Shown: piece after piece, positions 1 through 64,000 of the stretch
Layout: every line of letters begins with the position of its first letter
Position numbering within the stretch: position 1 is the stretch's first letter
Source of the DNA: Kribbella flavida DSM 17836
GTDB taxonomy: Bacteria > Actinomycetota > Actinomycetes > Propionibacteriales > Kribbellaceae
Assembly (NCBI RefSeq): GCF_000024345.1
Contig: NC_013729.1
Span: 2,604,001 to 2,668,000, forward strand
DNA length: 64,000 nucleotides
Direction of reading: 5' to 3'
Position numbers and translations under genes: made by a program
The notes under the pieces: generated by a model
Told to the model about the DNA's origin: nothing
Database searches by the model: none
What the model saw: only the letters and a program-made list of their open reading frames with translations

Positions 1-624
1 TCGAGCACCATCACCGACCTCAACGCGACGTCCGACGCGGCGCTCGGCTACTTCGTCGACCGCGCACGTGGCGCCGGCAAGTCCTGGGTCGAGATCAGCG
101 CCGTGCTCGGCGTCAGCAAGCAGGCCGCGCACAAGCGGTTCGCCGACGCCTGGCCGGGCAAGCTCGACCTCGAGCGGTTCACGCTGCGCACCAAGGTGGT
201 CATCCAGGCCGCCTCCGGCATCGCCCGGGAGCGTGGCCAGAGCTTCGTCGGCACCGAGCACCTGCTGCTCGGTCTTTTCACCGAGCCACAGTCGGTCGCC
301 ACCCTGCTGATGACCGAGGCGGGCCTCACCGAGCACGACGTGCTGGCCGCGATCGACGCCGAGGTTCCGCCGTCCGCCGGCGGTGAGCCCGGCGCCACCA
401 AGGAGCTGCCGATGACCCCGCGGGCGTCGCACGTGATCGGGCAGGCGGCCGAGCAGGCGTTGCTGCTCGGCCACAACTACATCGGCACCGAGCACCTGCT
501 GCTCGCCTTCTACCAGTACCCGGACGGGGTCGCGGCCAAGGTCCTGATCCAGCTCGGCCTGACCGAACAAGCGGCCCGGGACGGAGTCCGGGCCGCACTC
601 GAGAAGCTCACCGGCACCCAGTAG
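1..624 (+). CDS. Clp N-domain protein with N-terminal helix-turn-helix (5' end outside window)
   Basis: The reading frame is open from base 1, so the true start lies upstream. The visible 207 residues begin with a short helix-turn-helix-like stretch (about residues 20-50, containing VSKQAAHKRF). Two Clp N-terminal repeats follow, at about 60-120 and 138-205, each carrying the signature GTEHLLL. In ClpA/ClpC these repeats bind substrates or adaptors, but no AAA+ ATPase module follows here and the protein stops at 624. It is therefore a stand-alone Clp N-domain protein, a group common in actinomycetes. A role as DNA-binding regulator or as adaptor to ClpC is inference. The stop codon TAG is part of the -10 box of the next gene. 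Confidence 0.85.
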   Translation, partial: SSTITDLNATSDAALGYFVDRARGAGKSWVEISAVLGVSKQAAHKRFADAWPGKLDLERFTLRTKVVIQAASGIARERGQSFVGTEHLLLGLFTEPQSVATLLMTEAGLTEHDVLAAIDAEVPPSAGGEPGATKELPMTPRASHVIGQAAEQALLLGHNYIGTEHLLLAFYQYPDGVAAKVLIQLGLTEQAARDGVRAALEKLTGTQ

Positions 625-633
625 TTTGGCCCC

Positions 634-1947
634 GTGCCCGACTGGACAGAGAGACTGAAGCACCTGGCCGCCCAGTACGACGTGCCCGGCGCGGTGCTCG
701 GGATCTGGGCCGACGGGCAGCAGACCGTCGCGCCGTACGGCGTGCTCAACCGGGCGACCGGTGTGGAAGTGACCGCCGACTCGGTGTTCCAGATCGGGTC
801 GGTCAGCAAGCCGTGGACCGCGACGATGATCGTCCAGCTGGCGGCCGAGCAGCGGCTGTCACTGGACGACCCGGTGCTCTCGTTGTTGCCGGAGGCATCC
901 ATCGATCCACGGATCACCGTCCGGCAGCTGCTCACCCACGGCAGCGGGATCGACGGCGACGTGTTCACCGACACCGGCCGCGGTGACGACTGCGTCGAGC
1001 GGTACGTCGGGCTGCTGGCCGACGTGGACCAGCTGTTCGAGCCCGGTACGGCGTACTCGTACTGCAACGCCGGGTTCGTCCTGCTCGGGCGGATCGTCGA
1101 GGTGCTCGACGGCCGGACCTGGGACGAGTCGCTGCGGGCGCGGCTGGTCGAGCCGCTCGGACTGAAGTCGACCGTGACGCTGCCCGAGGAGGCGATCCTG
1201 CACCGGGCCGCGGTCGGTCACCTCGCCGGCGACGGAACGCCGGTGACGACCTGGCAGCTGCCGCGCAGCATCGGCCCGGCCGGGTTGATCACGCAGAGCG
1301 CGGGCGACCTGCTCGCCTTCGCCCGCCTGCACCTGGACGACGACCGGTACGCTGGGATGCGCGAGCCGCAGGTGTCCTACCCCGGCGGCGGTGTCGGCGG
1401 GCTGACCGAGATCGGGCTGACCTGGCGGCTGTACGACTGGTCCGGGCGCACGCTGTTCGGGCACGACGGGATGACCATCTCGCAGCTGGCCTTCCTGCGC
1501 ATCGACCCGGAGGCGAACGTCGCGTTCTGCCTGCTCACGAACTCCGGCAACGCGCCGGCACTGTTCGAGGCACTCGCCACCGAGGTCTTCACCGCGCTGA
1601 CCGGAGTGGGCGTCCCGGCCGGTCCGCAGCCCGACGACGATCCGGGCGAGCGGATCGACGGCGAACTGTGGGGCGAGCGGCACCTCGGCCGGTACGAGCG
1701 GGAGAGCGTGGCGATGGAGGTGCTGCGCCGCGACGGGAAGCTGGTGCTGACGTTCCAGGCGACGGGCGACCGGCTGGCGTTCGCCGAGGAGCCGGTGCAG
1801 GAGTTCGAGCTGCACCCGGCGGCGCCGCTCGACGGTGACCACTTCGTCCTTCGCGAGGCCGAGGATCAGCCGTGGGCGCCGGTCACCTTCCGGCCGGGCT
1901 ACGTGTTCAACTCGGGCCGGGTCACGCCGCGGGTCCGTTCTCGATGA
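634..1947 (+). CDS. Serine hydrolase, class C beta-lactamase / penicillin-binding-like family
   Basis: A 437-residue serine hydrolase of the beta-lactamase/D-Ala carboxypeptidase fold. The three catalytic motifs are visible: S56-V-S-K59, Y143-C-N145 and H278-D-G280. The last 100 residues form the small beta-rich C-terminal domain often seen in this family (DUF3471-like). There is no clear signal peptide, so it is probably cytoplasmic and acts as an esterase or peptidase of unknown substrate rather than a true beta-lactamase. The GTG start is preceded by TAGTTT (622-627) and six bases, which suggests a leaderless mRNA. The stop overlaps the start of the MerR-type gene (ATGA), so the two are probably co-translated. 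Confidence 0.85.
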   Translation: MPDWTERLKHLAAQYDVPGAVLGIWADGQQTVAPYGVLNRATGVEVTADSVFQIGSVSKPWTATMIVQLAAEQRLSLDDPVLSLLPEASIDPRITVRQLLTHGSGIDGDVFTDTGRGDDCVERYVGLLADVDQLFEPGTAYSYCNAGFVLLGRIVEVLDGRTWDESLRARLVEPLGLKSTVTLPEEAILHRAAVGHLAGDGTPVTTWQLPRSIGPAGLITQSAGDLLAFARLHLDDDRYAGMREPQVSYPGGGVGGLTEIGLTWRLYDWSGRTLFGHDGMTISQLAFLRIDPEANVAFCLLTNSGNAPALFEALATEVFTALTGVGVPAGPQPDDDPGERIDGELWGERHLGRYERESVAMEVLRRDGKLVLTFQATGDRLAFAEEPVQEFELHPAAPLDGDHFVLREAEDQPWAPVTFRPGYVFNSGRVTPRVRSR

Positions 1948-2654
1948 GCCTGCGGCCGGTCGATCTGGCCCGGCGGGCCGGAGTGTCGACCCAGCTGATC
2001 CGCAACTACGAGGCGGCCGGCGTCCTGCCGCCGGCGCCACGGTCGGACAGCGGGTACCGCCAGTACGGGCAACGGCACCTGGATGCGTTGCTGACGTACC
2101 GGGCGCTGGCTCCGGGCTTCGGCGCGGAGAGCGCGCAGGCGATCATGCGCGCGGTGCACGACGGCGACGAGGCGTTCGCGCTGCGCGTCGTCGACGAGAC
2201 CCACGCGGCGTTGCACGAGCAGCGCCGGGCGACCGACACCGCGAGCGAAGCGCTGGGTGCCGCAGCCGAGCAGTTCCTGGACGGTCAGCCCGTGGCAGGG
2301 CCGCCGTTGCGGGTCGGTGAGCTCGCTCGGCAGCTCGGGATCAGGACGTCGGCGTTGCGGGTCTGGGAGTCGGCCGGCCTGCTCACTCCCACCCGCGAGC
2401 GAGGGACGAACTACCGGCGCTACCAGCCCGCGCAGATCCGCGACGCCCGGATCATCTTCATGCTCCGCCAAGGCCGCTACAGCTTCGACCAGATCCGCCC
2501 GGTCCTGGAGGGCCTTCGCCGGACCGGCAGCACCGAGGCTCTGCGTGCCGCCGTCGCCGAACGCCGCGCCGCGCACGACCGCCGTACCCGCGCGATGCTG
2601 CACGGCGCCGCCCTCCTGCACAACTACCTCATCCATCCTTCGGACGGATCCTGA
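1944..2654 (+). CDS. MerR-family regulator with two MerR helix-turn-helix domains (TioE-like)
   Basis: A 236-residue transcription regulator. The first MerR DNA-binding domain covers about residues 5-70 (LARRAGVSTQLIRNYEAAG). A second full MerR-type HTH occurs at about 125-190 (LARQLGIRTSALRVWESAG). Such double-headed MerR proteins resemble the TioE group. No cysteine pattern for metals or thiols is evident, so the inducer is unknown. ATG 1944 was chosen because it overlaps the TGA of the serine hydrolase gene and starts directly with the HTH domain. An in-frame GTG at 1872 would add 24 residues with no domain content. It probably regulates its own operon; that is inference. Confidence 0.85.
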   Translation: MSLRPVDLARRAGVSTQLIRNYEAAGVLPPAPRSDSGYRQYGQRHLDALLTYRALAPGFGAESAQAIMRAVHDGDEAFALRVVDETHAALHEQRRATDTASEALGAAAEQFLDGQPVAGPPLRVGELARQLGIRTSALRVWESAGLLTPTRERGTNYRRYQPAQIRDARIIFMLRQGRYSFDQIRPVLEGLRRTGSTEALRAAVAERRAAHDRRTRAMLHGAALLHNYLIHPSDGS

Positions 2655-2778
2655 ACACCCAGACGGGATCTTGAACAAGACATCAGCTGGGCTCGGTCCC
2701 GGCTTCCTGTCCACGGTCCCCGCTCACGACTGAGACGTCACCGGGGTGGTTTGGGTGCGGCGAGCTAACGTCGTCAAA

Positions 2779-4176
2779 GTGACTAGTGCACCTGCTGACC
2801 TTCCCCGGAAGGCCGGCGAGCTTCGCGCCGCCGGTTACCTTCCCCGCACCATCAAGGCCGAGATCCGCGAGAACCTGCTGACCAAGCTCCGGGCCGGCGA
2901 CGACCCCTGGCCCGGCATCGTCGGGTTCTCCCGCACCGTGATCCCCCAGCTGGAGCGTGCCCTGCTCGCCGGGCACGACGTCGTGCTGCTCGGCGAGCGT
3001 GGCCAGGGCAAGACCCGCCTGCTGCGCACTCTGCTCGGGCTGCTCGACGAGTGGACCCCGGTGATCGAGGGCGCCGAGCTGCCCGAGCACCCGCTCGACC
3101 CGATCACGCCGGCCTCGCAGCGGCGCGCCGCCGAGCTCGGCGACGACCTGCCGGTCGCCTGGCTGCACCGCAGCCTCCGGTACGCCGAGAAGCTGGCCAC
3201 GCCGGACACCTCGGTCGGTGACCTGATCGGCGACGTGGACCCGGTCAAGGTGGCCGAGGGCCGCAGCCTCGGCGACCCGGAGACGATCCACTTCGGTCTG
3301 GTCCCGCGCGCGCACCGCGGCATCGTCGCGATCAACGAGCTGCCCGACCTGGCCGAGCGGATCCAGGTGGCGCTGCTGAACGTGATGGAGGAGCGCGACA
3401 TCCAGGTCCGCGGCTACACGCTCCGGCTGCCGCTCGACGTGTTGCTGGTGGCAACGGCCAACCCCGAGGACTACACCAACCGCGGCCGGATCATCACGCC
3501 GCTCAAGGACCGGTTCGGCGCCGAGGTGCGGACCCACTACCCGCTCGACGTGGACGCCGAGGTGGACGTGGTCCGGCAGGAGGCCGAGCTGACCGCCGAG
3601 GTCGGCGAGCCGCTGCTCGAGGTGCTGGCCCGGTTCGTCCGGCACCTGCGCGAGTCCACCGCGATCGACCAGCGCTCGGGCGTCTCCGCCCGGTTCGCGG
3701 TCGCGGCGGCGGAGACGGTCGCGGCGGCGGCCCTGCGGCGCAGTGCGATCACCGGCGAGCAGCCCGCGGTCGCCCGTCCGGTCGACCTGGAAGCGGTGCC
3801 GGCCGTGCTGCGCGGCAAGCTGGAGTTCGAGCCCGGCGAGGAGGGCCGCGAGACCGAGCTGCTGGAGTACCTGCTGCGCCGGTCGGTCGCCGACACCGCC
3901 CGCGAGCGGTTCGCCGGCCTGGACCTGACCCCGCTGGCGAACGCGGTGGCCGACGGGCATCTCGTCACCACCGGCGAGCGGATCCCCGGCCGGGACGTGC
4001 TGTCGGCGCTGCCCGAGCTGCCGGTGCTGCACGACGTGGCCGCGCGGGCGGGCGTCGAGGCGGACGACTCGCCGGGCCGGATCGCGGCCGCGGTCGAGCT
4101 CGCGCTGGAGGCGCTCTACCTGTCGAAACGACTGGCCAAGGACGCCGACGACGACACGACCGTCTACGGAGCCTGA
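2779..4176 (+). CDS. AAA+ ATPase, MoxR / magnesium-chelatase-like
   Basis: A 465-residue AAA+ ATPase. Walker A is GERGQGKT at about residues 72-79. A Walker-B-like strand GIVAINELPDL lies near 181-191, and a sensor-1 region with VATANPEDY follows. The sequence resembles Mg-chelatase/MoxR ATPases, which act as chaperones together with a von Willebrand factor A partner. That partner is encoded 43 bases downstream. GTG 2779 was chosen because TAACGT stands seven bases upstream (2766-2771), the leaderless pattern seen repeatedly in this window. A GTG at 2746 would add 11 residues. The client protein is unknown. Confidence 0.8.
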   Translation: MTSAPADLPRKAGELRAAGYLPRTIKAEIRENLLTKLRAGDDPWPGIVGFSRTVIPQLERALLAGHDVVLLGERGQGKTRLLRTLLGLLDEWTPVIEGAELPEHPLDPITPASQRRAAELGDDLPVAWLHRSLRYAEKLATPDTSVGDLIGDVDPVKVAEGRSLGDPETIHFGLVPRAHRGIVAINELPDLAERIQVALLNVMEERDIQVRGYTLRLPLDVLLVATANPEDYTNRGRIITPLKDRFGAEVRTHYPLDVDAEVDVVRQEAELTAEVGEPLLEVLARFVRHLRESTAIDQRSGVSARFAVAAAETVAAAALRRSAITGEQPAVARPVDLEAVPAVLRGKLEFEPGEEGRETELLEYLLRRSVADTARERFAGLDLTPLANAVADGHLVTTGERIPGRDVLSALPELPVLHDVAARAGVEADDSPGRIAAAVELALEALYLSKRLAKDADDDTTVYGA

Positions 4177-4219
4177 TGGCGCCGCGGAGCCGGAAGGCAG
4201 ACGGGCAAGGAGGAGTGCG

Positions 4220-6181
4220 ATGACGGCCGCGATCCCGGAAGGCTGGTCGTACGGTCCCTGGCACGAAGGGCCGGACCCGCTGGCCCCGCCGGTGGACCTG
4301 CGCGACGCGCTGGACGAGATCGGCCAGGACGTGATGGCCGGCTCGTCGCCACGGTCCGCGCTGGAGGAGCTGCTCCGGCGCGGCACCCGGAACACCCAGG
4401 GGCTCGACGACCTGACCCGCCGGTTGTGGCAGCGGCGTCGCGAGATCCAGCGCCGGCACAACCTCGAAGGCACGTTGCGCGACGTCCAGCGGCTACTCGA
4501 CGAGGCGCTGGAGGCCGAGCGGCGCGACCTGTTCCCGAACCCGTCCGACGACGCCCGGTTCCGCGAGGCGCAGCTCGACGCGCTGCCCTCGGGCACGGCG
4601 GCCGCGGTGCGTGAGCTGGCGGAGTACGACTGGCAGTCGGCGGAGGCTCGCCGCAAGTACGACGAGATCCGCGAGCTGCTGGGCAAGGAGCTGCTCGGGT
4701 CGCGCTTCGAGGGCATGAAGGAAGCGCTGCAGAACACGACGCCCGAGGACGTCGAGCGGGTCAACGAAATGCTCGCCGACCTGAACGCCCTGCTCGCCGC
4801 CCATGCGCAGGGTCGGCCGGACACCGACCAGCTGTTCGAGCAGTTCATGGCCAAGCACGGCGAGTTCTTCCCGGAGAGCCCGCGGACCGTGGACGAGCTG
4901 ATCGACGCGCTGGCCCGGCGCGCGGCGGCAGCGCAACGCATGCTGAACTCGATGACCCCGGAGCAGCGGGCAGAGCTCGCTCAGCTGTCCCAGCAGGCGT
5001 TCGGCAGTCCGCAGCTCGCGCAGCAGTTGTCCCAGCTGGACGCGCAACTGCAGGCGCTGCGGCCGGGGGAGGACTGGTCCTCCGGTGAGCGGATGAGCGG
5101 CGACGACCCGCTCGGCCTGGCCGAGGGGGCTCGGGCGATGTCCGACCTGGCCGAGCTGGACGCCTTGGCCGAGCAGCTCTCCCAGGCGTACCCGGGCGCG
5201 CGGCTGGAGGACATCGACCTGGACGCGCTGACCCGCCAGCTCGGCGACGAGGCGACCGTCGATGCGCGCCGGCTGAGCGAGCTGGAGCGGGAGTTGCGCA
5301 ACCAGGGACTGCTGGAGCGCGCGCCGGACGGATCGTTGCGGCTGTCCCCGAAGGCCTTGCGGCAGCTCGGCCAGACCGCGCTGTCCGACGTACTGCGCGC
5401 AGCGCGGGGGCAGTCGGGGGAGCGGGACTCGGCCTCGGCCGGCGCGGCCGGTGAGCTGAGCGGTTCGACCCGGCCGTGGCAGTTCGGCGACACCCAGGCG
5501 TGGGATGTGCCGCGCACAGTGCGCAACGCCGTACTGCGGACCGCGAACGTCGGGGGACGGGTCCGGCTCGACGTGACCGACGTGGAGATCGCGGAGACCG
5601 AGCACCGGGCGCGGGCCGCGGTCGCGCTGCTGGTGGACACCTCCTGGTCGATGGTCCAGGAGAACCGCTGGCTGCCGATGAAGCGGACGGCGCTCGCGCT
5701 GCACCAGCTCATCTCGACCCGCTACCGCAACGACGCGCTCCAGCTGATCACCTTCGGCCGGTACGCCGGGGTGGTCGAGCTGCCGCAGCTGATCGGCCTG
5801 GAAGGCACGTGGGAGCAGGGCACCAACGCGCACCACGCGCTGCTGCTCGCAGGGCGGCACCTGCGCCGGCACCCCGACGCCCAGCCGGTCGTGCTGATGG
5901 TGACCGACGGCGAACCGACGGCCCACCTGGAGCCGGACGGCACCGCCGAGTTCTCCTACCCGCCGGAGCCGGCCACGCTGCGCAAGACGATCTTCGAGGT
6001 GGACCGGCTGGCCAAGCTCGGGGCCTCGCTGACCGTCTTCCGGCTCGGCGACGACCCGCGGCTGGAGGCGTTCGTCGACCTGCTGGCCCGGCGCAGCGGC
6101 GGCCGGGTGCTGGCCCCCGACGCCGACCGCCTCGGCGCCGCGGTGGTCGGCGACTACCTGCGGACGCGACGCAGGCACTGA
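4220..6181 (+). CDS. VWA-domain protein, partner of the AAA+ ATPase
   Basis: A 653-residue protein. The N-terminal two thirds are charged, helical and rich in Glu, Leu and Gln. The C-terminal 190 residues form a von Willebrand factor A domain with an intact MIDAS motif: D473-T-S475-W-S477, plus a later VTDGEPT. It resembles CoxE/YehP-type VWA proteins that work with MoxR-like ATPases to remodel or load metal onto a client protein. The ribosome-binding site AGGAGG sits just before ATG 4220. The gene follows the ATPase by 43 bases and ends at a strong hairpin, so the two form a bicistronic operon. No signal peptide or membrane segment is seen. Confidence 0.85.
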   Translation: MTAAIPEGWSYGPWHEGPDPLAPPVDLRDALDEIGQDVMAGSSPRSALEELLRRGTRNTQGLDDLTRRLWQRRREIQRRHNLEGTLRDVQRLLDEALEAERRDLFPNPSDDARFREAQLDALPSGTAAAVRELAEYDWQSAEARRKYDEIRELLGKELLGSRFEGMKEALQNTTPEDVERVNEMLADLNALLAAHAQGRPDTDQLFEQFMAKHGEFFPESPRTVDELIDALARRAAAAQRMLNSMTPEQRAELAQLSQQAFGSPQLAQQLSQLDAQLQALRPGEDWSSGERMSGDDPLGLAEGARAMSDLAELDALAEQLSQAYPGARLEDIDLDALTRQLGDEATVDARRLSELERELRNQGLLERAPDGSLRLSPKALRQLGQTALSDVLRAARGQSGERDSASAGAAGELSGSTRPWQFGDTQAWDVPRTVRNAVLRTANVGGRVRLDVTDVEIAETEHRARAAVALLVDTSWSMVQENRWLPMKRTALALHQLISTRYRNDALQLITFGRYAGVVELPQLIGLEGTWEQGTNAHHALLLAGRHLRRHPDAQPVVLMVTDGEPTAHLEPDGTAEFSYPPEPATLRKTIFEVDRLAKLGASLTVFRLGDDPRLEAFVDLLARRSGGRVLAPDADRLGAAVVGDYLRTRRRH

Positions 6182-6187
6182 CAACCC

Positions 6188-6243
6188 CGAAACGCAGGGT
6201 GTTACCCATCTGAAGGTGGGTGACACCCTGTTTCCGCGTTTCG
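6188..6243 (+). terminator. Bipartite stem-loop terminator after the AAA/VWA operon
   Basis: An outer stem CGAAACGC (6188-6195) pairs with GCGTTTCG (6236-6243). Inside it an inner stem AGGGTGTTACCCA (6196-6208) pairs with TGGGTGACACCCT, with one imperfect pair. A six-base bulge separates the two stems on the 3' side. It lies seven bases after the VWA stop codon. No long U-run follows, as is usual in high-GC actinomycetes. Confidence 0.75.
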
Positions 6244-6456
6244 ATGGCAGCGGGCGCGACTGTCCTGCGTTGTCAACGCGGTAAGGGGTTTCCGGTCGGG
6301 TTGCTGTGGCCAGCGTCACGCGATTTCCGTGAGACCAGTGTTCAACTGGACTGGTTTTCGGCCTTACGCTGACAAGACGCCCAGCGCCACCGGAGTCGAC
6401 GGGCCGGCGGCCACCGTGCCGCGACCCAGCGCCGCCCCGACCACGAGGGAGTCACC

Positions 6457-9123
6457 GTGCCGAAACTCGTCTACGACTTCGCCGAAGGCAACAAGGACAT
6501 GTTGGTTCTGCTGGGTGGCAAGGGGGCGAACCTCGCCGAGATGACCAACCTCGGTCTGCCCGTGCCGCCCGGATTCACCATCTCCGCCGAGGCCTGCAAG
6601 GTGTTCCTGGCCACCGGCTCGGTGCCGCCGCAGCTGACGGAGGACATCGACCACCACATCGACGTGCTGCAGCAGAAGATGGGCAAGAAGCTCGGCCAGG
6701 CCGACGACCCGCTGCTGGTCTCGGTCCGGTCCGGTGCCGCGGTGTCGATGCCCGGCATGATGGAGACGGTGCTGAACGTCGGCCTGAACGACGACTCCGT
6801 GAACGGTCTGGCCCACCAGTCGGGCAACCCGCGCTTCGCCTGGGACGCCTACCGGCGGCTGATCCAGATGTTCGGCAAGACCGTGCTCGGCATGGACGGT
6901 GACGTCTTCGAGGACGCGATCGAGGCCGCCAAGCGAGCCAAGGGTGCGAGCAGCGACCTCGACCTGGACGCCGAGGACCTGCAGACCCTGGTCGGCACCT
7001 TCAAGGCCGCGGTCGAGCAGCACACCGGACGCGAGTTCCCGCAGGACCCGCGCGAGCAGCTGGACCTCGCGATCGAAGCCGTGTTCGGCTCCTGGAACTC
7101 CGACCGCGCCATTCTCTACCGCCGCCAGGAACGGATCGCCACCGATCTGGGCACCGCGGTCACCATCTGCTCGATGGTCTTCGGCAACCTCGGGATGGAC
7201 TCCGGCACCGGCGTCGCCTTCACCCGCGACCCCTCCACCGGTCAGCCCGGCGTCTACGGCGACTACCTGCAGAACGCCCAGGGCGAGGACGTGGTCGCGG
7301 GCATCCGCAACACCGTGCCACTGGCCGACCTGGAGCAGATCGACAAGACGTCGTACGACGAGCTGATGCGGATCATGGCCACCCTGGAAGGCCACTACCG
7401 CGACCTGTGCGACATCGAGTTCACCGTCGAGCGCGGCAAGCTGTGGATGCTGCAGACCCGGGTCGGCAAGCGGACCGCGGCCGCGGCGTTCCGGATCGCC
7501 ACCAGCCTGGTCGACGAGGGCGTGATCGATCTCGACGAGGCGCTGCGGCGGGTGAAGGGCGCGCAGCTGGCCCAGCTGATGTTCCCGCGGTTCGACAGCG
7601 ACGCGGACAAGCAGCTGATCAGCAAGGCGATCGGCGCGTCGCCGGGCGCGGCGTCCGGCCAGGTCGTGTTCACCTCGGCCGCTGCGGTCGCGGCCGCCGA
7701 GCGCGGCGAGAAGGTGATCCTGGTCCGGCGGGAGACCAATCCCGACGACCTGCACGGCATGATCGCCGCCCAGGGCATCCTGACCAGCCGCGGCGGCAAG
7801 ACCTCGCACGCGGCCGTGGTCGCCCGCGGCATGGGCAAGACCTGCGTGTGCGGCGCCGAGGAGCTCGACGTCGACGTCGCCGCCGAGACGATCACCGTGC
7901 ACGGTACGACGATCGGCGCCGGTGAGGTGATCTCGATCGACGGCACCACCGGCGAGGTGTTCCGCGGCGAGGTCCCGGTCGTACCGTCACCGGTCGTGCG
8001 CTACTTCGAGGGCTCGCTGGCGCCGGACGAGGGCGACGAGCTGGTGGCCGCGGTGCACCGGCTGATCGGCCACGCGGACGAGATCCGGCGGCTCGGCGTA
8101 CGGACGAACGCCGACACCGCCGAGGACGCCGCGCGGGCCCGCCGGTTCGGTGCCGAGGGCATCGGTCTGTGCCGGACCGAGCACATGTTCCTCGGCGAAC
8201 GGCGCGAATCGGTGGAGCGGCTGATCCTGGCCGAGGACGACGCGGAGCGCGACGCCGCGCTGGCCGAGCTCGAGCCGCTGCAGCGCGAAGACTTCCTGGA
8301 GCTGCTGGCCGCGATGGACGGCCTGCCGGTGACGATCCGGCTGATCGACCCACCGCTGCACGAGTTCCTGCCGTCGATGGAGGAGCTCGCGGTCAAGGTC
8401 GCGCTGGCCAAGGAACGCGGCGAGGAGCCGGGGCGTGAGGTCAAGCTGCTGGCCGCGGTCGAACGGCTGCACGAGCAGAACCCGATGCTCGGCCTGCGCG
8501 GGGTACGGCTCGGGCTGATGATTCCCGGCCTGTTCGCGATGCAGGTCCGGGCGATCGCGTCGGCCGCGGCCGAACTGCGCAAGCAGGGCAAGGACCCGCG
8601 GCCGGAGATCATGATTCCGCTGGTCGGCGCGATCCAGGAGCTGCAGCTGGCCCGCGACGAGGTCGAGGGTGTGCTGGCCGAGGTCGCGGCGGCCGAAGGC
8701 GTCGACCGGGCGATCCCGATCGGCACGATGATCGAGCTGCCGCGGGCCGCGGTGATCGCGGACCAGATCGCCGAGGCCGCCGACTTCTTCTCCTTCGGCA
8801 CCAACGACCTGACCCAGACCACCTGGGGCTTCAGCCGCGACGACGTCGAGGGCTCGTTCTTCTCCCGGTACCTGGAGAAGGGCGTGTTCGCGGTCTCGCC
8901 GTTCGAGTCGATCGACCGCGAGGGCGTCGGCGCCCTGGTCCGCACCGGCGCCGAGCGTGGCCGGTCGACGCGGCCCGACCTCAAGCTCGGCATCTGCGGC
9001 GAGCACGGTGGCGACCCCGACAGCATTCACTTCTTCCACGAGGTCGGCCTGGACTACGTCTCCTGCTCGCCGTTCCGGATCCCGGTGGCCCGGCTGGAAG
9101 CCGGCCGAGCGTCCCTCGACTGA
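6457..9123 (+). CDS. ppdK: Pyruvate, phosphate dikinase
   Basis: An 888-residue, full-length PPDK that interconverts pyruvate, ATP and phosphate with PEP, AMP and PPi in the cytosol. Domain order is the usual one. The N-terminal ATP-grasp nucleotide domain begins with LLGGKGANLAEM. The central phosphohistidine domain carries the catalytic His451 in GGKTSHAAVVARGMGK. The C-terminal PEP/pyruvate barrel ends with the active-site loop GICGEHGGD (Cys about 847). GTG 6457 is preceded by GAGGGAG at good spacing. The gene stands alone between two hairpins. In actinomycetes it may serve gluconeogenesis or PEP supply; the sequence does not settle direction or regulation. Confidence 0.97.
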   Translation: MPKLVYDFAEGNKDMLVLLGGKGANLAEMTNLGLPVPPGFTISAEACKVFLATGSVPPQLTEDIDHHIDVLQQKMGKKLGQADDPLLVSVRSGAAVSMPGMMETVLNVGLNDDSVNGLAHQSGNPRFAWDAYRRLIQMFGKTVLGMDGDVFEDAIEAAKRAKGASSDLDLDAEDLQTLVGTFKAAVEQHTGREFPQDPREQLDLAIEAVFGSWNSDRAILYRRQERIATDLGTAVTICSMVFGNLGMDSGTGVAFTRDPSTGQPGVYGDYLQNAQGEDVVAGIRNTVPLADLEQIDKTSYDELMRIMATLEGHYRDLCDIEFTVERGKLWMLQTRVGKRTAAAAFRIATSLVDEGVIDLDEALRRVKGAQLAQLMFPRFDSDADKQLISKAIGASPGAASGQVVFTSAAAVAAAERGEKVILVRRETNPDDLHGMIAAQGILTSRGGKTSHAAVVARGMGKTCVCGAEELDVDVAAETITVHGTTIGAGEVISIDGTTGEVFRGEVPVVPSPVVRYFEGSLAPDEGDELVAAVHRLIGHADEIRRLGVRTNADTAEDAARARRFGAEGIGLCRTEHMFLGERRESVERLILAEDDAERDAALAELEPLQREDFLELLAAMDGLPVTIRLIDPPLHEFLPSMEELAVKVALAKERGEEPGREVKLLAAVERLHEQNPMLGLRGVRLGLMIPGLFAMQVRAIASAAAELRKQGKDPRPEIMIPLVGAIQELQLARDEVEGVLAEVAAAEGVDRAIPIGTMIELPRAAVIADQIAEAADFFSFGTNDLTQTTWGFSRDDVEGSFFSRYLEKGVFAVSPFESIDREGVGALVRTGAERGRSTRPDLKLGICGEHGGDPDSIHFFHEVGLDYVSCSPFRIPVARLEAGRASLD

Positions 9124-9137
9124 GCAGACCGGCGCCC

Positions 9138-9164
9138 GAGCCCCAGGTCGATCGGCTGGGGCTC
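9138..9164. terminator. Hairpin between convergent ppdK and SDR genes
   Basis: GAGCCCCAG (9138-9146) pairs perfectly with CTGGGGCTC (9156-9164) across a nine-base loop. It lies between the ends of two convergent genes and is likely to end transcription in both directions. Confidence 0.7.
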
Positions 9165-9186
9165 AAGTCCGGCCTGAGCGCCGGTT

Positions 9187-10242
9187 TCAGGTCTCGCGGC
9201 GTTCGCCGACCGGGCCGCGGTGCAGCAGATCCTGGAGGCGGTTGACGACCGTGCGGGGACGCAGCACCGGGGTCCGGCCGGCGGCGGCATCCTTGAGGCC
9301 GTCGATCAGTTCGCGCAGCACCTCCGGGCCGTCGGAGCGCGGCTGCCAGTCCAGCTCGCGTTCGGCCCGTGAGCAGTCCATCAGCGGTACGGCGTACGCG
9401 AGGTCGATCCAGCCCGGGTCCAGCTGCTGGATCCGGGCGTGCCAACTGGCGGCCACTGTGGCGCGGACCGCGGCCGCCGGCACGTGCACCGCTCGCGCGG
9501 ACAGCGCCCGCGCGATCAACGTGGTGGTGACCGGGGTCGGCGCGCACACGTTGAACGCGCCGCCGGCCCGGCGTTCGAGGCAACGCGCGATCGCGTCGGC
9601 GACGTCGTCGGCGTGAACGACCGGAACGGCGAGCGCCCGGTCGAGCAGGACGAGCGGCACCAGCCCGATCGCCTTCGCCGGGACGAGCGCGGGCACGGCG
9701 TACCGGAGCAGCGCGCTGCCGGCTGTTCGCTGACCGACGATGCCCGGCCGCAACCGCGTGACGGTCGGGCCGTCGCCACCGTGCTCGAACTCGTCGAGCA
9801 GCCGCTCGGTCGCCGCCTTGTGCCGGCTGTACGGCGAACTGGGCACGCCGTCGGTCGGCCAGCTCTCGTCCACCGGCTCGTCGCCGCGCTTGGCGGAGTA
9901 GGCGCCGATCGACGACAGATGCAGCACGTGCGGTACGCCGGCCACCGCCGCCGCGCGCAGCACCTTCTCGGTGCCCCCGACCCCGACGCTCTCCAGGTAG
10001 TCCAGGTCGTGCGACGGCTGGAACGCCCACGCCAGGTGCACCACCGCGTCGGCGCCCTCGAAGACCTGGCGCAGCACGACCGTGGCGCTGTCGTCGGTGA
10101 GATCCACCGCCTGCCACTGGACGTCGCCGGGATCCTCCGGCGGACGGCGGCTCAGACCGACGAGCTCGTGCCCGTCGGGAGCCAGCCGACGCAGCAAAGC
10201 CGTTCCGAGGTTTCCGCTGGCACCCGTGATCACGATCCGCAT
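9187..10242 (-). CDS. NAD-dependent epimerase/dehydratase (extended SDR)
   Basis: A 351-residue extended short-chain dehydrogenase. The protein opens directly with the Rossmann motif MRIVITGASGNLG. The catalytic tyrosine and lysine are in YSRHK, in the usual context after a conserved serine strand (LHLSSIGAYS). The substrate-binding half is like sugar epimerases or flavonol-type reductases; no substrate can be assigned. ATG at 10242 was chosen because the nucleotide-binding motif begins at residue 2; the frame stays open upstream but encodes nothing recognisable. The gene stands alone, convergent with ppdK. Confidence 0.85.
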   Translation of the reverse strand: MRIVITGASGNLGTALLRRLAPDGHELVGLSRRPPEDPGDVQWQAVDLTDDSATVVLRQVFEGADAVVHLAWAFQPSHDLDYLESVGVGGTEKVLRAAAVAGVPHVLHLSSIGAYSAKRGDEPVDESWPTDGVPSSPYSRHKAATERLLDEFEHGGDGPTVTRLRPGIVGQRTAGSALLRYAVPALVPAKAIGLVPLVLLDRALAVPVVHADDVADAIARCLERRAGGAFNVCAPTPVTTTLIARALSARAVHVPAAAVRATVAASWHARIQQLDPGWIDLAYAVPLMDCSRAERELDWQPRSDGPEVLRELIDGLKDAAAGRTPVLRPRTVVNRLQDLLHRGPVGERRET

Positions 10243-10661
10243 GCTCTGCGGTACCCCGATCGGCGCGCCGAAATGCGGCGAGCGCCCGGCGCGGCCGTCG
10301 GCCTGCAGCCATGAGCCGGCAGGAGTTGACCTTCGGCGAGCTGTACGACCGGGGACGGCCGACCTGCTGTCGTCGTACTCCGTCCCCGCGGGCCTTGACA
10401 CCGCGGGCGTGTGACCGTCCGTACAGCTGCGTCGGCGGCCAGATCGAGGCGAACGGCGGCGCGGTCACGAAGCGTTACCTTGCTCTACTGACTGCAGCAA
10501 TTGGCCGGGCCGAAGCCTTGCGCCGGCCTCGTCCGGCAGTCCAAGATGGCCGGGCGGGAAGGGCATCACACGTCGACTTTCGGGTCTGACTCGAACCAGC
10601 CGCTGTGGCGGCTCGTGACTCCCTTCCCGCACCAAATCCCTTTTTCTTATAGGGTTCCGGC
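10243..10661. other. 419-base stretch without a recognised gene
   Basis: Short open frames on both strands show no family resemblance and no ribosome-binding site. The only structure seen is a modest hairpin (CCCGCGG at 10385-10391 with CCGCGGG at 10401-10407). The last 15 bases hold the probable promoter of the YciI gene. Confidence 0.5.
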
Positions 10662-10934
10662 ATGGCCTTGTTCGCTGTGCAGCTGACCTTCACCGACACC
10701 GACCGCCGCCTGCAGGTGCGCCCGGCGCACCGGGAGTACCTGACCTCGCTGAAGGAGTCGGGCAAGCTCGTCACCGCCGGCCCGTTCGGTGACCAGACCG
10801 GCGCGCTGCTGATCTACGACGTCGCCGACGAGGCCGAACTGCGCGAGATCCTCGCCGCCGACCCGTACACGCCGGCTGACGTCTACGAGATCGCCAGTCT
10901 CAAGGAGTGGCAGCCGCTGTTCCCGCTGGGCTGA
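10662..10934 (+). CDS. YciI-family protein
   Basis: A 90-residue protein with the YciI/muconolactone-isomerase-like ferredoxin fold. The conserved His-Asp pattern is present: PAHREYL near residue 25, then GPFGDQTGALLIYD and an acidic ADPY stretch near 66. Family members are small dimeric enzymes or accessory proteins of mostly unknown function; some act on muconolactone-type intermediates. ATG 10662 is preceded by TAGGGT (10650-10655) and six bases and has no ribosome-binding site, which suggests a leaderless transcript. It ends six bases before the convergent Phd-repeat gene. Confidence 0.85.
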   Translation: MALFAVQLTFTDTDRRLQVRPAHREYLTSLKESGKLVTAGPFGDQTGALLIYDVADEAELREILAADPYTPADVYEIASLKEWQPLFPLG

Positions 10935-10940
10935 GCCGGC

Positions 10941-12158
10941 TCAGGCCTCGGCGGCCTCGAGATCGAGGTGGTCGACGTACGCCCAGAACCAGCTGAGTGG
11001 CCCGAGCACCAGCTCCGGCTCGCCGCCGTCGTCCTCGATGAACAGCAGTGACCCCTGGCCGGCCTTGATGTCGTCCAGCACGGCGCCGCAGACCTCGATC
11101 GCGGCCTCGAAGGCGACCAGCTCCGGGCCGTTCTCCCAGTGCGGCTTGGGCAGCGGCAGCACCGGCGCGTCCTCGGTCCCGTCCAGGTCGACCGACACCT
11201 GCTGCAGCATCTCGTACAGGTCGTAGGAGATCAGTCCCGCCAGCGGGTGCCCGTCGACGCCGATCAGGTACGGGTCGTCGGCGCCCGAGCGGAAGCTGTC
11301 CCGCACCTCCGGCAGCGCGGCCGCCAGGTCGTCCACCTCGATGTACGGCGCCTCGGCGGGCTCCTCCTCCTGCTCGGCCAGCAGCCCGCTGCGCATCTGG
11401 TCGAACGAGTGCAGCAGATCGCTCAGCTCGCCGTGTGCGCCACCGTTCGGCGCCTTCTCGGCGCGCTGCTCCAGGTCCTTGAGGTGCTCGACCAGGTCGT
11501 CCTCGAAGTGCAGGTCGTAGCGCGGCAGCCCGGGCTCGCGGCCGGCGTTGATCTGGGCGACGATCTGGGTCGCGATCGGGCCGATCCGCTCGGCCAGCAC
11601 CTCCAGCGGGGTGGTCGGCTTCTCCTCGTCGTCGTGCACGCAGGAGTCGTCCTCGACCTTGCCCTCGCTCTCCATCGCCAGCAGCACCGAGAACGCCGGG
11701 AACGCGATCAGCGCGGCAGTCGCGAGCATGCCGTCGCCGATCAGCATCAGCGGGTTGCCGCCGGCCTCGGTCCGTCGCAGGTGGTCCGGCAGCAGCACCG
11801 CCGCCTGCTCGACGTTCACCTGGCTGGCGAGCGAGCTGAGCCCGTGGTCGGCGTCGACGCCGAGCAGCTCGATCAGCGTCTCCGAGCTCATGTCGAAGTT
11901 CGAGCGCAGGTAGTAGCGCAGCCAGCCGGCGTCGACCGGGTTGCCGAGCAGCTCCGCGATCCGGGCCCGGAAGTCGGCCAGGTCCGCGATCGCCAGCACG
12001 ACCAGCACCGGCTGGTCGCCGTCGCCGATCACCAGCGGCCGGGTGTCGCCGTTCTGGAAGCCGTCGATCACCTGGGCCAGGCTCTCGGCGGCCGCCTCCA
12101 GCGGCCAGGACTCGGCCTCGAACTCGGTCACACCGGCGGTGCTGACGTCGTCGGGCAT
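10941..12158 (-). CDS. Hypothetical protein built from four Phd/YefM-like repeats
   Basis: A 405-residue acidic protein with no family I recognise by name. Four segments follow one pattern: a helix with L-x(3)-[IVR], a short G or D turn, a strand such as PLVIGD, then a second strand and a helix. They lie at about residues 25-65 (GDTRPLVIGDGDQPVLVV), 120-160 (GGNPLMLIGDGMLATAAL), 276-318 (DDPYLIGVDGHPLAGLI) and 352-396 (GSLLFIEDDGGEPELVL). This pattern resembles the Phd/YefM antitoxin fold, normally present once in an 80-90 residue protein. Linkers are acidic. No toxin-like gene is adjacent. The family link is by eye only. ATG 12158 follows a GGAGAGGACCACC ribosome-binding region. Confidence 0.65.
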   Translation of the reverse strand: MPDDVSTAGVTEFEAESWPLEAAAESLAQVIDGFQNGDTRPLVIGDGDQPVLVVLAIADLADFRARIAELLGNPVDAGWLRYYLRSNFDMSSETLIELLGVDADHGLSSLASQVNVEQAAVLLPDHLRRTEAGGNPLMLIGDGMLATAALIAFPAFSVLLAMESEGKVEDDSCVHDDEEKPTTPLEVLAERIGPIATQIVAQINAGREPGLPRYDLHFEDDLVEHLKDLEQRAEKAPNGGAHGELSDLLHSFDQMRSGLLAEQEEEPAEAPYIEVDDLAAALPEVRDSFRSGADDPYLIGVDGHPLAGLISYDLYEMLQQVSVDLDGTEDAPVLPLPKPHWENGPELVAFEAAIEVCGAVLDDIKAGQGSLLFIEDDGGEPELVLGPLSWFWAYVDHLDLEAAEA

Positions 12159-12283
12159 CTGGTGGTCCTCTCCGAGGGCGGCGGCGGGGTGGCGCCTACT
12201 GTAGGGGGCGCGGGGTGCGGCAGCGGTGGCCGGTCGGTGCGAGGTGACCTCGGCTACGCTCGCAGCGGCGGGTCGGCGCAGCG

Positions 12284-12306
12284 ATATCTCACATGTGAGA
12301 TATGGT
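12284..12306 (+). promoter_or_regulatory. Palindromic operator overlapping the -10 box of the XRE-MurA gene
   Basis: ATATCTCACATGTGAGATAT (12284-12303) is a perfect 20-bp palindrome. Its last three bases overlap TATGGT (12301-12306), a good -10 box lying seven bases before ATG 12314. The layout suggests a leaderless mRNA repressed by a dimeric HTH protein bound over the promoter. The obvious candidate is the XRE domain of the gene product itself. Confidence 0.75.
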
Positions 12307-12313
12307 CCGGCCC

Positions 12314-13840
12314 ATGACCGATGACTACCTGAGCCGGATCGGAAACCTGATCCGTGACGCCCGCAAGCACCGCGGCTGGACGCAGACCCAGCTCGCCGAC
12401 GTGCTCGGCACCAGCCAGAGTGCCGTCAACCGGATCGAAAAGGGTCATCAGAACCTCACTCTCGAGATGCTCGCCCGCATCGGCGAGGCCCTCGACTCCG
12501 AAATTGTCTCTCTCGGTGGCGGTCCGGTCCACCTTCGGGTGGCCGGCGGCCGGCAGTTGTCCGGGTCGATCGACGTCAAGTCCAGCAAGAACGCCGGCGT
12601 CGCGCTGCTGTGCGCCAGCCTGCTGAACAAGGGCCGCACCACGCTGCGCAAGGTGGCCCGGATCGAGGAGGTCAACCGGCTGCTCGAGGTGCTGAACTCG
12701 ATCGGCGTGAAGACCACCTGGCTGAACGACGCCGGCGACCTGGAGATCGTGCCGCCGGAGCACCTGGACCTGTCCGCGATGGACGCCGAGGCGGCTCGGC
12801 GTACCCGCAGCATCATCATGTTCCTCGGCCCGCTGCTGCACCGCGAGGACACCTTTCAGCTCCCGTACGCCGGGGGCTGCGACCTGGGCACCCGGACCGT
12901 CGAGCCGCACATGTCGGCGCTGCGGCCGTTCGGCCTGGACATCAAGGCGACCGGTGGCGAGTACCACGCGATGGTGAACCGGGCGGTCACGCCGGGCAAG
13001 CCGATCGTGCTGACCGAGCGCGGCGACACGGTGACCGAGAACGCGATCATGGCCGCCGCGAGGCACGACGGCGTCACCGTGATCCGCAACGCCAGCTCGA
13101 ACTACATGGTCCAGGACCTGTGCTTCTACCTGGACCTGCTCGGCGTACGGATCGACGGCGTCGGCAGCACCACGCTGACCGTGCACGGCAAGGCGGAGAT
13201 CGACGTGGACGTCGACTACGCGCCGTCGGAGGATCCGATCGAGGCGATGAGCCTGCTCACCGCCGCGATCGTGACCGGCTCGGAGATCACCATCCGGCGC
13301 GCGCCGGTGGAGTTCCTGGAGATCGAGCTGGCGCTGCTGGAGGAGATGGGGCTGGACTACAGCCGCTCGCAGGAGTACCTGGCCGAGAACGGCCGGACCC
13401 GGCTGGTCGACCTGACCACCCGGCCGTCGACGCTGCACGCGCCGATCGACAAGATCCACCCGATGCCGTTCCCGGGCCTGAACATCGACAACCTGCCGTT
13501 CTTCGCGGTGATCGCGGCGACCGCGACCGGGCAGACGCTGATCCACGACTGGGTCTACGAGAACCGCGCGATCTACCTGACCGACCTGAACAAGCTCGGC
13601 GGCCGGGTCAAGCTGCTCGACCCGCACCGGGTGATGGTCGAAGGGCCGACGCACTTCTCCGGTGCCGAGATCATGTGCCCGCCGGCGCTGCGCCCGGCGG
13701 TCGTCACGCTGATCGCGATGATGGCCGCGAAGGGCACGTCGGTGCTGCGCTCGGTCTACGTGATCAACCGCGGCTACGAGGACCTGGCCACCCGGCTGAA
13801 CTCGCTAGGCGCCCAGATCGAGACGTTCCGCGACATCTGA
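12314..13840 (+). CDS. XRE-family helix-turn-helix fused to UDP-GlcNAc 1-carboxyvinyltransferase (MurA-like)
   Basis: A 508-residue fusion. Residues 6-62 are an XRE/HTH_3 domain (TQTQLADVLGTSQSAVNRIE). Residues 72-508 form an EPSP-synthase/MurA fold. MurA active-site landmarks are kept: K92-N93 in SSKNAG and the PEP-reactive Cys189 in AGGCDLGTR. Ordinary MurA (about 420 residues) makes enolpyruvyl-UDP-GlcNAc, the first committed step to peptidoglycan. The fused form is known in actinomycetes, usually beside a separate murA, and its role is unclear; it may be a self-regulated enzyme or a sensor. ATG 12314 fits the leaderless spacing; ATG 12302 lies inside the operator and would add four residues. 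The last 36 bases overlap the convergent hydrolase gene. Confidence 0.88.
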   Translation: MTDDYLSRIGNLIRDARKHRGWTQTQLADVLGTSQSAVNRIEKGHQNLTLEMLARIGEALDSEIVSLGGGPVHLRVAGGRQLSGSIDVKSSKNAGVALLCASLLNKGRTTLRKVARIEEVNRLLEVLNSIGVKTTWLNDAGDLEIVPPEHLDLSAMDAEAARRTRSIIMFLGPLLHREDTFQLPYAGGCDLGTRTVEPHMSALRPFGLDIKATGGEYHAMVNRAVTPGKPIVLTERGDTVTENAIMAAARHDGVTVIRNASSNYMVQDLCFYLDLLGVRIDGVGSTTLTVHGKAEIDVDVDYAPSEDPIEAMSLLTAAIVTGSEITIRRAPVEFLEIELALLEEMGLDYSRSQEYLAENGRTRLVDLTTRPSTLHAPIDKIHPMPFPGLNIDNLPFFAVIAATATGQTLIHDWVYENRAIYLTDLNKLGGRVKLLDPHRVMVEGPTHFSGAEIMCPPALRPAVVTLIAMMAAKGTSVLRSVYVINRGYEDLATRLNSLGAQIETFRDI

Positions 13841-14650
13841 ACCCCGCAGGAAGGCAACGGCCTCGGCGACCACGTCCGGATCGGTCATGATCCGGCGGTG
13901 GCCGAGGCCGGTCGTCTGCCGGAACGTCGCCCGCGGCCCGTACGCCGTCAGCAGCCGCGGCGCCTGGTCCGGGGTCACCACGTCGTCCTCGTCGTTGTGG
14001 ATCGAGAGCAGGTCGACCGAGCCCGGGCCGACCGAGAACCTGGTCCAGATGTCGCGGTCCCCGGCGAACAGCCTGCGCTCGATCGAGCGTCGCAGCGCCT
14101 GGTTCGCCCGGGGGCCGAGGCCCAGCGCGCGGCAGAACGCGTCGGCCAGGTAGTCGAAGTCGGCGAACCCGCTGATCGTCACCACCCGTTCGGCCGCGAC
14201 GCCACCGCGCAGCGCGTACAGCACGAACGGAACGCCGAGCGAGTGCGCGACGACGCCGTCGAACCCGCCGTACCGGGTCGCCAGCGACCGGATCACGCGC
14301 TCGTGGTCGAGGATCGTGCCGGCCGGTCCGGGGCTGTCGCCGTGGCCGGGGGCGTCGTACGAGACCGGGCTGTAGCCCAGCTCCAGGAGCCGCTCGATGA
14401 AGACCACGAACCGCGAGGCGCGCGACCGCCAGCCGTGCACCAGCAGCACCGGCCGCTCGCCGTCACCCCACGCGTAGGTCACCACGCCGTCGACCACCTC
14501 GACCCGTGCGGCCTCGTGCACCGCCAGCTCGCTCGGACGCACCTTGCCCCGCCGTAACGGGCGCCGCCACAACTCGAACGCCGCCCGCCCCGCGGCCTCC
14601 GGCGACACCGCCGCCAGCGCCTGCAGTCCAGCCCCCACCACGCGAACCAT
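13805..14650 (-). CDS. Alpha/beta hydrolase
   Basis: A 281-residue alpha/beta-fold hydrolase. It shows an oxyanion-loop motif (LLVHGW), the strand YDAPGHGDSPG, and the nucleophile elbow AHSLG with Ser at about 132. A late GLGHRR provides the likely catalytic histidine. The substrate is unknown; esterase or lipase-like activity is the family expectation. ATG 14650 was chosen because it overlaps the upstream TGA (TGATG), indicating translational coupling with the TIGR03086 gene, and GAGAGG precedes it. The 3' end overlaps the convergent XRE-MurA gene by 36 bases. Confidence 0.82.
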   Translation of the reverse strand: MVRVVGAGLQALAAVSPEAAGRAAFELWRRPLRRGKVRPSELAVHEAARVEVVDGVVTYAWGDGERPVLLVHGWRSRASRFVVFIERLLELGYSPVSYDAPGHGDSPGPAGTILDHERVIRSLATRYGGFDGVVAHSLGVPFVLYALRGGVAAERVVTISGFADFDYLADAFCRALGLGPRANQALRRSIERRLFAGDRDIWTRFSVGPGSVDLLSIHNDEDDVVTPDQAPRLLTAYGPRATFRQTTGLGHRRIMTDPDVVAEAVAFLRGSDVAERLDLGA

Positions 14651-15240
14651 CAGCTGTTCACCTCTCCGCTTGTCCATCCTGGGTCCCGGCCGGTCAGGCC
14701 GAGGAACTTGTCGTTGGCCGAGGTGTCCTCGGCGATCGCCACGACGGGCGCGAACGCGCTTCCGTCCGGGCGGTCGGCCGGGATCAGCGCGGCGTACTGG
14801 ATGGCTGCCTCGGCCAGCCGTGGCGGCATCGGGTCCGCCAGGCCGATCGCCCGCGCGATGTCCCAGCTGTGCGCCAGGTAGTCGACGAAGTGCATCGCAA
14901 TCGCGACCCGGGCCGGGAACACCCCGAACTCGCGGACCTCGACCGGTGCTTCCAGGTCGGCGATCCGGAACGCCCCGGTCACCAGGTTCACCGACTCCGC
15001 GAAATCCTCCAGCGCGGTCTCCGGCCGGCCCGGCTGCCAGATCTCAGGGTTGACCGCGCCGGGCGGATTGATCACGTTGGCCGCGAAGCCGCGGTTCTCC
15101 GCGACTTGATGGGCCAGCAGTTCGCCCAGGGACCACTGCGTGCACGGCGTCGGCAGGTCGAGCTGGTCCGGCCGGACCTGCCCCACCACAGCCAGGCACA
15201 CGGCCGCGGCCGCTTCGTCCAACACCCGAGGATCGTTCAC
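14650..15240 (-). CDS. TIGR03086-family metal-binding protein (DinB/mycothiol maleylpyruvate isomerase fold)
   Basis: A 196-residue protein with the TIGR03086 pattern: the N-terminal DLPTPCTQWSLGELLAHQV, with the first metal-ligand histidine, then HFVDYLAHSWDIARAIG, with the paired histidines of the metal site. The fold is the four-helix bundle shared with mycothiol-dependent enzymes of actinomycetes. The reaction is unknown. It is the first gene of a two-gene operon with the alpha/beta hydrolase. It is divergent from a TetR gene, with a dyad operator over its TATAGT -10 box, so TetR control is likely. Confidence 0.85.
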   Translation of the reverse strand: MNDPRVLDEAAAAVCLAVVGQVRPDQLDLPTPCTQWSLGELLAHQVAENRGFAANVINPPGAVNPEIWQPGRPETALEDFAESVNLVTGAFRIADLEAPVEVREFGVFPARVAIAMHFVDYLAHSWDIARAIGLADPMPPRLAEAAIQYAALIPADRPDGSAFAPVVAIAEDTSANDKFLGLTGRDPGWTSGEVNS

Positions 15241-15262
15241 CGGTCTCCTTCACTCGACGAAA

Positions 15263-15283
15263 CTATACGAACGATCGTATTAT
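15263..15283. promoter_or_regulatory. Divergent promoter with TetR-type operator
   Basis: ATACGA-ACGA-TCGTAT (15265-15280) is an inverted repeat with perfect six-base arms. It overlaps TATAGT read on the minus strand (15268-15263, -10 box for the TIGR03086 operon) and TATTAT on the plus strand (15278-15283, -10 box for the tetR gene). One bound repressor would silence both promoters. Confidence 0.7.
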
Positions 15284-15340
15284 TAGTTCGGCCGGGGGCA
15301 GCCGTCAACGGCCTTAGGATTTCGGTCCGAGGAGGTGGCG

Positions 15341-15976
15341 ATGGGGACGACCCGGGTGGACGGCCGGCTGGTCCGCGGTGACCAGACGCGTCGCGCCGTG
15401 CTGCGCGCCGCGGTGGACATCGCCTCGGTCGACGGCCTCGAAGGGTTGTCGATCGGCCGCCTCGCCAAGGAGCTCCAGATCAGCAAGAGCGGCCTGTTCG
15501 CGCACTTCGGCTCCAAGGAGGAGCTGCAGCTGGCCACCGTTCGTGCTGCCCGCGCGATCTACGCCCGAGCCGTCGTCGAGCCCGCGTACGCCGTACCGCC
15601 GGGCGTCGGTCGGGTCTGGGCGCTCAGCGAGAGCTGGCTCGACTACTCGCGCCGGCGGGTCTTCCCTGGCGGCTGCTTCTTCGCCAAGACCTCCCACGAG
15701 TTCGGCGCGCGGCCCGGCGGCGTGCGCGACTACCTGGCCGAGGTCAACGGCGAGTGGATGGCTCTGGTCGAGCAGGTTGTCGCCGAGGCGGTCGAGCTGG
15801 GGGAGTTGGACGCCGATCCGGCGCACCTCGCGTTCGAGCTGAACGCCTTCTACGACTCGGCCAACCTCGCCTCGCTGCTGCGCGACGACCACGACACGAT
15901 CTACGGCCAGGCCCGAACGGCGATCCGTGCCCGCCTGCAGTCGGCCGCCCCGGCCGGCACCCCGCTGCCCTGGTGA
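15341..15976 (+). CDS. TetR/AcrR-family transcriptional regulator
   Basis: A 211-residue TetR regulator. The HTH covers about residues 15-62, ending in the classic ISKSGLFAHFGSKEELQLATV. The C-terminal ligand domain carries FPGGCFFAKTSHEFGARPG, a pattern seen in a TetR C-terminal family. The ligand is unknown. ATG 15341 is preceded by GAGGAGG at ideal spacing; the in-frame GTG at 15335 lies inside that ribosome-binding site. It is divergent from the TIGR03086/hydrolase operon across the dyad at 15265-15280, which makes it the likely local repressor and an autoregulator. Confidence 0.9.
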   Translation: MGTTRVDGRLVRGDQTRRAVLRAAVDIASVDGLEGLSIGRLAKELQISKSGLFAHFGSKEELQLATVRAARAIYARAVVEPAYAVPPGVGRVWALSESWLDYSRRRVFPGGCFFAKTSHEFGARPGGVRDYLAEVNGEWMALVEQVVAEAVELGELDADPAHLAFELNAFYDSANLASLLRDDHDTIYGQARTAIRARLQSAAPAGTPLPW

Positions 15977-16019
15977 CTTCCGCCGAAATCTGTCGGTGGC
16001 GGCCCCTACTGTGCGAGGT

Positions 16020-16634
16020 ATGCGGCCACATGTGGTGGGTCATCTGGCGGTCTCGGTGGACGGAGCGACCGCCGGCTTCGACGTGGACCTGGCCCGGTTC
16101 TACGCGATGGCGACGTTGTGGCAGGAGGACGTGACGCTGGTCGGCGCGGACACGATCCTCGCCCAGGAGGCCGCGGTCCGCTCGGCGCCGCAGCCGGGTC
16201 CGCGGGAAGCTGGTCCGTTGCTCGCGGTCGTCGACAGCCGGGCACGGGTGCGCGAGTGGGAGGGCCTGCGCAACCTCGGCCACTGGTCCGACGTCCTCGC
16301 CCTGTACGCCGATCAAACCCCGGCCCGGCCGCCGGACAGCACAACGCCTGAGCTGGTCACCGGGTACGACCGCGTCGACCTCGCCGAGACCCTGCAGTGG
16401 CTGGGCAAGAGGCGGGACGCTCGAGTGGTGCGCGTCGACACCGGCGGCACGCTGCTCGGCGTACTGCTCGAGCTCGGTCTCGTCGACGAGCTCAGCCTGC
16501 TGATCCATCCGGTCGTCGTCGGCTCCGGCCCCCGCTGGCACGGCGATTTCACCGGCCGGCTCGACCTGGCGCCGGCCAATGTCGAGGTCTTCGAGCGCGG
16601 CGTCGTCTGGCTGCGCTACTGCGTCTCCGGCTGA
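16020..16634 (+). CDS. Dihydrofolate reductase / RibD C-terminal-like reductase
   Basis: A 204-residue protein of the RibD_C/DHFR-like fold. It shows the family N-terminus HVVGHLAVSVDGATAG, the nucleotide loop region VRVDTGGTLLGVLLELGLVDEL and the LLIHPVVVGSG strand. These proteins reduce pterin-like or riboflavin-precursor substrates with NADPH; the exact substrate here is unknown. ATG 16020 is seven bases after TACTGT (16007-16012) and has no ribosome-binding site, which points to a leaderless transcript. The gene follows tetR by 43 bases with its own promoter. Confidence 0.82.
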   Translation: MRPHVVGHLAVSVDGATAGFDVDLARFYAMATLWQEDVTLVGADTILAQEAAVRSAPQPGPREAGPLLAVVDSRARVREWEGLRNLGHWSDVLALYADQTPARPPDSTTPELVTGYDRVDLAETLQWLGKRRDARVVRVDTGGTLLGVLLELGLVDELSLLIHPVVVGSGPRWHGDFTGRLDLAPANVEVFERGVVWLRYCVSG

Positions 16635-16718
16635 CCTCTTTCCCGCTCCGGGAACAAACCGGCGACGTGCGCCGTTGAACTGGGTACACTGTACGGAGTT
16701 TACCCGGGAGGAGATGTC

Positions 16719-17144
16719 TTGACCGAGACACAGCAGGTGCCGACGGCCGGATTCGTGCCGAGCGAGGCGGACGTGGCGAGCGTGCTGCAGTGGTTCGAGC
16801 GGTTCGACGCGCTGGCCGCGGCGCAGGACTACGAGGGCATGGCCGACGTCGCGGTCTTCCCGCTCAACGAGGTGACCGACGACGGGAAGGGCAACGGCAA
16901 GGCCGAGCAGCTCGGGCGGGAGTCGTACGTCGCCCAGATGGCGCAGGTGATGGGTGGCGCGGGTGACGTTCAGCTGAGCACGACGCGCACTCCGCACTTC
17001 CTGTCCGACAGCCTGGTCTTCGTGATCAGCGACGGCACGATGACGTACGAGGGTCACGTCACGCCGATCCGCTACGGCGATCTGCTGATCCGGATCGACG
17101 GCGAGTGGAAGTTCCAGACCATGGTTCAAGGAGGGTGGGCCTAG
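16719..17144 (+). CDS. NTF2-like / SnoaL-type protein
   Basis: A 141-residue cytoplasmic protein resembling the NTF2-like cone fold (SnoaL/DUF4440). A helical N-terminus (VASVLQWFERFDALAAAQDYEGMADV) is followed by a beta-sheet with alternating hydrophobics and the ending RIDGEWKFQTMVQGGWA. Function cannot be assigned. The start codon is TTG, supported by GGGAGGAG about six bases upstream. A -10-like TACACT (16685-16690) lies within the small dyad GTACACTGTAC (16684-16694), which may be a regulator site. A GC-rich hairpin follows the gene. Confidence 0.7.
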   Translation: MTETQQVPTAGFVPSEADVASVLQWFERFDALAAAQDYEGMADVAVFPLNEVTDDGKGNGKAEQLGRESYVAQMAQVMGGAGDVQLSTTRTPHFLSDSLVFVISDGTMTYEGHVTPIRYGDLLIRIDGEWKFQTMVQGGWA

Positions 17145-17224
17145 GGGTGTCCGGCCGACTCGTGTGGTGCAGGTCACTTCGGTGGCTTGTCACATCGGGT
17201 CGGCCGCAGGAGTCAAGTGTTCGT

Positions 17225-17258
17225 CCGGCCGGCCCCGCCGTACGACGGGGCCGGCCGG
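17225..17258 (+). terminator. GC-rich hairpin after the NTF2-like gene
   Basis: CCGGCCGGCCCCG (17225-17237) pairs perfectly with CGGGGCCGGCCGG (17246-17258) around an eight-base loop. It probably separates the NTF2-like gene from the oxidoreductase gene, though its closeness to the next ribosome-binding site also allows a leader-structure role. Confidence 0.65.
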
Positions 17259-17289
17259 CGCGGAACAGAACCTCCTCGGAAGGAACACC

Positions 17290-18630
17290 ATGAGTTCAGC
17301 GCTGGACACCCTTCGCCGCGACTTCGGCGGCGACATCATCGAGCCGGGCGCAACGCAGTACGCAGCGGTCAGCCGCTCGGTGCTCGTCGCGGGCAGCCCG
17401 GCCGTCGTGCTGCGGCCGAAGAGTGCCGATGACGTGCGGGCCGGCGTTCGCTTCGCCGCGGCGGCGGGGCTGGCGCTGTCCGTGCGCGGCGGCGGCCACG
17501 GCTTTCCCGGCTTCGGCACCAACGACGGCGGGGTCGTGATCGACCTCGGCGAGCTCGCCGAGGTCGAGGTCACCGACAAGGAACGTCACCTGGTCCGGAT
17601 CGGCGGCGGCGCCACCTGGGGTCAGGTGGCGGCCGCGCTGGCCCCGCACGGCCTGGCGATCTCGTCCGGCGACACCAGGAGCGTCGGCGTCGGCGGGCTC
17701 ACGCTCACCGGCGGCATCGGCTGGAAGGTCAGGAAGTACGGGCTGGCGCTGGACAACCTGGTCTCCGTCGAGGTGGTCACCGCCGCGGGCGAGGTCGTGC
17801 AGGCCAGCGCCGAGCACAACCCGGAGCTGTTCTGGGCGATTCGCGGTGGCGGCGGCAACTTCGGCGTCGTCACCACCTTCGAGTTCCGGGCCCACCCGAC
17901 CACCGACGTCTTCTTCGGCAAGATCACCTTCCCGGCGGCGGAACTGCCCGGCGTACTGCGCGGCTGGGCGGACCACCTGCGCACAGCGCCCGAGGAACTC
18001 ACCTCGATCGCCCTGCTCGCCAACCCCTTCGCCGGCGGGCCCGAGGCGCCGGTCGAGATCCACCTCGCGTTCGACGGCGACGACCCCGAGGCCGCGGCCC
18101 GGGCGATCGACCCGATCCGCCGGCTCGGCACGGTGATCGACGACGACGTCGTGCTGCGGCCGTACGCGGACACGCTCGAGGAGGGCATGACGCCGCCGCC
18201 CGGCTTCCAGGTCAGCACCCGGAGCGCGTTCGTCGACCCGTCGTCGGTGCCCGGAGCGCTGGACGCCCTCGCCGAGACCGCGCGGTCGGAGCGGTCGCCG
18301 TTCATCTCCGTGCGCAGCGTCGGGGGAGCGGTGTCCCGGGTCGCCGACGACGCGACCGCCTTCCCGCACCGGCAGGCGGAGCTGATGTTCGTGACGATCA
18401 CGGCCGGCCCGCAGCCGGTCGTCGAGGCCGCACGCCCGGGGCTGGACGCGATCTGGGGCCGGCTCGCGCCGTACGTCAGCGGCATCTACGCGAACTTCCA
18501 CGCCACCGCCACCGAGGACGACGTCGCCGCGATCTACCCGGCGCAGACCTACCGGCGGCTCGCGACGGTGAAGCGGCAGTACGACCCGGCCAACCTGTTC
18601 GCCGCCAACCACAACGTCCGGCCGCAGTAG
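17290..18630 (+). CDS. FAD-binding oxidoreductase, BBE-like
   Basis: A 446-residue flavoprotein of the berberine-bridge-enzyme/6-hydroxynicotine-oxidase type. The PP-loop FAD domain carries LSVRGGGHGFPGFG, whose histidine is the usual site of 8-alpha-histidyl FAD linkage. The region that holds a second covalent cysteine in bicovalent enzymes reads SGDTRSVGVGGLTLTGG, so FAD is at most singly attached. The protein ends with a BBE motif, YDPANLFAANHNVRP. It presumably oxidises an alcohol or amine with O2; the substrate is unknown. ATG 17290 follows GGAAGGA. No signal peptide is seen. Confidence 0.88.
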   Translation: MSSALDTLRRDFGGDIIEPGATQYAAVSRSVLVAGSPAVVLRPKSADDVRAGVRFAAAAGLALSVRGGGHGFPGFGTNDGGVVIDLGELAEVEVTDKERHLVRIGGGATWGQVAAALAPHGLAISSGDTRSVGVGGLTLTGGIGWKVRKYGLALDNLVSVEVVTAAGEVVQASAEHNPELFWAIRGGGGNFGVVTTFEFRAHPTTDVFFGKITFPAAELPGVLRGWADHLRTAPEELTSIALLANPFAGGPEAPVEIHLAFDGDDPEAAARAIDPIRRLGTVIDDDVVLRPYADTLEEGMTPPPGFQVSTRSAFVDPSSVPGALDALAETARSERSPFISVRSVGGAVSRVADDATAFPHRQAELMFVTITAGPQPVVEAARPGLDAIWGRLAPYVSGIYANFHATATEDDVAAIYPAQTYRRLATVKRQYDPANLFAANHNVRPQ

Positions 18631-18670
18631 CGCCGGCGGGAAGTGTCGGTGCCGGCCAGTAGCGTAGGGG

Positions 18671-19903
18671 GTGATGAGGAAGCAGTCGGAGGGCTACGAC
18701 GAGCACGACGCCGAGCGCTGGGTGGCGGAGCCGGTCAAGCGGCCGGGGCGGACGGCGTTCGCGCGCGACCGCGCGCGGGTGCTGCACAGCGCGGGGCTGC
18801 GGCGGCTGGCCGCCAAGACGCAGGTCGCGACGGCGGGCAGCGACGACTTCGTGCGCAACCGGCTGACCCACAGCCTCGAGGTCGCCCAGATCGGCCGCGA
18901 GCTGGCCGGTGCGCTCGGCTGCGATCCCGACATCGTCGACGCCGCCTGCCTGGCCCACGACCTCGGCCACCCGCCGTTCGGCCACAACGGTGAGCGCGCG
19001 CTCGACCAGCTCGCCGCGGACATCGGCGGCTTCGAGGGCAACGCGCAGACCCTGCGGCTGCTCACCCGGCTGGAGTCGAAGACCTTCACCCCCGACGGCC
19101 GCAGCGCCGGCCTGAACCTGAGTCGCGCGACCCTGGACGCGGCCACGAAGTACCCGTGGCCGCGTCGCGCCGGCGTTCGCAAGTTCGGCGTGTACGACGA
19201 CGACCTCGAGGTGTTCGAGTGGCTCCGGCAGGGTCTCGGCGACGAGCGCTGCCTGGAGGCCCAGGTGATGGACTTCGCCGACGACGTCGCCTACTCGGTG
19301 CACGACGTCGAGGACGGAATCGTTGCCCACAGCATCGACCTGGACCGGGTCGGCGCCGAGCGGGCGCGGTACTGGCAGACCGTGCGCGACGCGTACCTGC
19401 CCGACGCCACGGACGCGGAGCTCGACGAGGGCTGGGACCGGCTGACCGCGTTGCCGTACTGGCCGCGCGCGCCGTTCGACGACAGCCGGCGCGCGCTCGG
19501 TGGCCTGAAGGACCTGACCAGCCAGCTGATCGGCCGGTTCTGCACCGCGGCCGAGCAGGCCACCCGGGCCCGCTTCGGCCGCGGTGCCCACCTGGTCCGG
19601 TACGACGCCGACCTGGTGATTCCCGACGCGGTCCGGGCCGAGATCGCGCTGCTCAAGGGTGTCGGCATGTTCCACGTGCTCAACTCGCCCGAGCTTCAGC
19701 ACCGCCGCGCGATCCAGCGCGAGCTGCTCACCGAGCTCGTCGAGGCGCTGTGCAAGACCGCTCCGGACAATCTGGACGCCCCGTTCGCCGCCGACTTCCG
19801 CGCGGCCCCGGACGACGCGACCCGGCTGCGCGTCGTCATCGACCAGGTCGCCTCACTCACCGATCCCTCGGCCCAGGCCTGGCACCGGCACCTCACCGGC
19901 TGA
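18671..19903 (+). CDS. dgt: Deoxyguanosinetriphosphate triphosphohydrolase
   Basis: A 410-residue HD-domain dNTPase that splits dGTP (and often other dNTPs) to the nucleoside and triphosphate. Metal ligands are visible: H67 in [11 protein letters not shown]96-D97 in [15 protein letters not shown], and a later [16 protein letters not shown] that completes the HD site. Type 2 dgt proteins of this length are normal in actinomycetes and usually lie just upstream of dnaG, as here with two genes between. TAGCGT (18660-18665) stands five bases before GTG 18671 and eight before ATG 18674, so the transcript is probably leaderless and either codon may be used. Confidence 0.95.
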
Positions 19904-19932
19904 CCCCTGCTTTCTGCGCGTCCCCCACGCAG

Positions 19933-19955
19933 GGACCCATCTCGCGGTGGGTTCC
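19933..19955. terminator. Hairpin between convergent dgt and GntR genes
   Basis: GGACCCA pairs with TGGGTTCC (one bulged base) around TCTCGCGG and is followed by TTTC. It lies between two convergent genes. Confidence 0.55.
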
Positions 19956-20019
19956 TTTCGGGCGGCGGCCGCGCGTCGTCCGGAGCGAACGGCGCGGTGG
20001 AAGTCGTCGGGCGGCCGGC

Positions 20020-20688
20020 CTACGTCTCCGTCGCCTGGGCGATCCGGGTGCGGACCTCGGCGAAGTGCTTCTGCATCGCCGCGCGCGCCGCGGCCGGGTC
20101 CTTGGCCCGGACGGCGTCGAGGATCCGGCGATGGTTGCCGACGGTGGCTTCGGTCCGCTCCGCCGGCTCGCCGAGAACGTGCTCGACCTCGTGGTAGGTG
20201 TCCCAGAACAGCTCGATCAGCCGCAGGACCAGCTCGTTGCCGCAGTCGGCGTACAGCAGCGCGTGGAAAGCCCGGTCCGCCTCGCTGTCCACTGCCATCA
20301 TCGCCACCAGCTCGTCCAGCTCCGCCAGCCGAGCCGTGCTCAACCCGTCGGTCGCGACCGTGCCGATCAGCCCGGTCTCGAGCAGTTCACGGACCTCCAC
20401 CAGATCCTGGATCGCTCCGACCCCTGCCCGGACCCGGAACGCGAGCGACGTGGACAACCCGCTCAACGACGCGTCCCCGACGAACGTCCCGTACCCGTGC
20501 CGGATCTCCACGATGCCCAGCGCCTGCAACGCCCGGACGGCCTCGCGCACGCTGTTCCGGCTGGCGCCGAGCAGCTCCACCAGTTGCGGCTCGGTCGGCA
20601 GCGCCATGCCCGGCCGCAGCCCGCGGGCATGGATGACGTCCACGACCCGCTGCTCCAGCGCCCGCGCCCCTCGACCTCGGTGATTCAA
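20020..20688 (-). CDS. FadR-subfamily GntR transcriptional regulator
   Basis: A 222-residue regulator. The N-terminal winged helix-turn-helix (about residues 10-72) contains PTEPQLVELLGASRNSVREAVRAL. The C-terminal FCD ligand domain keeps metal-ligand histidines in DRAFHALLY and GNHRRILDAV. Such proteins answer to small carboxylates. The start is TTG at 20688, with GAGGT about seven bases upstream; no ATG or GTG is available at the N-terminus. It is divergent from the ferredoxin reductase gene, with 16 bases between the two start codons, so the two promoters overlap and mutual or direct regulation is likely. Confidence 0.85.
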   Translation of the reverse strand: MNHRGRGARALEQRVVDVIHARGLRPGMALPTEPQLVELLGASRNSVREAVRALQALGIVEIRHGYGTFVGDASLSGLSTSLAFRVRAGVGAIQDLVEVRELLETGLIGTVATDGLSTARLAELDELVAMMAVDSEADRAFHALLYADCGNELVLRLIELFWDTYHEVEHVLGEPAERTEATVGNHRRILDAVRAKDPAAARAAMQKHFAEVRTRIAQATET

Positions 20689-20704
20689 GGCTTAACCTCA
20701 TTCC

Positions 20705-21952
20705 ATGACCGATGCACAGCGGATCGTAATCGTCGGAGCGAGTCTGGCCGGGGCCTCGGCTGCCGAGACCCTCAGGTCGGAGGGCTACCCCGGCCAGGTG
20801 GTGCTGATCGGCGCCGAGAGCGAACTGCCGTACGAGCGGCCGCCGCTGTCCAAGGGCGTTCTGCTCGGCAAGGACCAGCCGGAGTCGGCCCAGCTGCACG
20901 ACCAGCAGTGGTACGACGACCGCTCGATCGAGCTGCGCCTCGGGACGACTGTCATCGCCCTCGACACCGCGGCCAAGACCGTGACCACCGACGACGGCCG
21001 GACCACCGGGTACGACGAACTGCTGATCGCCACCGGATCCCGCGTCCGCCGACTCGACGTACCGGGTGGGGACCTCGCCGGCGTGCACTACCTGCGAACC
21101 GCCGGCGATTCCCAGGCACTCACCGCCGCGTACGCCGCGAAGCCGCGGGTGGTGGTCGTCGGCGCCGGCTGGATCGGCCTGGAGTCTGCGGCCGCCGCGA
21201 AGGAGCGCGGCTGCGAGGTGACGGTGATCGAGCCGCAGCCGACGGCGCTCGCGTCGGTGCTGGGGGAGCAGGTCGGTGCGTTGTTCGCCGAGCTCCACCG
21301 GCAGCACGGCGTACGGCTGAGGTTCGGGACCGGCGTCGAGGGTTTCGAGGGCAGCGACCGGGTCACCGGCGTACGGACGTCGGCGGGCGAGGTCGTACCG
21401 GCCGACCTGGTGGTCGTCGGCGTCGGCGTCCAGCCGAACACCGAGCTCGCCGAGGCGGCCGGGATCGAGGTCGCGACGCGGGAGAACGGTGCCGGCATCG
21501 TCACCGGTCCGGACCTTCGGACGAACGTGGCCGGGGTGTACGCCGCGGGTGACGTGGCCCGGTGGCAGCACCCGCTGCTGGGCCGTCCGGTCCGCGTCGA
21601 GCACTGGTCGAACGCGAAGCAGAGTGGCGCCGTCGCCGCGAAGGCGATGCTCGGCCAAGACGTGGCGCACGACGCGTTGCCGTTCTTCTTCACCGACCAG
21701 TACGACGTGGGCATGGAGTACGCCGGCGACGTGCCGCGCGGTACGGCGTACCAGGTGGTGCTGCGCGGCGATCCGGCGTCCGGGGCGTACCTCGCGTTCT
21801 GGCTGGACGAGGCGCGGCACGTGCTCGCCGGGATGCACGTGAACACCTGGGGCGCGATCGACGGCATCCAGGAGCTGATCCGTTCCGGACGGCCGGTCGA
21901 CCCGGCCCGGCTGACCGATCCCACGGTGGGGCTCGCCGACGTCCAGGGGTAG
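20705..21952 (+). CDS. FAD-dependent pyridine nucleotide-disulphide oxidoreductase (ferredoxin reductase type)
   Basis: A 415-residue flavoprotein like the NADH:ferredoxin reductases of Rieske dioxygenase and P450 systems. It has an N-terminal FAD Rossmann motif (IVIVGASLAGASAAETL), the conserved YERPPLSKG, a second NAD(P)H-binding motif (VVVVGAGWIGLESAAA), GVYAAGDVARW, and a C-terminal Reductase_C domain. No ferredoxin or P450 gene is nearby, so the partner is unknown. TAACCT (20693-20698) lies six bases before ATG 20705, the leaderless pattern. The neighbouring GntR gene is the likely controller. Confidence 0.9.
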   Translation: MTDAQRIVIVGASLAGASAAETLRSEGYPGQVVLIGAESELPYERPPLSKGVLLGKDQPESAQLHDQQWYDDRSIELRLGTTVIALDTAAKTVTTDDGRTTGYDELLIATGSRVRRLDVPGGDLAGVHYLRTAGDSQALTAAYAAKPRVVVVGAGWIGLESAAAAKERGCEVTVIEPQPTALASVLGEQVGALFAELHRQHGVRLRFGTGVEGFEGSDRVTGVRTSAGEVVPADLVVVGVGVQPNTELAEAAGIEVATRENGAGIVTGPDLRTNVAGVYAAGDVARWQHPLLGRPVRVEHWSNAKQSGAVAAKAMLGQDVAHDALPFFFTDQYDVGMEYAGDVPRGTAYQVVLRGDPASGAYLAFWLDEARHVLAGMHVNTWGAIDGIQELIRSGRPVDPARLTDPTVGLADVQG

Positions 21953-21998
21953 CTGACCGGGGCAGCGCGCCACTTCGGGATGACCGTAGACTCGCGGG

Positions 21999-23903
21999 GT
22001 GGCAGGCAGGATCAAGGAAGAGGACATCGCGCTCGTGCGCGAGCGCGCGCGGATCGACGAGGTCGTCGGCTCGTACGTGACCTTGAAGAACGCCGGCGGC
22101 GGGTCGCTGAAGGGCCTGTGCCCGTTCCACGACGAGAAGTCGCCGTCGTTCAACGTGACCCCGGCCCGGGGGTTCTTCTACTGCTTCGGCTGCCAAGAGG
22201 GCGGCGACGTCATCGACTTCATCCAGAAGATCGACCAGATCAGCTTTCACGAGGCGGTCGAGACGCTGGCCGCGAAGACCGGCATCCAGCTGCGGTACGA
22301 CGAGTCCGGCGCGCCGATGCCGAAGTCGCAGAGCAACCAGCGGCCGCGGCTCGTCGAGGCGCACCGGGTCGCCGCCGAGTTCTACTCCGAACTGCTCTTC
22401 GGCGCCCCCGAGGCGACGCTGGGCCGGCAGTTCCTGGACAAGCGGGGCTTCGACCGCGACGCCGCCGCGCACTTCGGCGTCGGGTTCTCGCCGCGCGGTG
22501 GCGACCAGTTGGTCACGCACCTGCGCGGCCGCGGCTTCAGCAACGCCGAGATGGTCGCCTCCGGACTGGTCGGCGACAACCAGCGCGGCCTGTACGACCG
22601 GTTCCGCGGCCGGCTGATGTGGCCGATTCGGGACGCCGCCTCGGACGTGATCGGCTTCGGCGCCCGGCGGCTGTTCGACGACGACAAGATCGAGGCGAAG
22701 TACCTCAACACCCCCGAGACGGTGATCTACAAGAAGTCCAAGGTCCTGTACGGCGTGGACCTGGCCCGCCGGGAGATCGCCAAGGGCAAGCAGGCCGTCG
22801 TGGTCGAGGGCTACACCGACGTGATGGCCTGCCACCTGGCCGGCGTACAGACCGCGGTCGCGACCTGCGGCACGTCGTTCGGTGAGGACCACGCGCGGGT
22901 GCTGCGGCAGCTGCTGCTGGACCACGACCAGTTCCGCGGCGAGGTGATCTTCACCTTCGACGGCGACGAGGCCGGCCAGCGGGCGGCGGTCAAGGCGTTC
23001 GAGGGCGACCAGGCGTTCGCGTCGCAGACGTACGTCGCGGTCGAGCCGGACGGGCTGGACCCGTGCGACCTGCGGCTGCAGAAGGGCGACGCGGCGGTGC
23101 GCGAGCTGATCGGCCGGCGAGTGCCGCTGTACCGGTTCGTGCTGACCAACCGGCTAGCGAAGTACGACCTCGACCGGGCTGACACCCGCATCGACGCGCT
23201 CCGTGACGCCGCGACCCTGGTGGTGAGCATCCGCGACCGGTCGAAGGTGGACGCGTTCACCCGCGAACTGGCCGGCCTGCTGGGCATGGAGGTCGACCAG
23301 GTCCGCAACGAGGTGCACCGCGCCGCGTCCCGCCCGGCACCGACCAAGTCGGCTCCGGCCGATCGCGGGCCGGTCGTCGTACAGACCGAGGCTCCGCCGC
23401 CGCCGAAGGTGAACCTGCCGTCCCCGCGCGATCCCCGGTTCCTGATGGAGTGGGACGTGCTGAAGCTCGCGATGCAGTACCCGGCCCTGGTCGGCGTCGC
23501 CTTCGACGAGCTCGACGACCACGACTTCACCCATCCCTGGCTGGCCGCCGTCCGGTCCGCGATGGCCAAGGTCGGCGGCCCGGCGCAGGCCGCGCCGGGG
23601 GAGGCCTGGGTGGTCGCGGTGCGCGATGCCATGGGCAACGATCCGGCCGCCGCGGTGGTCAGCGCGCTGGCCGTCGAACCCCTGCGCATCGGCCGTGAGC
23701 CCGACGAGCGGTTCGCCCGGGCCCACCTGGCCCGGCTGCAGGAACTGACCTGCCTGCGCCGGATCGCCGACCTGAAGTCGAAGCTGCAGCGCACGAACCC
23801 GATCGACAAGGCCGACGACTACAACCGCATGTTCGGCGAGTTGATCGCGCTCGAGCAGTACCGGACCGAACTGCGCGAGCAGGCGATCTCCGGCGCGCTG
23901 TAG
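21999..23903 (+). CDS. dnaG: DNA primase
   Basis: A 634-residue bacterial primase that makes RNA primers for replication with DnaB. The zinc-binding CHC2 domain carries C41-P-F-H44 and C62-F-G-C65. The catalytic core has VVVEGYTDVMA and the TOPRIM motif FTFDGDEAGQ. The C-terminal DnaB-interaction region is preceded by a Pro/Ala-rich linker (about residues 445-475). GTG 21999 follows TAGACT (21987-21992) by six bases with no ribosome-binding site, so the mRNA is probably leaderless. Length and domain order are normal. Confidence 0.98.
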   Translation: MAGRIKEEDIALVRERARIDEVVGSYVTLKNAGGGSLKGLCPFHDEKSPSFNVTPARGFFYCFGCQEGGDVIDFIQKIDQISFHEAVETLAAKTGIQLRYDESGAPMPKSQSNQRPRLVEAHRVAAEFYSELLFGAPEATLGRQFLDKRGFDRDAAAHFGVGFSPRGGDQLVTHLRGRGFSNAEMVASGLVGDNQRGLYDRFRGRLMWPIRDAASDVIGFGARRLFDDDKIEAKYLNTPETVIYKKSKVLYGVDLARREIAKGKQAVVVEGYTDVMACHLAGVQTAVATCGTSFGEDHARVLRQLLLDHDQFRGEVIFTFDGDEAGQRAAVKAFEGDQAFASQTYVAVEPDGLDPCDLRLQKGDAAVRELIGRRVPLYRFVLTNRLAKYDLDRADTRIDALRDAATLVVSIRDRSKVDAFTRELAGLLGMEVDQVRNEVHRAASRPAPTKSAPADRGPVVVQTEAPPPPKVNLPSPRDPRFLMEWDVLKLAMQYPALVGVAFDELDDHDFTHPWLAAVRSAMAKVGGPAQAAPGEAWVVAVRDAMGNDPAAAVVSALAVEPLRIGREPDERFARAHLARLQELTCLRRIADLKSKLQRTNPIDKADDYNRMFGELIALEQYRTELREQAISGAL

Positions 23904-23909
23904 TTCTTG

Positions 23910-24000
23910 CGGGTCGCCGGGTCGCCGGGTCGTTGGGGTCCGGGTGCCGGGTGCCGGGTGCCGGGTGCCGGGTCGCCGGTCGCCGGGTTCCCCCGGGCAC
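23910..24000. repeat. Short tandem repeat of CGGGTGC / GGGTCGCC units
   Basis: Four perfect copies of CGGGTGC (23941-23968) are flanked on both sides by GGGTCGCC octamers. The tract lies just after dnaG and could vary in length between strains. Confidence 0.8.
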
Positions 24001-24127
24001 CGGGTCCTCCGGGGGCACCGGCTCCGCCTGCTTGCCGGAAACCAGGGCTCAGTCAGGGCCATGACCCAGTGATTCCACCCGCCGGCGAGGGATGATGGTA
24101 TCCAGGTCCGACCGAAGGAGAAGTTCG

Positions 24128-24271
24128 ATGGGCTGGTTCATCCTCTTGGTGCTGCTCGTGGGCGCCGTCGCGGCGTACAAGTTCCGCGTCCCCCTGATCG
24201 CCAAGCTGACCGGGCAACCACAGCACCGCATCCAGCGCGCGATCGAGCGCCGCAAGAACAACAAGAGCTAG
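24128..24271 (+). CDS. 47-residue membrane-anchored small protein
   Basis: A small gene with ATG 24128 and stop TAG 24269-24271, preceded by GAAGGAG at good spacing. The product begins MGWFILLVLLVGAVAAY, one membrane-spanning helix, then a basic tail of about 30 residues ending IERRKNNKS. It should sit in the inner membrane with the charged tail in the cytoplasm. It resembles small single-helix proteins found near dnaG in related genomes; no function can be named. It has its own spacing from dnaG (224 bases) across the repeat tract, so it is probably transcribed separately. Confidence 0.8.
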   Translation: MGWFILLVLLVGAVAAYKFRVPLIAKLTGQPQHRIQRAIERRKNNKS

Positions 24272-24314
24272 CCCCCCGTACGCCGCCTGCACCGGCGGTT
24301 CCTCACCGACTGAC

Positions 24315-24331
24315 ACCCCTGACCGGGGTGG
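24315..24331 (+). terminator. Short hairpin after the small membrane protein gene
   Basis: CACCCC pairs with GGGGTG around a five-base loop. A second small stem (CCGCC/GGCGG) precedes it at about 24285-24300. Together they could end the 24128 transcript. Confidence 0.45.
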
Positions 24332-24434
24332 CGCAACTGCACTCCCGGCCAGCGGTCCCTGGACCGCGTCCGCGGACAACACTCGCTATGCGTCCCGGAC
24401 GCGGCCCGTCCGCGTTCCCACTACCGTGCTCCCC

Positions 24435-24815
24435 ATGGCCAAACACTGGACCTTGGGTTGCGACGCCGCCGACCCCACCGGTTGGCCGCCTTCTGGGCCC
24501 TAGCCCTCGACTACGTTCCCGAGCCCGGCTACGACGACCCCGACGGCGCCTCGATCGTCGACCCCAGCGGCAAGGGCCCCGCCATCGGCTTCCTCCGCGT
24601 CCCCGAACCCAAAACCGCCAGAACCGCCGCACATCGACATCCGCGTAGCCGGCGAACCCCCGTGGAACCTGGCCGCCCGCGCTCACCTCATCCGCGCAAC
24701 CGCCCTCAAACTCCTCGCCGCCGGCGCAACCCACCTCCGCGACGAGCACTACGACGGCCAGTCGGGCGCCATCGTCCTGCAAGACCCCGAAGGCAACGAA
24801 TTCTGCATCTCCTGA
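24435..24815 (+). pseudogene. Frameshifted VOC / glyoxalase-like gene
   Basis: The remains of a VOC-superfamily protein of about 127 residues are split over frames. It starts MAKHWTLGCDAADP at ATG 24435, then shifts in a run of C near 24475 to the frame reading RLAAFWALALDYVPEPGYDD. Near 24615-24627 it shifts back to the frame reading HIDIRVAGEPPWNLAARA, and it ends QDPEGNEFCIS. Comparison with the expected codons suggests about three lost single bases. The promoter pattern TACCGT plus seven bases before the ATG is intact, so decay is probably recent, or the changes are sequencing errors in homopolymers. Divalent-metal enzyme or resistance function is unknown. Confidence 0.75.
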
Positions 24816-25407
24816 CCAGTCCCCGGACGGCCCAAGAGGAGCAGCTCAGCCCTGTCAGCTTCGTTTGCGCGCTGCTCGGACGAGGCTCGGCGCTCATCCG
24901 CGTCAAGGAGCACGGCCTCAGCATTAGTGGGCTCGCACGAGCGGCCCAGACCGGGCGGTGGGTGAGACGTCGAGGGTGCCGGCCGGCACGTGCGGGTCGG
25001 TGTCGTCGTTCGGCAGCACGACGTCCTCGCGTCGACCAACTCAACTGTCCGATCACCCCTGATGCGGGTGACACCTCTCCAGTGCATGCCGGCTGTACGC
25101 ATGCGGCCGCAAGTCCAGGGCCGGTGGGCACAGCAACAGTGCGCCTTGCCTTCGTGTTCACTCCGCCCGAGTACTCATCGACGGCCAGACCGGCCTCGGC
25201 CCGCAGCCAGCGCACGCTGTCGCCCGGTATCAAGACGTCCTGAGCGTTGCCGCGCTCGCCGGCGACCGGGAGAGCGACGGGCGTTTCTCGGCAACTTCCA
25301 GCTGGTCGATCACGCCGAAGCTCCACGCCGCGACGTGCAGTGACCTGACCGACGTCGTAGGCACAGAAAAACCGGCTCCGAGGTCGGAACCGGCTTGTCG
25401 GTTGTTG
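24816..25407. other. 592 bases without an intact gene; possible minus-strand gene debris
   Basis: No complete gene is seen. On the minus strand two frames carry protein-like segments: one near 25025-25080 reading GVTRIRGDRTVELVDAR, and one just after it, in another frame, reading VVLPNDDTDPHVPAGTLDV and ending at a stop near 24925. They look like one frameshifted gene remnant, but I do not recognise the family. Confidence 0.35.
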
Positions 25408-25480
25408 CTCCCGCGACTGGACTCGAACCAGTAACCTGCCGGTTAACAGCCGGCTGCTCTGCCAATTGAGCTACGCGGGA
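25408..25480 (-). tRNA. tRNA-Asn (GTT)
   Basis: On the minus strand a full cloverleaf begins TCCCGCG and ends CGCGGGA plus discriminator G. The D-arm is GCTC/GAGC, the anticodon stem GCCGG/CCGGC encloses CTGTTAA, and the T-arm ACTGG/CCAGT encloses TTCGAGT. The anticodon is GTT. CCA is not encoded. A -10-like TAACCT on the minus strand lies at 25526-25521. Confidence 0.97.
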
Positions 25481-25595
25481 TCAGTGGTGTTTCCTGTCCC
25501 CGATCCCCGAGGACCGGATTAGGTTAGCAGTCCCCGGCCGAACTACAAAAACGGGATTCGCCGCCCCGAACCGGCCGCCGGAGATCGCTTCCAGG

Positions 25596-26117
25596 TCAGA
25601 TGCCGAACTCCTCCCGAACGCTGCGCAGCGCCGCCTCCGCCTGCTCGATCAGCCCCGGCCGGTCCGGCTCCAATCCCTTGTCCAGAACGAAGTTCCAGGC
25701 GACCGGAGCGTCCGCCTCGGCTGGATTCCGCCGCCCGACGATCCGGACACCCTTCTTCCCGACCAGCGGCACATGACGCTGCACCAGTACACTCGCGTCG
25801 ATCCGCTCCCGCAGCAACTGCCCGAACCGCCCCGGGTCGTCCACCGCCAGATCCGTCGCCCGCAGCGGAGTCCCGAACGCAGTCGTCTCGAACACGTGCA
25901 GCACGGAAGCCTCCGAGTCCCAAGCAGCCCGCTCGATCGCCTCCCACCCCACCCGCCGCAACTTGTCCCCGTCCGGCAGATAGACCGCCGCCCGCGTCCC
26001 CGCGACCCACGTCCCGTCACTCAACTCAACCGCCGCCAGGATGTCGTCCCGCCCACCCGCAGCAACCCGAACCCCCTCGACCAACTCAGAGGGCCACCCA
26101 CCACGCCGAAGTCTCAC
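25596..26117 (-). CDS. Conserved hypothetical protein of about 173 residues
   Basis: A soluble protein with alternating strands in its first half: RVAAGGRDDILAAVELSDGTWVAGT, then YLPDGDKLRRVGWEAIERAAWD. The C-terminus is helical and acidic (LIEQAEAALRSVREEFGI). It has the look of a conserved actinobacterial protein often found beside tRNA genes, but I cannot assign a function. A GTG at 26117 is four bases after AGGAGG; another GTG at 26120 is closer still, and the frame stays open to a GTG at 26162. The start is therefore uncertain by up to 15 residues. Confidence 0.7.
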   Translation of the reverse strand: MRLRRGGWPSELVEGVRVAAGGRDDILAAVELSDGTWVAGTRAAVYLPDGDKLRRVGWEAIERAAWDSEASVLHVFETTAFGTPLRATDLAVDDPGRFGQLLRERIDASVLVQRHVPLVGKKGVRIVGRRNPAEADAPVAWNFVLDKGLEPDRPGLIEQAEAALRSVREEFGI

Positions 26118-26601
26118 CACACCTCCTATCGTCCCAGCCACCCCCAACCCCCACCGCCTCACCCCTGGGATGACGCGACGGGCTTGGCGCGGTGGTGCTG
26201 TGAGGCCTCGAGGATCGGCGCGGTGGAGCTGGGGCGACGCACGGGATCAGGGGTGTCCCGGTGCGGTTCCGGTGAGGCGGTGGTGGCGAAGTGGGTTCGG
26301 GGTGCCGGGGGTGCCGAAAGCGGGACGACATCCGGGTACGCCGCGAGGTGCTCCTCGTCTCAGCCTTCAGCAGATTCGCCGCCGCGCAATCCTCCCCAGG
26401 TTCGCCTCCGGCGACGGCGCGGGGTCACCTGCAGGCAAGCACCCTGCAGGTGACCCCCGGCGCCTGGCCGGCGCACCAACTACCACAACGAGGTCACGAC
26501 CGAGCGCACCCGCCACTGCCACCGGGGCAAGCAGACCATCGGACACGCAGAAGGGAGTAACTGGATCCACGTCGACCAGGCGGCATTCACCATGCCTCCG
26601 A
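26118..26601. other. 484 bases without a recognised gene
   Basis: No intact gene is seen. A plus-strand segment near 26470-26590 reads like protein in one frame (TNYHNEVTTERTRHCHRGKQ, later NWIHVDQAAFT) and seems to continue in another frame after about 26595, but no start, ribosome-binding site or family is evident. The perfect hairpin at 26421-26457 is the main structure. Confidence 0.4.
26421..26457. terminator. Perfect 15-bp hairpin downstream of the sigma factor gene
   Basis: GGGGTCACCTGCAGG (26421-26435) pairs without mismatch to CCTGCAGGTGACCCC (26443-26457) around a seven-base loop. It is 145 bases beyond the stop of the minus-strand sigma gene, so it may be its terminator; the distance is long, and another role is possible. 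Confidence 0.5.
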
Positions 26602-27507
26602 CTATGGCGACGCGTACTCCCGCAAGCCTGGTGCTTTGCGCAGATGCCGGAGCGCCTCCAGCTCAAGCGACCGCACCCGGGCCGGCGGCAAGCTCAAGTA
26701 CTCGGCCGTCTCCTCCAAGCTGGACTGCGGCGTGTTGTGAAGGCCGTAGCGCAACCGCAGTACGTCCTGCTTCAGGTCGTCCAGGAACTCCAGCTGGCAG
26801 TGCAGATCGCGGCGCAAGGCAGCCCGCTGCAGCAGCGTCTCGTCGTCGATCACCTGATCGCTGTCGTGTCCGTCGAGTGGTTCCGGGCGGAGCTTCCACG
26901 CCAGCGCGCGCTCGACCCGCGCGACGGTGAGGGAGGTGGCTCGGGCGAGCTCCTCGATGGTTGGCTCCCGCTCCAACCGCTGGATGAGCTCCCGTTGCAC
27001 CACCGCGACCCGCCCGGCATCGACGTACGCCTGAGCCGGCATCCGCACCAGCCGGGACCGGTCCGAGATCGCCCGCCCGAGCGCCTGACGGATCCACCAG
27101 ATCGCGTACGTCGAGAACCGGTGCCCGAGCTTGTAGTCGAACCGCTCGACAGCGCGCATCAACCCGATGTTGCCCTCCTGGATCAGATCCAGCAGCGACA
27201 ACCCCTTGCCCGTGTACCGCTTCGCGAGCGAAACCACGAGCCGCAAGTTGCCCTCGATCATTCGCCGCCGCGCAGCCTCACCCAACTCGGCCAGCGCCGC
27301 GAGGTCGGCCCGCTCGACCTGCTCCTCCGGCGCGACCGCCTCCGACGGTGCCGCCCGCGCCAGTCGCTCGCCCGCCAGCACCCCGGCCTCGATCCACGAC
27401 GACAACTCGTACACCTCGTCCGGACTCAGCAGATCGTGCCGCCCGAGGTCGCGCAGGTAGGCGACCAGCCCGGTCACGTCGGCGGCATCGCAGTCCATCT
27501 CGGCCAT
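26602..27507 (-). CDS. RNA polymerase sigma factor, sigma-70 family (RpoD-like, group 2)
   Basis: A 301-residue sigma factor with region 1.2 ([21 protein letters not shown]), region 2 ([20 protein letters not shown], then the -10-recognition part [18 protein letters not shown]), region 3 and region 4. It lacks region 1.1 and the long acidic insert, so it is an alternative RpoD-like factor of the Streptomyces HrdA/HrdD kind rather than the essential one. Region 4 ([20 protein letters not shown]) is intact. ATG 27507 is preceded by GAGAGGGGAG. No anti-sigma gene is adjacent, so control is probably transcriptional. Promoter targets cannot be read from here. Confidence 0.92.
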
Positions 27508-27721
27508 GCGTCTCCCCTCTCTCTCAAAGGGATGGTGCCGCGTTTCAGACCGTCAGAACGGGAGGATTCGCAATCAGTGGACAACTACACCAAGTGACTG
27601 AAAAGTAACTCTCCGTCTGTGGATAACCACGGCGGCCGGCCCGCCCCGCCGCGCTATCCTCCGTCGCCGACAACCACCGCCCGGACCAGATACGATCTCC
27701 CGAGCGCCGCCGCAGGCGCCG

Positions 27722-27798
27722 GGGGCGGTAGCTCAGCCGGTCAGAGCAGAGGACTCATAATCCTTGGGTCGTGGGTTCGAGCCCCACCCGCCCCACCA
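27722..27798 (+). tRNA. tRNA-Met (CAT)
   Basis: A cloverleaf with acceptor GGGGCGG/CCGCCCC, D-arm GCTC/GAGC, anticodon stem GAGGA/TCCTT enclosing CTCATAA, and T-arm GTGGG/CCCAC enclosing TTCGAGC. The 3' CCA is encoded (27796-27798). Anticodon CAT; the GGxxxCATxxCC context fits elongator Met. A lysidine-modified Ile2 tRNA cannot be fully excluded by eye. The -10 box TACGAT is at 27691-27696. Confidence 0.95.
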
Positions 27799-27856
27799 TC
27801 AGATGCCACGATCGCCCTCATCGAGTGGATCGCGAACGACTATGCGGAAGCCTGGT

Positions 27857-28243
27857 TCAGCAGTTCACGTCGACCGGGGTTTCGGCGATGACGTCGCCTG
27901 CGGCGTTCCAGACGATCAGGGTGTAGGTGCCGTTGGACATGCCGCCGAACTGGACGGGTACGGAGGAGTGGGCGGCAGGGGAGACGACGTACGACTCGGC
28001 GTAGTCGCCGCCTGAGAAGGCGACCATGTAGTCCATGGCTGTTTTGTTGGGGTTGCGCAGCTTGGCGACGATTCCGGGGCCGCCGTCCAGGCAGGACACG
28101 AGTACCTTGCTGAGGACGGCTGGTTCGACGGAGTGTGCGGATGCGGGTGGGCTGCCCGCTACCAGAAGGGCTGCAGCTGTCAGCGAGGCCAGGAGGCCGC
28201 CGATCACAGCGCGTTGTCTGGTGCGTGTTGGTGATGCGTACAT
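27857..28243 (-). CDS. Small secreted protein
   Basis: A 128-residue exported protein. The signal peptide has a basic n-region (YASPTRTRQR), a hydrophobic core (LLASLTAAALLVAG) and a probable cleavage after ASA near residue 37. The mature part of about 90 residues contains two cysteines, one early (VLVSCLDGG) and one at the very end (VDVNC), which could form a disulfide. It also has strands typical of a small beta-sandwich (GTYTLIVWNAAGDVIAETP). ATG 28243 follows CAGGAG. No family is recognised; it may bind the cell surface or matrix, which is inference. Confidence 0.75.
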   Translation of the reverse strand: MYASPTRTRQRAVIGGLLASLTAAALLVAGSPPASAHSVEPAVLSKVLVSCLDGGPGIVAKLRNPNKTAMDYMVAFSGGDYAESYVVSPAAHSSVPVQFGGMSNGTYTLIVWNAAGDVIAETPVDVNC

Positions 28244-28328
28244 GTCAGGCTCCTGACGGTTGTTGCCGGCAGCGCCGACTACCACTCTCGATGAGTGCGG
28301 TTCGGCGAAAGTTGCGACCGGCCGGGCG

Positions 28329-29366
28329 TCAGGGGAGACGGTGGGTGTGGGTGAAGAGGCTGCTGTACGCGTTGAGCGCCGGCTGACCGCCTAGGTGCGC
28401 GTAGAGAACGGTGGCGTCGCGCGGGATGTCGCCGGTGGTGACGAGGTCGATCAGGGCGGCCATCGACTTGCCCTCGTAGACGGGGTCGATGATGACGCCT
28501 TCGAGTTGGCCGGTGAGCCGGATCGCGTCGAGCGTCGACTGCACCGGTACGCCGTACAGGTCGCCGGCCCAGCCGGGCAGGACGGTGATCTCGTCGTCGC
28601 GCAGGGGACGGGGTACGCCGATGAGCTCGGCGGTGGCGCGCGCGATCCGGGCGACCTGGTCACGGGTCTCGTCGAGCTTGGCGCTGGCGTCGATGCCGAT
28701 CACCCGGCGCGGGCGGCCGCCGGCGTGCTCGAGCGCGGCGAAGCCGGCGATCATGCCGGCCTGCGTGGAGCCGGTGACCGCGCAGACCACGATGGTGTCG
28801 AAGAAGACGCCCAGCTCGCGTTCCTGCTGCTCCACCTCGTAGGCCCAGTTGGCGAAGCCGAGTCCGCCGAGCCGGTGGTCGGAGGCGCCGGCCGGGATCG
28901 CGTACGGCGTACCGCCGCGCTCTTTCACGTCCTCGATCGCCCGGGCCCACGAGTCCTTGAAGCCGATGCCGAAACCGGCTGGGTCGAGCCGGACCTCGGC
29001 GCCCATGATCCGGCTCAGCAGGATGTTGCCGACCCGGTCGTTGACGCAGTCCGGCCAGTCGACCCAGTTCTCCTGCACCAGCACGGCGTTCAGACCGAGG
29101 GATGCGGCGACCGCGGCGACCTGGCGGGTGTGGTTGGACTGGTACCCGCCGATCGAGACCAGCGTGTCGGCACCCTGGGCGAGCGCGTCCGGAACGATGT
29201 ACTCGAGCTTGCGGGTCTTGTTGCCGCCGTACGCGAGCCCGGAGTTGCAGTCCTCGCGCTTGGCCCAGATCGATGCCCCGCCGAGATGGGTGCTCAGGCG
29301 AGGGAGCGGGTGAACCGGGCTGGGGCCGAAGGTGAGTCGATGGCGGGGGAAGTCGGACAACGCCAT
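28329..29366 (-). CDS. acdS: 1-aminocyclopropane-1-carboxylate deaminase
   Basis: A 345-residue PLP enzyme that splits ACC, the ethylene precursor of plants, to 2-oxobutanoate and ammonia in the cytosol. The PLP lysine is K50 in YGGNKTRK. Residues that separate true ACC deaminase from D-cysteine desulfhydrase are the ACC type: Glu in VYEGKSM and Leu in YAHLGG (equivalent to E295 and L322 of the Pseudomonas enzyme). ATG 29366 follows GAGGAG. The gene is two bases after the stop of a GntR regulator gene, so the two are co-transcribed. It suggests a plant-associated life style, an inference. Confidence 0.93.
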
Positions 29367-29368
29367 GG

Positions 29369-30022
29369 TCACTCCTCTTCCAGCGTCGGCAGGGTGCGCC
29401 AGGTGTCGAACGCGACGGCCGCCGCCCGGTCCACGTCGCCGGCGGCGCACAGCCGGATCAGGTCGTCGTGCCGGGCGAGCGACGCGCGGCCGCCGAGTGA
29501 GGAGAAGCGCAGCCGCTCGGCCCGGCGTACGACGGGGGTGAACTGGTCCAGCACCGCGGCCAGTGCTCGGTTCGCGGCCACGGTCACCGGGATGCCGTGC
29601 AGTTCGTCGTCGGCGCGCAACGCCGCCTCGATGTCGTTCTGCTCGATCGCCACCCGGAACCGGTCGTTGGCTGCGCGCATCGCCTCGAGGTCGTCCTGGG
29701 TGAGGCTCTCGACCGCGTCGCGGACGGCGAGCTCGTGCATCGCCGCGACGACGTCCCGGGCCTCGCGGATCTCGCGCAGGTCCAGCGAACTCACCGTCGT
29801 GGACCGGCCCGGCTGAGCGACGACCAGCCCGGCCTCCGACAGGCGCAGCAGCGCCTCCCGGATCGGCGTACGGCTGACGCCGAGCCAGGTGGCGAGGTCG
29901 GCGTCGCGCAGCTGCTCGCCGGGCGCGAAGGTGCCGTCGACGATCGCGTCGCGGAGGCGGTGATACACGTCGTCGCGGAGCAGACGCCGATCGATCGACG
30001 GCGCGTTCTGAGGGATGGGCAT
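29369..30022 (-). CDS. GntR-family regulator of acdS and neighbouring hydrolases
   Basis: A 217-residue GntR/FCD regulator. The winged HTH (about residues 12-76) carries [20 protein letters not shown]. The FCD domain keeps the histidine-rich ligand/metal positions ([22 protein letters not shown]). It precedes acdS in one operon. GCAATATATTGC (30023-30034) touches its ATG and a near copy lies 51 bases away in the divergent promoter, so it probably represses both directions until a ligand, perhaps ACC or a relative, binds. -10 CAATAT (30033-30028) is five bases before the ATG, so the mRNA is likely leaderless. Confidence 0.88.
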
Positions 30023-30034
30023 GCAATATATTGC
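30023..30034. promoter_or_regulatory. GntR operator 1
   Basis: GCAATATATTGC is a perfect 12-bp palindrome touching the GntR start codon and covering its -10 region. A binding site for the encoded GntR protein is inferred from the matching site at 30085. Confidence 0.65.
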
Positions 30035-30071
30035 TCACACCTTCGGGGAATGTTCAAGTCGGCAGTCGGCG

Positions 30072-30101
30072 TTGACAAGTGTCAGCGATATATTGCATAT
30101 T
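30072..30101 (+). promoter_or_regulatory. Promoter of the tandem hydrolase genes with GntR operator 2
   Basis: A consensus -35 TTGACA (30072-30077) and -10 CATATT (30096-30101) are separated by 18 bases. GCGATATATTGC (30085-30096), differing from operator 1 by one base, fills the spacer. Binding there would block RNA polymerase. Confidence 0.65.
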
Positions 30102-30144
30102 CCATTCAGCGGCAGTCAGCCGCTCCAACTGAAGGGAAAGCCCG

Positions 30145-30882
30145 ATGACCACCACCTCCCACGACTCCGCCAAGCCCACCGTCGTCCTGGTGCACGGCGC
30201 CTTCGCCGAGTCCGCGAGCTGGAACGGCGTGATCGCCGAGCTGACCGGCCGCGGCTACCCGGTCGTTGCCGTCGCCAACCCGCTGCGCGGTCTGTCCGAG
30301 GACGCCGCCCACCTGCGCAGCGTGCTCGACCACCTGACCGGTCCGGTCGTCGTCGCCGGCCACTCGTACGGCGGGTCCGTGCTGAGCGAGGCCGTTGACG
30401 GGAATCACGACGTCAAGGCGCTGGTCTACATCGCCAGCTTCCAGCTCGACGTCGGTGAGAGCACCAGCGAACTGGCCGCCAAGTACCCCGGCGGCGAGCT
30501 CGGGCCGGCGCTCGACCCGGTGCCCTTCCCGGCCGCCGACGGCTCCACCGGATCCGACCTGTACATCAAGCAGGAGGAGTTCCGCCGCGTCTTCGCCGCG
30601 GACGTGGACGAGCAGACGACCGGCCTGATGGCGGCCACGCAGCGGCCGATCACCGCCAAGGCGCTGGAGGACACGGCGACCAAGGCCGCCTGGAAGTCGA
30701 TTCCGTCCTGGGCCCTGATCTCCACCCAGGACCTCGCCATCCCCGCCGAGTCGATGCGGTTCATGGCCAAGCGCGCCGAGTCCACCACCGTCGAGCTCGA
30801 CGCCTCGCACGCTGTCGCCGTGTCCCACCCGGCCGCCGTCGCCGAGCTGATCGACGCCGCCGCCCGCGCCACCACCCACTGA
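30145..30882 (+). CDS. Alpha/beta hydrolase, cytoplasmic paralogue
   Basis: A 245-residue alpha/beta hydrolase of the salicylate-esterase/hydroxynitrile-lyase-like group. It shows the oxyanion motif VVLVHGAF, nucleophile Ser74 in AGHSYGG, and the final histidine in ELDASHAVAVSHP. No signal peptide is present, unlike its neighbour. ATG 30145 follows GAAGGGAAAG. The next gene encodes a secreted paralogue, and 173 bases are identical between them (30415-30587 and 31249-31421). The promoter carries the GntR operator, so expression is probably tied to the same signal as acdS. Confidence 0.88.
   Translation: MTTTSHDSAKPTVVLVHGAFAESASWNGVIAELTGRGYPVVAVANPLRGLSEDAAHLRSVLDHLTGPVVVAGHSYGGSVLSEAVDGNHDVKALVYIASFQLDVGESTSELAAKYPGGELGPALDPVPFPAADGSTGSDLYIKQEEFRRVFAADVDEQTTGLMAATQRPITAKALEDTATKAAWKSIPSWALISTQDLAIPAESMRFMAKRAESTTVELDASHAVAVSHPAAVAELIDAAARATTH
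30415..30587 (+). repeat. 173-bp block identical to 31249-31421
   Basis: This stretch inside the first hydrolase gene is identical base for base with 31249-31421 in the second, while flanking parts of the two genes differ at many positions. It suggests recent gene conversion. Confidence 0.9.
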
Positions 30883-30909
30883 TCGCGCTGACCCCGGAAG
30901 GACATCCCC

Positions 30910-31713
30910 ATGAAACTCAAGCGCACCGCCATCGCCGCCGGTGTGGTGATCGCCGGTCTGTTGTCGACCGGCGTCGCCGCGACGGCGTCGAACGCCCCCT
31001 CCGCGAAGCCCACGGTCGTCCTGATCCACGGTGCGTTCGCGGACTCGTCCAGCTGGAACGGCGTGATCGCCGAACTCAAGCGCAAGGGTTACCCGGTCAT
31101 CGCCCCGGCGAACCCGCTCCGCGGCCTGCACAGCGACGCGCAGTACCTGCGCAGCGTGCTCGACAGCGTCCAGGGCCCCATCGTGCTCGCAGGCCACTCG
31201 TACGGCGGGTCGGTGATGAGCCAGGCCGCCGACGGGGACAGTGACGTGAAGGCGCTGGTCTACATCGCCAGCTTCCAGCTCGACGTCGGTGAGAGCACCA
31301 GCGAACTGGCCGCCAAGTACCCCGGCGGCGAGCTCGGGCCGGCGCTCGACCCGGTGCCCTTCCCGGCCGCCGACGGCTCCACCGGATCCGACCTGTACAT
31401 CAAGCAGGAGGAGTTCCGCCGGGTCTTCGCGGCGGATGTTCCGCGGCGGACGACCGAGCTGATGGCCGCCACCCAGCGCCCGATCGCCCAGTCCGCGCTG
31501 GAGGACGAAGCGACGAGGGCAGCGTGGAAAACCATCCCGTCCTGGGCTTTGATCTCGACCGAGGACCTCGCCATTCCCGCCGCGTCGATGCGCTTCATGG
31601 CCGAGCGGGCCAAGTCGCGCACGGTCGAGCTCGACGCTTCGCACGCGGTCGCCGTCTCCGAGCCGGACGACGTCGCTACGCTCATCCACAGGGCGGCTCG
31701 CGCCACCCGTTGA
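30910..31713 (+). CDS. Alpha/beta hydrolase, secreted paralogue
   Basis: A 267-residue paralogue of the preceding gene, extended at the N-terminus by a signal peptide: MKLKRTAIAAGVVIAGLL, with cleavage probably near residue 27 after a TASNA region. The catalytic Ser97 is in AGHSYGG, and the histidine is in ELDASHAVAVSEP. It should act outside the membrane on the same kind of ester substrate. It lies 27 bases after the first copy with its own GGAAGGA and almost certainly in one operon. The pair places similar enzymes on both sides of the membrane. Confidence 0.88.
   Translation: MKLKRTAIAAGVVIAGLLSTGVAATASNAPSAKPTVVLIHGAFADSSSWNGVIAELKRKGYPVIAPANPLRGLHSDAQYLRSVLDSVQGPIVLAGHSYGGSVMSQAADGDSDVKALVYIASFQLDVGESTSELAAKYPGGELGPALDPVPFPAADGSTGSDLYIKQEEFRRVFAADVPRRTTELMAATQRPIAQSALEDEATRAAWKTIPSWALISTEDLAIPAASMRFMAERAKSRTVELDASHAVAVSEPDDVATLIHRAARATR
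31249..31421 (+). repeat. 173-bp block identical to 30415-30587
   Basis: Second copy of the identical block. It encodes the segment from KALVYIASFQLD to QEEFRR. Confidence 0.9.
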
Positions 31714-31785
31714 TCCACCCGCCGCGCGGTCCCGGAGCACCCACGCCGGCTCTGGGACCGGAAACCAGCGCTCCGAGGAGAAGCC

Positions 31786-32199
31786 GTGTTTGCTGTGTCT
31801 GTGACGGTCCGTGGCTACGAGACCGACACCCAGGGCCATCTCAACCAGGCCGTGTACCTGAACTACGCCGAGCATGCCCGGTGGTCGATGCTCGAGGCGG
31901 CGGGCATCCGGCAGGCGGACCTGATCCGCCGAGGCGTGGGGCCGGTGGTCCTGGAGACCACCATCCGCTACCAGCGGGAGCTGCTCGCGGGCGACGAGGT
32001 CGAGGTGACCTGTGTGTTCGACTGGGCCGAGGGCAAGACCTTTCGGGTACGGCAGACGATCCGCAAGACCGACGGCACGGTCGCGGCGGAGCTGGAGTCG
32101 GTCGCAGGTCTGCTGGATCTGCAGGCGCGGAAGCTGGTCGCCGCCCCGCAGCAGCACCTCAAAGAACTGGCGGACGACCCGAGCCTCTTCGGTTTCTGA
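31786..32199 (+). CDS. Acyl-CoA thioesterase, 4HBT hot-dog fold
   Basis: A 137-residue hot-dog protein of the 4-hydroxybenzoyl-CoA thioesterase/YbgC type. The family signature is present near the N-terminus: YETDTQGHLNQAVYLNYAE, with Asp as probable catalytic residue in DTQGHLN. Family members hydrolyse acyl- or aryl-CoA thioesters as tetramers in the cytosol. GTG 31786 follows GAGGAG. It lies 72 bases after the hydrolase pair and may be the last gene of the same transcript. Confidence 0.88.
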   Translation: MFAVSVTVRGYETDTQGHLNQAVYLNYAEHARWSMLEAAGIRQADLIRRGVGPVVLETTIRYQRELLAGDEVEVTCVFDWAEGKTFRVRQTIRKTDGTVAAELESVAGLLDLQARKLVAAPQQHLKELADDPSLFGF

Positions 32200-32242
32200 G
32201 CCCAGTACGCCGATTGTCGGTGGCGGATGGGACCGTTCGGCC

Positions 32243-32938
32243 ATGACGTCGACGGTGGTTCCCAGGCTGCACAACTGGATGATCGAGGACCGTGAGTACG
32301 CGCGGCAGGAATCCCGGCGAGGGAGACGGCACGCCTACCAGCGCTTGGTGCCGAGCCGGACGGCGCTGGTGGTCGTCGACATGGTGTCCTTCTTCGTCGA
32401 GCACGGTGAGCACGAGCGCGGGATCCTGCCCAACATCAGCGTGCTCGCGGACACGCTGCGCGGGCTCGGCGGGACGGTCGCGTGGGTGCTGCCCGGGTGG
32501 ACCAAGCCATCGCCGGTGACTGAGGAGTTCCTCGGCGCGGACATCGCGAAGATGTTCAGCGAGTCCGGCGGCACGGGTCCACTGCGCGATCGGGTCTGGC
32601 GCGACTTCGAGGTCCACGACGAGGACCTGCTGGTGGAGAAGACCGCCGCCAGCGCGTTCTTCCCCGGACGCTGCGACTTGCCCGGCCTGCTGGAGGACCG
32701 GGGGATCGACACCGTCCTGATCACCGGCACCGTGGCGAACGTCTGCTGCGAGTCGTCCGCTCGCGACGCAAGCACCCTCGGCTATCGCGTCCTCATGGTC
32801 GCCGACGCCACAGCCGCCCGCCGCGACCAAGACCTCAACGCCACGCTGCACACCGTCTATCGCACCTTCGGCGACGTCCGCCCCACCGCCGAAGTCCTCA
32901 GCCTGCTGCAGGCGTCTTCGGCAACGAGCCTTCAGTGA
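32243..32938 (+). CDS. Isochorismatase-family cysteine hydrolase
   Basis: A 231-residue member of the isochorismatase/nicotinamidase fold. The triad is visible: Asp in ALVVVDMVSFFVE, Lys in DLLVEKTAASAFFPG, and Cys in TGTVANVCCESSARDA. Substrates range from nicotinamide to ureidoacrylate and N-carbamoyl compounds; none can be chosen here. ATG 32243 lies six bases after GACCGT, a weak -10-like box, so leaderless transcription is possible; an upstream extension of the frame has no domain content. It ends one base before the convergent GlxA-type gene. Confidence 0.87.
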   Translation: MTSTVVPRLHNWMIEDREYARQESRRGRRHAYQRLVPSRTALVVVDMVSFFVEHGEHERGILPNISVLADTLRGLGGTVAWVLPGWTKPSPVTEEFLGADIAKMFSESGGTGPLRDRVWRDFEVHDEDLLVEKTAASAFFPGRCDLPGLLEDRGIDTVLITGTVANVCCESSARDASTLGYRVLMVADATAARRDQDLNATLHTVYRTFGDVRPTAEVLSLLQASSATSLQ

Positions 32939-32939
32939 T

Positions 32940-33905
32940 TCAGTCGGCTGCTGTGTCGACGGTTGCTACGGCCGGACGGAAGCTTCGGCGATAGGTGTCG
33001 GGTGGGACGCCGACGACCTTCTTGAACCGGCGGCGGAGGGTGGTGGGGGTGCCCATGCCGGTGGAGCGGGCGATGGAGTCGATGTTCTCGGTGGAGGACT
33101 CCAGCAACTGCTGGGCGCGGCGTACTCGTTGGGTCAGGAGCCACTGCAGGGGTGTTTGGCCGGTGAGGGCGCGGAACTGGCGGGTCAGGTGGCGGGGGCT
33201 GAGGTTGGCCTGGCGGGCCAGGTCGGTGACGGTGAGCGGTTGGTCCAGGCGTTCCTGGGTCCAGGCGAGCAGCCCGGCCAGCAGGTGGTCGCTGCCGGCT
33301 TGCAGTGGGGTGGTGACGAACTGAGCCTGGCCGCCAGGACGGTGCGGCTGCATGACCAGGCGGCGGGCGACGGTGTTGGCGATAGTCGCGCCGTGGTCAA
33401 GGTGGATGAGGTGCAGACACAGGTCTACGGCTGCGGCCTTGCCTGCGGCGGTGAGAACAGAGCCGTTGTCGGTGTAGAGGACGTCGGGGTCGACGAGAGC
33501 TCGGGGGTGGCGGGCGCTCAGCTCGGCGGTGTGGGCCCAGTGGGTGGTTGCGCGCCGGCCGTCGAGTAGTCCAGCGGCGCCTAGTGCGAAGGCGCCAGTG
33601 CACAGCGACGCGACTCGGGCACCTGCCTCGTGCGCAGCTCGTACGGCGTCGACCAGCTCCGGCGGGGGAGGGTCGTCCACGTCGACGCATGCGGGCACGA
33701 TGACGGTGTCCGCGCTGACCAACCGGTCGAGGCCGTGGTCCGGCTCGACCGTGAACGGGCCGACCTGGATCGCCTCGGGGCCGCAGAGCAGTACGTCGTA
33801 CCAGCCGTTGGTGGTGCCCAGCGGCGGGTTGCTGAAGATCTCGTAGGCCACCGCCAGCTCGAAGTGCAGCAGCCGACCGGCAGTCGCGAGCGCGACGGTG
33901 TGCAT
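32940..33905 (-). CDS. GlxA-family AraC-type transcriptional regulator
   Basis: A 321-residue regulator with an N-terminal DJ-1/PfpI-like domain (about residues 1-180, elbow ASLCTGAFALGAAGLLDG) and a C-terminal AraC HTH pair (NLSPRHLTRQFRALTG, then TGMGTPTTLRRRFKKVVG). Members sense unknown ligands through the amidotransferase-like domain. ATG 33905 is placed seven bases after TACACT read on the minus strand (33918-33913), a leaderless arrangement; a longer form from GTG 33944 would add 13 residues. It may regulate the isochorismatase gene, with which it is convergent, or the divergent reductase gene. Confidence 0.88.
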   Translation of the reverse strand: MHTVALATAGRLLHFELAVAYEIFSNPPLGTTNGWYDVLLCGPEAIQVGPFTVEPDHGLDRLVSADTVIVPACVDVDDPPPPELVDAVRAAHEAGARVASLCTGAFALGAAGLLDGRRATTHWAHTAELSARHPRALVDPDVLYTDNGSVLTAAGKAAAVDLCLHLIHLDHGATIANTVARRLVMQPHRPGGQAQFVTTPLQAGSDHLLAGLLAWTQERLDQPLTVTDLARQANLSPRHLTRQFRALTGQTPLQWLLTQRVRRAQQLLESSTENIDSIARSTGMGTPTTLRRRFKKVVGVPPDTYRRSFRPAVATVDTAAD

Positions 33906-34004
33906 GTCCGAAAGTGTACGCATGACGTCGTTCCGGACGCTCACGCCCGCGCTTCGGGTCCGGCGAGAGTTGCACCGTCAGGACGTCGAGAGTTGGGAAG
34001 AGTC

Positions 34005-35030
34005 ATGAGTACGGCGGACGCAGTCGTGGTCTACGGGGCGACGGGGCACACCGGGCGGTTCGTGGTCGCGGAACTGGTCGAGCGGGGTTTCGTTCCGATC
34101 CTGTCCGGGCGGAACGCGGCGCGGCTGGAAGAACTTGCCCAGGGCAACCACGAGGTACGGCCGGCTGCCGTGGACGACCCGAGCTCGCTGGATCGCGCCT
34201 TGCGTGGTGCCGCGGCGGTGATCAACTGCGCCGGGCCGTTCGCGGTGACGGCCGGGCCCGTCGTCGAGGCGGCCTTGCGAGCCGGTATCCCGTACGTCGA
34301 CGTGGCTGCGGAGATCGAGGCGAACCTCTCGACCTTCGGCGACTACGCGGACGCAGCTCGCGAGGCCGGTACGTCGGTGGTGCCGGCGATGGCCTTCTTC
34401 GGTGGGCTGGGCGATCTGCTGGTCACGGCCGCGATGGGGGACTGGACCGCCGCGGCCGAGGCGCACGTCGCGTACGGGTTGAGCAGTTGGCGACCAACGC
34501 CCGGCACCCGGCTGGCGGGCCAGGTGTCCCACGAGCGTCGAGCGGGTCGACGGGTGCGGTTCACGGGCGGCGGGCTGGTGTACCACGAGGACAAGGCGTC
34601 CGAGCAGGACTGGTCCTTTCCCGAGCCGCTGGGCCGCCGGGTGGTGATCGCGGAGTTCACCATGGCCGATGTGGTCACCGTTCCCAGTCACCTGCCGATC
34701 CCCGAAGTCCGCACGTACATGACCGTCGAGGCTGCGCGGGACCTGGCCGACACGGACACTCCGGCGCCGGAGGCGGTCGACGAGTCGGGGCGTTCGGACC
34801 AGACCTTCGTCGTCGACGTCGTCGTGCGGAGGGACGGCGACGAGCGACGAGCCGTTGCCCGCGGTCAGGACATCTACGCGGTCACGGCACCCCTGGCCGT
34901 CGAGGCCGTACGCCGAATCCTCGCGGGCCGGACACGGAGGACCGGGCTGGGCTCGGCCGGTGCCGTGTTCGACGCGGTGGACTTCCTGCGGGCGTTGGCT
35001 CCGCACGTGTCGGTCGAGTCAGGCCTTTGA
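34005..35030 (+). CDS. Saccharopine dehydrogenase-like NAD(P)-binding protein
   Basis: A 341-residue protein with a Rossmann fold at the N-terminus (VVVYGATGHTGRFVVAELV), then INCAGPFAVTAGPVVEAAL and YVDVAAEIEA, the standard saccharopine-dehydrogenase/trans-acting enoyl-reductase-like signature. Substrate unknown; related proteins act in lipid or lysine metabolism. ATG 34005 follows GGGAAGAG. The gene is divergent from the GlxA-type regulator and its last 12 bases overlap the convergent HxlR gene. Confidence 0.85.
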   Translation: MSTADAVVVYGATGHTGRFVVAELVERGFVPILSGRNAARLEELAQGNHEVRPAAVDDPSSLDRALRGAAAVINCAGPFAVTAGPVVEAALRAGIPYVDVAAEIEANLSTFGDYADAAREAGTSVVPAMAFFGGLGDLLVTAAMGDWTAAAEAHVAYGLSSWRPTPGTRLAGQVSHERRAGRRVRFTGGGLVYHEDKASEQDWSFPEPLGRRVVIAEFTMADVVTVPSHLPIPEVRTYMTVEAARDLADTDTPAPEAVDESGRSDQTFVVDVVVRRDGDERRAVARGQDIYAVTAPLAVEAVRRILAGRTRRTGLGSAGAVFDAVDFLRALAPHVSVESGL

Positions 35031-35543
35031 CGGAAGCGATTTGCCGCGTTCGGCGAGCACTGCGAGGTACGCCTCCTGCAGGCGTTCCCGGACGAGTTTG
35101 CCGTCGGCGGACGGCTCCGCGGGGATGCCGAGGTGCTCGTCGCGGAGCTCGGCCATGAACCGGTTCCACAGCTCGGGGCCGCCTTCCTCCAGCAGTTGCG
35201 CGCGGATCGACAGCTCCTCACTGGCCGGCTGCCAGCGAAGACCCCAGCTGCCCAGCGCGGCCATCACCGGGACCAGCTGGATCGACGCTTCGGTCAGGCT
35301 GTAGATCGCCTTCTGCTTGTGCGCGGGATCGGGGCGCTTGGTCAGCATGCCGAGCTCGACCAGGTGCTTCAGCCGGCTGGCCAGGATGTTCGACGCGATG
35401 CCTTCCTGGGAGCCCTTCTGCAGGTCGCGGAAGTGCCGCTGCGCACCGAAGATCATGTCCCGCAGGATCAGCAGGCTCCACTTGTCGCCGAAGACCTCGA
35501 GCGAGAGGTTGATCGGGCAGCCCGAGCGGTGCTCGTCGGTCAT
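35019..35543 (-). CDS. HxlR-family transcriptional regulator
   Basis: A 174-residue winged-helix regulator of the HxlR/MarR-like type. It has the family N-terminus CPINLSLEVFGDKWSLLILR and recognition region IASNILASRLKHLVELGML. Cys near residue 9 is the position used as a redox or electrophile switch in some HxlR proteins. ATG 35543 follows GAGGAGGAG. It is divergent from a RibD-type reductase gene over an inverted repeat (35608-35634), a common regulator/target pair. The C-terminal extension of about 55 residues is longer than in minimal HxlR proteins. Confidence 0.9.
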   Translation of the reverse strand: MTDEHRSGCPINLSLEVFGDKWSLLILRDMIFGAQRHFRDLQKGSQEGIASNILASRLKHLVELGMLTKRPDPAHKQKAIYSLTEASIQLVPVMAALGSWGLRWQPASEELSIRAQLLEEGGPELWNRFMAELRDEHLGIPAEPSADGKLVRERLQEAYLAVLAERGKSLPSKA

Positions 35544-35607
35544 CCGGTCTCCTCCTCCTGCGGGTTCGACCGCTTGCGTTCTGAAAGCAGTCTACCCTAG
35601 GCTGCTC

Positions 35608-35634
35608 GAACTGCTTGCAGATCGCAAGCGGTTC
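35608..35634. promoter_or_regulatory. Inverted repeat between HxlR and reductase genes
   Basis: GAACTGCTTGC (35608-35618) and GCAAGCGGTTC (35624-35634) form an 11-base inverted repeat with one mismatch and a five-base centre. A weaker related half-site (CGCTTGC) lies near 35570. A likely HxlR operator. Confidence 0.6.
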
Positions 35635-35654
35635 TACGGCAGGTGAGGTGGGCG

Positions 35655-36221
35655 ATGGGCACGCTGATCTACTCGATGATCACGTCGGTCGACGGCTACG
35701 TGAGCGACTCCGAGGGCAACTTCGGCTGGGGTGCCCCGGACGAGGAGTCGCACGTGTTCATGAACGAGCTGATGCGCTCGACCGGGACCTACCTCGTCGG
35801 TCGCAGGATGTACGAGACGATGGTCTTCTGGGAGACCGCGCACCTGCTGCCGGACGCACCGCCGTACATCGTGGACTGCGCGCGGATCTGGCAGGCGGCC
35901 GACAAGATCGTGTACTCCACCACGCTCGAGCAGGTCTCCAGCGAGCGGACCCGGATCGAGCGGTCGTTCGACCCGGAGCTGGTGCGCAAGCTCAAGGCCG
36001 AGACCGAGCTGAACCTCACCGTCGACGGCCCCGTGCTGGCAGCGCAGGCGATCCGGGCCGGGCTGGTCGACGAGTACCAGCTCCTCCTCGGCCCGGCGAT
36101 CGTCGGCGGCGGCCACCGGTTCTTCCCCGACGACATCCGCGTCGACCTGGAACTGCTCGACCAACGCCACTTCGCCAACGGCGTCGTCTACCTCCGCTAC
36201 GGTGTCAAGAACCCCGCCTGA
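35655..36221 (+). CDS. Dihydrofolate reductase / RibD C-terminal-like reductase
   Basis: A 188-residue RibD_C-type protein: MGTLIYSMITSVDGYVSDSEG, YLVGRRMYETMVFWE, then LTVDGPVLAAQAIRAGLVDE and GPAIVGGGHRFFP. It probably reduces a small substrate with NADPH. HxlR regulators are often paired with such reductases and respond to aldehydes or other electrophiles, so a detoxifying role is a reasonable inference. ATG 35655 is preceded by GTGAGGTGGG. The 3' end overlaps the convergent MazG-like gene by 17 bases. Confidence 0.87.
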   Translation: MGTLIYSMITSVDGYVSDSEGNFGWGAPDEESHVFMNELMRSTGTYLVGRRMYETMVFWETAHLLPDAPPYIVDCARIWQAADKIVYSTTLEQVSSERTRIERSFDPELVRKLKAETELNLTVDGPVLAAQAIRAGLVDEYQLLLGPAIVGGGHRFFPDDIRVDLELLDQRHFANGVVYLRYGVKNPA

Positions 36222-36543
36222 CGCGAGGCATCACGCCACGCAGCACTACCCGGTCGTTGAAGGCTCCCCGCTGGTCGGCTTTCGCTCGCCGCAGCTTCTC
36301 CAGTTCTTCCTTGCCGACGCCGAGATCGGCCGCCAGCGCGTAGACAACTTCGAGCACGTCCGCGAGCTCCTCGACCGCCTGTTCGTCGGCGGCGGTGAGG
36401 TACTCGTCGACCTCCTCGGTCAGTTTGTCGCGCAGGCGTTGACGGTACTCCGATGGGTCGGCCTGGTGGCTGATCGGGACCTCGCCGTTGGCGCGGATGA
36501 GCTCGGGGATGCGGTCCCGCACCAGCTTCTCGCCTGGGTTCAC
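36205..36543 (-). CDS. MazG-like nucleoside triphosphate pyrophosphohydrolase
   Basis: A 112-residue all-alpha NTP pyrophosphatase-like protein. It keeps the metal-binding helix pattern KLTEEVDEY followed by EELADVLEVVYALA, equivalent to the ExxE and ExxD motif of the MazG/phosphoribosyl-ATP pyrophosphatase fold. The opening KLVRDRIPELI is typical of a small house-cleaning subgroup often called phosphoribosyl-ATP pyrophosphohydrolase-like. Substrate unknown; non-canonical nucleotides are likely. The start is GTG 36543, six bases after GGAGGA. Confidence 0.87.
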   Translation of the reverse strand: MNPGEKLVRDRIPELIRANGEVPISHQADPSEYRQRLRDKLTEEVDEYLTAADEQAVEELADVLEVVYALAADLGVGKEELEKLRRAKADQRGAFNDRVVLRGVMPRVRRGS

Positions 36544-36686
36544 GTCGTCCTCCGCGTCGCATCGCCGGTCGGTACGACAGGACAGTAGTCAACCTTCTGC
36601 AAAGGGTTGAGTCGTGGGGATCACGTGGCGTCGCGGATCGGCTACGATCGCCCTTGTCGTGTTGGCGTAGGAACTCGGGAGCTTTG

Positions 36687-37520
36687 ATGGTCGACCAGGA
36701 CGAGAAATCCGTGGACGCACGCCTCGGGCTGGACCGGCCCCACGGTGCTCGGGTGTACGACTACTTTCTCGGCGGCAAGGACAACTTCGCCATCGACCGA
36801 CAGGCCGCCGAGCACCTGCTCGAGGCGTTCCCCGGCTTCCGGACGGCGGCGCGCTCGAACCGGATGTGGATGCACCGGGCGGCCCGGTACGTCGCCGAGC
36901 GCGGCGTCACCCAGTTCCTCGACATCGGCACCGGTATCCCGACCAGCCCCAACCTGCACGAGGTCGTGCAGGAGGTGGTGCCCGAGGCGCGCATCGTCTA
37001 CGCCGACAACGACCCGATCGTGCTGGCCCACTCCCGCGCCCTGCTGACCAGCGGGCCGCGCGGCAAGACGGCGTACCTCGAGGCCGACGTCACCGACCCG
37101 CAGTCGATCCTGACCTCCGACGAGGTGAAGAACACGCTCGACCTGAGCAAGCCGGTCGCGCTCAGCCTGGTCGGGGTGTTCCACTACCTGCCCGACGCGC
37201 TCAAGCCGTACGACCTGGTCCGGGAGCTCGTCGACGCGCTGGCGCCGGGGTCGTACCTGCTGTTCTCGCACTGCACGCCGGACTTCGCCCCCGAGCTGTG
37301 GGAGAAGGCGATCCAGGTCTACAAGGCCGACGGCGGTGACGCGCAGGTCCGCAGCAAGGAAGAGATCACCCGCTTCTTCGAAGGCCTGGAGCTCGTCGAG
37401 CCGGGCGTGTCCGCGCCGTTCCGCTGGCACCCGGACGAGAAGACCGAGGAACTGGTCGAGAAGGGCGAGTTCACCGACGTCATGTGCAGCCTTTGGGTCG
37501 GCGTCGCCAAGAAGCCCTGA
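36687..37520 (+). CDS. SAM-dependent methyltransferase, DUF574 family
   Basis: A 277-residue protein of the S-adenosylmethionine methyltransferase family DUF574 (Methyltransf_19), greatly expanded in actinomycetes. The signature N-terminus is present: ARVYDYFLGGKDNFAIDR. The SAM loop follows (FLDIGTGIPTSPNLHEV), with YADNDPIVLAH as motif II and LLFSHCTPD near the end. Substrates of this family are not known; some copies lie with conservon-type genes, but not here. ATG 36687 follows GGGAG. The promoter -10 is TACGAT (36643-36648), and a perfect 13-bp terminator follows. Confidence 0.92.
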   Translation: MVDQDEKSVDARLGLDRPHGARVYDYFLGGKDNFAIDRQAAEHLLEAFPGFRTAARSNRMWMHRAARYVAERGVTQFLDIGTGIPTSPNLHEVVQEVVPEARIVYADNDPIVLAHSRALLTSGPRGKTAYLEADVTDPQSILTSDEVKNTLDLSKPVALSLVGVFHYLPDALKPYDLVRELVDALAPGSYLLFSHCTPDFAPELWEKAIQVYKADGGDAQVRSKEEITRFFEGLELVEPGVSAPFRWHPDEKTEELVEKGEFTDVMCSLWVGVAKKP

Positions 37521-37538
37521 TCTGCCGCAGCTTCGCTG

Positions 37539-37570
37539 AGAGCCTCGCCGATGGTCGTCGGCGAGGCTCT
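37539..37570. terminator. Perfect 13-bp terminator hairpin
   Basis: AGAGCCTCGCCGA (37539-37551) pairs without mismatch with TCGGCGAGGCTCT (37558-37570) around a six-base loop. It lies between convergent methyltransferase and nucleotidyltransferase genes. Confidence 0.8.
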
Positions 37571-37603
37571 CGCTGTGCTGGCCCTCTTCAGGAGGTACGG
37601 CTT

Positions 37604-38308
37604 TCAGGACGGAGGGCGTTCGCCCTGGACGCGGTAGCCGGCGAACAGCGGGCCGCCGGCCAGAGCGAGGGCCTGGCGGGCGAGGGCGGTGAGCTGGTCG
37701 AGGTCCGTCTGCGCGGCGAGCCACTGGGCGGCGTACTGCGGGTCGTGGTCGCGGAGTTCGCGCAACATCCACTTGCCGGTGCCGATCCAGTGGCGGTGAA
37801 GCCCGAGGGTGGCGTCGGCGGTGCGCAGCCAGAGGACGGTGGCGATCACCGGGCGCTCGTCGGGGGAGGCGTGCGTCAGGTCGTCGAGCAGGTCGGTCAG
37901 GGCGTAGCGCAGGCTGTCGGTCTCCGCGGCGGTGAGTGAGCCGGGCCCGGCGGCGAGGATTCGCTGACAGTCCGTCCGGAGGGAGCCCGGGTCGCCGGTC
38001 ACCGGGGTGCCTTGGGCGATCATGCGGTTCATCACGGGGCGGCGGCCGGGCAGTTCTTTGGCTAGGTAATGGTCGAGGCTCGCGGTGTCGTGGAGGAAGA
38101 GTTCGACCGGCCAGCCGGCGTAGTACAGCGACTCGCGGCGAGGTACTTCGGGGCTGCCCTCGGGCAGCAGCACGACCAGATCGAGGTCCGAACCGTCGGT
38201 GCGTGCCGAGGTGAGAACGCTGCCGGACAGGATGACCCACGTGGCGTCGGGGAAGAATTCGGCGGCCAGCCGGCGGGCGGCTTCGAGGGGGTCAGGGACG
38301 CGGGTCAT
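37604..38308 (-). CDS. Nucleotidyltransferase-domain protein
   Basis: A 234-residue protein with the minimal nucleotidyltransferase motif: ILSGSVLTSARTDGSDLDLVVLL, with the GS and DxD elements that bind metal and NTP. The remainder is helical, as in kanamycin-nucleotidyltransferase-like or toxin MNT-like proteins. No HEPN partner is adjacent, so it is probably not part of a toxin-antitoxin pair. ATG 38308 is chosen because the domain begins right after it; ATG 38350 in frame would add 14 residues. The substrate is unknown. Confidence 0.8.
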   Translation of the reverse strand: MTRVPDPLEAARRLAAEFFPDATWVILSGSVLTSARTDGSDLDLVVLLPEGSPEVPRRESLYYAGWPVELFLHDTASLDHYLAKELPGRRPVMNRMIAQGTPVTGDPGSLRTDCQRILAAGPGSLTAAETDSLRYALTDLLDDLTHASPDERPVIATVLWLRTADATLGLHRHWIGTGKWMLRELRDHDPQYAAQWLAAQTDLDQLTALARQALALAGGPLFAGYRVQGERPPS

Positions 38309-38612
38309 CCGGTGATCCTGACCGCTGAACGGGCTTGTCGACAAGTGCATTAGGCGTTACGTCGTTGCGGGTCGGCGGCAACGACGCGGACTTCTCGGTG
38401 TCCTTCGTAGCCGTTGGCAACGAGTTCCGCCGCGGCGGTTCGAGACTCCGGCGACCGAGCCCCTGGTGCAGGGGCAGCACGGGGAACATGCGCTGGCGTT
38501 GCGAACCGGCCGCTGGAGCGGACAGGACCGCCAGGCGTGCGGCCGCATGCTGACCGTCAAGAACGTCGCAGCCGCGTCGAGCCTGGAAGCCGCGGGGTCA
38601 GCCGTGAACCTC

Positions 38613-38693
38613 TCAGGGGTTAACCCGTCAAAGGCAGGGTTGGCCCACCGGAATTTGGTGGGCCAACCCTGTAGTTCGTGGGTTAACCCCTGA
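38613..38693. repeat. Nested double inverted repeat, 81 bp
   Basis: Outer arms TCAGGGGTTAACCC (38613-38626) and GGGTTAACCCCTGA (38680-38693) match perfectly over 14 bases. Inner arms CAGGGTTGGCCCACC (38635-38649) and GGTGGGCCAACCCTG (38657-38671) match perfectly over 15. Each outer arm also holds the self-palindrome GGGTTAACCC. It may be a terminator, a MITE-like remnant or a recombination site. Confidence 0.85.
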
Positions 38694-38859
38694 AACGGCT
38701 GAGGTGGAGGTGGAGACGCAGGTGGAGGCAGCGGTGGTTCAGGCGGGCGGCTGCGGTCGGGTGGCGCTGACGTCCGCGTCCATCGCCGTCCGCGCGGATT
38801 CCGGCAGGCCAGCGGGTCCAGCGGTCTGCGTCGCGGGTGTCCGCTTGCCCGGACGAGCC

Positions 38860-39080
38860 GAGGTCGGCCCAGACCAGCACGGACCAGCCGAACTCGGCCC
38901 AGCCAGCTCGGAACAGCCCGGCCCGGCCCAGCCCAGCCCGGCCCGGCCCGGCCCAGGCCGGAACAGCCCAGCCCAGCCCGGCCCGGCCCAGCTCGGACCG
39001 GAACAGCCCAGCCCAGCCCGGCCCGGCCCAGGCCGGAACAGCCAGCCCAGCTCGCCCGGACCAGCCAGACCAGCCGAGCT
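38860..39080. repeat. GC-rich minisatellite
   Basis: About four diverged copies of a 35-45 base unit begin GGAACAGCCCAGCCCAGCCC and are built from CCCGG and CCCAG pentamers. Any translation gives Pro/Ala/Gly/Gln-rich repeats. No gene is supported here. Confidence 0.85.
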
Positions 39081-39236
39081 CGGCCCGGCGCTTCCGGGCT
39101 GGGGCCGGTGCTGTGCGGCGCGGACCCCGTCTCCTGTACCCGCGGTAGGTGACCGAGAGGCCTCGGTCCGGTGCGTATGCGTCAGCCAGGAGTAGCCGGC
39201 GCGTGGGCGTCGGGGCGAGGAGGCGGTGGGAGGGAG

Positions 39237-41340
<2,104 letters not shown>

Positions 41341-41431
41341 ACGACGGAGGCTGGCGGTCTGCCGGCTGGGACGGGTGGGGACTGTGGCGTTTCCTTCGGC
41401 GGAGTTGCTGGGTGACGAGGGCTTTGTTCCG

Positions 41432-42222
41432 GTGACGCGGGAGCAGATTCGGCGCTCGGTGGTGGAGTTGGGTGTGGTGGCGGGCGACACGGTGATGGTC
41501 CATGTGCGGCTGTCGGCGTTCGGGTGGGTGGTGGGTGGGATCGACACGGTGGTGGCGGCGTTGCGGGAGGCGGTCGGGGAGAACGGGACGTTGCTGACCT
41601 GCGGTTGGGACGACAGCCCTTACCACGTTGGGTTCTGGCCGCCGCGCTGGCAGGAGGCGTACGCCGAGATGCCTGGTTTCGACCCGGCGGTGTCGTCGGC
41701 GCGGCGGGACTTCGGGCGGTTTCCGGAGCGGTTGCGGACCTGGCCCGGGGCGGTGCAGAGTACGCATCCGGAGGTCAGCTTCGCGGCGCTCGGGCGGCGA
41801 GCGGAGGGTTGGTTGCGGAGCCGGACGACGGAGACCCGTGGGGGCGGGACGGGGCGTTGGGGCGGCTGGTAGGGCTCGGTGGCAAGGTGCTGATGCTGGG
41901 GGCGCCGTTGGAGACGTTGACGTTGTGCCATCACGCCGAGGCGATGGCCGAGGTGGCGGGCAAGCGGTATCACAGCTATCGCATGCCGGTCCGGACGAGT
42001 GGCGGAGATGTTTGGCGGGAGTACACGACGCTCGACACGTTCTACGGTGCGCTGCCTGACCGCGAGTGGGAGGGCAGTGCCGTTGGAACCCTCGCTGCTC
42101 AGGCAGTCGCGGCGGGGGTCGGGGTGCGTGGGGTGGTTGGTAAGGCAGAGGTTTGGTTGTTCGACGCCGAGCGTGTCGTTCGAGCTGTCGTGAACTGGAT
42201 CGAAAGCGCGTTCAGAGGCTGA
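41432..42222 (+). pseudogene. Frameshifted aminoglycoside 3-N-acetyltransferase gene
   Basis: An AAC(3)-type antibiotic acetyltransferase is split by one frameshift near 41808. The 5' part from GTG 41432 reads VTREQIRRSVVELGVVAGDT, then GENGTLLTCGWDDSPYHVGF and STHPEVSFAALGRRAEG. The 3' part continues in another frame with DPWGRDGALGRLVGLGGKVL, MLGAPLETLTLCHHAEAMAE, with the conserved catalytic-region histidines, and VVGKAEVWLFDAERV to the stop at 42222. Restoring one base would rebuild a full enzyme of about 263 residues. Its last bases overlap the convergent methyltransferase gene by 11. The 5' frame also reads straight on from the broken phosphatase, which gives a false fusion. Confidence 0.8.
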
Positions 42223-42757
42223 CCTCACGCAAGGGGTCGCCGCCGTCGAGGAAGAAGCGGCCGTTGGGCGTGAGTGCGGCGGCGATTCGTTCGAGGGCAG
42301 CTTGCTCCAGGTCGGGATGGCGGCCGTCCAGGGCGCCGACGCGGACGGCGAAGGCGAGGTCGTACGGCGGTTCGTCCGGGTCCAGGGTGAAGGTCTCGAT
42401 GGTGGCCTGGCGGAAGGTCAGGCCGGGCACGGCTTGGGCCGATGCGAGGGCGATCGCTGTGGCGGAGCGGTCGATGGCGAGCACGTGTCCGTCGGGCTGC
42501 ACCCGCCGCGCGACTTCGCGAGCCGCGGCGCCTGGTCCGCAGCCGATCTCGAACACCCGCAGGCCGGGGACCAGCGGCAAGGCGTCGACGACGGCCGCCA
42601 GCCGTGGAGAAAGCCCTGCAGTGCGCGGCGACGAAGGCGCGGAGCGCGGAGAAGACGCCGCACCGGTGGGAGCGGAGGCGTCGACGCGCGTGGTCGCGGG
42701 GCTGGAGGAAGGCGCAGCGGGGCGCGAGGCACCGGGGCGAGAGGAGCGGCCAGGCAT
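42212..42757 (-). CDS. Class I SAM-dependent methyltransferase
   Basis: A 181-residue methyltransferase. Motif I is LRVFEIGCGPGAAAREVAR and motif II VLAIDRSATAIAL, with a later YDLAFAVRVGALDG. The first 45 residues are a Ser/Pro/Ala-rich low-complexity segment, so the true start may be further in. The substrate is unknown. ATG 42757 is one base after the stop of the upstream hydrolase gene, so the two are translated together. Confidence 0.78.
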   Translation of the reverse strand: MPGRSSRPGASRPAAPSSSPATTRVDASAPTGAASSPRSAPSSPRTAGLSPRLAAVVDALPLVPGLRVFEIGCGPGAAAREVARRVQPDGHVLAIDRSATAIALASAQAVPGLTFRQATIETFTLDPDEPPYDLAFAVRVGALDGRHPDLEQAALERIAAALTPNGRFFLDGGDPLREVSL

Positions 42758-42758
42758 G

Positions 42759-44021
42759 TCAGGCCGGGGGCAGATCGTTGGCCAGGTGGATCAAGCGGTC
42801 GAGGACTCGGCCGCCGGACGTGCGGGTGGCGTCGTGCTCGTACTCGTTGGTGATCCAGGTGGTCACGTTGCCGAGGCGCGCGGCCGTCTCCAGGGAGAGC
42901 GTGGCGTCGACATACATGTCGTCATGGTAGATGGCGGCGGCGACCGGCACGCGGTTCGTCGCGAGGCGCTCGGGGTTGTACAGGGGCGTCCAGTCGGTCG
43001 CTGCGGCGAGCAGGTCGGCGGCTTCCGCAAACGGGTGCAGGCCGTCGATCTCGCGCACCATCCACGGGAACATCATCTCGCCGGTGAACAGCAGCGGGTC
43101 GGCGTCCGCAGCGAACTCGGCCGGCAGGGCGCGGGCCGCGGCCCAGCTGGTCGGCCGGTTGTCCTGGGCATAGGCGGCCTCGTGCAGAACGACGAAGAGC
43201 GGGGTCTGGCCGAAGCCGGTCCGGTCCATCACCGCGTACCGGAAGGTGTCCGCGAGCTCGTCGCGGTCCCAGGCCTCGTCGATCAACCAGTGCAGCGACT
43301 CCGCGGACTCGCTCATCCCGAGGCCGAACCCGAGCGCCTGGAACCGCTCGACGCTGAGCCGGTCGCCGTTCGGCAGCCGCACGTCGTGGGACCGAAGATG
43401 GTCGGCGATCCGCCTGACCTTCGCCACGTCGTCCGGGAACAGTTGGTAGTAGCGCAGGCTCTTCGCCTTCGCGCGTGGATAGGTCCGTTGGTACACGTCG
43501 TCCGCGGTCGCGTCGAGCCCGGCCAGACCCCCGGTGACGTAGCAGGCCTTCAGCCCCTCCGGCGCCTTCGACAGGTAGGTCAGCGTGACGAAGCCGCCGT
43601 AACTCTGGCCTAGCGTCGACCACGGCCTGCCCGGGCTCAGCTGCGCGCGGATGAGCTCGGCGTCGGCCACGATCGAGTCGGCGCGGAAGTGTTTCAGGTA
43701 CGCCGCCAGCTCCTCGGGCGTTCGCGCCGTCGCCGTCCGCCGCGTGACCGGCGTACTGCGGCCGGTGCCGCGCTGGTCGAGCAGCAGGACGCGGAAGTCG
43801 CGGGTCGCGCGCTCGAGCCAGCCGCTCGCGCTGGTCGGCCGCGGCGACCCGGAGCCGGGACCGCCCTGCAAGAAGACCAGCCACGGCAGGTCGGCGTCCA
43901 CCTTGGTCGGCGCGACGGCCTCCCGCGCGAACACCTCGATCGTCGGCCCGTCCGGCCGGGCGTGGTCGAGCGGCACGGTGAACGTGTGATCGGTGACGAC
44001 AAGTCCTGGAAGTCTGGGCAC
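42759..44021 (-). CDS. Alpha/beta hydrolase, proline iminopeptidase-like
   Basis: A 420-residue peptidase-like alpha/beta hydrolase of the prolyl aminopeptidase (S33) group. It has LVFLQGGPGSGSPRP (HGGPG-type oxyanion loop), LLLDQRGTGRSTP, and nucleophile GQSYGG. The acidic and His residues are expected in the VAAAIYHDDMYVD and NEYEHDATR regions. It probably removes N-terminal proline or hydrophobic residues from peptides in the cytosol. GTG 44021 (VPRLPGLVVTDHTFTVPLDH) was chosen because the conserved part begins there; the open frame upstream to 44129 looks like antisense of intergenic DNA. Confidence 0.85.
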   Translation of the reverse strand: MPRLPGLVVTDHTFTVPLDHARPDGPTIEVFAREAVAPTKVDADLPWLVFLQGGPGSGSPRPTSASGWLERATRDFRVLLLDQRGTGRSTPVTRRTATARTPEELAAYLKHFRADSIVADAELIRAQLSPGRPWSTLGQSYGGFVTLTYLSKAPEGLKACYVTGGLAGLDATADDVYQRTYPRAKAKSLRYYQLFPDDVAKVRRIADHLRSHDVRLPNGDRLSVERFQALGFGLGMSESAESLHWLIDEAWDRDELADTFRYAVMDRTGFGQTPLFVVLHEAAYAQDNRPTSWAAARALPAEFAADADPLLFTGEMMFPWMVREIDGLHPFAEAADLLAAATDWTPLYNPERLATNRVPVAAAIYHDDMYVDATLSLETAARLGNVTTWITNEYEHDATRTSGGRVLDRLIHLANDLPPA

Positions 44022-44157
44022 CGGTCCATCATCACCGGCGGCGAGCGCCGAATCGACCGAAGTGCCGGTCCGGTGCAGCGCCAATGCCCTGAGAGTGCCC
44101 TGAGGATGCACCGCGAGGTCGGGTTGCACGATCCGGTCGGCGGGCTACCGTAGGCGA

Positions 44158-45024
44158 GTGCGAGTGGCGACCTGGAATGTGAACTCGGTGAAGCAGCGGA
44201 TGCCGCGGTTGCTCGACTGGCTGGACGAGCGGGCGCCGGACGTGGTGTGCCTGCAGGAGACCAAGCTGGCCGACGACGCGTTCAGCAGCTTGCTCGGCGC
44301 CGAGCTGACCGCGCGGGGCTACGAGACCGCCCTGTACGGCGAGGTGCAGTGGAACGGCGTGGCGATCCTGTCCAAGGTCGGGCTGGACGACGTCGTCACC
44401 GGCGTCGCGAACGCGCCCGGCTTCCCGAACCCGGAGGCCCGCGCGGTGGCGGCGACCTGCGGCGGCATCCGGATCCACTCCCTCTACGTGCCGAACGGGC
44501 GGGTCCCGGACTCCGAGCACTACCACTACAAGCTGGCTTGGCTGGCCGCGCTGCGGGACGTGGTCGCGGGCGGCCCGGCCGAGCAGATCGTCTGCGGCGA
44601 CATGAACATCGCCCCGACCGACGCCGACGTCTTCGACCCCGCCGCGTTCCAGGGCTCGACGCACGTGACGGCGCCGGAGCGGCAGGCGCTCGCCGAGTTG
44701 ATGGCCACCGGGCTGCACGACGTCGTCCGGGATCGCTGGCCGACCGAGCGCGTGTTCAGCTACTGGGACTACCGCGCCGGCATGTTCCACCAGGACCTCG
44801 GCATGCGGATCGACCTCACGCTGGCCTCGGACCCGGTGGCCGAGCGGGTGAAGGCGGCCTGGATCGACCGCAAGGCCCGCAAGGGCACCGGCCCGAGCGA
44901 CCATGCGCCGGTGATCGTCGACCTGGACGTCGCGCCGGACGGTGACATCGGGCCGGTGGTGCCGCCGCCGTCGAACCCGCGCGGTGGCCGCAAGCGGACC
45001 ACCAAGCTGCCGCAGAACCGCTGA
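44158..45024 (+). CDS. xthA: Exodeoxyribonuclease III
   Basis: A 288-residue AP endonuclease/3'-exonuclease of base-excision repair. The family motifs are in place: ATWNVNSVKQR, CLQETKL with the metal-ligand Glu, YVPNGRVPDSEHYHYKL, CGDMNIAP, and the final SDHAPVIVDL with the catalytic His. GTG 44158 is six bases after TACCGT (44146-44151), so the mRNA is probably leaderless. A Pro/Arg/Lys-rich tail of about 30 residues is added to the usual 260-residue core. The stop overlaps the next start (TGATG). Confidence 0.95.
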   Translation: MRVATWNVNSVKQRMPRLLDWLDERAPDVVCLQETKLADDAFSSLLGAELTARGYETALYGEVQWNGVAILSKVGLDDVVTGVANAPGFPNPEARAVAATCGGIRIHSLYVPNGRVPDSEHYHYKLAWLAALRDVVAGGPAEQIVCGDMNIAPTDADVFDPAAFQGSTHVTAPERQALAELMATGLHDVVRDRWPTERVFSYWDYRAGMFHQDLGMRIDLTLASDPVAERVKAAWIDRKARKGTGPSDHAPVIVDLDVAPDGDIGPVVPPPSNPRGGRKRTTKLPQNR

Positions 45025-46160
45025 TGCGGACGGTCCGACTGCTCGCGCTCCTGCTGGCCGGCGCGAGCATGGCCGCCGCGTGCAGTGCGGATCAGTCGGC
45101 GGAGCCGCAGCCGATCACCTGGTCGCGGGTGCAACTGCCCGCCGAGCCGGTCGTCCTGGCGGGCAGCGGCGATCAGCTTGTCGTCGGACTGCGCGACCGC
45201 GGGGCGAAGGTGGTGCCGCGGCTGCTGCTGGTCGACGGCGACCGGCAGCAGGAGATCAAGGTCGCGCCGACCAGCCCGTACGCCTTCCTCGCGGTCTGGA
45301 CGTCCATCGCGTACGACGGACGCCGGGTGCTGGCGCTCGGCGGAGCGGCCGGCGGCGCGCACTCCAACGTGCGGTGGACCGTATGGACCGGGACGACGGC
45401 CGGCCTCACGGAGCTCCCGCAAACGTTCAACACCTTCGGCGGGCAGGACGCCGGCCACCTCTATTCCGCGGTGATCACCCCGGCTGGTCAGGCGCTGCTC
45501 GGTTCCTGGGCCAGTACGACGTCCGGCCTGGACGCGGCTGTCTGGTTGCCGCAGGGCACCAAATGGATCCGGCAGGACTCGACCGGCACCGTGCTGCGCA
45601 GTACGCCGACTCTGCTGGCTGGGCCGGGAGCTGCCACCAGCTGGGGAGACGCGATCGTGCAGACGGGTTCGCAAGTGCGGCTCGCACCGAACGTCGTTCA
45701 GCAGGAAGCCGCCGTCTGGCGGTCCACCAAGTTGAACGACGGCTGGTCGCGGTTCGCGCTGCCGGAGCCGGGGGCGCGCAGTCAGGGGCTGCGGGTGACG
45801 TGCGGAGAGAAGCTGTGCACGGTCGCCGGGTGGGTCGAGGGCAAGCTGGCGCTGTGGCAGTTCGACCCGTCGGCCAAGGACGGCGCGGGGGCGAAGCGGC
45901 TCACTGGGCTGCCCGAGATCGCGGTCGGAGACAAGGCGCCGCTGCCGGCTCCGGTGCTGGCCGGCGACGAGGTGATCCAGATGGTTGCTGGTGGCAATCA
46001 AATCAAGGTGGTCGGCGGACGGGACGGGGCGTGGACGGTCCGCGCGTCGACCGGACCGTCGGGAGAGGTGAAGGAGGCCCGGCTGGTCGGCCGGACGCTC
46101 TACCTCTTGGCGGGCGCGACCGACGCACCCGCCACCCTGTGGAAGACCGACCTCGGGTGA
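45024..46160 (+). CDS. Lipoprotein of unknown function, beta-propeller-like
   Basis: A 378-residue exported lipoprotein. The signal peptide RTVRLLALLLAGASMAAAC ends in a lipobox with Cys20. The mature part consists of repeated strand groups such as VLAGSGDQLVVGLRDRG, VQTGSQVRLAPNVVQQEA and MVAGGNQIKVVGGRDGAWTV, suggesting a six- or seven-bladed propeller anchored to the outer face of the membrane. No function can be assigned. ATG 45024 overlaps the xthA stop codon, so it is expressed from the same mRNA, although no functional link to DNA repair is evident. The final codons are the first copy of a three-fold tandem repeat. Confidence 0.8.
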   Translation: MRTVRLLALLLAGASMAAACSADQSAEPQPITWSRVQLPAEPVVLAGSGDQLVVGLRDRGAKVVPRLLLVDGDRQQEIKVAPTSPYAFLAVWTSIAYDGRRVLALGGAAGGAHSNVRWTVWTGTTAGLTELPQTFNTFGGQDAGHLYSAVITPAGQALLGSWASTTSGLDAAVWLPQGTKWIRQDSTGTVLRSTPTLLAGPGAATSWGDAIVQTGSQVRLAPNVVQQEAAVWRSTKLNDGWSRFALPEPGARSQGLRVTCGEKLCTVAGWVEGKLALWQFDPSAKDGAGAKRLTGLPEIAVGDKAPLPAPVLAGDEVIQMVAGGNQIKVVGGRDGAWTVRASTGPSGEVKEARLVGRTLYLLAGATDAPATLWKTDLG

Positions 46161-46259
46161 CGCCGACGTAACCGCCAGGCTGTGGAGGACGGCGGCCGAC
46201 GCCGACGCCCCCGGAGGCTGTGGAAGACCCGGCACGGCCGACGCCGAAGTACCCGGAGG
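46137..46259. repeat. Three tandem copies of a 38-43 bp unit
   Basis: Units beginning CTGTGGAAGAC or CTGTGGAGGAC start at 46137, 46180 and 46218 and share GCCGACGCCGA-like cores. The first copy contains the end of the lipoprotein gene including its stop. The other two are non-coding copies between it and the DinB gene. Confidence 0.8.
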
Positions 46260-46260
46260 C

Positions 46261-46761
46261 TCAGGTCAGCAGGCCGCGCACGTACGCCGCCTGGCCGGCG
46301 TGCTGCAGGTCGTCGGACAGCACGCTGATCAGCCGGACGCCGAGGGTGACCGGCGGGTTCCAGCGGTGGTCGACGATTCGGTCGAGGTCCTTGTCGGTCA
46401 GGCCCTCGAGGTACCGCAGTGTGCGGGTGTGCACGGCCTCGTAGTACCCGGTGAGCTGCTCGGCGGACAGCTTCACCGCGGCGACGTCGTCCGGGCCGTG
46501 CCCGTAGCCGGTGTCGGCCGGGTCGAAGGGCAGGCCGAGCCGCTCGTGCCAGCCGTCGGCGGTGAGGACCTGCTCGTAGCCGCCGGCGTCGGCGAGGTGG
46601 TCGTCCTGGATCCGGGTGAGGTGCCAGACCAGCCAGGCGATCGAGTTGCCCGAGCCGTCGGGACGGGTGCTCAGCACGTCGTCGCTCAGTCCGTCGACGG
46701 CCTCCTGCACGACCTCCTGGATCCGGCCGAAACCGTCGAGCAGCAGTTCGCTGGTGTTCAT
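46261..46761 (-). CDS. DinB-family protein (mycothiol transferase-like, DUF664)
   Basis: A 166-residue four-helix-bundle protein of the DinB/YfiT fold. The metal-site histidines are visible: IAWLVWHLTRIQDDHLAD, and near the end LISVLSDDLQHAGQAAYVRG. In actinomycetes such proteins are often mycothiol S-transferases that detoxify electrophiles; the substrate here is unknown. ATG 46761 follows GAAGGGAAG; an in-frame GTG or ATG further up (46794) lacks a good site. The gene stands alone, convergent with the xthA operon. Confidence 0.87.
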   Translation of the reverse strand: MNTSELLLDGFGRIQEVVQEAVDGLSDDVLSTRPDGSGNSIAWLVWHLTRIQDDHLADAGGYEQVLTADGWHERLGLPFDPADTGYGHGPDDVAAVKLSAEQLTGYYEAVHTRTLRYLEGLTDKDLDRIVDHRWNPPVTLGVRLISVLSDDLQHAGQAAYVRGLLT

Positions 46762-46907
46762 CGTCTTCCCTTCGTCACGCGGAACGTCTGCCACCGTACT
46801 CCGCGCTCCGGACAGTTCGTGCGGTCGCCGAGACGGCGTGCCGGTTCGGTCCGGGGCGGCTCGGTCAAGGCGTCCTAGAGTGGTGGGAACCGACCGAAGG
46901 AGCAGCA

Positions 46908-47939
46908 GTGGAGTACCGCACCCTGGGAGCCGGTGGCGCCGTCGTCTCGACGTACGCGCTCGGCACCATGACGTTCGGCCACGAGACCGACGAGACCGGC
47001 GCGCACCGGCAGCTCGACCGGTACGTCGAGGCCGGCGGCACCTTCGTCGACACCGCCGACGTGTACTCCGCCGGCGCGTCGGAGCAGATCGTCGGCAGCT
47101 GGCTGGCCAGGAGCTCCGCCCACGACGACATCGTCCTGGCCACCAAGGGCCGGTTCCCGACCGGCGACGGCCCGAACGACGTGGGTACGTCGCGCCGGCA
47201 CCTCCGCCGCGCGCTGGACGCGTCGCTGCGGCGGCTCGGGGTCGACCACATCGATCTGTACCAGCTGCACTCCTGGGACCCGATCACCCCGCTGCAGGAA
47301 TCGCTCAGCTTCCTGGAGGACGCCATCCGGGCCGGCAAGATCTCGTACGGCGGCCTGTCCAACTTCACCGGCTGGCAGCTGCAGAAGGCCTGCGACCTGG
47401 TCGACCGGCGGGGCTGGTCGCCACTGGTCACGCTGCAGCCGCAGTACAACCTGCTGGTCCGGGAGATCGAGTGGGAGATCGTGCCCGCCGCGCAGGACAA
47501 CGGGCTCGGCCTGCTGCCCTGGTCGCCGCTGGGAGGTGGCTGGCTGACCGGCAAGTACTCGTTCGACGAGGCGCCGACCGGCTCCACCCGGCTCGGCGAG
47601 AACCCGGACCGCGGCGTCGAGGCCTGGGCTCGGCGCAACAAGAACGAGCGGGTCCGCGCCGTCGTCGAGGCGGTGCGCGAGGTCGCCGAGGCACGCGGGA
47701 TCTCGATGGCCCAGGTCGCGCTGGCCTGGCTGGTCGACCGTCCGGCGGTGACGTCGGTGATCTTGGGCGCTCGCACGCTGGAGCAGCTCGACGACAACCT
47801 GGCGGCGGCCGACCTGCACCTCACCGACGAGGAGCGGGCTCGGCTGGACGAAGCGAGCGACCCGGGCGCGGCCGACTACCCGTACGGCGTACCAGGGGTC
47901 GAGCAGCGCGGCCGCTCGATCACCGGCGGTCGAGGCTGA
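46908..47939 (+). CDS. Aldo/keto reductase
   Basis: A 343-residue NADPH-dependent aldo/keto reductase. The TIM-barrel signatures are present: ALGTMTFGHETDE, the catalytic D-x(4)-Y pair in FVDTADVYSAGASE, Lys in VLATKGRF, His in YQLHSWDP, and the cofactor loop SVILGARTLEQLDDN. The substrate is unknown. GTG 46908 follows GAAGGAG. TAGAGT near 46876 is a probable -10. The gene is divergent from the DinB gene, with 146 bases between. Confidence 0.93.
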   Translation: MEYRTLGAGGAVVSTYALGTMTFGHETDETGAHRQLDRYVEAGGTFVDTADVYSAGASEQIVGSWLARSSAHDDIVLATKGRFPTGDGPNDVGTSRRHLRRALDASLRRLGVDHIDLYQLHSWDPITPLQESLSFLEDAIRAGKISYGGLSNFTGWQLQKACDLVDRRGWSPLVTLQPQYNLLVREIEWEIVPAAQDNGLGLLPWSPLGGGWLTGKYSFDEAPTGSTRLGENPDRGVEAWARRNKNERVRAVVEAVREVAEARGISMAQVALAWLVDRPAVTSVILGARTLEQLDDNLAAADLHLTDEERARLDEASDPGAADYPYGVPGVEQRGRSITGGRG

Positions 47940-47967
47940 TTCCGCCGCTCGCAGCTGGGCGTCGCGG

Positions 47968-48672
47968 TCAGGTTGGCAGGACGTCCGACCAGAGCACGCC
48001 CAGCACGAGACAGCCGAGCGTGATCAGACCGAAGATGCCGACCCACAGGATCGCCGGTACGCCGGTGAGGCGCCGGAGCTGATCGGCGTCCGAGTTGCGG
48101 CCTCCGCCGTGCCGCCGGGAACTCTGCAGCTCCAGCACTGCCCGGGGCGCGGCCAGCAGCAGGAACCAGGTCAGCAGGTAGGCGAAGGTCGACTGCACCT
48201 GCTCCGAACCCCACCACGACACCGCGAACACCACGGCGCCGAAGGCGACCACCGACCACAGGCCGAACAGGTTCCGGATCTGCAGCAGCAGGATCAGCAG
48301 CGCGAGCAGCAGTCCCCAGAGCAGTGCCACGGCGTACCCACGGCTCAGCACGAAGGCGGCGGCGAGTCCGAACAGGGCCGGACCGGGGTAGCCCGCGAGC
48401 AGCACAGCGATCATTCCGGCGCCGTTGGGCTTGCCGCGGGAGACCGTGACGCCCGAGGTGTCCGAGTGCAACCGGATGCCGGCGAGCTTGCGGCCCACCA
48501 GCAGCGCGATCAGCCCGTGCGCGCCCTCGTGGGCGATCGTCACCACCTGCCGGGTCTGCCGCCAGACCGGTCGCCAGGCAATCAGCAGCAGCGCCGCGAG
48601 GCCCGTTCCGATCACCACCTGCAGCGACGGGTCGGCCTGCACGGACGTGATGTTGTCCCACACCTCAGTCAC
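47968..48672 (-). CDS. M50B-like membrane metalloprotease
   Basis: A 234-residue membrane protein with an intramembrane zinc motif H48-E-G-A-H52 in TIAHEGAHGLIALLVGRK, and five or six hydrophobic helices (for example LLWGLLLALLILLLQIR and FAYLLTWFLLLAAP). It matches the short M50B-type peptidase family in actinomycetes, distant relatives of site-2 proteases without a PDZ domain. A second metal ligand is expected in the later helices but I cannot point to it with confidence. The start is GTG 48672. The substrate is unknown. Confidence 0.82.
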   Translation of the reverse strand: MTEVWDNITSVQADPSLQVVIGTGLAALLLIAWRPVWRQTRQVVTIAHEGAHGLIALLVGRKLAGIRLHSDTSGVTVSRGKPNGAGMIAVLLAGYPGPALFGLAAAFVLSRGYAVALLWGLLLALLILLLQIRNLFGLWSVVAFGAVVFAVSWWGSEQVQSTFAYLLTWFLLLAAPRAVLELQSSRRHGGGRNSDADQLRRLTGVPAILWVGIFGLITLGCLVLGVLWSDVLPT

Positions 48673-48712
48673 CTGGACATCCTTGCAGGCCGGCCGGGTA
48701 ACCCTTCACCAT

Positions 48713-49141
48713 TCACCGGGACAGTGCCGTGCACCGCTGGTCGATGGTGCGGAGGATGCCACGTGTCGCCACGACATGGGCGCCGGAGCCGATGACGAGA
48801 GCCCGGTACACGCGTCCGTGCAGGCCGGGAAACACGGCGTACGTCAGGGCGGTCAGCACCGTGCCGCCTGCCGCGGCGTCCGCCAGCGTGAAGATCAGCC
48901 GGTACCGCGAGAAGTGGTGGCGGCCGGCCAGGGTGAGTGACTCGCCGTCGACGCTGTCGACGATCTCGAAGCCGCCCCGCGGAGTGGTCCCGAGAACGGT
49001 GGCGAGCGGGTTGCGCGGTCCCAGCAGCAGGCCGCCGGTCGCGTGGTCGTAGAGACCTCGCCACACCGCGTCGCGAGCAGCGTTGATGGTGCGAGCGTGC
49101 TCGTCGACGAGCGGCAGGCCGTCGGTGTGGGACGCATCCAT
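48713..49141 (-). CDS. Hypothetical protein, SRPBCC/DUF2867-like
   Basis: A 142-residue protein with the strand pattern of the START/SRPBCC or DUF2867 group: ARTINAARDAVWRGLYD, then GGFEIVDSVDGESLTLAGRH and YRLIFTLADAAAGGTVLTAL. The C-terminal helix contains ALVIGSGAHVVATRGILR. These proteins often bind a hydrophobic ligand; the function is unknown. ATG 49141 follows GAAGGAGG. It is divergent from the S41 protease gene and lies 41 bases before the M50 protease gene, likely in one operon with it. Confidence 0.72.
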   Translation of the reverse strand: MDASHTDGLPLVDEHARTINAARDAVWRGLYDHATGGLLLGPRNPLATVLGTTPRGGFEIVDSVDGESLTLAGRHHFSRYRLIFTLADAAAGGTVLTALTYAVFPGLHGRVYRALVIGSGAHVVATRGILRTIDQRCTALSR

Positions 49142-49270
49142 GGGTGGGCCTCCTTCTGTCCTTGCACACTAGCGCCAGGCCGGTGGAGCCAGGCGTTGAC
49201 ATCGGTGGGGGTGCGGCGGACGGTGGAGGGATCGCGGCCCAGGGGAGGGGCCGCCTCGTTGGGGGATGCC

Positions 49271-51295
49271 ATGGCCGGACCACGCAAGACCGCCCAGAAG
49301 ACCACCGCCCAGAAGACCACCGCCCAGAAATCCGTTGCCCGGAAGGCGGATCGCGGTGCGCCGCCGAACCGGCGTACCGGGAGCCGCAGGCGGGCCACCG
49401 AGACGGCGGCGGCCGCGGTACCGCTGCCGCAGTTCCTCGCCGGAGCCGGCACGCTGACGCTCGCGCAGCGCACGTTGCTGATCGACCAGGCGCTGCTGAT
49501 GCTCGAGCAGAACTACGTGCACCTGCCGCTCAAGGAAGCGATGCACGCCGTCAACCCGCTGCAGCGGTTGCGGGTGCTGCGGGCCCGGACCGAGCGCCAG
49601 ACCGACGCGTCGATGGAGGCCGAGTGGTTGTTCCACCGGCAGATGTCCGGGATCTTCCACTGTGTGCGTGACCTGCACACCAACTACCTGCTGCCGGCGC
49701 CGTTCGCGGGCAAGATCGCGTTCCTGCCGTTCCTGATCGAGAAGTGCTTCGACAACGCCGGTGAGCACTACCTGATCACCCGGACGATCACCGGCTTCAC
49801 CGCGCCGCAGTTCGGCCCGGGCGCCGAGGTGACGCACTGGAACGGTACGCCGATCGCCCGCGCCGTGGCGCTCAACGGTGCCGCGTTCGCCGGCAGCAAC
49901 GACGCGGCCAACCTGGCCCGCGGCCTGGAGTCGCTCACCCTGCGCCCGCTGGTGATCCAGGCGCCGCCGGACGAGGACTGGGTCACGGTGACGTACGTCG
50001 GGCTGGACGGCTCGGTCCAGGAACTGCGCGAGCAGTGGAAGGTGACCACCAACCTGCCGCCGATGACCGACTTGGACGCGGTCACCGAGGCGTCGGCGGT
50101 GATGGGCCTCGACCTCGACTCCGACGAGAAGGCCCGGGCGAAGAAGGCGCTGTACGTGCGCGACGTCGTCGAGCTGGAAGGCGGCGAGAGCTCGGCCGAG
50201 CTGACGGCTCCGGTCGCGGTCGGCGCGGCGGACCTGCCGACGACGATGCCCGGCGTCTTCCGCGCCCGGGTGGTGACCGGCACCCACGGCACCTTCGGCC
50301 ACCTGCGGATCTTCACCTTCAGCGTCAACGATCCGGTCGCCTTCCGCGACGAGTTCGTCCGGCTGGCGGCCGCGCTGCCGCAGGACGGGCTGATCGTCGA
50401 CGTCCGGGACAACGGCGGCGGGCACATCCACGCCAGCGAGTTCACCCTGCAGACGATGACGCCGCGGCGGATCGCGCCGGAGCCGGTGCAGTTCGTCAGT
50501 TCGCCGCTCAACCTGCGGCTGTGCCGGCGGCACAAGGACAACCCGGCCGGGATCGACCTCGGGCCGTGGTTCGACTCGCTCGAGCTGGCCACCGAGACCG
50601 GCGCGGCCTACTCGGCGGCCAAACCGATCACGCCGGAGCACGGCGCGAACGACCTGGGCCAGACCTACCACGGGCCGGTCGTGCTGATCACCGACGCGCG
50701 GTGCTACTCGGCGACCGACATCTTCGCGGCCGGGTTCGCCGACCACGAGATCGGCACGATCCTCGGTGTCGACGACAACACCGGCGCGGGCGGCGCGAAC
50801 GTGTGGACGCACGGACTGCTCGCCACCCTGCTCAACGAGCCGCCGCCGGCCGACCCGACCACGCCGTACGAGGCGTTGCCGAACGGGGCGAACCTGCGGG
50901 TGGCGATCCGCCGGACACTGCGGGTCGGTGAGCTGTCGGGCACACCGGTGGAGGATCTGGGCGTCCGGCCGCACGCCACGCACCGGATGACCCGCGCGGA
51001 CCTGCTGGCCGGCAACGCGGATCTGCTCGCCGCGGCGGGGGCGCTGCTCGCCGCGATGCCGCACCGGCGGCTCGGGCTGGCCACCACGTTGACCGGTACG
51101 ACGCTGACGGTCGGGCTGGACGTGGACGGGATGGACCGGGTCGACCTGTACCTGGACGACCGGCCGATCAGTTCGGAAGACCTCACCGGCGTACCGGTCG
51201 AGATCGACATTCTCGACGTGTCGCCGGGCCAGTGGCTGCGCGCGGACGGTTTCGCTTCCGGCGTGCTGGTCGCGTCCCGGCGCCGGCAGGTCTAG
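49271..51295 (+). CDS. S41-family peptidase (C-terminal processing protease-like)
   Basis: A 674-residue protein. The N-terminus is Lys/Ala/Thr-rich with a repeated KTTAQ unit, so it is a histone-like basic tail rather than a signal peptide. The S41 core follows: FGHLRIFTFSVNDPVAF, LIVDVRDNGGGHIHASE, and the nucleophile Ser480 in ITDARCYSATDIFAAGF, with GVDDNTGAGG after it. No clear PDZ domain or signal sequence is visible, which sets it apart from secreted CtpA. The substrate is unknown. ATG 49271 was chosen because the conserved part needs it; the open frame upstream overlaps the divergent gene. Confidence 0.85.
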   Translation: MAGPRKTAQKTTAQKTTAQKSVARKADRGAPPNRRTGSRRRATETAAAAVPLPQFLAGAGTLTLAQRTLLIDQALLMLEQNYVHLPLKEAMHAVNPLQRLRVLRARTERQTDASMEAEWLFHRQMSGIFHCVRDLHTNYLLPAPFAGKIAFLPFLIEKCFDNAGEHYLITRTITGFTAPQFGPGAEVTHWNGTPIARAVALNGAAFAGSNDAANLARGLESLTLRPLVIQAPPDEDWVTVTYVGLDGSVQELREQWKVTTNLPPMTDLDAVTEASAVMGLDLDSDEKARAKKALYVRDVVELEGGESSAELTAPVAVGAADLPTTMPGVFRARVVTGTHGTFGHLRIFTFSVNDPVAFRDEFVRLAAALPQDGLIVDVRDNGGGHIHASEFTLQTMTPRRIAPEPVQFVSSPLNLRLCRRHKDNPAGIDLGPWFDSLELATETGAAYSAAKPITPEHGANDLGQTYHGPVVLITDARCYSATDIFAAGFADHEIGTILGVDDNTGAGGANVWTHGLLATLLNEPPPADPTTPYEALPNGANLRVAIRRTLRVGELSGTPVEDLGVRPHATHRMTRADLLAGNADLLAAAGALLAAMPHRRLGLATTLTGTTLTVGLDVDGMDRVDLYLDDRPISSEDLTGVPVEIDILDVSPGQWLRADGFASGVLVASRRRQV

Positions 51296-51368
51296 GGGCC
51301 GGCCCCCGCTCCGCGGCTGAGGGAGCAACGGGGCGAGGGCCGGCGATCGTACGGGCGGAATCGGGGGG

Positions 51369-53591
51369 TCAGCGGTCGGCGGGGGCAGCCGCGGTGGCCA
51401 GTTCCTCGTCGGCGCGGACCAGGTAGGGGTCGCGTTCGAGCACCAGGCGGGCGGCGGCCGCGCCGATGTCGAACCAGAGACCGACCAGCTCGAGCCGGCC
51501 TTCCTGCTCGGCCTTGCGGACACAGGCGAAGCTGCGCAGGTTCTCCAGCTGGACGGCGACGTTCGCCACCGACAGCTTGTCCGCGGGCGACAGCCGTACG
51601 CCGGTCGCCGGGTCGGCGATGTCGGGCAGCGCGAGGGCCCGGCGGATCGACGGCTCCAGGTGCCGCAACCAGCTGCGCAGCCCCGACCCGTCGTCCGCCG
51701 ACCCGTCCAGCACGGCGGCGGCCGCACCGCAGTGCGAGTGGCCGCAGACGACGATCGAGGTCACGCCGAGCACCTCCACGGCGTACTCGACCGCGGCGTC
51801 GACGGAACTGCTGTTCGCCCCGTGCGGCGGGACCAGGTTGCCCACGTTGCGGACGCAGAACTGCTCGCCCGGACCGGTGGTGGTGATCAGGTTCGGCACG
51901 ATCCGGGAGTCCGCGCAGGTGATGAACAGCTGCGTCGGCCGCTGGCCGTCCGCCGCGAGCTTCGCCATCATCGGGCGGATCGAGTCGGCCGACTGCTCGA
52001 ACTCGCGGATGCCGTCCAGCATCGAGGCGCGCTGGTCGGGCTCCGGCACCAGCCGGCGCTGCTGCCACGGAACCAGCCAGCGCGGGCGGGCCGAGTCGCC
52101 GTTCAGAGCGGCCCGGAACGCGGCCCGGTTGACCTCGACCGAACCGCCGCGCGCGACGTGCCCGCGCCGCCAGTCCTCGATCGCCTCGTACGCCGCGTGG
52201 TCCAGGTGGTCGACCTGGAGCTGCACCCGGACGGCGGCACCCGTGGGAATGGTCCGCAGGGTCCGCACCAGCGAAGCGACGCCGAGAAAGACCAGCGTGC
52301 CCTGGATCCGGACGGTCCAGACGCCGTTCTCCTCGGTCGCGGTGACGGTGGCGCGAGCCAGCCGGTAGAGCACCCGCCCGACCGCGAGCACCAGGCCGGC
52401 CAGAACGCCTTCGGCCAGACCGAGGGCCGCGACGCCGCCCGCGGTCACGACGTACACGAGCAGTTCGTCGTGGCGGCGCAGGGTGCGGATGTGGGCGAGC
52501 TGGACCAGCCGGAGCCCGGTGACGAGCAGCACGCCCGCGAGAGCGGCCATCGGGATGAGCTCCAGCAGCGCGCCCGCCGCGAGCACGAAGGCCGCGATCC
52601 ACAGGCCGTGCATCATCGTGGAGGCCCTGCTCCGGGCCCCGGCCGCGACGTTGGCCGTACTGCGCACGATCACGCCGGTGACCGGCATCCCGCCGAGGGC
52701 GCCGGAGACCGCGTTCGCCGCGCCCTGACCGATCAGCTCGCGGTCCAGGTTGGTCCGGCGGCCGTTGTGCAGCTTGTCCACGGCAACGGCCGAGAGCAGC
52801 GACTCGACGCTGGCGACCAGCGCGACGGTCAGCACCGCGGTGGCGAGACCGAGCGCGCTGCCGGTCGGCAGCGTGGGCACGATCAGTTCTTGCAACGGGT
52901 TGTCCGGCAGGTCGACCCGGGTCACCTCGACCATGAACACCGCGGCCAGGGCGGTGACCGCGACGACCGCGACCAGCGGCGCCGGCACGGCTTTCACCCT
53001 GGGGATCCGGGGCCAGACCAGCAGGATCACCACGGTGAGCACCCCGACCAGGACGGACGCCGGATGGTGCGCCATGAGCTGGGCCGGAAGCTCGGCGAGG
53101 TTGGCGATCAGCGAGCTCTGCGCCTGCCCGCCGAGCACGACGTGCAACTGCTGGACGGCGATGGTGATGCCGATGCCCGCGAGCATGCCGTGCACGACCG
53201 CGGGGGACAGCGAGAGGGCGAGCCGGCCGATCCGGGTCACGCCGAGCAGGATCTGCAGCAGGCCGGCGACGCAGGTGATGCCCGCGGTGGCGGCCCAGCC
53301 GTACTGGCTGACCAGTCCGGCGACGACAACGGTGAGGCCGGCGGCGGGGCCGCTGACCTGCAAGGGGGAGCCGCCGAGCGCGCCGGCGACCACGCCGCCG
53401 ACGACGGCGGCCACGAGCCCGGCGATCAGCGGGGCTCCGGACGCCGCGGCGATGCCCAGCGAGAGCGGGATCGCGATCAGGAAGACCACCAGCGAGGCCG
53501 GCAGGTCATGACGGACGATGGACCTCCACGAAATCTGCTCGGTGGCAGGCTCGCGCGGAGGCGGTGAGTGGGAAGTTGACATGGTCGGCAC
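51369..53591 (-). CDS. SulP-family anion transporter fused to beta-carbonic anhydrase
   Basis: A 740-residue fusion. Residues about 30-410 form a SulP transporter with 10-12 membrane helices, for example LPASLVVFLIAIPLSLGIAA and the LQVSGPAAGLTVVV motif. A STAS-like segment follows at about 430-480. Residues about 530-740 form a beta-carbonic anhydrase with zinc ligands C559 and D561 (ITCADSR) and H618 and C621 (CGHSHCG). The arrangement suggests coupled bicarbonate uptake and conversion to CO2. GTG 53591 is five bases after GGAGG; ATG 53582 is an alternative. Confidence 0.92.
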   Translation of the reverse strand: MPTMSTSHSPPPREPATEQISWRSIVRHDLPASLVVFLIAIPLSLGIAAASGAPLIAGLVAAVVGGVVAGALGGSPLQVSGPAAGLTVVVAGLVSQYGWAATAGITCVAGLLQILLGVTRIGRLALSLSPAVVHGMLAGIGITIAVQQLHVVLGGQAQSSLIANLAELPAQLMAHHPASVLVGVLTVVILLVWPRIPRVKAVPAPLVAVVAVTALAAVFMVEVTRVDLPDNPLQELIVPTLPTGSALGLATAVLTVALVASVESLLSAVAVDKLHNGRRTNLDRELIGQGAANAVSGALGGMPVTGVIVRSTANVAAGARSRASTMMHGLWIAAFVLAAGALLELIPMAALAGVLLVTGLRLVQLAHIRTLRRHDELLVYVVTAGGVAALGLAEGVLAGLVLAVGRVLYRLARATVTATEENGVWTVRIQGTLVFLGVASLVRTLRTIPTGAAVRVQLQVDHLDHAAYEAIEDWRRGHVARGGSVEVNRAAFRAALNGDSARPRWLVPWQQRRLVPEPDQRASMLDGIREFEQSADSIRPMMAKLAADGQRPTQLFITCADSRIVPNLITTTGPGEQFCVRNVGNLVPPHGANSSSVDAAVEYAVEVLGVTSIVVCGHSHCGAAAAVLDGSADDGSGLRSWLRHLEPSIRRALALPDIADPATGVRLSPADKLSVANVAVQLENLRSFACVRKAEQEGRLELVGLWFDIGAAAARLVLERDPYLVRADEELATAAAPADR

Positions 53592-53860
53592 GGGTCCCTC
53601 CGGCGTCGGTGCACAGAAGCATCAGAACGTCGAAACAAAGAGTGTCGATCTGGTCACTCATAGTACCCAGTGGCACAAGGCCGGACGAGCCGAAATGGTT
53701 GCCCACGGCGCACGTCAGCGGCACCGTGGCGAAATCGTTGCCTACCGCACGGATTCCGGCCGGCCGGACAGCTGCCGGTGACAGTCCGGACACCGGTCGT
53801 CGACAGCTCGGGTGAGCCCGGCCGCACTACGATCGGACCAGCCGAACCGGGAGAGAGTTG

Positions 53861-54634
53861 ATGGATCTTCAGTTGTCAGGGCGGACCGCGGTCGTCACCG
53901 GTGCCAGCAAGGGGATCGGACTGGCCTGCGCGGAGGCGCTCGCGCGCGAGGGGGCGACGGTGACCGGGATCTCGCGTGATCCCGGCAATCTCGCCAAGGC
54001 GCAGGCGGAGCTCGCGGCGAAGGGGCTGAGCTACGCCGCCGAGGCCGTCGACCTCACCGACGCCGACGCGACCGCGGGGGTGTTCGCGCGGATCGGCGTA
54101 CCGGACATCCTGATCAACTGCGCCGGGGCGGCGCGGCGGACGCCGGTCGACGAGCTCGACAGCAAGGCGCTGCACGCGGCGATGGAGGCGAAGTACTTCA
54201 CCTACATGCACGCCACCGAAGCGGTGATCCGGGGCATGGCCGAGCGGGGCAGCGGCGCGGTGGTGAACGTGGTCGGCCAGGGCGGCCGGGCCGCGAACCC
54301 GCTGCACATCGGCGGCGGCGCGGCCAACGCGGCGCTGATGCTGGCGTCGGTCGGCTACGCCAAGGCGTACGCCGGACGCGGCGTCCGGGTCAACGTGATC
54401 AACCCGGGCCTGACCCGCACCGGCCGGGTCGACGAGGGTCTCGAAGCCGCGGTCCGGGCGTCGGGCCGGCCGAAGGAGGAACTGCTCACCGAGATGGTCG
54501 CCGGGATCCCGATGGGCCGCGCCGGCGAGCCCTCCGAGGTCGCCAACGTCGCCGTCTTCCTGGCGTCCCCGCTGGCCGGCTACGTGACCGGCGCGATCAT
54601 CACCATGGACGGCGGCGTCACCTCCGCGATCTGA
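53861..54634 (+). CDS. Short-chain dehydrogenase-like protein lacking the catalytic tetrad
   Basis: A 257-residue SDR-fold protein. The cofactor motif VVTGASKGIGLACAEAL and INCAGA are intact. The catalytic positions are not: the serine strand reads VVNVVGQGG, and the usual YxxxK position reads GGAAN within HIGGGAANAALMLASVGYA. The C-terminus is normal (VNVINPGLTRTGR, YVTGAIITMDGG). It resembles a known SDR subgroup without the standard tetrad, so it may bind NAD(P) without reducing by the usual route. -10 TACGAT is at 53828-53833. It lies 14 bases before the MerR gene, in one operon. Confidence 0.87.
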   Translation: MDLQLSGRTAVVTGASKGIGLACAEALAREGATVTGISRDPGNLAKAQAELAAKGLSYAAEAVDLTDADATAGVFARIGVPDILINCAGAARRTPVDELDSKALHAAMEAKYFTYMHATEAVIRGMAERGSGAVVNVVGQGGRAANPLHIGGGAANAALMLASVGYAKAYAGRGVRVNVINPGLTRTGRVDEGLEAAVRASGRPKEELLTEMVAGIPMGRAGEPSEVANVAVFLASPLAGYVTGAIITMDGGVTSAI

Positions 54635-54648
54635 CCCCGGGAGGGCCC

Positions 54649-55053
54649 ATGGACCCCCGCCTCGGCATCGGCGACCTGGCTGCCCGGTGCGGCGTCGCCA
54701 CGCACGTGCTCCGGCACTGGGAGGACGTCGGCCTGCTGTCCCCCGCGGCCCGCGTCTCCGGCCGCCGCCGGTACGACGAGTCGCACGTCGCCCGGGTGGT
54801 GATGATCCAGCGCGGCAAAGCGGCCGGTATGAGCCTCGAGCAACTGGGCCGCATGTTCGACGCATCCGGCGTCGCCGAGCGTCGTGCGGTGCTCGCTGAG
54901 CAGCACGCCAAGCTGGACGAGCGGATCCGCGCCGCCCAGGAGTCGAAGCGACTGGTCGACCACGCACTCAGCTGCGAAGCCCCGGACTTCGTCGAGTGTC
55001 CGCACTTCCAGCGGCTGGTGGCAGAGCTGAGCGTCAGTTCGAGAACGGGGTGA
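54649..55053 (+). CDS. MerR-family transcriptional regulator
   Basis: A 134-residue MerR regulator with winged helix-turn-helix (GIGDLAARCGVATHVLRHWE, GRRRYDESHVARVV) and a coiled-coil dimer helix (about residues 75-115). Cysteines near the end (LSCEAPDFVECPHF) may bind metal or sense thiols. ATG 54649 follows GGGAGGG. It follows the SDR gene and its 3' end overlaps the convergent DUF427 gene by 20 bases. Confidence 0.88.
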   Translation: MDPRLGIGDLAARCGVATHVLRHWEDVGLLSPAARVSGRRRYDESHVARVVMIQRGKAAGMSLEQLGRMFDASGVAERRAVLAEQHAKLDERIRAAQESKRLVDHALSCEAPDFVECPHFQRLVAELSVSSRTG

Positions 55054-55771
55054 CCGGGCGGGCCACGGGGACACCGTCGACGGTGAGGTCGAGCTTCTCG
55101 GTGAAGAAGGCGACGTGGCCGGCAATCGGCAGCAGGGCGGCGGTGGGGAAGTCGTACGACCAGGCCAGGTCCGGATGCAGGGTGTCGGTGCGGATCGACC
55201 AGTACGCCGACGTGCGGCCCTTGTACGGGCAGGCAGTCTCGGTGTCGCTCGGTTCCAGGTGGTCGAAGGCGACGGCGGTCCGGGGAAAGTAGTGGCGCGG
55301 CGACAGACCGGTCTCGAAGACGATCACCGTGGACGTGGAGTCGGCCAGCACGACGTCGTCGAGGCACACCCGGACCCTGCGCCCGGACTTGAGCGCGTCG
55401 CACCGGCTGTAGGGGTTACGCGGGTGGACAAAGACCTCCTCGTCCTCCTCGAACCAGCTGTCGAGCGCATCCCATTCGAACCGCACCAGCCCCGCGAGCG
55501 GCCCGTCGTCGTACAGCCAGGCCCGGCCCGCGCCGGCGGTGTGCACCCGGCCGACGCCGAGATCCGACGGCCGGGTGTCGCCGGTGTCGGCCAGCACGCC
55601 GCCGGCGACGTCGGCCACCGGGATGTAGTACTGGGGGAACGGTGGGATCTCCCAGACGTACTGCGCACTGGTGGTGTCCAGCACGGTGCGGCCGCCGAGC
55701 GTCGCGCGGATCCGGCGCGGGACAGGGGCGAGCTGGCCGGGCGGGACGATTGCTTCGGGGTAGTTGCTCAT
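55034..55771 (-). CDS. DUF427-family protein, two-domain
   Basis: A 245-residue protein with two DUF427 beta-rich modules: first VPRRIRATLGGRTVLDTTSA with VWEIPPFPQYYIPVADV, then GRRVRVCLDDVVLADSTSTV with ETGLSPRHYFPRTAVAF. Signature residues include TACPYKGRTSAYWSI and SYDFPTAALLPIAGHVAFF. The double form is common in actinomycetes; the biochemical role is not established. No signal peptide. ATG 55771. It stands alone, convergent with the MerR gene. Confidence 0.88.
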   Translation of the reverse strand: MSNYPEAIVPPGQLAPVPRRIRATLGGRTVLDTTSAQYVWEIPPFPQYYIPVADVAGGVLADTGDTRPSDLGVGRVHTAGAGRAWLYDDGPLAGLVRFEWDALDSWFEEDEEVFVHPRNPYSRCDALKSGRRVRVCLDDVVLADSTSTVIVFETGLSPRHYFPRTAVAFDHLEPSDTETACPYKGRTSAYWSIRTDTLHPDLAWSYDFPTAALLPIAGHVAFFTEKLDLTVDGVPVARPVTPFSN

Positions 55772-56000
55772 CCGATCAGTACACGGCGCGGGGCCGGCCC
55801 AGGGAAGGCCGGCCCGCGGTGTCGCTGCGGATCAGCCGGTGTAGGCGAGGAACTGACATGTGCATCACTGTCCGTGAAGGCGTGACGCAACTGGGTGACA
55901 ACTGAGACAAACCCTTGTCCGGGTCGTGGACGTCGTACAGCCGTCAGGGCTCAGTGGTTCCGTGTGAGGCGGACCAGGCCCGAAACGGGAGGGGTTCATC
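55772..56000. promoter_or_regulatory. Divergent region before the lysyl-oxidase-like gene
   Basis: It holds a hairpin (CGCG plus CCGGCC at 55787-55799 with GGCCGGCCCGCG at 55807-55818, one bulge) and a 15-codon frame (55858-55905, MCITVREGVTQLGDN) after GAGGAA that could be a leader peptide. Repeated GTGAC motifs occur at 55882 and 55895. None of these has a proven role. Confidence 0.4.
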
Positions 56001-57539
56001 ATTTTCGTCTCGAGGAGAAACACCCGGACGGCGCTCGCGCTGGCCGGTGCGGCGTCGCTGGTGCTGGTCACCGCCGGCGCGAGTGGGGCCGCGGCGCAGC
56101 GCACCGCCGAGTCGCCGCTGAAGCTGGTTGCCGGGAGCAACAGCGTGACGTTGGAGCGGTACCAGGACGACGGCGTCAACCTGGACCTGGGCACCCACCT
56201 GGTGGCCGGCAAGGCGCCGGTCGAGGTCCGCGCCACCAGAGCGTCGTACCACGATCCGATCGTCGCGCACCAGTTGGTGAACGGCCGGCCGAAGGCGCTG
56301 CCGAAGGGCGCGGTCACCGACTTCGCCGGGCTCGGCCGCTTCCTGCACGTCACCGTCACCGATGCGACCGGCAAGAAGGTGGTCGACCGGGACCAGACGG
56401 TCTGCCTGAACGGCGAGGGATCGCGGACCAGGCCGGACGCTCCGGACACGTCGCCGTACCCGGACGGCTGCAGTGCGAACCCGTTCACCGTCGGCGCGGT
56501 GTGGGGACTGCAGGGCGGCTGGTCGGCGAGCACCTTCAGCTACGACACCGAGCCGGTCGACCTGCCGGTCGGCACGTACACCGCGAAGGTGAGCGTCAAC
56601 CGGGCCTACCGGGACTTCTTCAAGATCCCCGCCTCCGACGCGAGCGTCTCGCTCGCGCTGACCGTGAAGGAGGCCGAGGACTGTGGGCACGGCACGGTCG
56701 AAGGCTGCCGTGCCGCCGCCGAGGGCAAGGCCGTCAAGCTCCTGCCGGGCGCTGCGAAGGAGCCGGACGTCGCGCGCGCCACGGGAGCAGCGCCGACGCC
56801 GAACGCGCAGCGGCCGGCCGGCAAGGCCAGTGTGCCGAAGGGGCCCAAGCCGGATCTGCGGGCGCTGCCGGCCTGGCAGATCAGCGTCCAGCCCGGTGAG
56901 CAGGGCACGCCGAACGAGGGCAAGGACTTCCTGCAGTTCTCCGCGAACGTCTGGAACGCCGGTCCGTCCACACTCGTGCTCGACGGGTTCCGGCAGCCCG
57001 GCAAGGACCTGATGGACGCGTACCAGTACTTCTACGACACCAGCGGCAAGCAGGTCGGCTTCCAGAAGACTGGCACGATGGAGTGGGACGCGCGCGACGG
57101 TCACAACCACTGGCACTTCACCGACTTCGCCCGGTACAGCCTGCTCAACGCGACCCAGTCCGAGGTGGTCCGGAGCCAGAAGGAGGCGTTCTGCCTGGCC
57201 GCGACGGACGCGATCGACTACACCGTGAAGAACGCCAACTGGCACCCGATGAACACCGACCTGCACACTGCTTGCGGCAACCAGGGCTCGCTGTCGGTCC
57301 GTGAGGTGCTCGACGTCGGCTCGGGCGACACCTACGTGCAGTCGCTGCCCGGTCAGTCCTTCGACGTCACCGACCTGCCGAACGGCACGTACTACGTACA
57401 GGTTGTCGCCAACCCGGAGAAGCGGCTGTTCGAGGCGAGCACCGCGAACAACGAGTCGCTGCGCAAGGTCGTGCTCGGCGGTACGCCGCAGCACCGCACG
57501 GTGCAGGTGCCGCCGGTGGGGGTGATCGACGCGCCGTGA
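56001..57539 (+). CDS. Secreted lysyl-oxidase-like protein, probable ATT start
   Basis: A protein of about 512 residues. The C-terminal third has the lysyl-oxidase copper motif DGHNHWHFTDFARYSLL, then CGNQGSLSVREV and an extracellular beta-domain. The N-terminus should be a signal peptide: FVSRRNTRTALALAGAASLV, then LVTAGASGAAAQ. The frame is open back to 55968 but contains no ATG, GTG or TTG before GTG 56061, which would cut off the basic n-region. GGGAGGGG (55987-55994) sits six bases before ATT 56001, so ATT (or ATC 55998) is the best start. A sequencing error is the alternative. A perfect terminator follows. Confidence 0.8.
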   Translation: MFVSRRNTRTALALAGAASLVLVTAGASGAAAQRTAESPLKLVAGSNSVTLERYQDDGVNLDLGTHLVAGKAPVEVRATRASYHDPIVAHQLVNGRPKALPKGAVTDFAGLGRFLHVTVTDATGKKVVDRDQTVCLNGEGSRTRPDAPDTSPYPDGCSANPFTVGAVWGLQGGWSASTFSYDTEPVDLPVGTYTAKVSVNRAYRDFFKIPASDASVSLALTVKEAEDCGHGTVEGCRAAAEGKAVKLLPGAAKEPDVARATGAAPTPNAQRPAGKASVPKGPKPDLRALPAWQISVQPGEQGTPNEGKDFLQFSANVWNAGPSTLVLDGFRQPGKDLMDAYQYFYDTSGKQVGFQKTGTMEWDARDGHNHWHFTDFARYSLLNATQSEVVRSQKEAFCLAATDAIDYTVKNANWHPMNTDLHTACGNQGSLSVREVLDVGSGDTYVQSLPGQSFDVTDLPNGTYYVQVVANPEKRLFEASTANNESLRKVVLGGTPQHRTVQVPPVGVIDAP

Positions 57540-57545
57540 CCGGGA

Positions 57546-57588
57546 ACCCGTCGCCTGCCGCCCGGCAGCTGGCCGGCAGGCGACGGGT
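57546..57588. terminator. Bidirectional terminator, 15-bp perfect stem
   Basis: ACCCGTCGCCTGCCG (57546-57560) pairs without mismatch with CGGCAGGCGACGGGT (57574-57588) around a 13-base loop. It lies six bases from the ends of both convergent genes. Confidence 0.85.
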
Positions 57589-57593
57589 GGTCC

Positions 57594-59126
57594 TCACCGG
57601 TGCAGCGGCTTGCGCCGGGGCCGGGTGGGGCGGCTGTGCGGATCGGGTTGCCGGTGCCGGCGGCGACCCAGCAGGAAGGGGCGTGGGCGGGACGGAACCG
57701 GCGGTTCGGGCCGGATCACCTGGACCGGCAGCTGCTCCAGCCCGAGCCGGACCGGAGGCGGCCGCCACGGCGAACGGGTGCTGCGGACAACGACCACGCG
57801 GAACCGGCCGGCCCGCGCCAGTTTGATGCCGACCGCAACCGTTGCCACGGCCGGGACCAGACCGGCCAGCAGCAGGCTGGTGCGGGCGCCCCAGTGCTCG
57901 GCGATCGCACCGACGGTCGGACCGCCGATCGCGCCGCCGCCGATGAACACCAGGTTGTAGATGCCGGCGACCCGCCCGCGCAGTCCGTCCGGCGTGGTCA
58001 GCTGGACCATCGACTGGGCGGCGGTGAGGAACATCAGCGTCGCCATGCCGAGCGCGCACAGCAGCGGCAGGAAGGTCCACAGCGACGGCTGGACCGCGGC
58101 AACGATTTCGGTGACCGCGAGGATCGCCGCGATGCCGACCAGGTTGCGCAGCCGGGTGGGCCGGATCCGGCGCGCCGACAGCAGCGCCCCGGCCAGCGAG
58201 CCGACCGCGACCACCGAGTTCAGTACGCCGTACCCGGTGGCGCCGGTGTGGAAGACGACGTCGGCGAAGGCGGTCAGCGTCACCGGCAGGCTGATCGTGA
58301 ACATGCCGAAGATGCCGACCAGCACGATCGCCCAGCGCACCGCCGGCTCGTGGAAGGCGTACCGGACGCCGTCGCGCAGGCCGTCGCGGATCCGCAGGCC
58401 CTGGCCGGCCGTCCGGGCGGCGTGCAGGCCGGGCATCTCGTGCTCGCGCATCATCAGCAGCGCCGAGATCGAGCCGAAGAAGGTGATCGAGTTCAGCGCG
58501 AACGCCCAGCCCGCGCCGACCGTGCCGAGCAGCACGCCGCCCAGCGCAGGGCCGATCAGGCCGCCGAGCTGGAAGGTGGAGGACACCATGCTGATCGCGT
58601 TGCGCAGCCGCCGCTTGCCGACCAGTTCGGTGACGAAGGACTGCCGGGTCGGGTTGTCGACCGCGGTCGCCAGGCCGAGGACGAGGGCCAGCGCGTAGAC
58701 CTGCCACACCTTCACGTCGCCGGCGAAGGCCAGGACGGCGAGAATCGCGGCCAGCGCGCCCATCGTGGACTGGGTGACCAGCAGGACGCGCCGCTTGGGG
58801 AAGCGGTCGGCGATCACGCCGCCGTACAGGCCGAGCAGGAGGGTGGGCAGGAACTGCAGGGCGGTCGTGATGCCGACCGCGGTGGCGCTGCCGGTCAGCG
58901 TCAGCACCAGCCAGTCCTGGGCGATGCGTTGTACCCAGCCGCCGGTCGAGCTGACGAACAGGCCGCTGACCAGCAGGCGGAAGTTGCGAACCTCCAGAGC
59001 GGTGAAGGTTTCCCGGAAACCGGGGCGCCGCTGCGTCGGCGGCAACTCGTCCGGCGGGGTCTTCGGGGTGGTGCGGTGGGTGTGGAAGTCGGGGACAGGG
59101 ACAGAACCGGTGGCCCGGGTGGTCAA
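57594..59126 (-). CDS. MFS transporter, EntS-like exporter
   Basis: A 510-residue major facilitator transporter with about 12 membrane helices. The motif between helices 2 and 3 is present (GGVIADRFPKRRVLL), as are helix 4-5 features (VDNPTRQSFVTELVGKRRL). The C-terminal 60 residues are a basic, proline-rich cytoplasmic tail. It belongs to the MFS_3/EntS group that exports siderophores or drugs; the substrate is unknown. The start is TTG 59126 with AAGGG about ten bases before it. The divergent LysR gene across 124 bases is the probable controller. Confidence 0.87.
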   Translation of the reverse strand: MTTRATGSVPVPDFHTHRTTPKTPPDELPPTQRRPGFRETFTALEVRNFRLLVSGLFVSSTGGWVQRIAQDWLVLTLTGSATAVGITTALQFLPTLLLGLYGGVIADRFPKRRVLLVTQSTMGALAAILAVLAFAGDVKVWQVYALALVLGLATAVDNPTRQSFVTELVGKRRLRNAISMVSSTFQLGGLIGPALGGVLLGTVGAGWAFALNSITFFGSISALLMMREHEMPGLHAARTAGQGLRIRDGLRDGVRYAFHEPAVRWAIVLVGIFGMFTISLPVTLTAFADVVFHTGATGYGVLNSVVAVGSLAGALLSARRIRPTRLRNLVGIAAILAVTEIVAAVQPSLWTFLPLLCALGMATLMFLTAAQSMVQLTTPDGLRGRVAGIYNLVFIGGGAIGGPTVGAIAEHWGARTSLLLAGLVPAVATVAVGIKLARAGRFRVVVVRSTRSPWRPPPVRLGLEQLPVQVIRPEPPVPSRPRPFLLGRRRHRQPDPHSRPTRPRRKPLHR

Positions 59127-59250
59127 GAGTCAACCCTTACGGAGTGGACGTGTCAGGGGAGGTCTGCTCCATCCTCATCGGTCCGGGCCGGATTCCGACA
59201 GCGAATTACTCCTATTAGTCTTATTGCGTCTCACTATGAGAGGGAAATCG

Positions 59251-60126
59251 ATGGCCTACGACCCCGACCAGCTGCGCACGTTCCTGGCCGTCGCCCAGTC
59301 GCTGAGCTTCACCCAGGCGGCCGAGCGGCTCGGTATCCGGCAGCCGACGGTGAGCCAGCACATCCGCAAGCTGGAGGCCGCGGTCGGCCGGCCGTTGTTC
59401 GTGCGCGACACCCGGACGGTGACGCTGACCGCGGACGGCGAGGCGATGGCCGGCTTCGCCCGGACGATCCTGGCCGCGCACGAGGAGGCGATCGGCTACT
59501 TCACCGGCTCGGAGCTGCGCGGCCGGCTGCGGTTCGGGGTGACCGACGACCTGGCGCTGACACCGCTGCCGCGGATCCTGCGCGACTTCCGTCAGCTCTA
59601 CCCGCGGATCGACCTCGAGCTCACCGTCGCGCAGAGCCCGAACCTGCTTCGCCGGGTCGAGTCGGGTCACCTCGACCTGGCGTACGTGAAGCACAGCGTC
59701 GGCGCGGGCTACGAGCCGAACGGCCGGCTGGTTCGTCGCGACCCGCTGGTCTGGGCGGGCATCGAGGGGACGCGGATCGCGCCGGACGGGCCGGTCCCGC
59801 TGGTCGCCTACCAAGCTCCGAGCCTGAGCCGCTCACTCGGTGTCCAGACGCTCGAACAGGCCGGGCGCTCCTGCCGGATCACCTGCATCGTCCGCGGCGT
59901 CAACGGCGTACTGGCCGCGGTCCGGGCCGGTCTGGGCATCGCGATCTTCGCCCGTTCGCTGATGCCGGCCGACCTGGTCGAGCCGCCGCCGAGCGCCGGC
60001 CTGCCCGATCTCCCGCCGATCGACCTGGTGCTGATCACCAATCCCCGCGCCGCCAAGGAGCCCGCCGAGGCGCTCACCGCCGCGATCCTCGGCAGCAACG
60101 CGCCGCTGAAACCGGCCGCCACCTGA
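59251..60126 (+). CDS. LysR-family transcriptional regulator
   Basis: A 291-residue LysR regulator. The N-terminal winged HTH (about residues 4-62) has FTQAAERLGIRQPTVSQHIR. The substrate-binding domain begins after LRFGVTDDLALTPLPRIL. ATG 59251 follows GAGAGGGAAA; an ATG at 59236 in frame would add five residues. It is divergent from the MFS gene. The shared spacer holds an AT-rich stretch (59205-59235) where its boxes are expected. The inducer is unknown. It is also adjacent to the phenolic-lipid cluster, so a role there cannot be excluded. Confidence 0.9.
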   Translation: MAYDPDQLRTFLAVAQSLSFTQAAERLGIRQPTVSQHIRKLEAAVGRPLFVRDTRTVTLTADGEAMAGFARTILAAHEEAIGYFTGSELRGRLRFGVTDDLALTPLPRILRDFRQLYPRIDLELTVAQSPNLLRRVESGHLDLAYVKHSVGAGYEPNGRLVRRDPLVWAGIEGTRIAPDGPVPLVAYQAPSLSRSLGVQTLEQAGRSCRITCIVRGVNGVLAAVRAGLGIAIFARSLMPADLVEPPPSAGLPDLPPIDLVLITNPRAAKEPAEALTAAILGSNAPLKPAAT

Positions 60127-60221
60127 CCGCATGCGAGTGCCGCCGCGGGGAACCACAGAGCCTCGACGTCGCTGGGAGGCGAGCATGGTGGTGGAGGGGA
60201 ACCGCAGGAGGACCGGACCGG

Positions 60222-61067
60222 TCAGGCCACCAGCGTGTCGCCGCGAACGACCAGGACGACGACGCTGACCACGGCGACGGCGATGGTGAGCAGGAACGGC
60301 GCCCGGGACCAGGCGACGATCACGGCGAGCAGGACCGCGACGACGGCCAGCGCGATCCAGCCGGCCGCGCCGACCGGGCCCGGGGGAGCGACTGTCAGCA
60401 GGACGGTGGCGGCCGCGAGCGGAAGCGGGGCGAGCAGCCGCGCGGCCGGTCCGAGTCGTTGCGGCCAGCCCCGGACTCCGGTGGCCAGGTCGTCGGCCAG
60501 ATCCGGTACGACGTTCGCGAGGTGCGCGCCGACGCCGAGCAGGGCCGTCGCGGTCGTCGCCCACCACGGCGCCCAGCTCCCGACGGCGCCGAAGGTGACG
60601 AACGACGGCAGCGCGCCGAAGCCCACGGCGTACGGGAGCCAGGAGATCGGGGTCGACTTGAGACCCAGGTTGTACGCCCAGGCGCAGGCGACGAAGAGCA
60701 GGTGGGCCAGGCCGGCCGGGACGCCGTTGCCGAGCGACAGCGCGATGGTGGCGGCCAGCATGACCAGGGCGCCGGCCCACAACGTGCGACGACTCACCAA
60801 GCCCAGCACGACCGGCTTGTCCCGGCGGTTCACAATGGTGTCGCGGGCGGCATCAATCGCGTCATTGCTCCAGCCGATTGAGAGGTGGCCGGTGAGGATC
60901 GTTGCGGCGACGAAGAGACATCCGACGAGGCTGCGGCCCGCGGACCAGGCGATGACGGTGACCAGGGCGGTGACGGCGACGGTCGGGCCGGGGTGGCAGG
61001 CCAGCGCCAGCCCTTTGAGGGTGCGGCCGATCGAGCGCGCTGCGGGGTTCTGCGGGAGCCGGCTCAC
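60222..61067 (-). CDS. UbiA-family prenyltransferase
   Basis: A 281-residue integral membrane prenyltransferase with eight or nine hydrophobic helices. The first Asp-rich motif is in SIGWSNDAIDAARDTIVNRR (the NDxxDxxxD type). The second Asp-rich motif is NVVPDLADDLATG. These bind Mg and prenyl diphosphate. It would add a prenyl chain to an aromatic or other acceptor, most simply the product of the divergent type III PKS. GTG 61067 is chosen for fit to CATCGT plus seven bases on the minus strand; the longer open frame through the PKS gene is a shadow. Confidence 0.87.
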   Translation of the reverse strand: MSRLPQNPAARSIGRTLKGLALACHPGPTVAVTALVTVIAWSAGRSLVGCLFVAATILTGHLSIGWSNDAIDAARDTIVNRRDKPVVLGLVSRRTLWAGALVMLAATIALSLGNGVPAGLAHLLFVACAWAYNLGLKSTPISWLPYAVGFGALPSFVTFGAVGSWAPWWATTATALLGVGAHLANVVPDLADDLATGVRGWPQRLGPAARLLAPLPLAAATVLLTVAPPGPVGAAGWIALAVVAVLLAVIVAWSRAPFLLTIAVAVVSVVVLVVRGDTLVA

Positions 61068-61073
61068 CGAAGC

Positions 61074-61080
61074 AACGATG
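61074..61080. promoter_or_regulatory. Overlapping -10 boxes of two divergent leaderless genes
   Basis: AACGAT (61074-61079, plus strand) lies six bases before ATG 61086, and CATCGT (61080-61075, minus strand) lies seven bases before GTG 61067. The two boxes share five base pairs, so both promoters cannot be opened at once on one DNA molecule. Confidence 0.5.
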
Positions 61081-61085
61081 CCACG

Positions 61086-62129
61086 ATGACGCGGATCGCC
61101 GCGGTCCAGCCCGCGTTGCCGCCGTACCGGTACGCGCAGGCCGAGCTGACCGACGCCTTCGCCGAGCTCTGCCTGCCCGACGGCAAGGGGCACGCCCTGC
61201 TGCGCAGGCTGCACGCCAACGCCGGCGTCTCCCACCGCAACCTCGCCATCCCGCTGGAGCAGTACGCCGAACTCAAGGACTTCGGCGCCGCGAACGACGC
61301 CTGGATCGCGATGGCCGTCGACCTGGGCGCCGAGGCGATCGCCGGAGCGCTGGCGACGGCCGGGCTCGGGATCGAGGACGTCGACCTGCTGCTGTTCACC
61401 ACCGTGACCGGACTGGCGGCGCCGTCGATCGACGCCCGGGTGGCGACGCGGCTGGGGATGCGCGAGGACGTGAAGCGGCTGCCGCTGTTCGGGCTGGGGT
61501 GTGTCGGCGGCGCGGCGGGCATCGCGCGGCTGCACGACTACCTGACCGCCTGGCCGTCGCACGTGGCGGTGCTGCTGTCGGTGGAGCTCTGCTCGCTGAC
61601 GCTGCAGCGGGACGACTCCTCCCTGCCGAATCTCGTCGGCGGCGCCTTGTTCGGCGACGGCGCGGCGGCGGTGGTGATGACGGGTGCCGAGGTCGAGGGG
61701 ACCGGGCCGTCGGTGGTGGCGACCCGAAGTCGGCTGTACCCGGACTCCGAGCGGGTGATGGGCTGGGACGTCGGGGCGGGCGGCTTCCGGATCGTGCTCG
61801 GCGCCGACGTGCCGGAGGTGGTCCGCAAGTACCTCGGCGACGACGTCGCGGCGTTCCTGGCCGGGCACGAGCTGACCGTGCCGGAGATCGGGACGTGGGT
61901 CAGCCACCCCGGCGGGCCGAAGGTGCTCGAGGCGGTCTCGGAGACGCTGAAGCTCCGGCCCGGAGCGCTCGACCTGACCTGGAAATCGCTCGACGCCGTC
62001 GGCAACTTGTCGTCGTCGTCGGTGCTGCACGTGCTCGGTGACACCATGACCCTGGATCCTGCGGGTCCTGGGCTGCTGCTGGCGATGGGCCCGGGGTTCT
62101 GTTCCGAGCTCGTTCTGCTGGAGTGGTGA
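61086..62129 (+). CDS. Type III polyketide synthase (alkylresorcinol/alkylpyrone synthase-like)
   Basis: A 347-residue chalcone-synthase-fold enzyme. The triad is intact: Cys139 in LFGLGCVGGAAG, His274 in WVSHPGGPKV and Asn307 in AVGNLSSSSVL. It would extend a fatty acyl or other CoA starter with malonyl-CoA and cyclise it to a resorcinol, pyrone or quinone precursor. The sequence is closer to bacterial phenolic-lipid synthases (SrsA type) than to RppA, judged by the GLGCVGGAAG and HPGGPKVL contexts. It begins a three-gene operon with overlapping stops and starts (TGATG, GTGA). Confidence 0.93.
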   Translation: MTRIAAVQPALPPYRYAQAELTDAFAELCLPDGKGHALLRRLHANAGVSHRNLAIPLEQYAELKDFGAANDAWIAMAVDLGAEAIAGALATAGLGIEDVDLLLFTTVTGLAAPSIDARVATRLGMREDVKRLPLFGLGCVGGAAGIARLHDYLTAWPSHVAVLLSVELCSLTLQRDDSSLPNLVGGALFGDGAAAVVMTGAEVEGTGPSVVATRSRLYPDSERVMGWDVGAGGFRIVLGADVPEVVRKYLGDDVAAFLAGHELTVPEIGTWVSHPGGPKVLEAVSETLKLRPGALDLTWKSLDAVGNLSSSSVLHVLGDTMTLDPAGPGLLLAMGPGFCSELVLLEW

Positions 62130-62656
62130 TGGAAACGTCTTTGTGGTGGTACGTCGTCCTGGTGCTGCTGGTCGGCCTGGAGCGGGTGGCCGAGCTGGTG
62201 GTGTCGCTGCGCAACGCGAAGTGGAGCTTCGCGCAGGGCGGGGTGGAGTCCGGCAAGGGGCACTACCCGTTCATGGTCGTGCTGCACACCGGGTTGCTGG
62301 CGGGCTGTCTGGTCGAGGCGATCGTGGCGGACCGGCCGTTCGTGCCCGAGCTCGGCTGGACGATGCTGGCCGTCGTTGTGCTGGCTCAAGGCCTGCGGTG
62401 GTGGTGCATCACCGTGCTCGGGCGGCAGTGGAACACCCGGGTGATCGTGGTGCCAGGGCTGTCACTGGTTGCCGGTGGCCCTTACCGCTGGATCCGGCAC
62501 CCCAATTACGTGGCCGTGGTGCTGGAAGGCGTCGCGCTCCCGTTGGTGCACACGTCCTGGGTGACGGCGGTCGTCTTCACCGTGCTGAATCTCCCGCTGC
62601 TCGCGGTCCGCATCCGGGCTGAGGAAGCGGCGCTGGACACCGCGCTGACCAGGTGA
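62129..62656 (+). CDS. Isoprenylcysteine carboxyl methyltransferase-like protein (SrsB-like)
   Basis: A 175-residue membrane methyltransferase of the ICMT/NNMT-like family with four or five helices. The SAM-binding C-terminal motif is GGPYRWIRHPNYVAVVLEG, with WNTRVIVVPG before it. In Streptomyces phenolic-lipid clusters a homologue of this size (SrsB) O-methylates the alkylresorcinol. ATG 62129 overlaps the PKS stop. Methylation of the PKS product is the natural inference. Confidence 0.87.
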   Translation: METSLWWYVVLVLLVGLERVAELVVSLRNAKWSFAQGGVESGKGHYPFMVVLHTGLLAGCLVEAIVADRPFVPELGWTMLAVVVLAQGLRWWCITVLGRQWNTRVIVVPGLSLVAGGPYRWIRHPNYVAVVLEGVALPLVHTSWVTAVVFTVLNLPLLAVRIRAEEAALDTALTR

Positions 62657-63672
62657 TCGATCTGCTGGTGGCCGGTGCGGGTCCGGCCGGAGCGGCGACG
62701 GCCATCCGGGCGGCAATGGCCGGGCTGGACGTGGTCGTGGTCGAGCCGCGCGAGGCGCCGATCGACAAGGCGTGCGGGGAGGGGATCGCGCACAGCGCGG
62801 TGGAGTACCTGGCTCGGCTGGGCGTCGAGCTGACCGGTCGGCCCTTCTACGGGATCCGGTATCTCGACGGGTCGCGCTGCGTCGACGCCCGGTTTCGGGC
62901 CGGGCCGGGACTCGGCGTACGGCGTACTGAGCTGCAGCGGGGCTTGCACGATCGGCTGGCGGCCTTGGGAGTGCCGGTACTGCGGGAGCGGGTCGGCACG
63001 GTGCGGCAGTCAGCCGAGGCGGTGACAGCTGCGGGCATCACTGCTCGCTATCTGGCCGCAGCTGACGGGCTGCACTCGCCTGTACGGCGGCAGCTTGGGC
63101 TTGGGGCGACTGGCCGGCCGGGGGAGGTGCGGCGGGGGTTGCGGCAGCACTACGCGATCAAGCCGTGGACTGACCTGGTGGAGGTCTACTGGTCTTCACT
63201 GGGTGAGGCGTACGTGACGCCGGTGAGCTCGTCGACTGTCGGGGTCGCGGTGCTCACGGCTGAGCGTGGGTCGTTGGCGGCCCATCTGCAGGCCTTTCCG
63301 CGGTTGCAGGCGCGGCTGGAGGAAGCGTCGGCTGTGTCCGGCGTGCTGGGGGCGGGGCCGTTGCGGCAGCGCGTCCGGCGCCGGGTGGCCGGGCGGGTGC
63401 TGCTGGTGGGGGACTCAGCCGGGTATGTGGACGCGTTGACCGGCGAGGGAATCGCTGTGGCTCTGCGGACGTCAGCCGAACTGGTGCGGTGTGTGGCGGC
63501 GGATCGGCCGGAGGACTACGAGGCAGCCTGGCGGCGGGTGTCGCGGGAGTGCCGGCTGCTGACGGCTTCGTTGCTCTGGGCCCGCAACAGGTCGTTGCTC
63601 GCTCCCCGCATCGTGCCGGCGGCGGCGGCGCTGCCGGGGGTGTACGGGGCGATCGTGAACCGGCTCGCCTGA
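62653..63672 (+). CDS. FAD-dependent monooxygenase (SrsC / geranylgeranyl reductase-like)
   Basis: A 339-residue flavoprotein. The FAD Rossmann motif is LLVAGAGPAGAATAIRAAM. The second FAD motif is VLLVGDSAGYVDALTGEGIA, and the intermediate D-G signature is AADGLHSPVRRQLGL. It fits SrsC-type hydroxylases that turn methylated alkylresorcinols into quinols, and also the related geranylgeranyl-reductase group, which would suit the neighbouring prenyltransferase. GTG 62653 overlaps the methyltransferase stop codon. It is the last gene of the operon before a strong terminator. Confidence 0.88.
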   Translation: MIDLLVAGAGPAGAATAIRAAMAGLDVVVVEPREAPIDKACGEGIAHSAVEYLARLGVELTGRPFYGIRYLDGSRCVDARFRAGPGLGVRRTELQRGLHDRLAALGVPVLRERVGTVRQSAEAVTAAGITARYLAAADGLHSPVRRQLGLGATGRPGEVRRGLRQHYAIKPWTDLVEVYWSSLGEAYVTPVSSSTVGVAVLTAERGSLAAHLQAFPRLQARLEEASAVSGVLGAGPLRQRVRRRVAGRVLLVGDSAGYVDALTGEGIAVALRTSAELVRCVAADRPEDYEAAWRRVSRECRLLTASLLWARNRSLLAPRIVPAAAALPGVYGAIVNRLA

Positions 63673-63739
63673 GCGGCGGGCTTCGATCGGCGGCGTTGGT
63701 CAGGCCTTGATCGGGCGGCTGCGGGGAGGAGATGCGCGA

Positions 63740-63773
63740 GGGCCCGGCGATCGCTCAGACAATCGCCGGGCCC
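63740..63773. terminator. Terminator hairpin after the phenolic-lipid operon
   Basis: GGGCCCGGCGAT (63740-63751) pairs perfectly with ATCGCCGGGCCC (63762-63773) around a ten-base loop. It stands 67 bases after the stop of the FAD gene. Confidence 0.75.
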
Positions 63774-63786
63774 CGCACGCCGCGGC

Positions 63787-63878
63787 CCGAGCTTCCTGGT
63801 GAAAAGCTCGGACCAAGCCGCCCCAGCCTCCTGGTGAAAGGCTGGGACGGTGCCCCAGCATCCTGGTGAAATGCTGGG
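63787..63878. ncRNA. Three tandem hairpins with identical loop, candidate structured RNA
   Basis: Three 25-base hairpins stand at 63787-63811, 63822-63846 and 63854-63878. Each has a perfect eight-base stem and the same nine-base loop CCTGGTGAA. The stems differ but stay paired: CCGAGCTT/AAGCTCGG, CCCAGCCT/AGGCTGGG and CCCAGCAT/ATGCTGGG. Compensated stems with a fixed loop indicate that RNA (or single-stranded DNA) structure and loop sequence are selected. On the opposite strand the loop reads TTCACCAGG. Orientation is not settled: it could be the tail of the upstream transcript or a leader of a leftward transcript beginning near 63955. Family unknown. Confidence 0.7.
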
Positions 63879-64000
63879 ACGATCCGGGGAGGAGAAGCTC
63901 GCCCCGCGGTGTTTCTGCGGTGCGCCTCGTTCCTTCTGATGAGTACTTTTCCATTCGGATGTTGCTCGTCGATTGCCGGAATGTGAAGCCTTGTTACTTC

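Follow-up and report, generated by a model that had tools for sequence, protein, structure and literature searches.

The three tandem hairpins at positions 63787-63878 of the window (the whole 64-kb stretch of Kribbella flavida DNA that was analysed, lying in a 7.58-Mb single-contig genome) very probably belong to a small regulatory RNA (sRNA) that stands alone and ends in an intrinsic terminator, and that would be transcribed from the minus strand by its own promoter, downstream of a gene for a PucR-type regulator. By sequence comparison, the unit is a previously unnamed family of predicted sRNAs, normally single-copy and genus-wide in Kribbella, a group of soil actinobacteria. The predicted sRNA is about 225 nt long here (63728..63952, minus strand), and 38 Kribbella genomes keep the same minus-strand order, in which a promoter-like TTCAYA-N17-CAACAT and a short 5' stretch precede two or three hairpins, with a GC-rich terminator hairpin at the end. 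This would add a well-supported, genus-wide sRNA family to a phylum with few characterised sRNAs.

A first-pass annotation of this DNA had described three perfect 8-bp stems around a single loop, and its coordinates, pairing, and spacing (loop starts 35 and 32 nt apart) are all borne out. Hairpin 1 spans 63784..63814 (8-bp core 63787-63811, arms 63787-63794 and 63804-63811), hairpin 2 spans 63818..63850 (core 63822-63846, arms 63822-63829 and 63839-63846), and hairpin 3, which is missing from a two-hairpin class of copies, spans 63852..63881 (core 63854-63878, arms 63854-63861 and 63871-63878). We place all three on the minus strand, where the RNA loop is UUCACCAGG and the helix of hairpin 1 extends via a U-G pair. 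The outer U-U/G-G of this loop are able to wobble-pair, which leaves CACCA at the apex. On the plus strand, the loop of all three reads CCTGGTGAA, a 9-mer that occurs three times in the window against an expected 0.32, each time within the array, and none of 100 shuffles reached three copies. The array region folds at -87.5 kcal/mol (z = -3.4 vs shuffles).

It had also been proposed that a fixed loop on changed but paired stems reflects selection on RNA structure, and the aligned copies (21 loci in the two-hairpin class, 15 in the three-hairpin class) support this. Among 87 hairpins compared, hardly any core stem is broken despite many changed base pairs, and the loop is identical in every intact hairpin, all nine positions being fixed. 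Across 33 distinct copies aligned over H2, H1, and the terminator-like hairpin H0, 96.7% of the stem cells in the alignment were paired vs 90.3% after shuffling; both-side changes filled 83 cells vs 19.8 in shuffles (for both measures, 0 of 500 shuffles were as high), and were found in 20 pairs vs 9.1. It is important to remember that kinship among the sequences inflates such covariation counts; a control that retains this kinship, in which the partners were slid by one base, lowers pairing to ~55%. The unit thus has the conserved, covarying structure that is looked for in an autonomous sRNA gene. A coding repeat was ruled out, as the loop spacing varies across copies from 32 to 38 nt and is not in multiples of 3. 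One natural loop mutant was seen: in Kribbella genome G009 (L216, ~3609-3735, minus strand), an insertion splits one loop, giving TTCA-GGAAATGCCGTA-CCAGG, and the other hairpin is intact.

The conserved sequence extends well past the hairpins. A DNA search of same-genus genomes returns two blocks, one that joins the hairpins to a GC-rich hairpin at 63740-63773 and one of 42 bp at 63956-63997. The span first proposed, 63787-63878, therefore contains real hairpins but is incomplete, with conservation running from ~63734 (the terminator hairpin) to beyond 64000 (the promoter block). The promoter-like element (63959..63987, minus strand) consists of a -35 TTCACA (63987-63982), a 17-nt spacer, and a -10 CAACAT (63964-63959). 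The pattern TTCA[CT]N-N17-CAA[CT][AG]T is present in 39/39 copies, the divergent G031 included, with a TTTACA variant in G003, and TTCAYA-N17-CAACAT occurs only once in the whole K. flavida genome. Between species, identity in this block is 92% vs 51% at 4-fold (silent) sites of the adjoining pucR. As a -10, CAACAT matches the sigma-70 consensus poorly, and a generic consensus scan called neither a promoter nor a terminator. Directly upstream of the -35, at window positions 63988-63997 on the minus strand, GTAACAAGGC is invariant at the pucR locus and replaced in G031; it is possibly a regulator site.

At the other end of the unit, the terminator-like GC-rich hairpin H0 (63734..63779, core 63740-63773, minus strand) is conserved in all copies and folds better on the minus strand in 36/36. 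After its stem, the minus strand has T in 83% of copies at two adjacent positions; runs of three or more T follow H0 in 20/36 copies on the minus strand vs 2/36 on the plus strand. In the K. flavida genome itself this U-tract is weak. From these landmarks we infer that the unit is transcribed, and place its start site and 5' end near 63952 and its 3' end near 63728. The idea of an RNA-structure array thus stands as far as a conserved RNA structure goes; the array itself, however, is the middle of a larger predicted sRNA gene, most likely on the opposite strand.

The absence of a named RNA family of this form, suspected from the outset, is supported: there are no Rfam matches at threshold. Scr4115 (RF02829) aligns weakly over its full length with the minus strand, at 29.5 bits vs a gathering score of 58 bits, a whole-genome search with it returned no hit, and the conserved Kribbella loops are absent from Scr4115. 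The 6C RNA (RF01066) has no match in 63400-64000 up to E=5 and none in the whole K. flavida genome at E<=0.001, in a search whose control matched weakly, in one genome. 6C RNAs carry runs of about six C in their hairpin loops. The Kribbella unit is like 6C and B11 RNA in being an actinobacterial sRNA with several stem-loops bearing like loops and a terminator-like hairpin; it differs from them in its gene neighbourhood and in a loop that is UUCACCAGG, not a C run, in all intact copies. CsrB-type RNAs titrate protein. A single loop motif borne by several hairpins whose stems differ recalls CsrB/RsmY/RsmZ, although the Kribbella motif does not follow the A-N-GGA consensus and only 2-3 sites are present. 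Similarly, the Listeria LhrC sRNAs have repeated identical seed motifs, with UCCC seeds; the Kribbella RNA shares the repetition, but its sequence and host are unrelated, and it has no UCCC seeds. ANTAR-target RNAs are tandem stem-loops in actinobacteria with two hexaloops carrying A1 and G4, and they act on their own mRNA (PMC8164766). The likeness to them lies in the tandem stem-loops of an actinobacterium, and the difference in a 9-nt loop (or CACCA) where a hexaloop would be expected, and in the stand-alone unit. Membership of the Scr4115, 6C, CsrB-type, and ANTAR-target groups was rejected. Literature searches for a report of a Kribbella sRNA found none.

Two or three copies of one loop on drifting but paired stems suggest that a conserved partner is contacted at several equivalent points. 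The sRNA would present UUCACCAGG, with CACCA at its apex, as a set of equal binding sites for a single conserved partner in trans, and the repeated loop probably grips a single partner molecule. We give slightly less than an even chance to the loops pairing with mRNAs, in which case they would recognise a small set bearing sites that resemble CCUGGUGAA, much as 6C and B11 act through their C-rich loops. In B11 RNA, these loops pair with mRNAs and the terminator loop is the working loop (PMC12395582). In Kribbella, by contrast, G031 and G022 do not conserve the loop of the terminator. At 1,032 gene starts that we predicted ourselves (1.26 Mb, about a sixth of the genome), loop complements were not enriched, and they showed no excess before ATG in the K. 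flavida genome (7 vs 9 in the control), so general anti-Shine-Dalgarno pairing at many starts finds no support. Candidate targets were rejected on two counts: CCTGGTGAA-pattern matches before ATG resemble coding DNA, with the 9-mer giving Leu-Val-Lys/Asn in frame, and of the ten gene-start sites that match CCTGGTG or more, most are GTG starts or overlap coding sequence.

Pairing with mRNAs is, in our judgement, slightly likelier than protein binding, which is a near-equal alternative. The identical loops could capture an RNA-binding protein, which the sRNA would then titrate much as CsrB/RsmZ do, a reading to which we assign a substantial minority share of the probability. In its favour, titration RNAs classically carry one loop repeated unchanged on stems that vary, as here in two or three copies, the loop is fixed at all nine positions, and the mRNA-site enrichment was not found; against this, 2-3 sites are few for a titrating RNA, a candidate protein is lacking, and CsrA/RsmA (PF02599) is absent from the genome, in a search whose controls matched in 3/14. 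That the sRNA titrates a protein reading UUCACCAGG hairpins specifically seems to us possible but rather doubtful; if true, Kribbella, without CsrA, would have its own protein-sequestration RNA system. The null results of the target and CsrA searches are compatible both with a few specific mRNA targets and with an RNA-binding protein. With its invariant loop and natural one-, two-, and three-hairpin versions, the family offers a test object for loop pairing vs protein binding in actinobacterial sRNAs.

The unit lies between two convergent genes. A FAD-dependent oxidoreductase (PF01494) occupies 62653..63672 on the plus strand and, in most Kribbella, ends just before H0; the gene for the PucR-type regulator has its stop at window position 64071, just past the edge. 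The array had earlier been considered as a possible leader of a gene beyond the window, which this arrangement contradicts, the next gene being convergent and the unit lying 3' of it. That same position raises the alternative that the unit is the 3' UTR of the pucR-like mRNA (a stability element plus terminator) and no separate gene, in keeping with a promoter-like block that begins 33-139 nt past the pucR stop, on the same strand, in 38/39 copies. We nevertheless consider this unlikely, given that the most conserved stretch is that very block with its fixed 17-nt spacing and that G031, the most divergent copy, retains the block with a same-strand ORF separating pucR from the unit. G031 also has a different terminator hairpin sequence, and keeps the promoter-like block, the spacing, and two loops despite its other flanking genes. 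On the oxidoreductase side, other sequence or genes intervene in G019, G001, G004, G037, and G031, each with an intact unit. Since the neighbours differ in these five genomes and the unit is kept, it would be neither a leader nor the 3' UTR of one neighbour, which favours the stand-alone sRNA. Within the window, ORFs for a type III polyketide synthase-like protein, an ICMT-family methyltransferase, and the FAD oxidoreductase stand in a row (60885-63672), which many Kribbella genomes keep together next to the sRNA.

A further reading places the function in plus-strand RNA, with the hairpins acting within the 3' part of the mRNA for the oxidoreductase and exposing the loop CCUGGUGAA. Its attraction is that in 11 hairpins of several lineages the plus strand has G-T in place of G-C at the fourth pair below the loop, where a mid-stem G-U pair can form; the minus strand then has A-C. 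Because these 11 mid-stem G-T cells on the plus strand equal A-C on the minus strand, wobble events alone are insufficient to fix the strand. The minus strand, however, folds better in 32/33 units, by a mean of 13.9 kcal/mol, the plus strand has no conserved promoter or terminator, and the oxidoreductase is separated from intact units in the five genomes named above. We therefore regard plus-strand function as quite improbable. Weighing fold and T-tract evidence against the one contrary G-T observation, the minus strand is much likelier to be the transcribed one.

Many copies with two to five hairpins had been named at the outset as what would support the idea, and the element is indeed found throughout the genus, in versions of only two or three hairpins. 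Our covariance model matches 38/38 Kribbella genomes, with one copy in each except G011, which has two. Among ~256 other genomes of the order, the same search gave no convincing copies; it gave four weak matches (per-genome E 0.006-0.09), and the two weak outside-genus matches that were inspected (G103 and G052) were both without the loop. The search of 394 other genomes of the class gave no match. A collection-wide scan for tandem loops returned at least 118 stretches, of which 80 loci were checked, and stable hairpin arrays were found only in Kribbella among the matches listed, counting with Kribbella the record named Streptomyces sp. SID13031 that is described below. A mobile or extragenic palindromic repeat of the REP/BIME kind, which tandem hairpins in a gap between convergent genes might bring to mind, can be dismissed as refuted by copy number, with a single locus in each genome, at a position shared throughout the genus, instead of many dispersed copies, and with stems that covary while the loop stays fixed.

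Some smaller observations concern individual records. The two copies in G011 (Kribbella jiaozuonensis) are identical, as are their surroundings, and lie on two contigs (L069 and L070) of an assembly with 7% contamination; the second may be assembly redundancy. Beyond the window, at ~6200-6800 of L007, the translated frames contain an array of about four near-identical tandem repeats (PHRASDAAGRADTNGTPAAQPTPTPPRARRGTPRR). Finally, a record named Streptomyces sp. SID13031 (L086/L064), which falls among Kribbella and has the element, is probably a misnamed genome.
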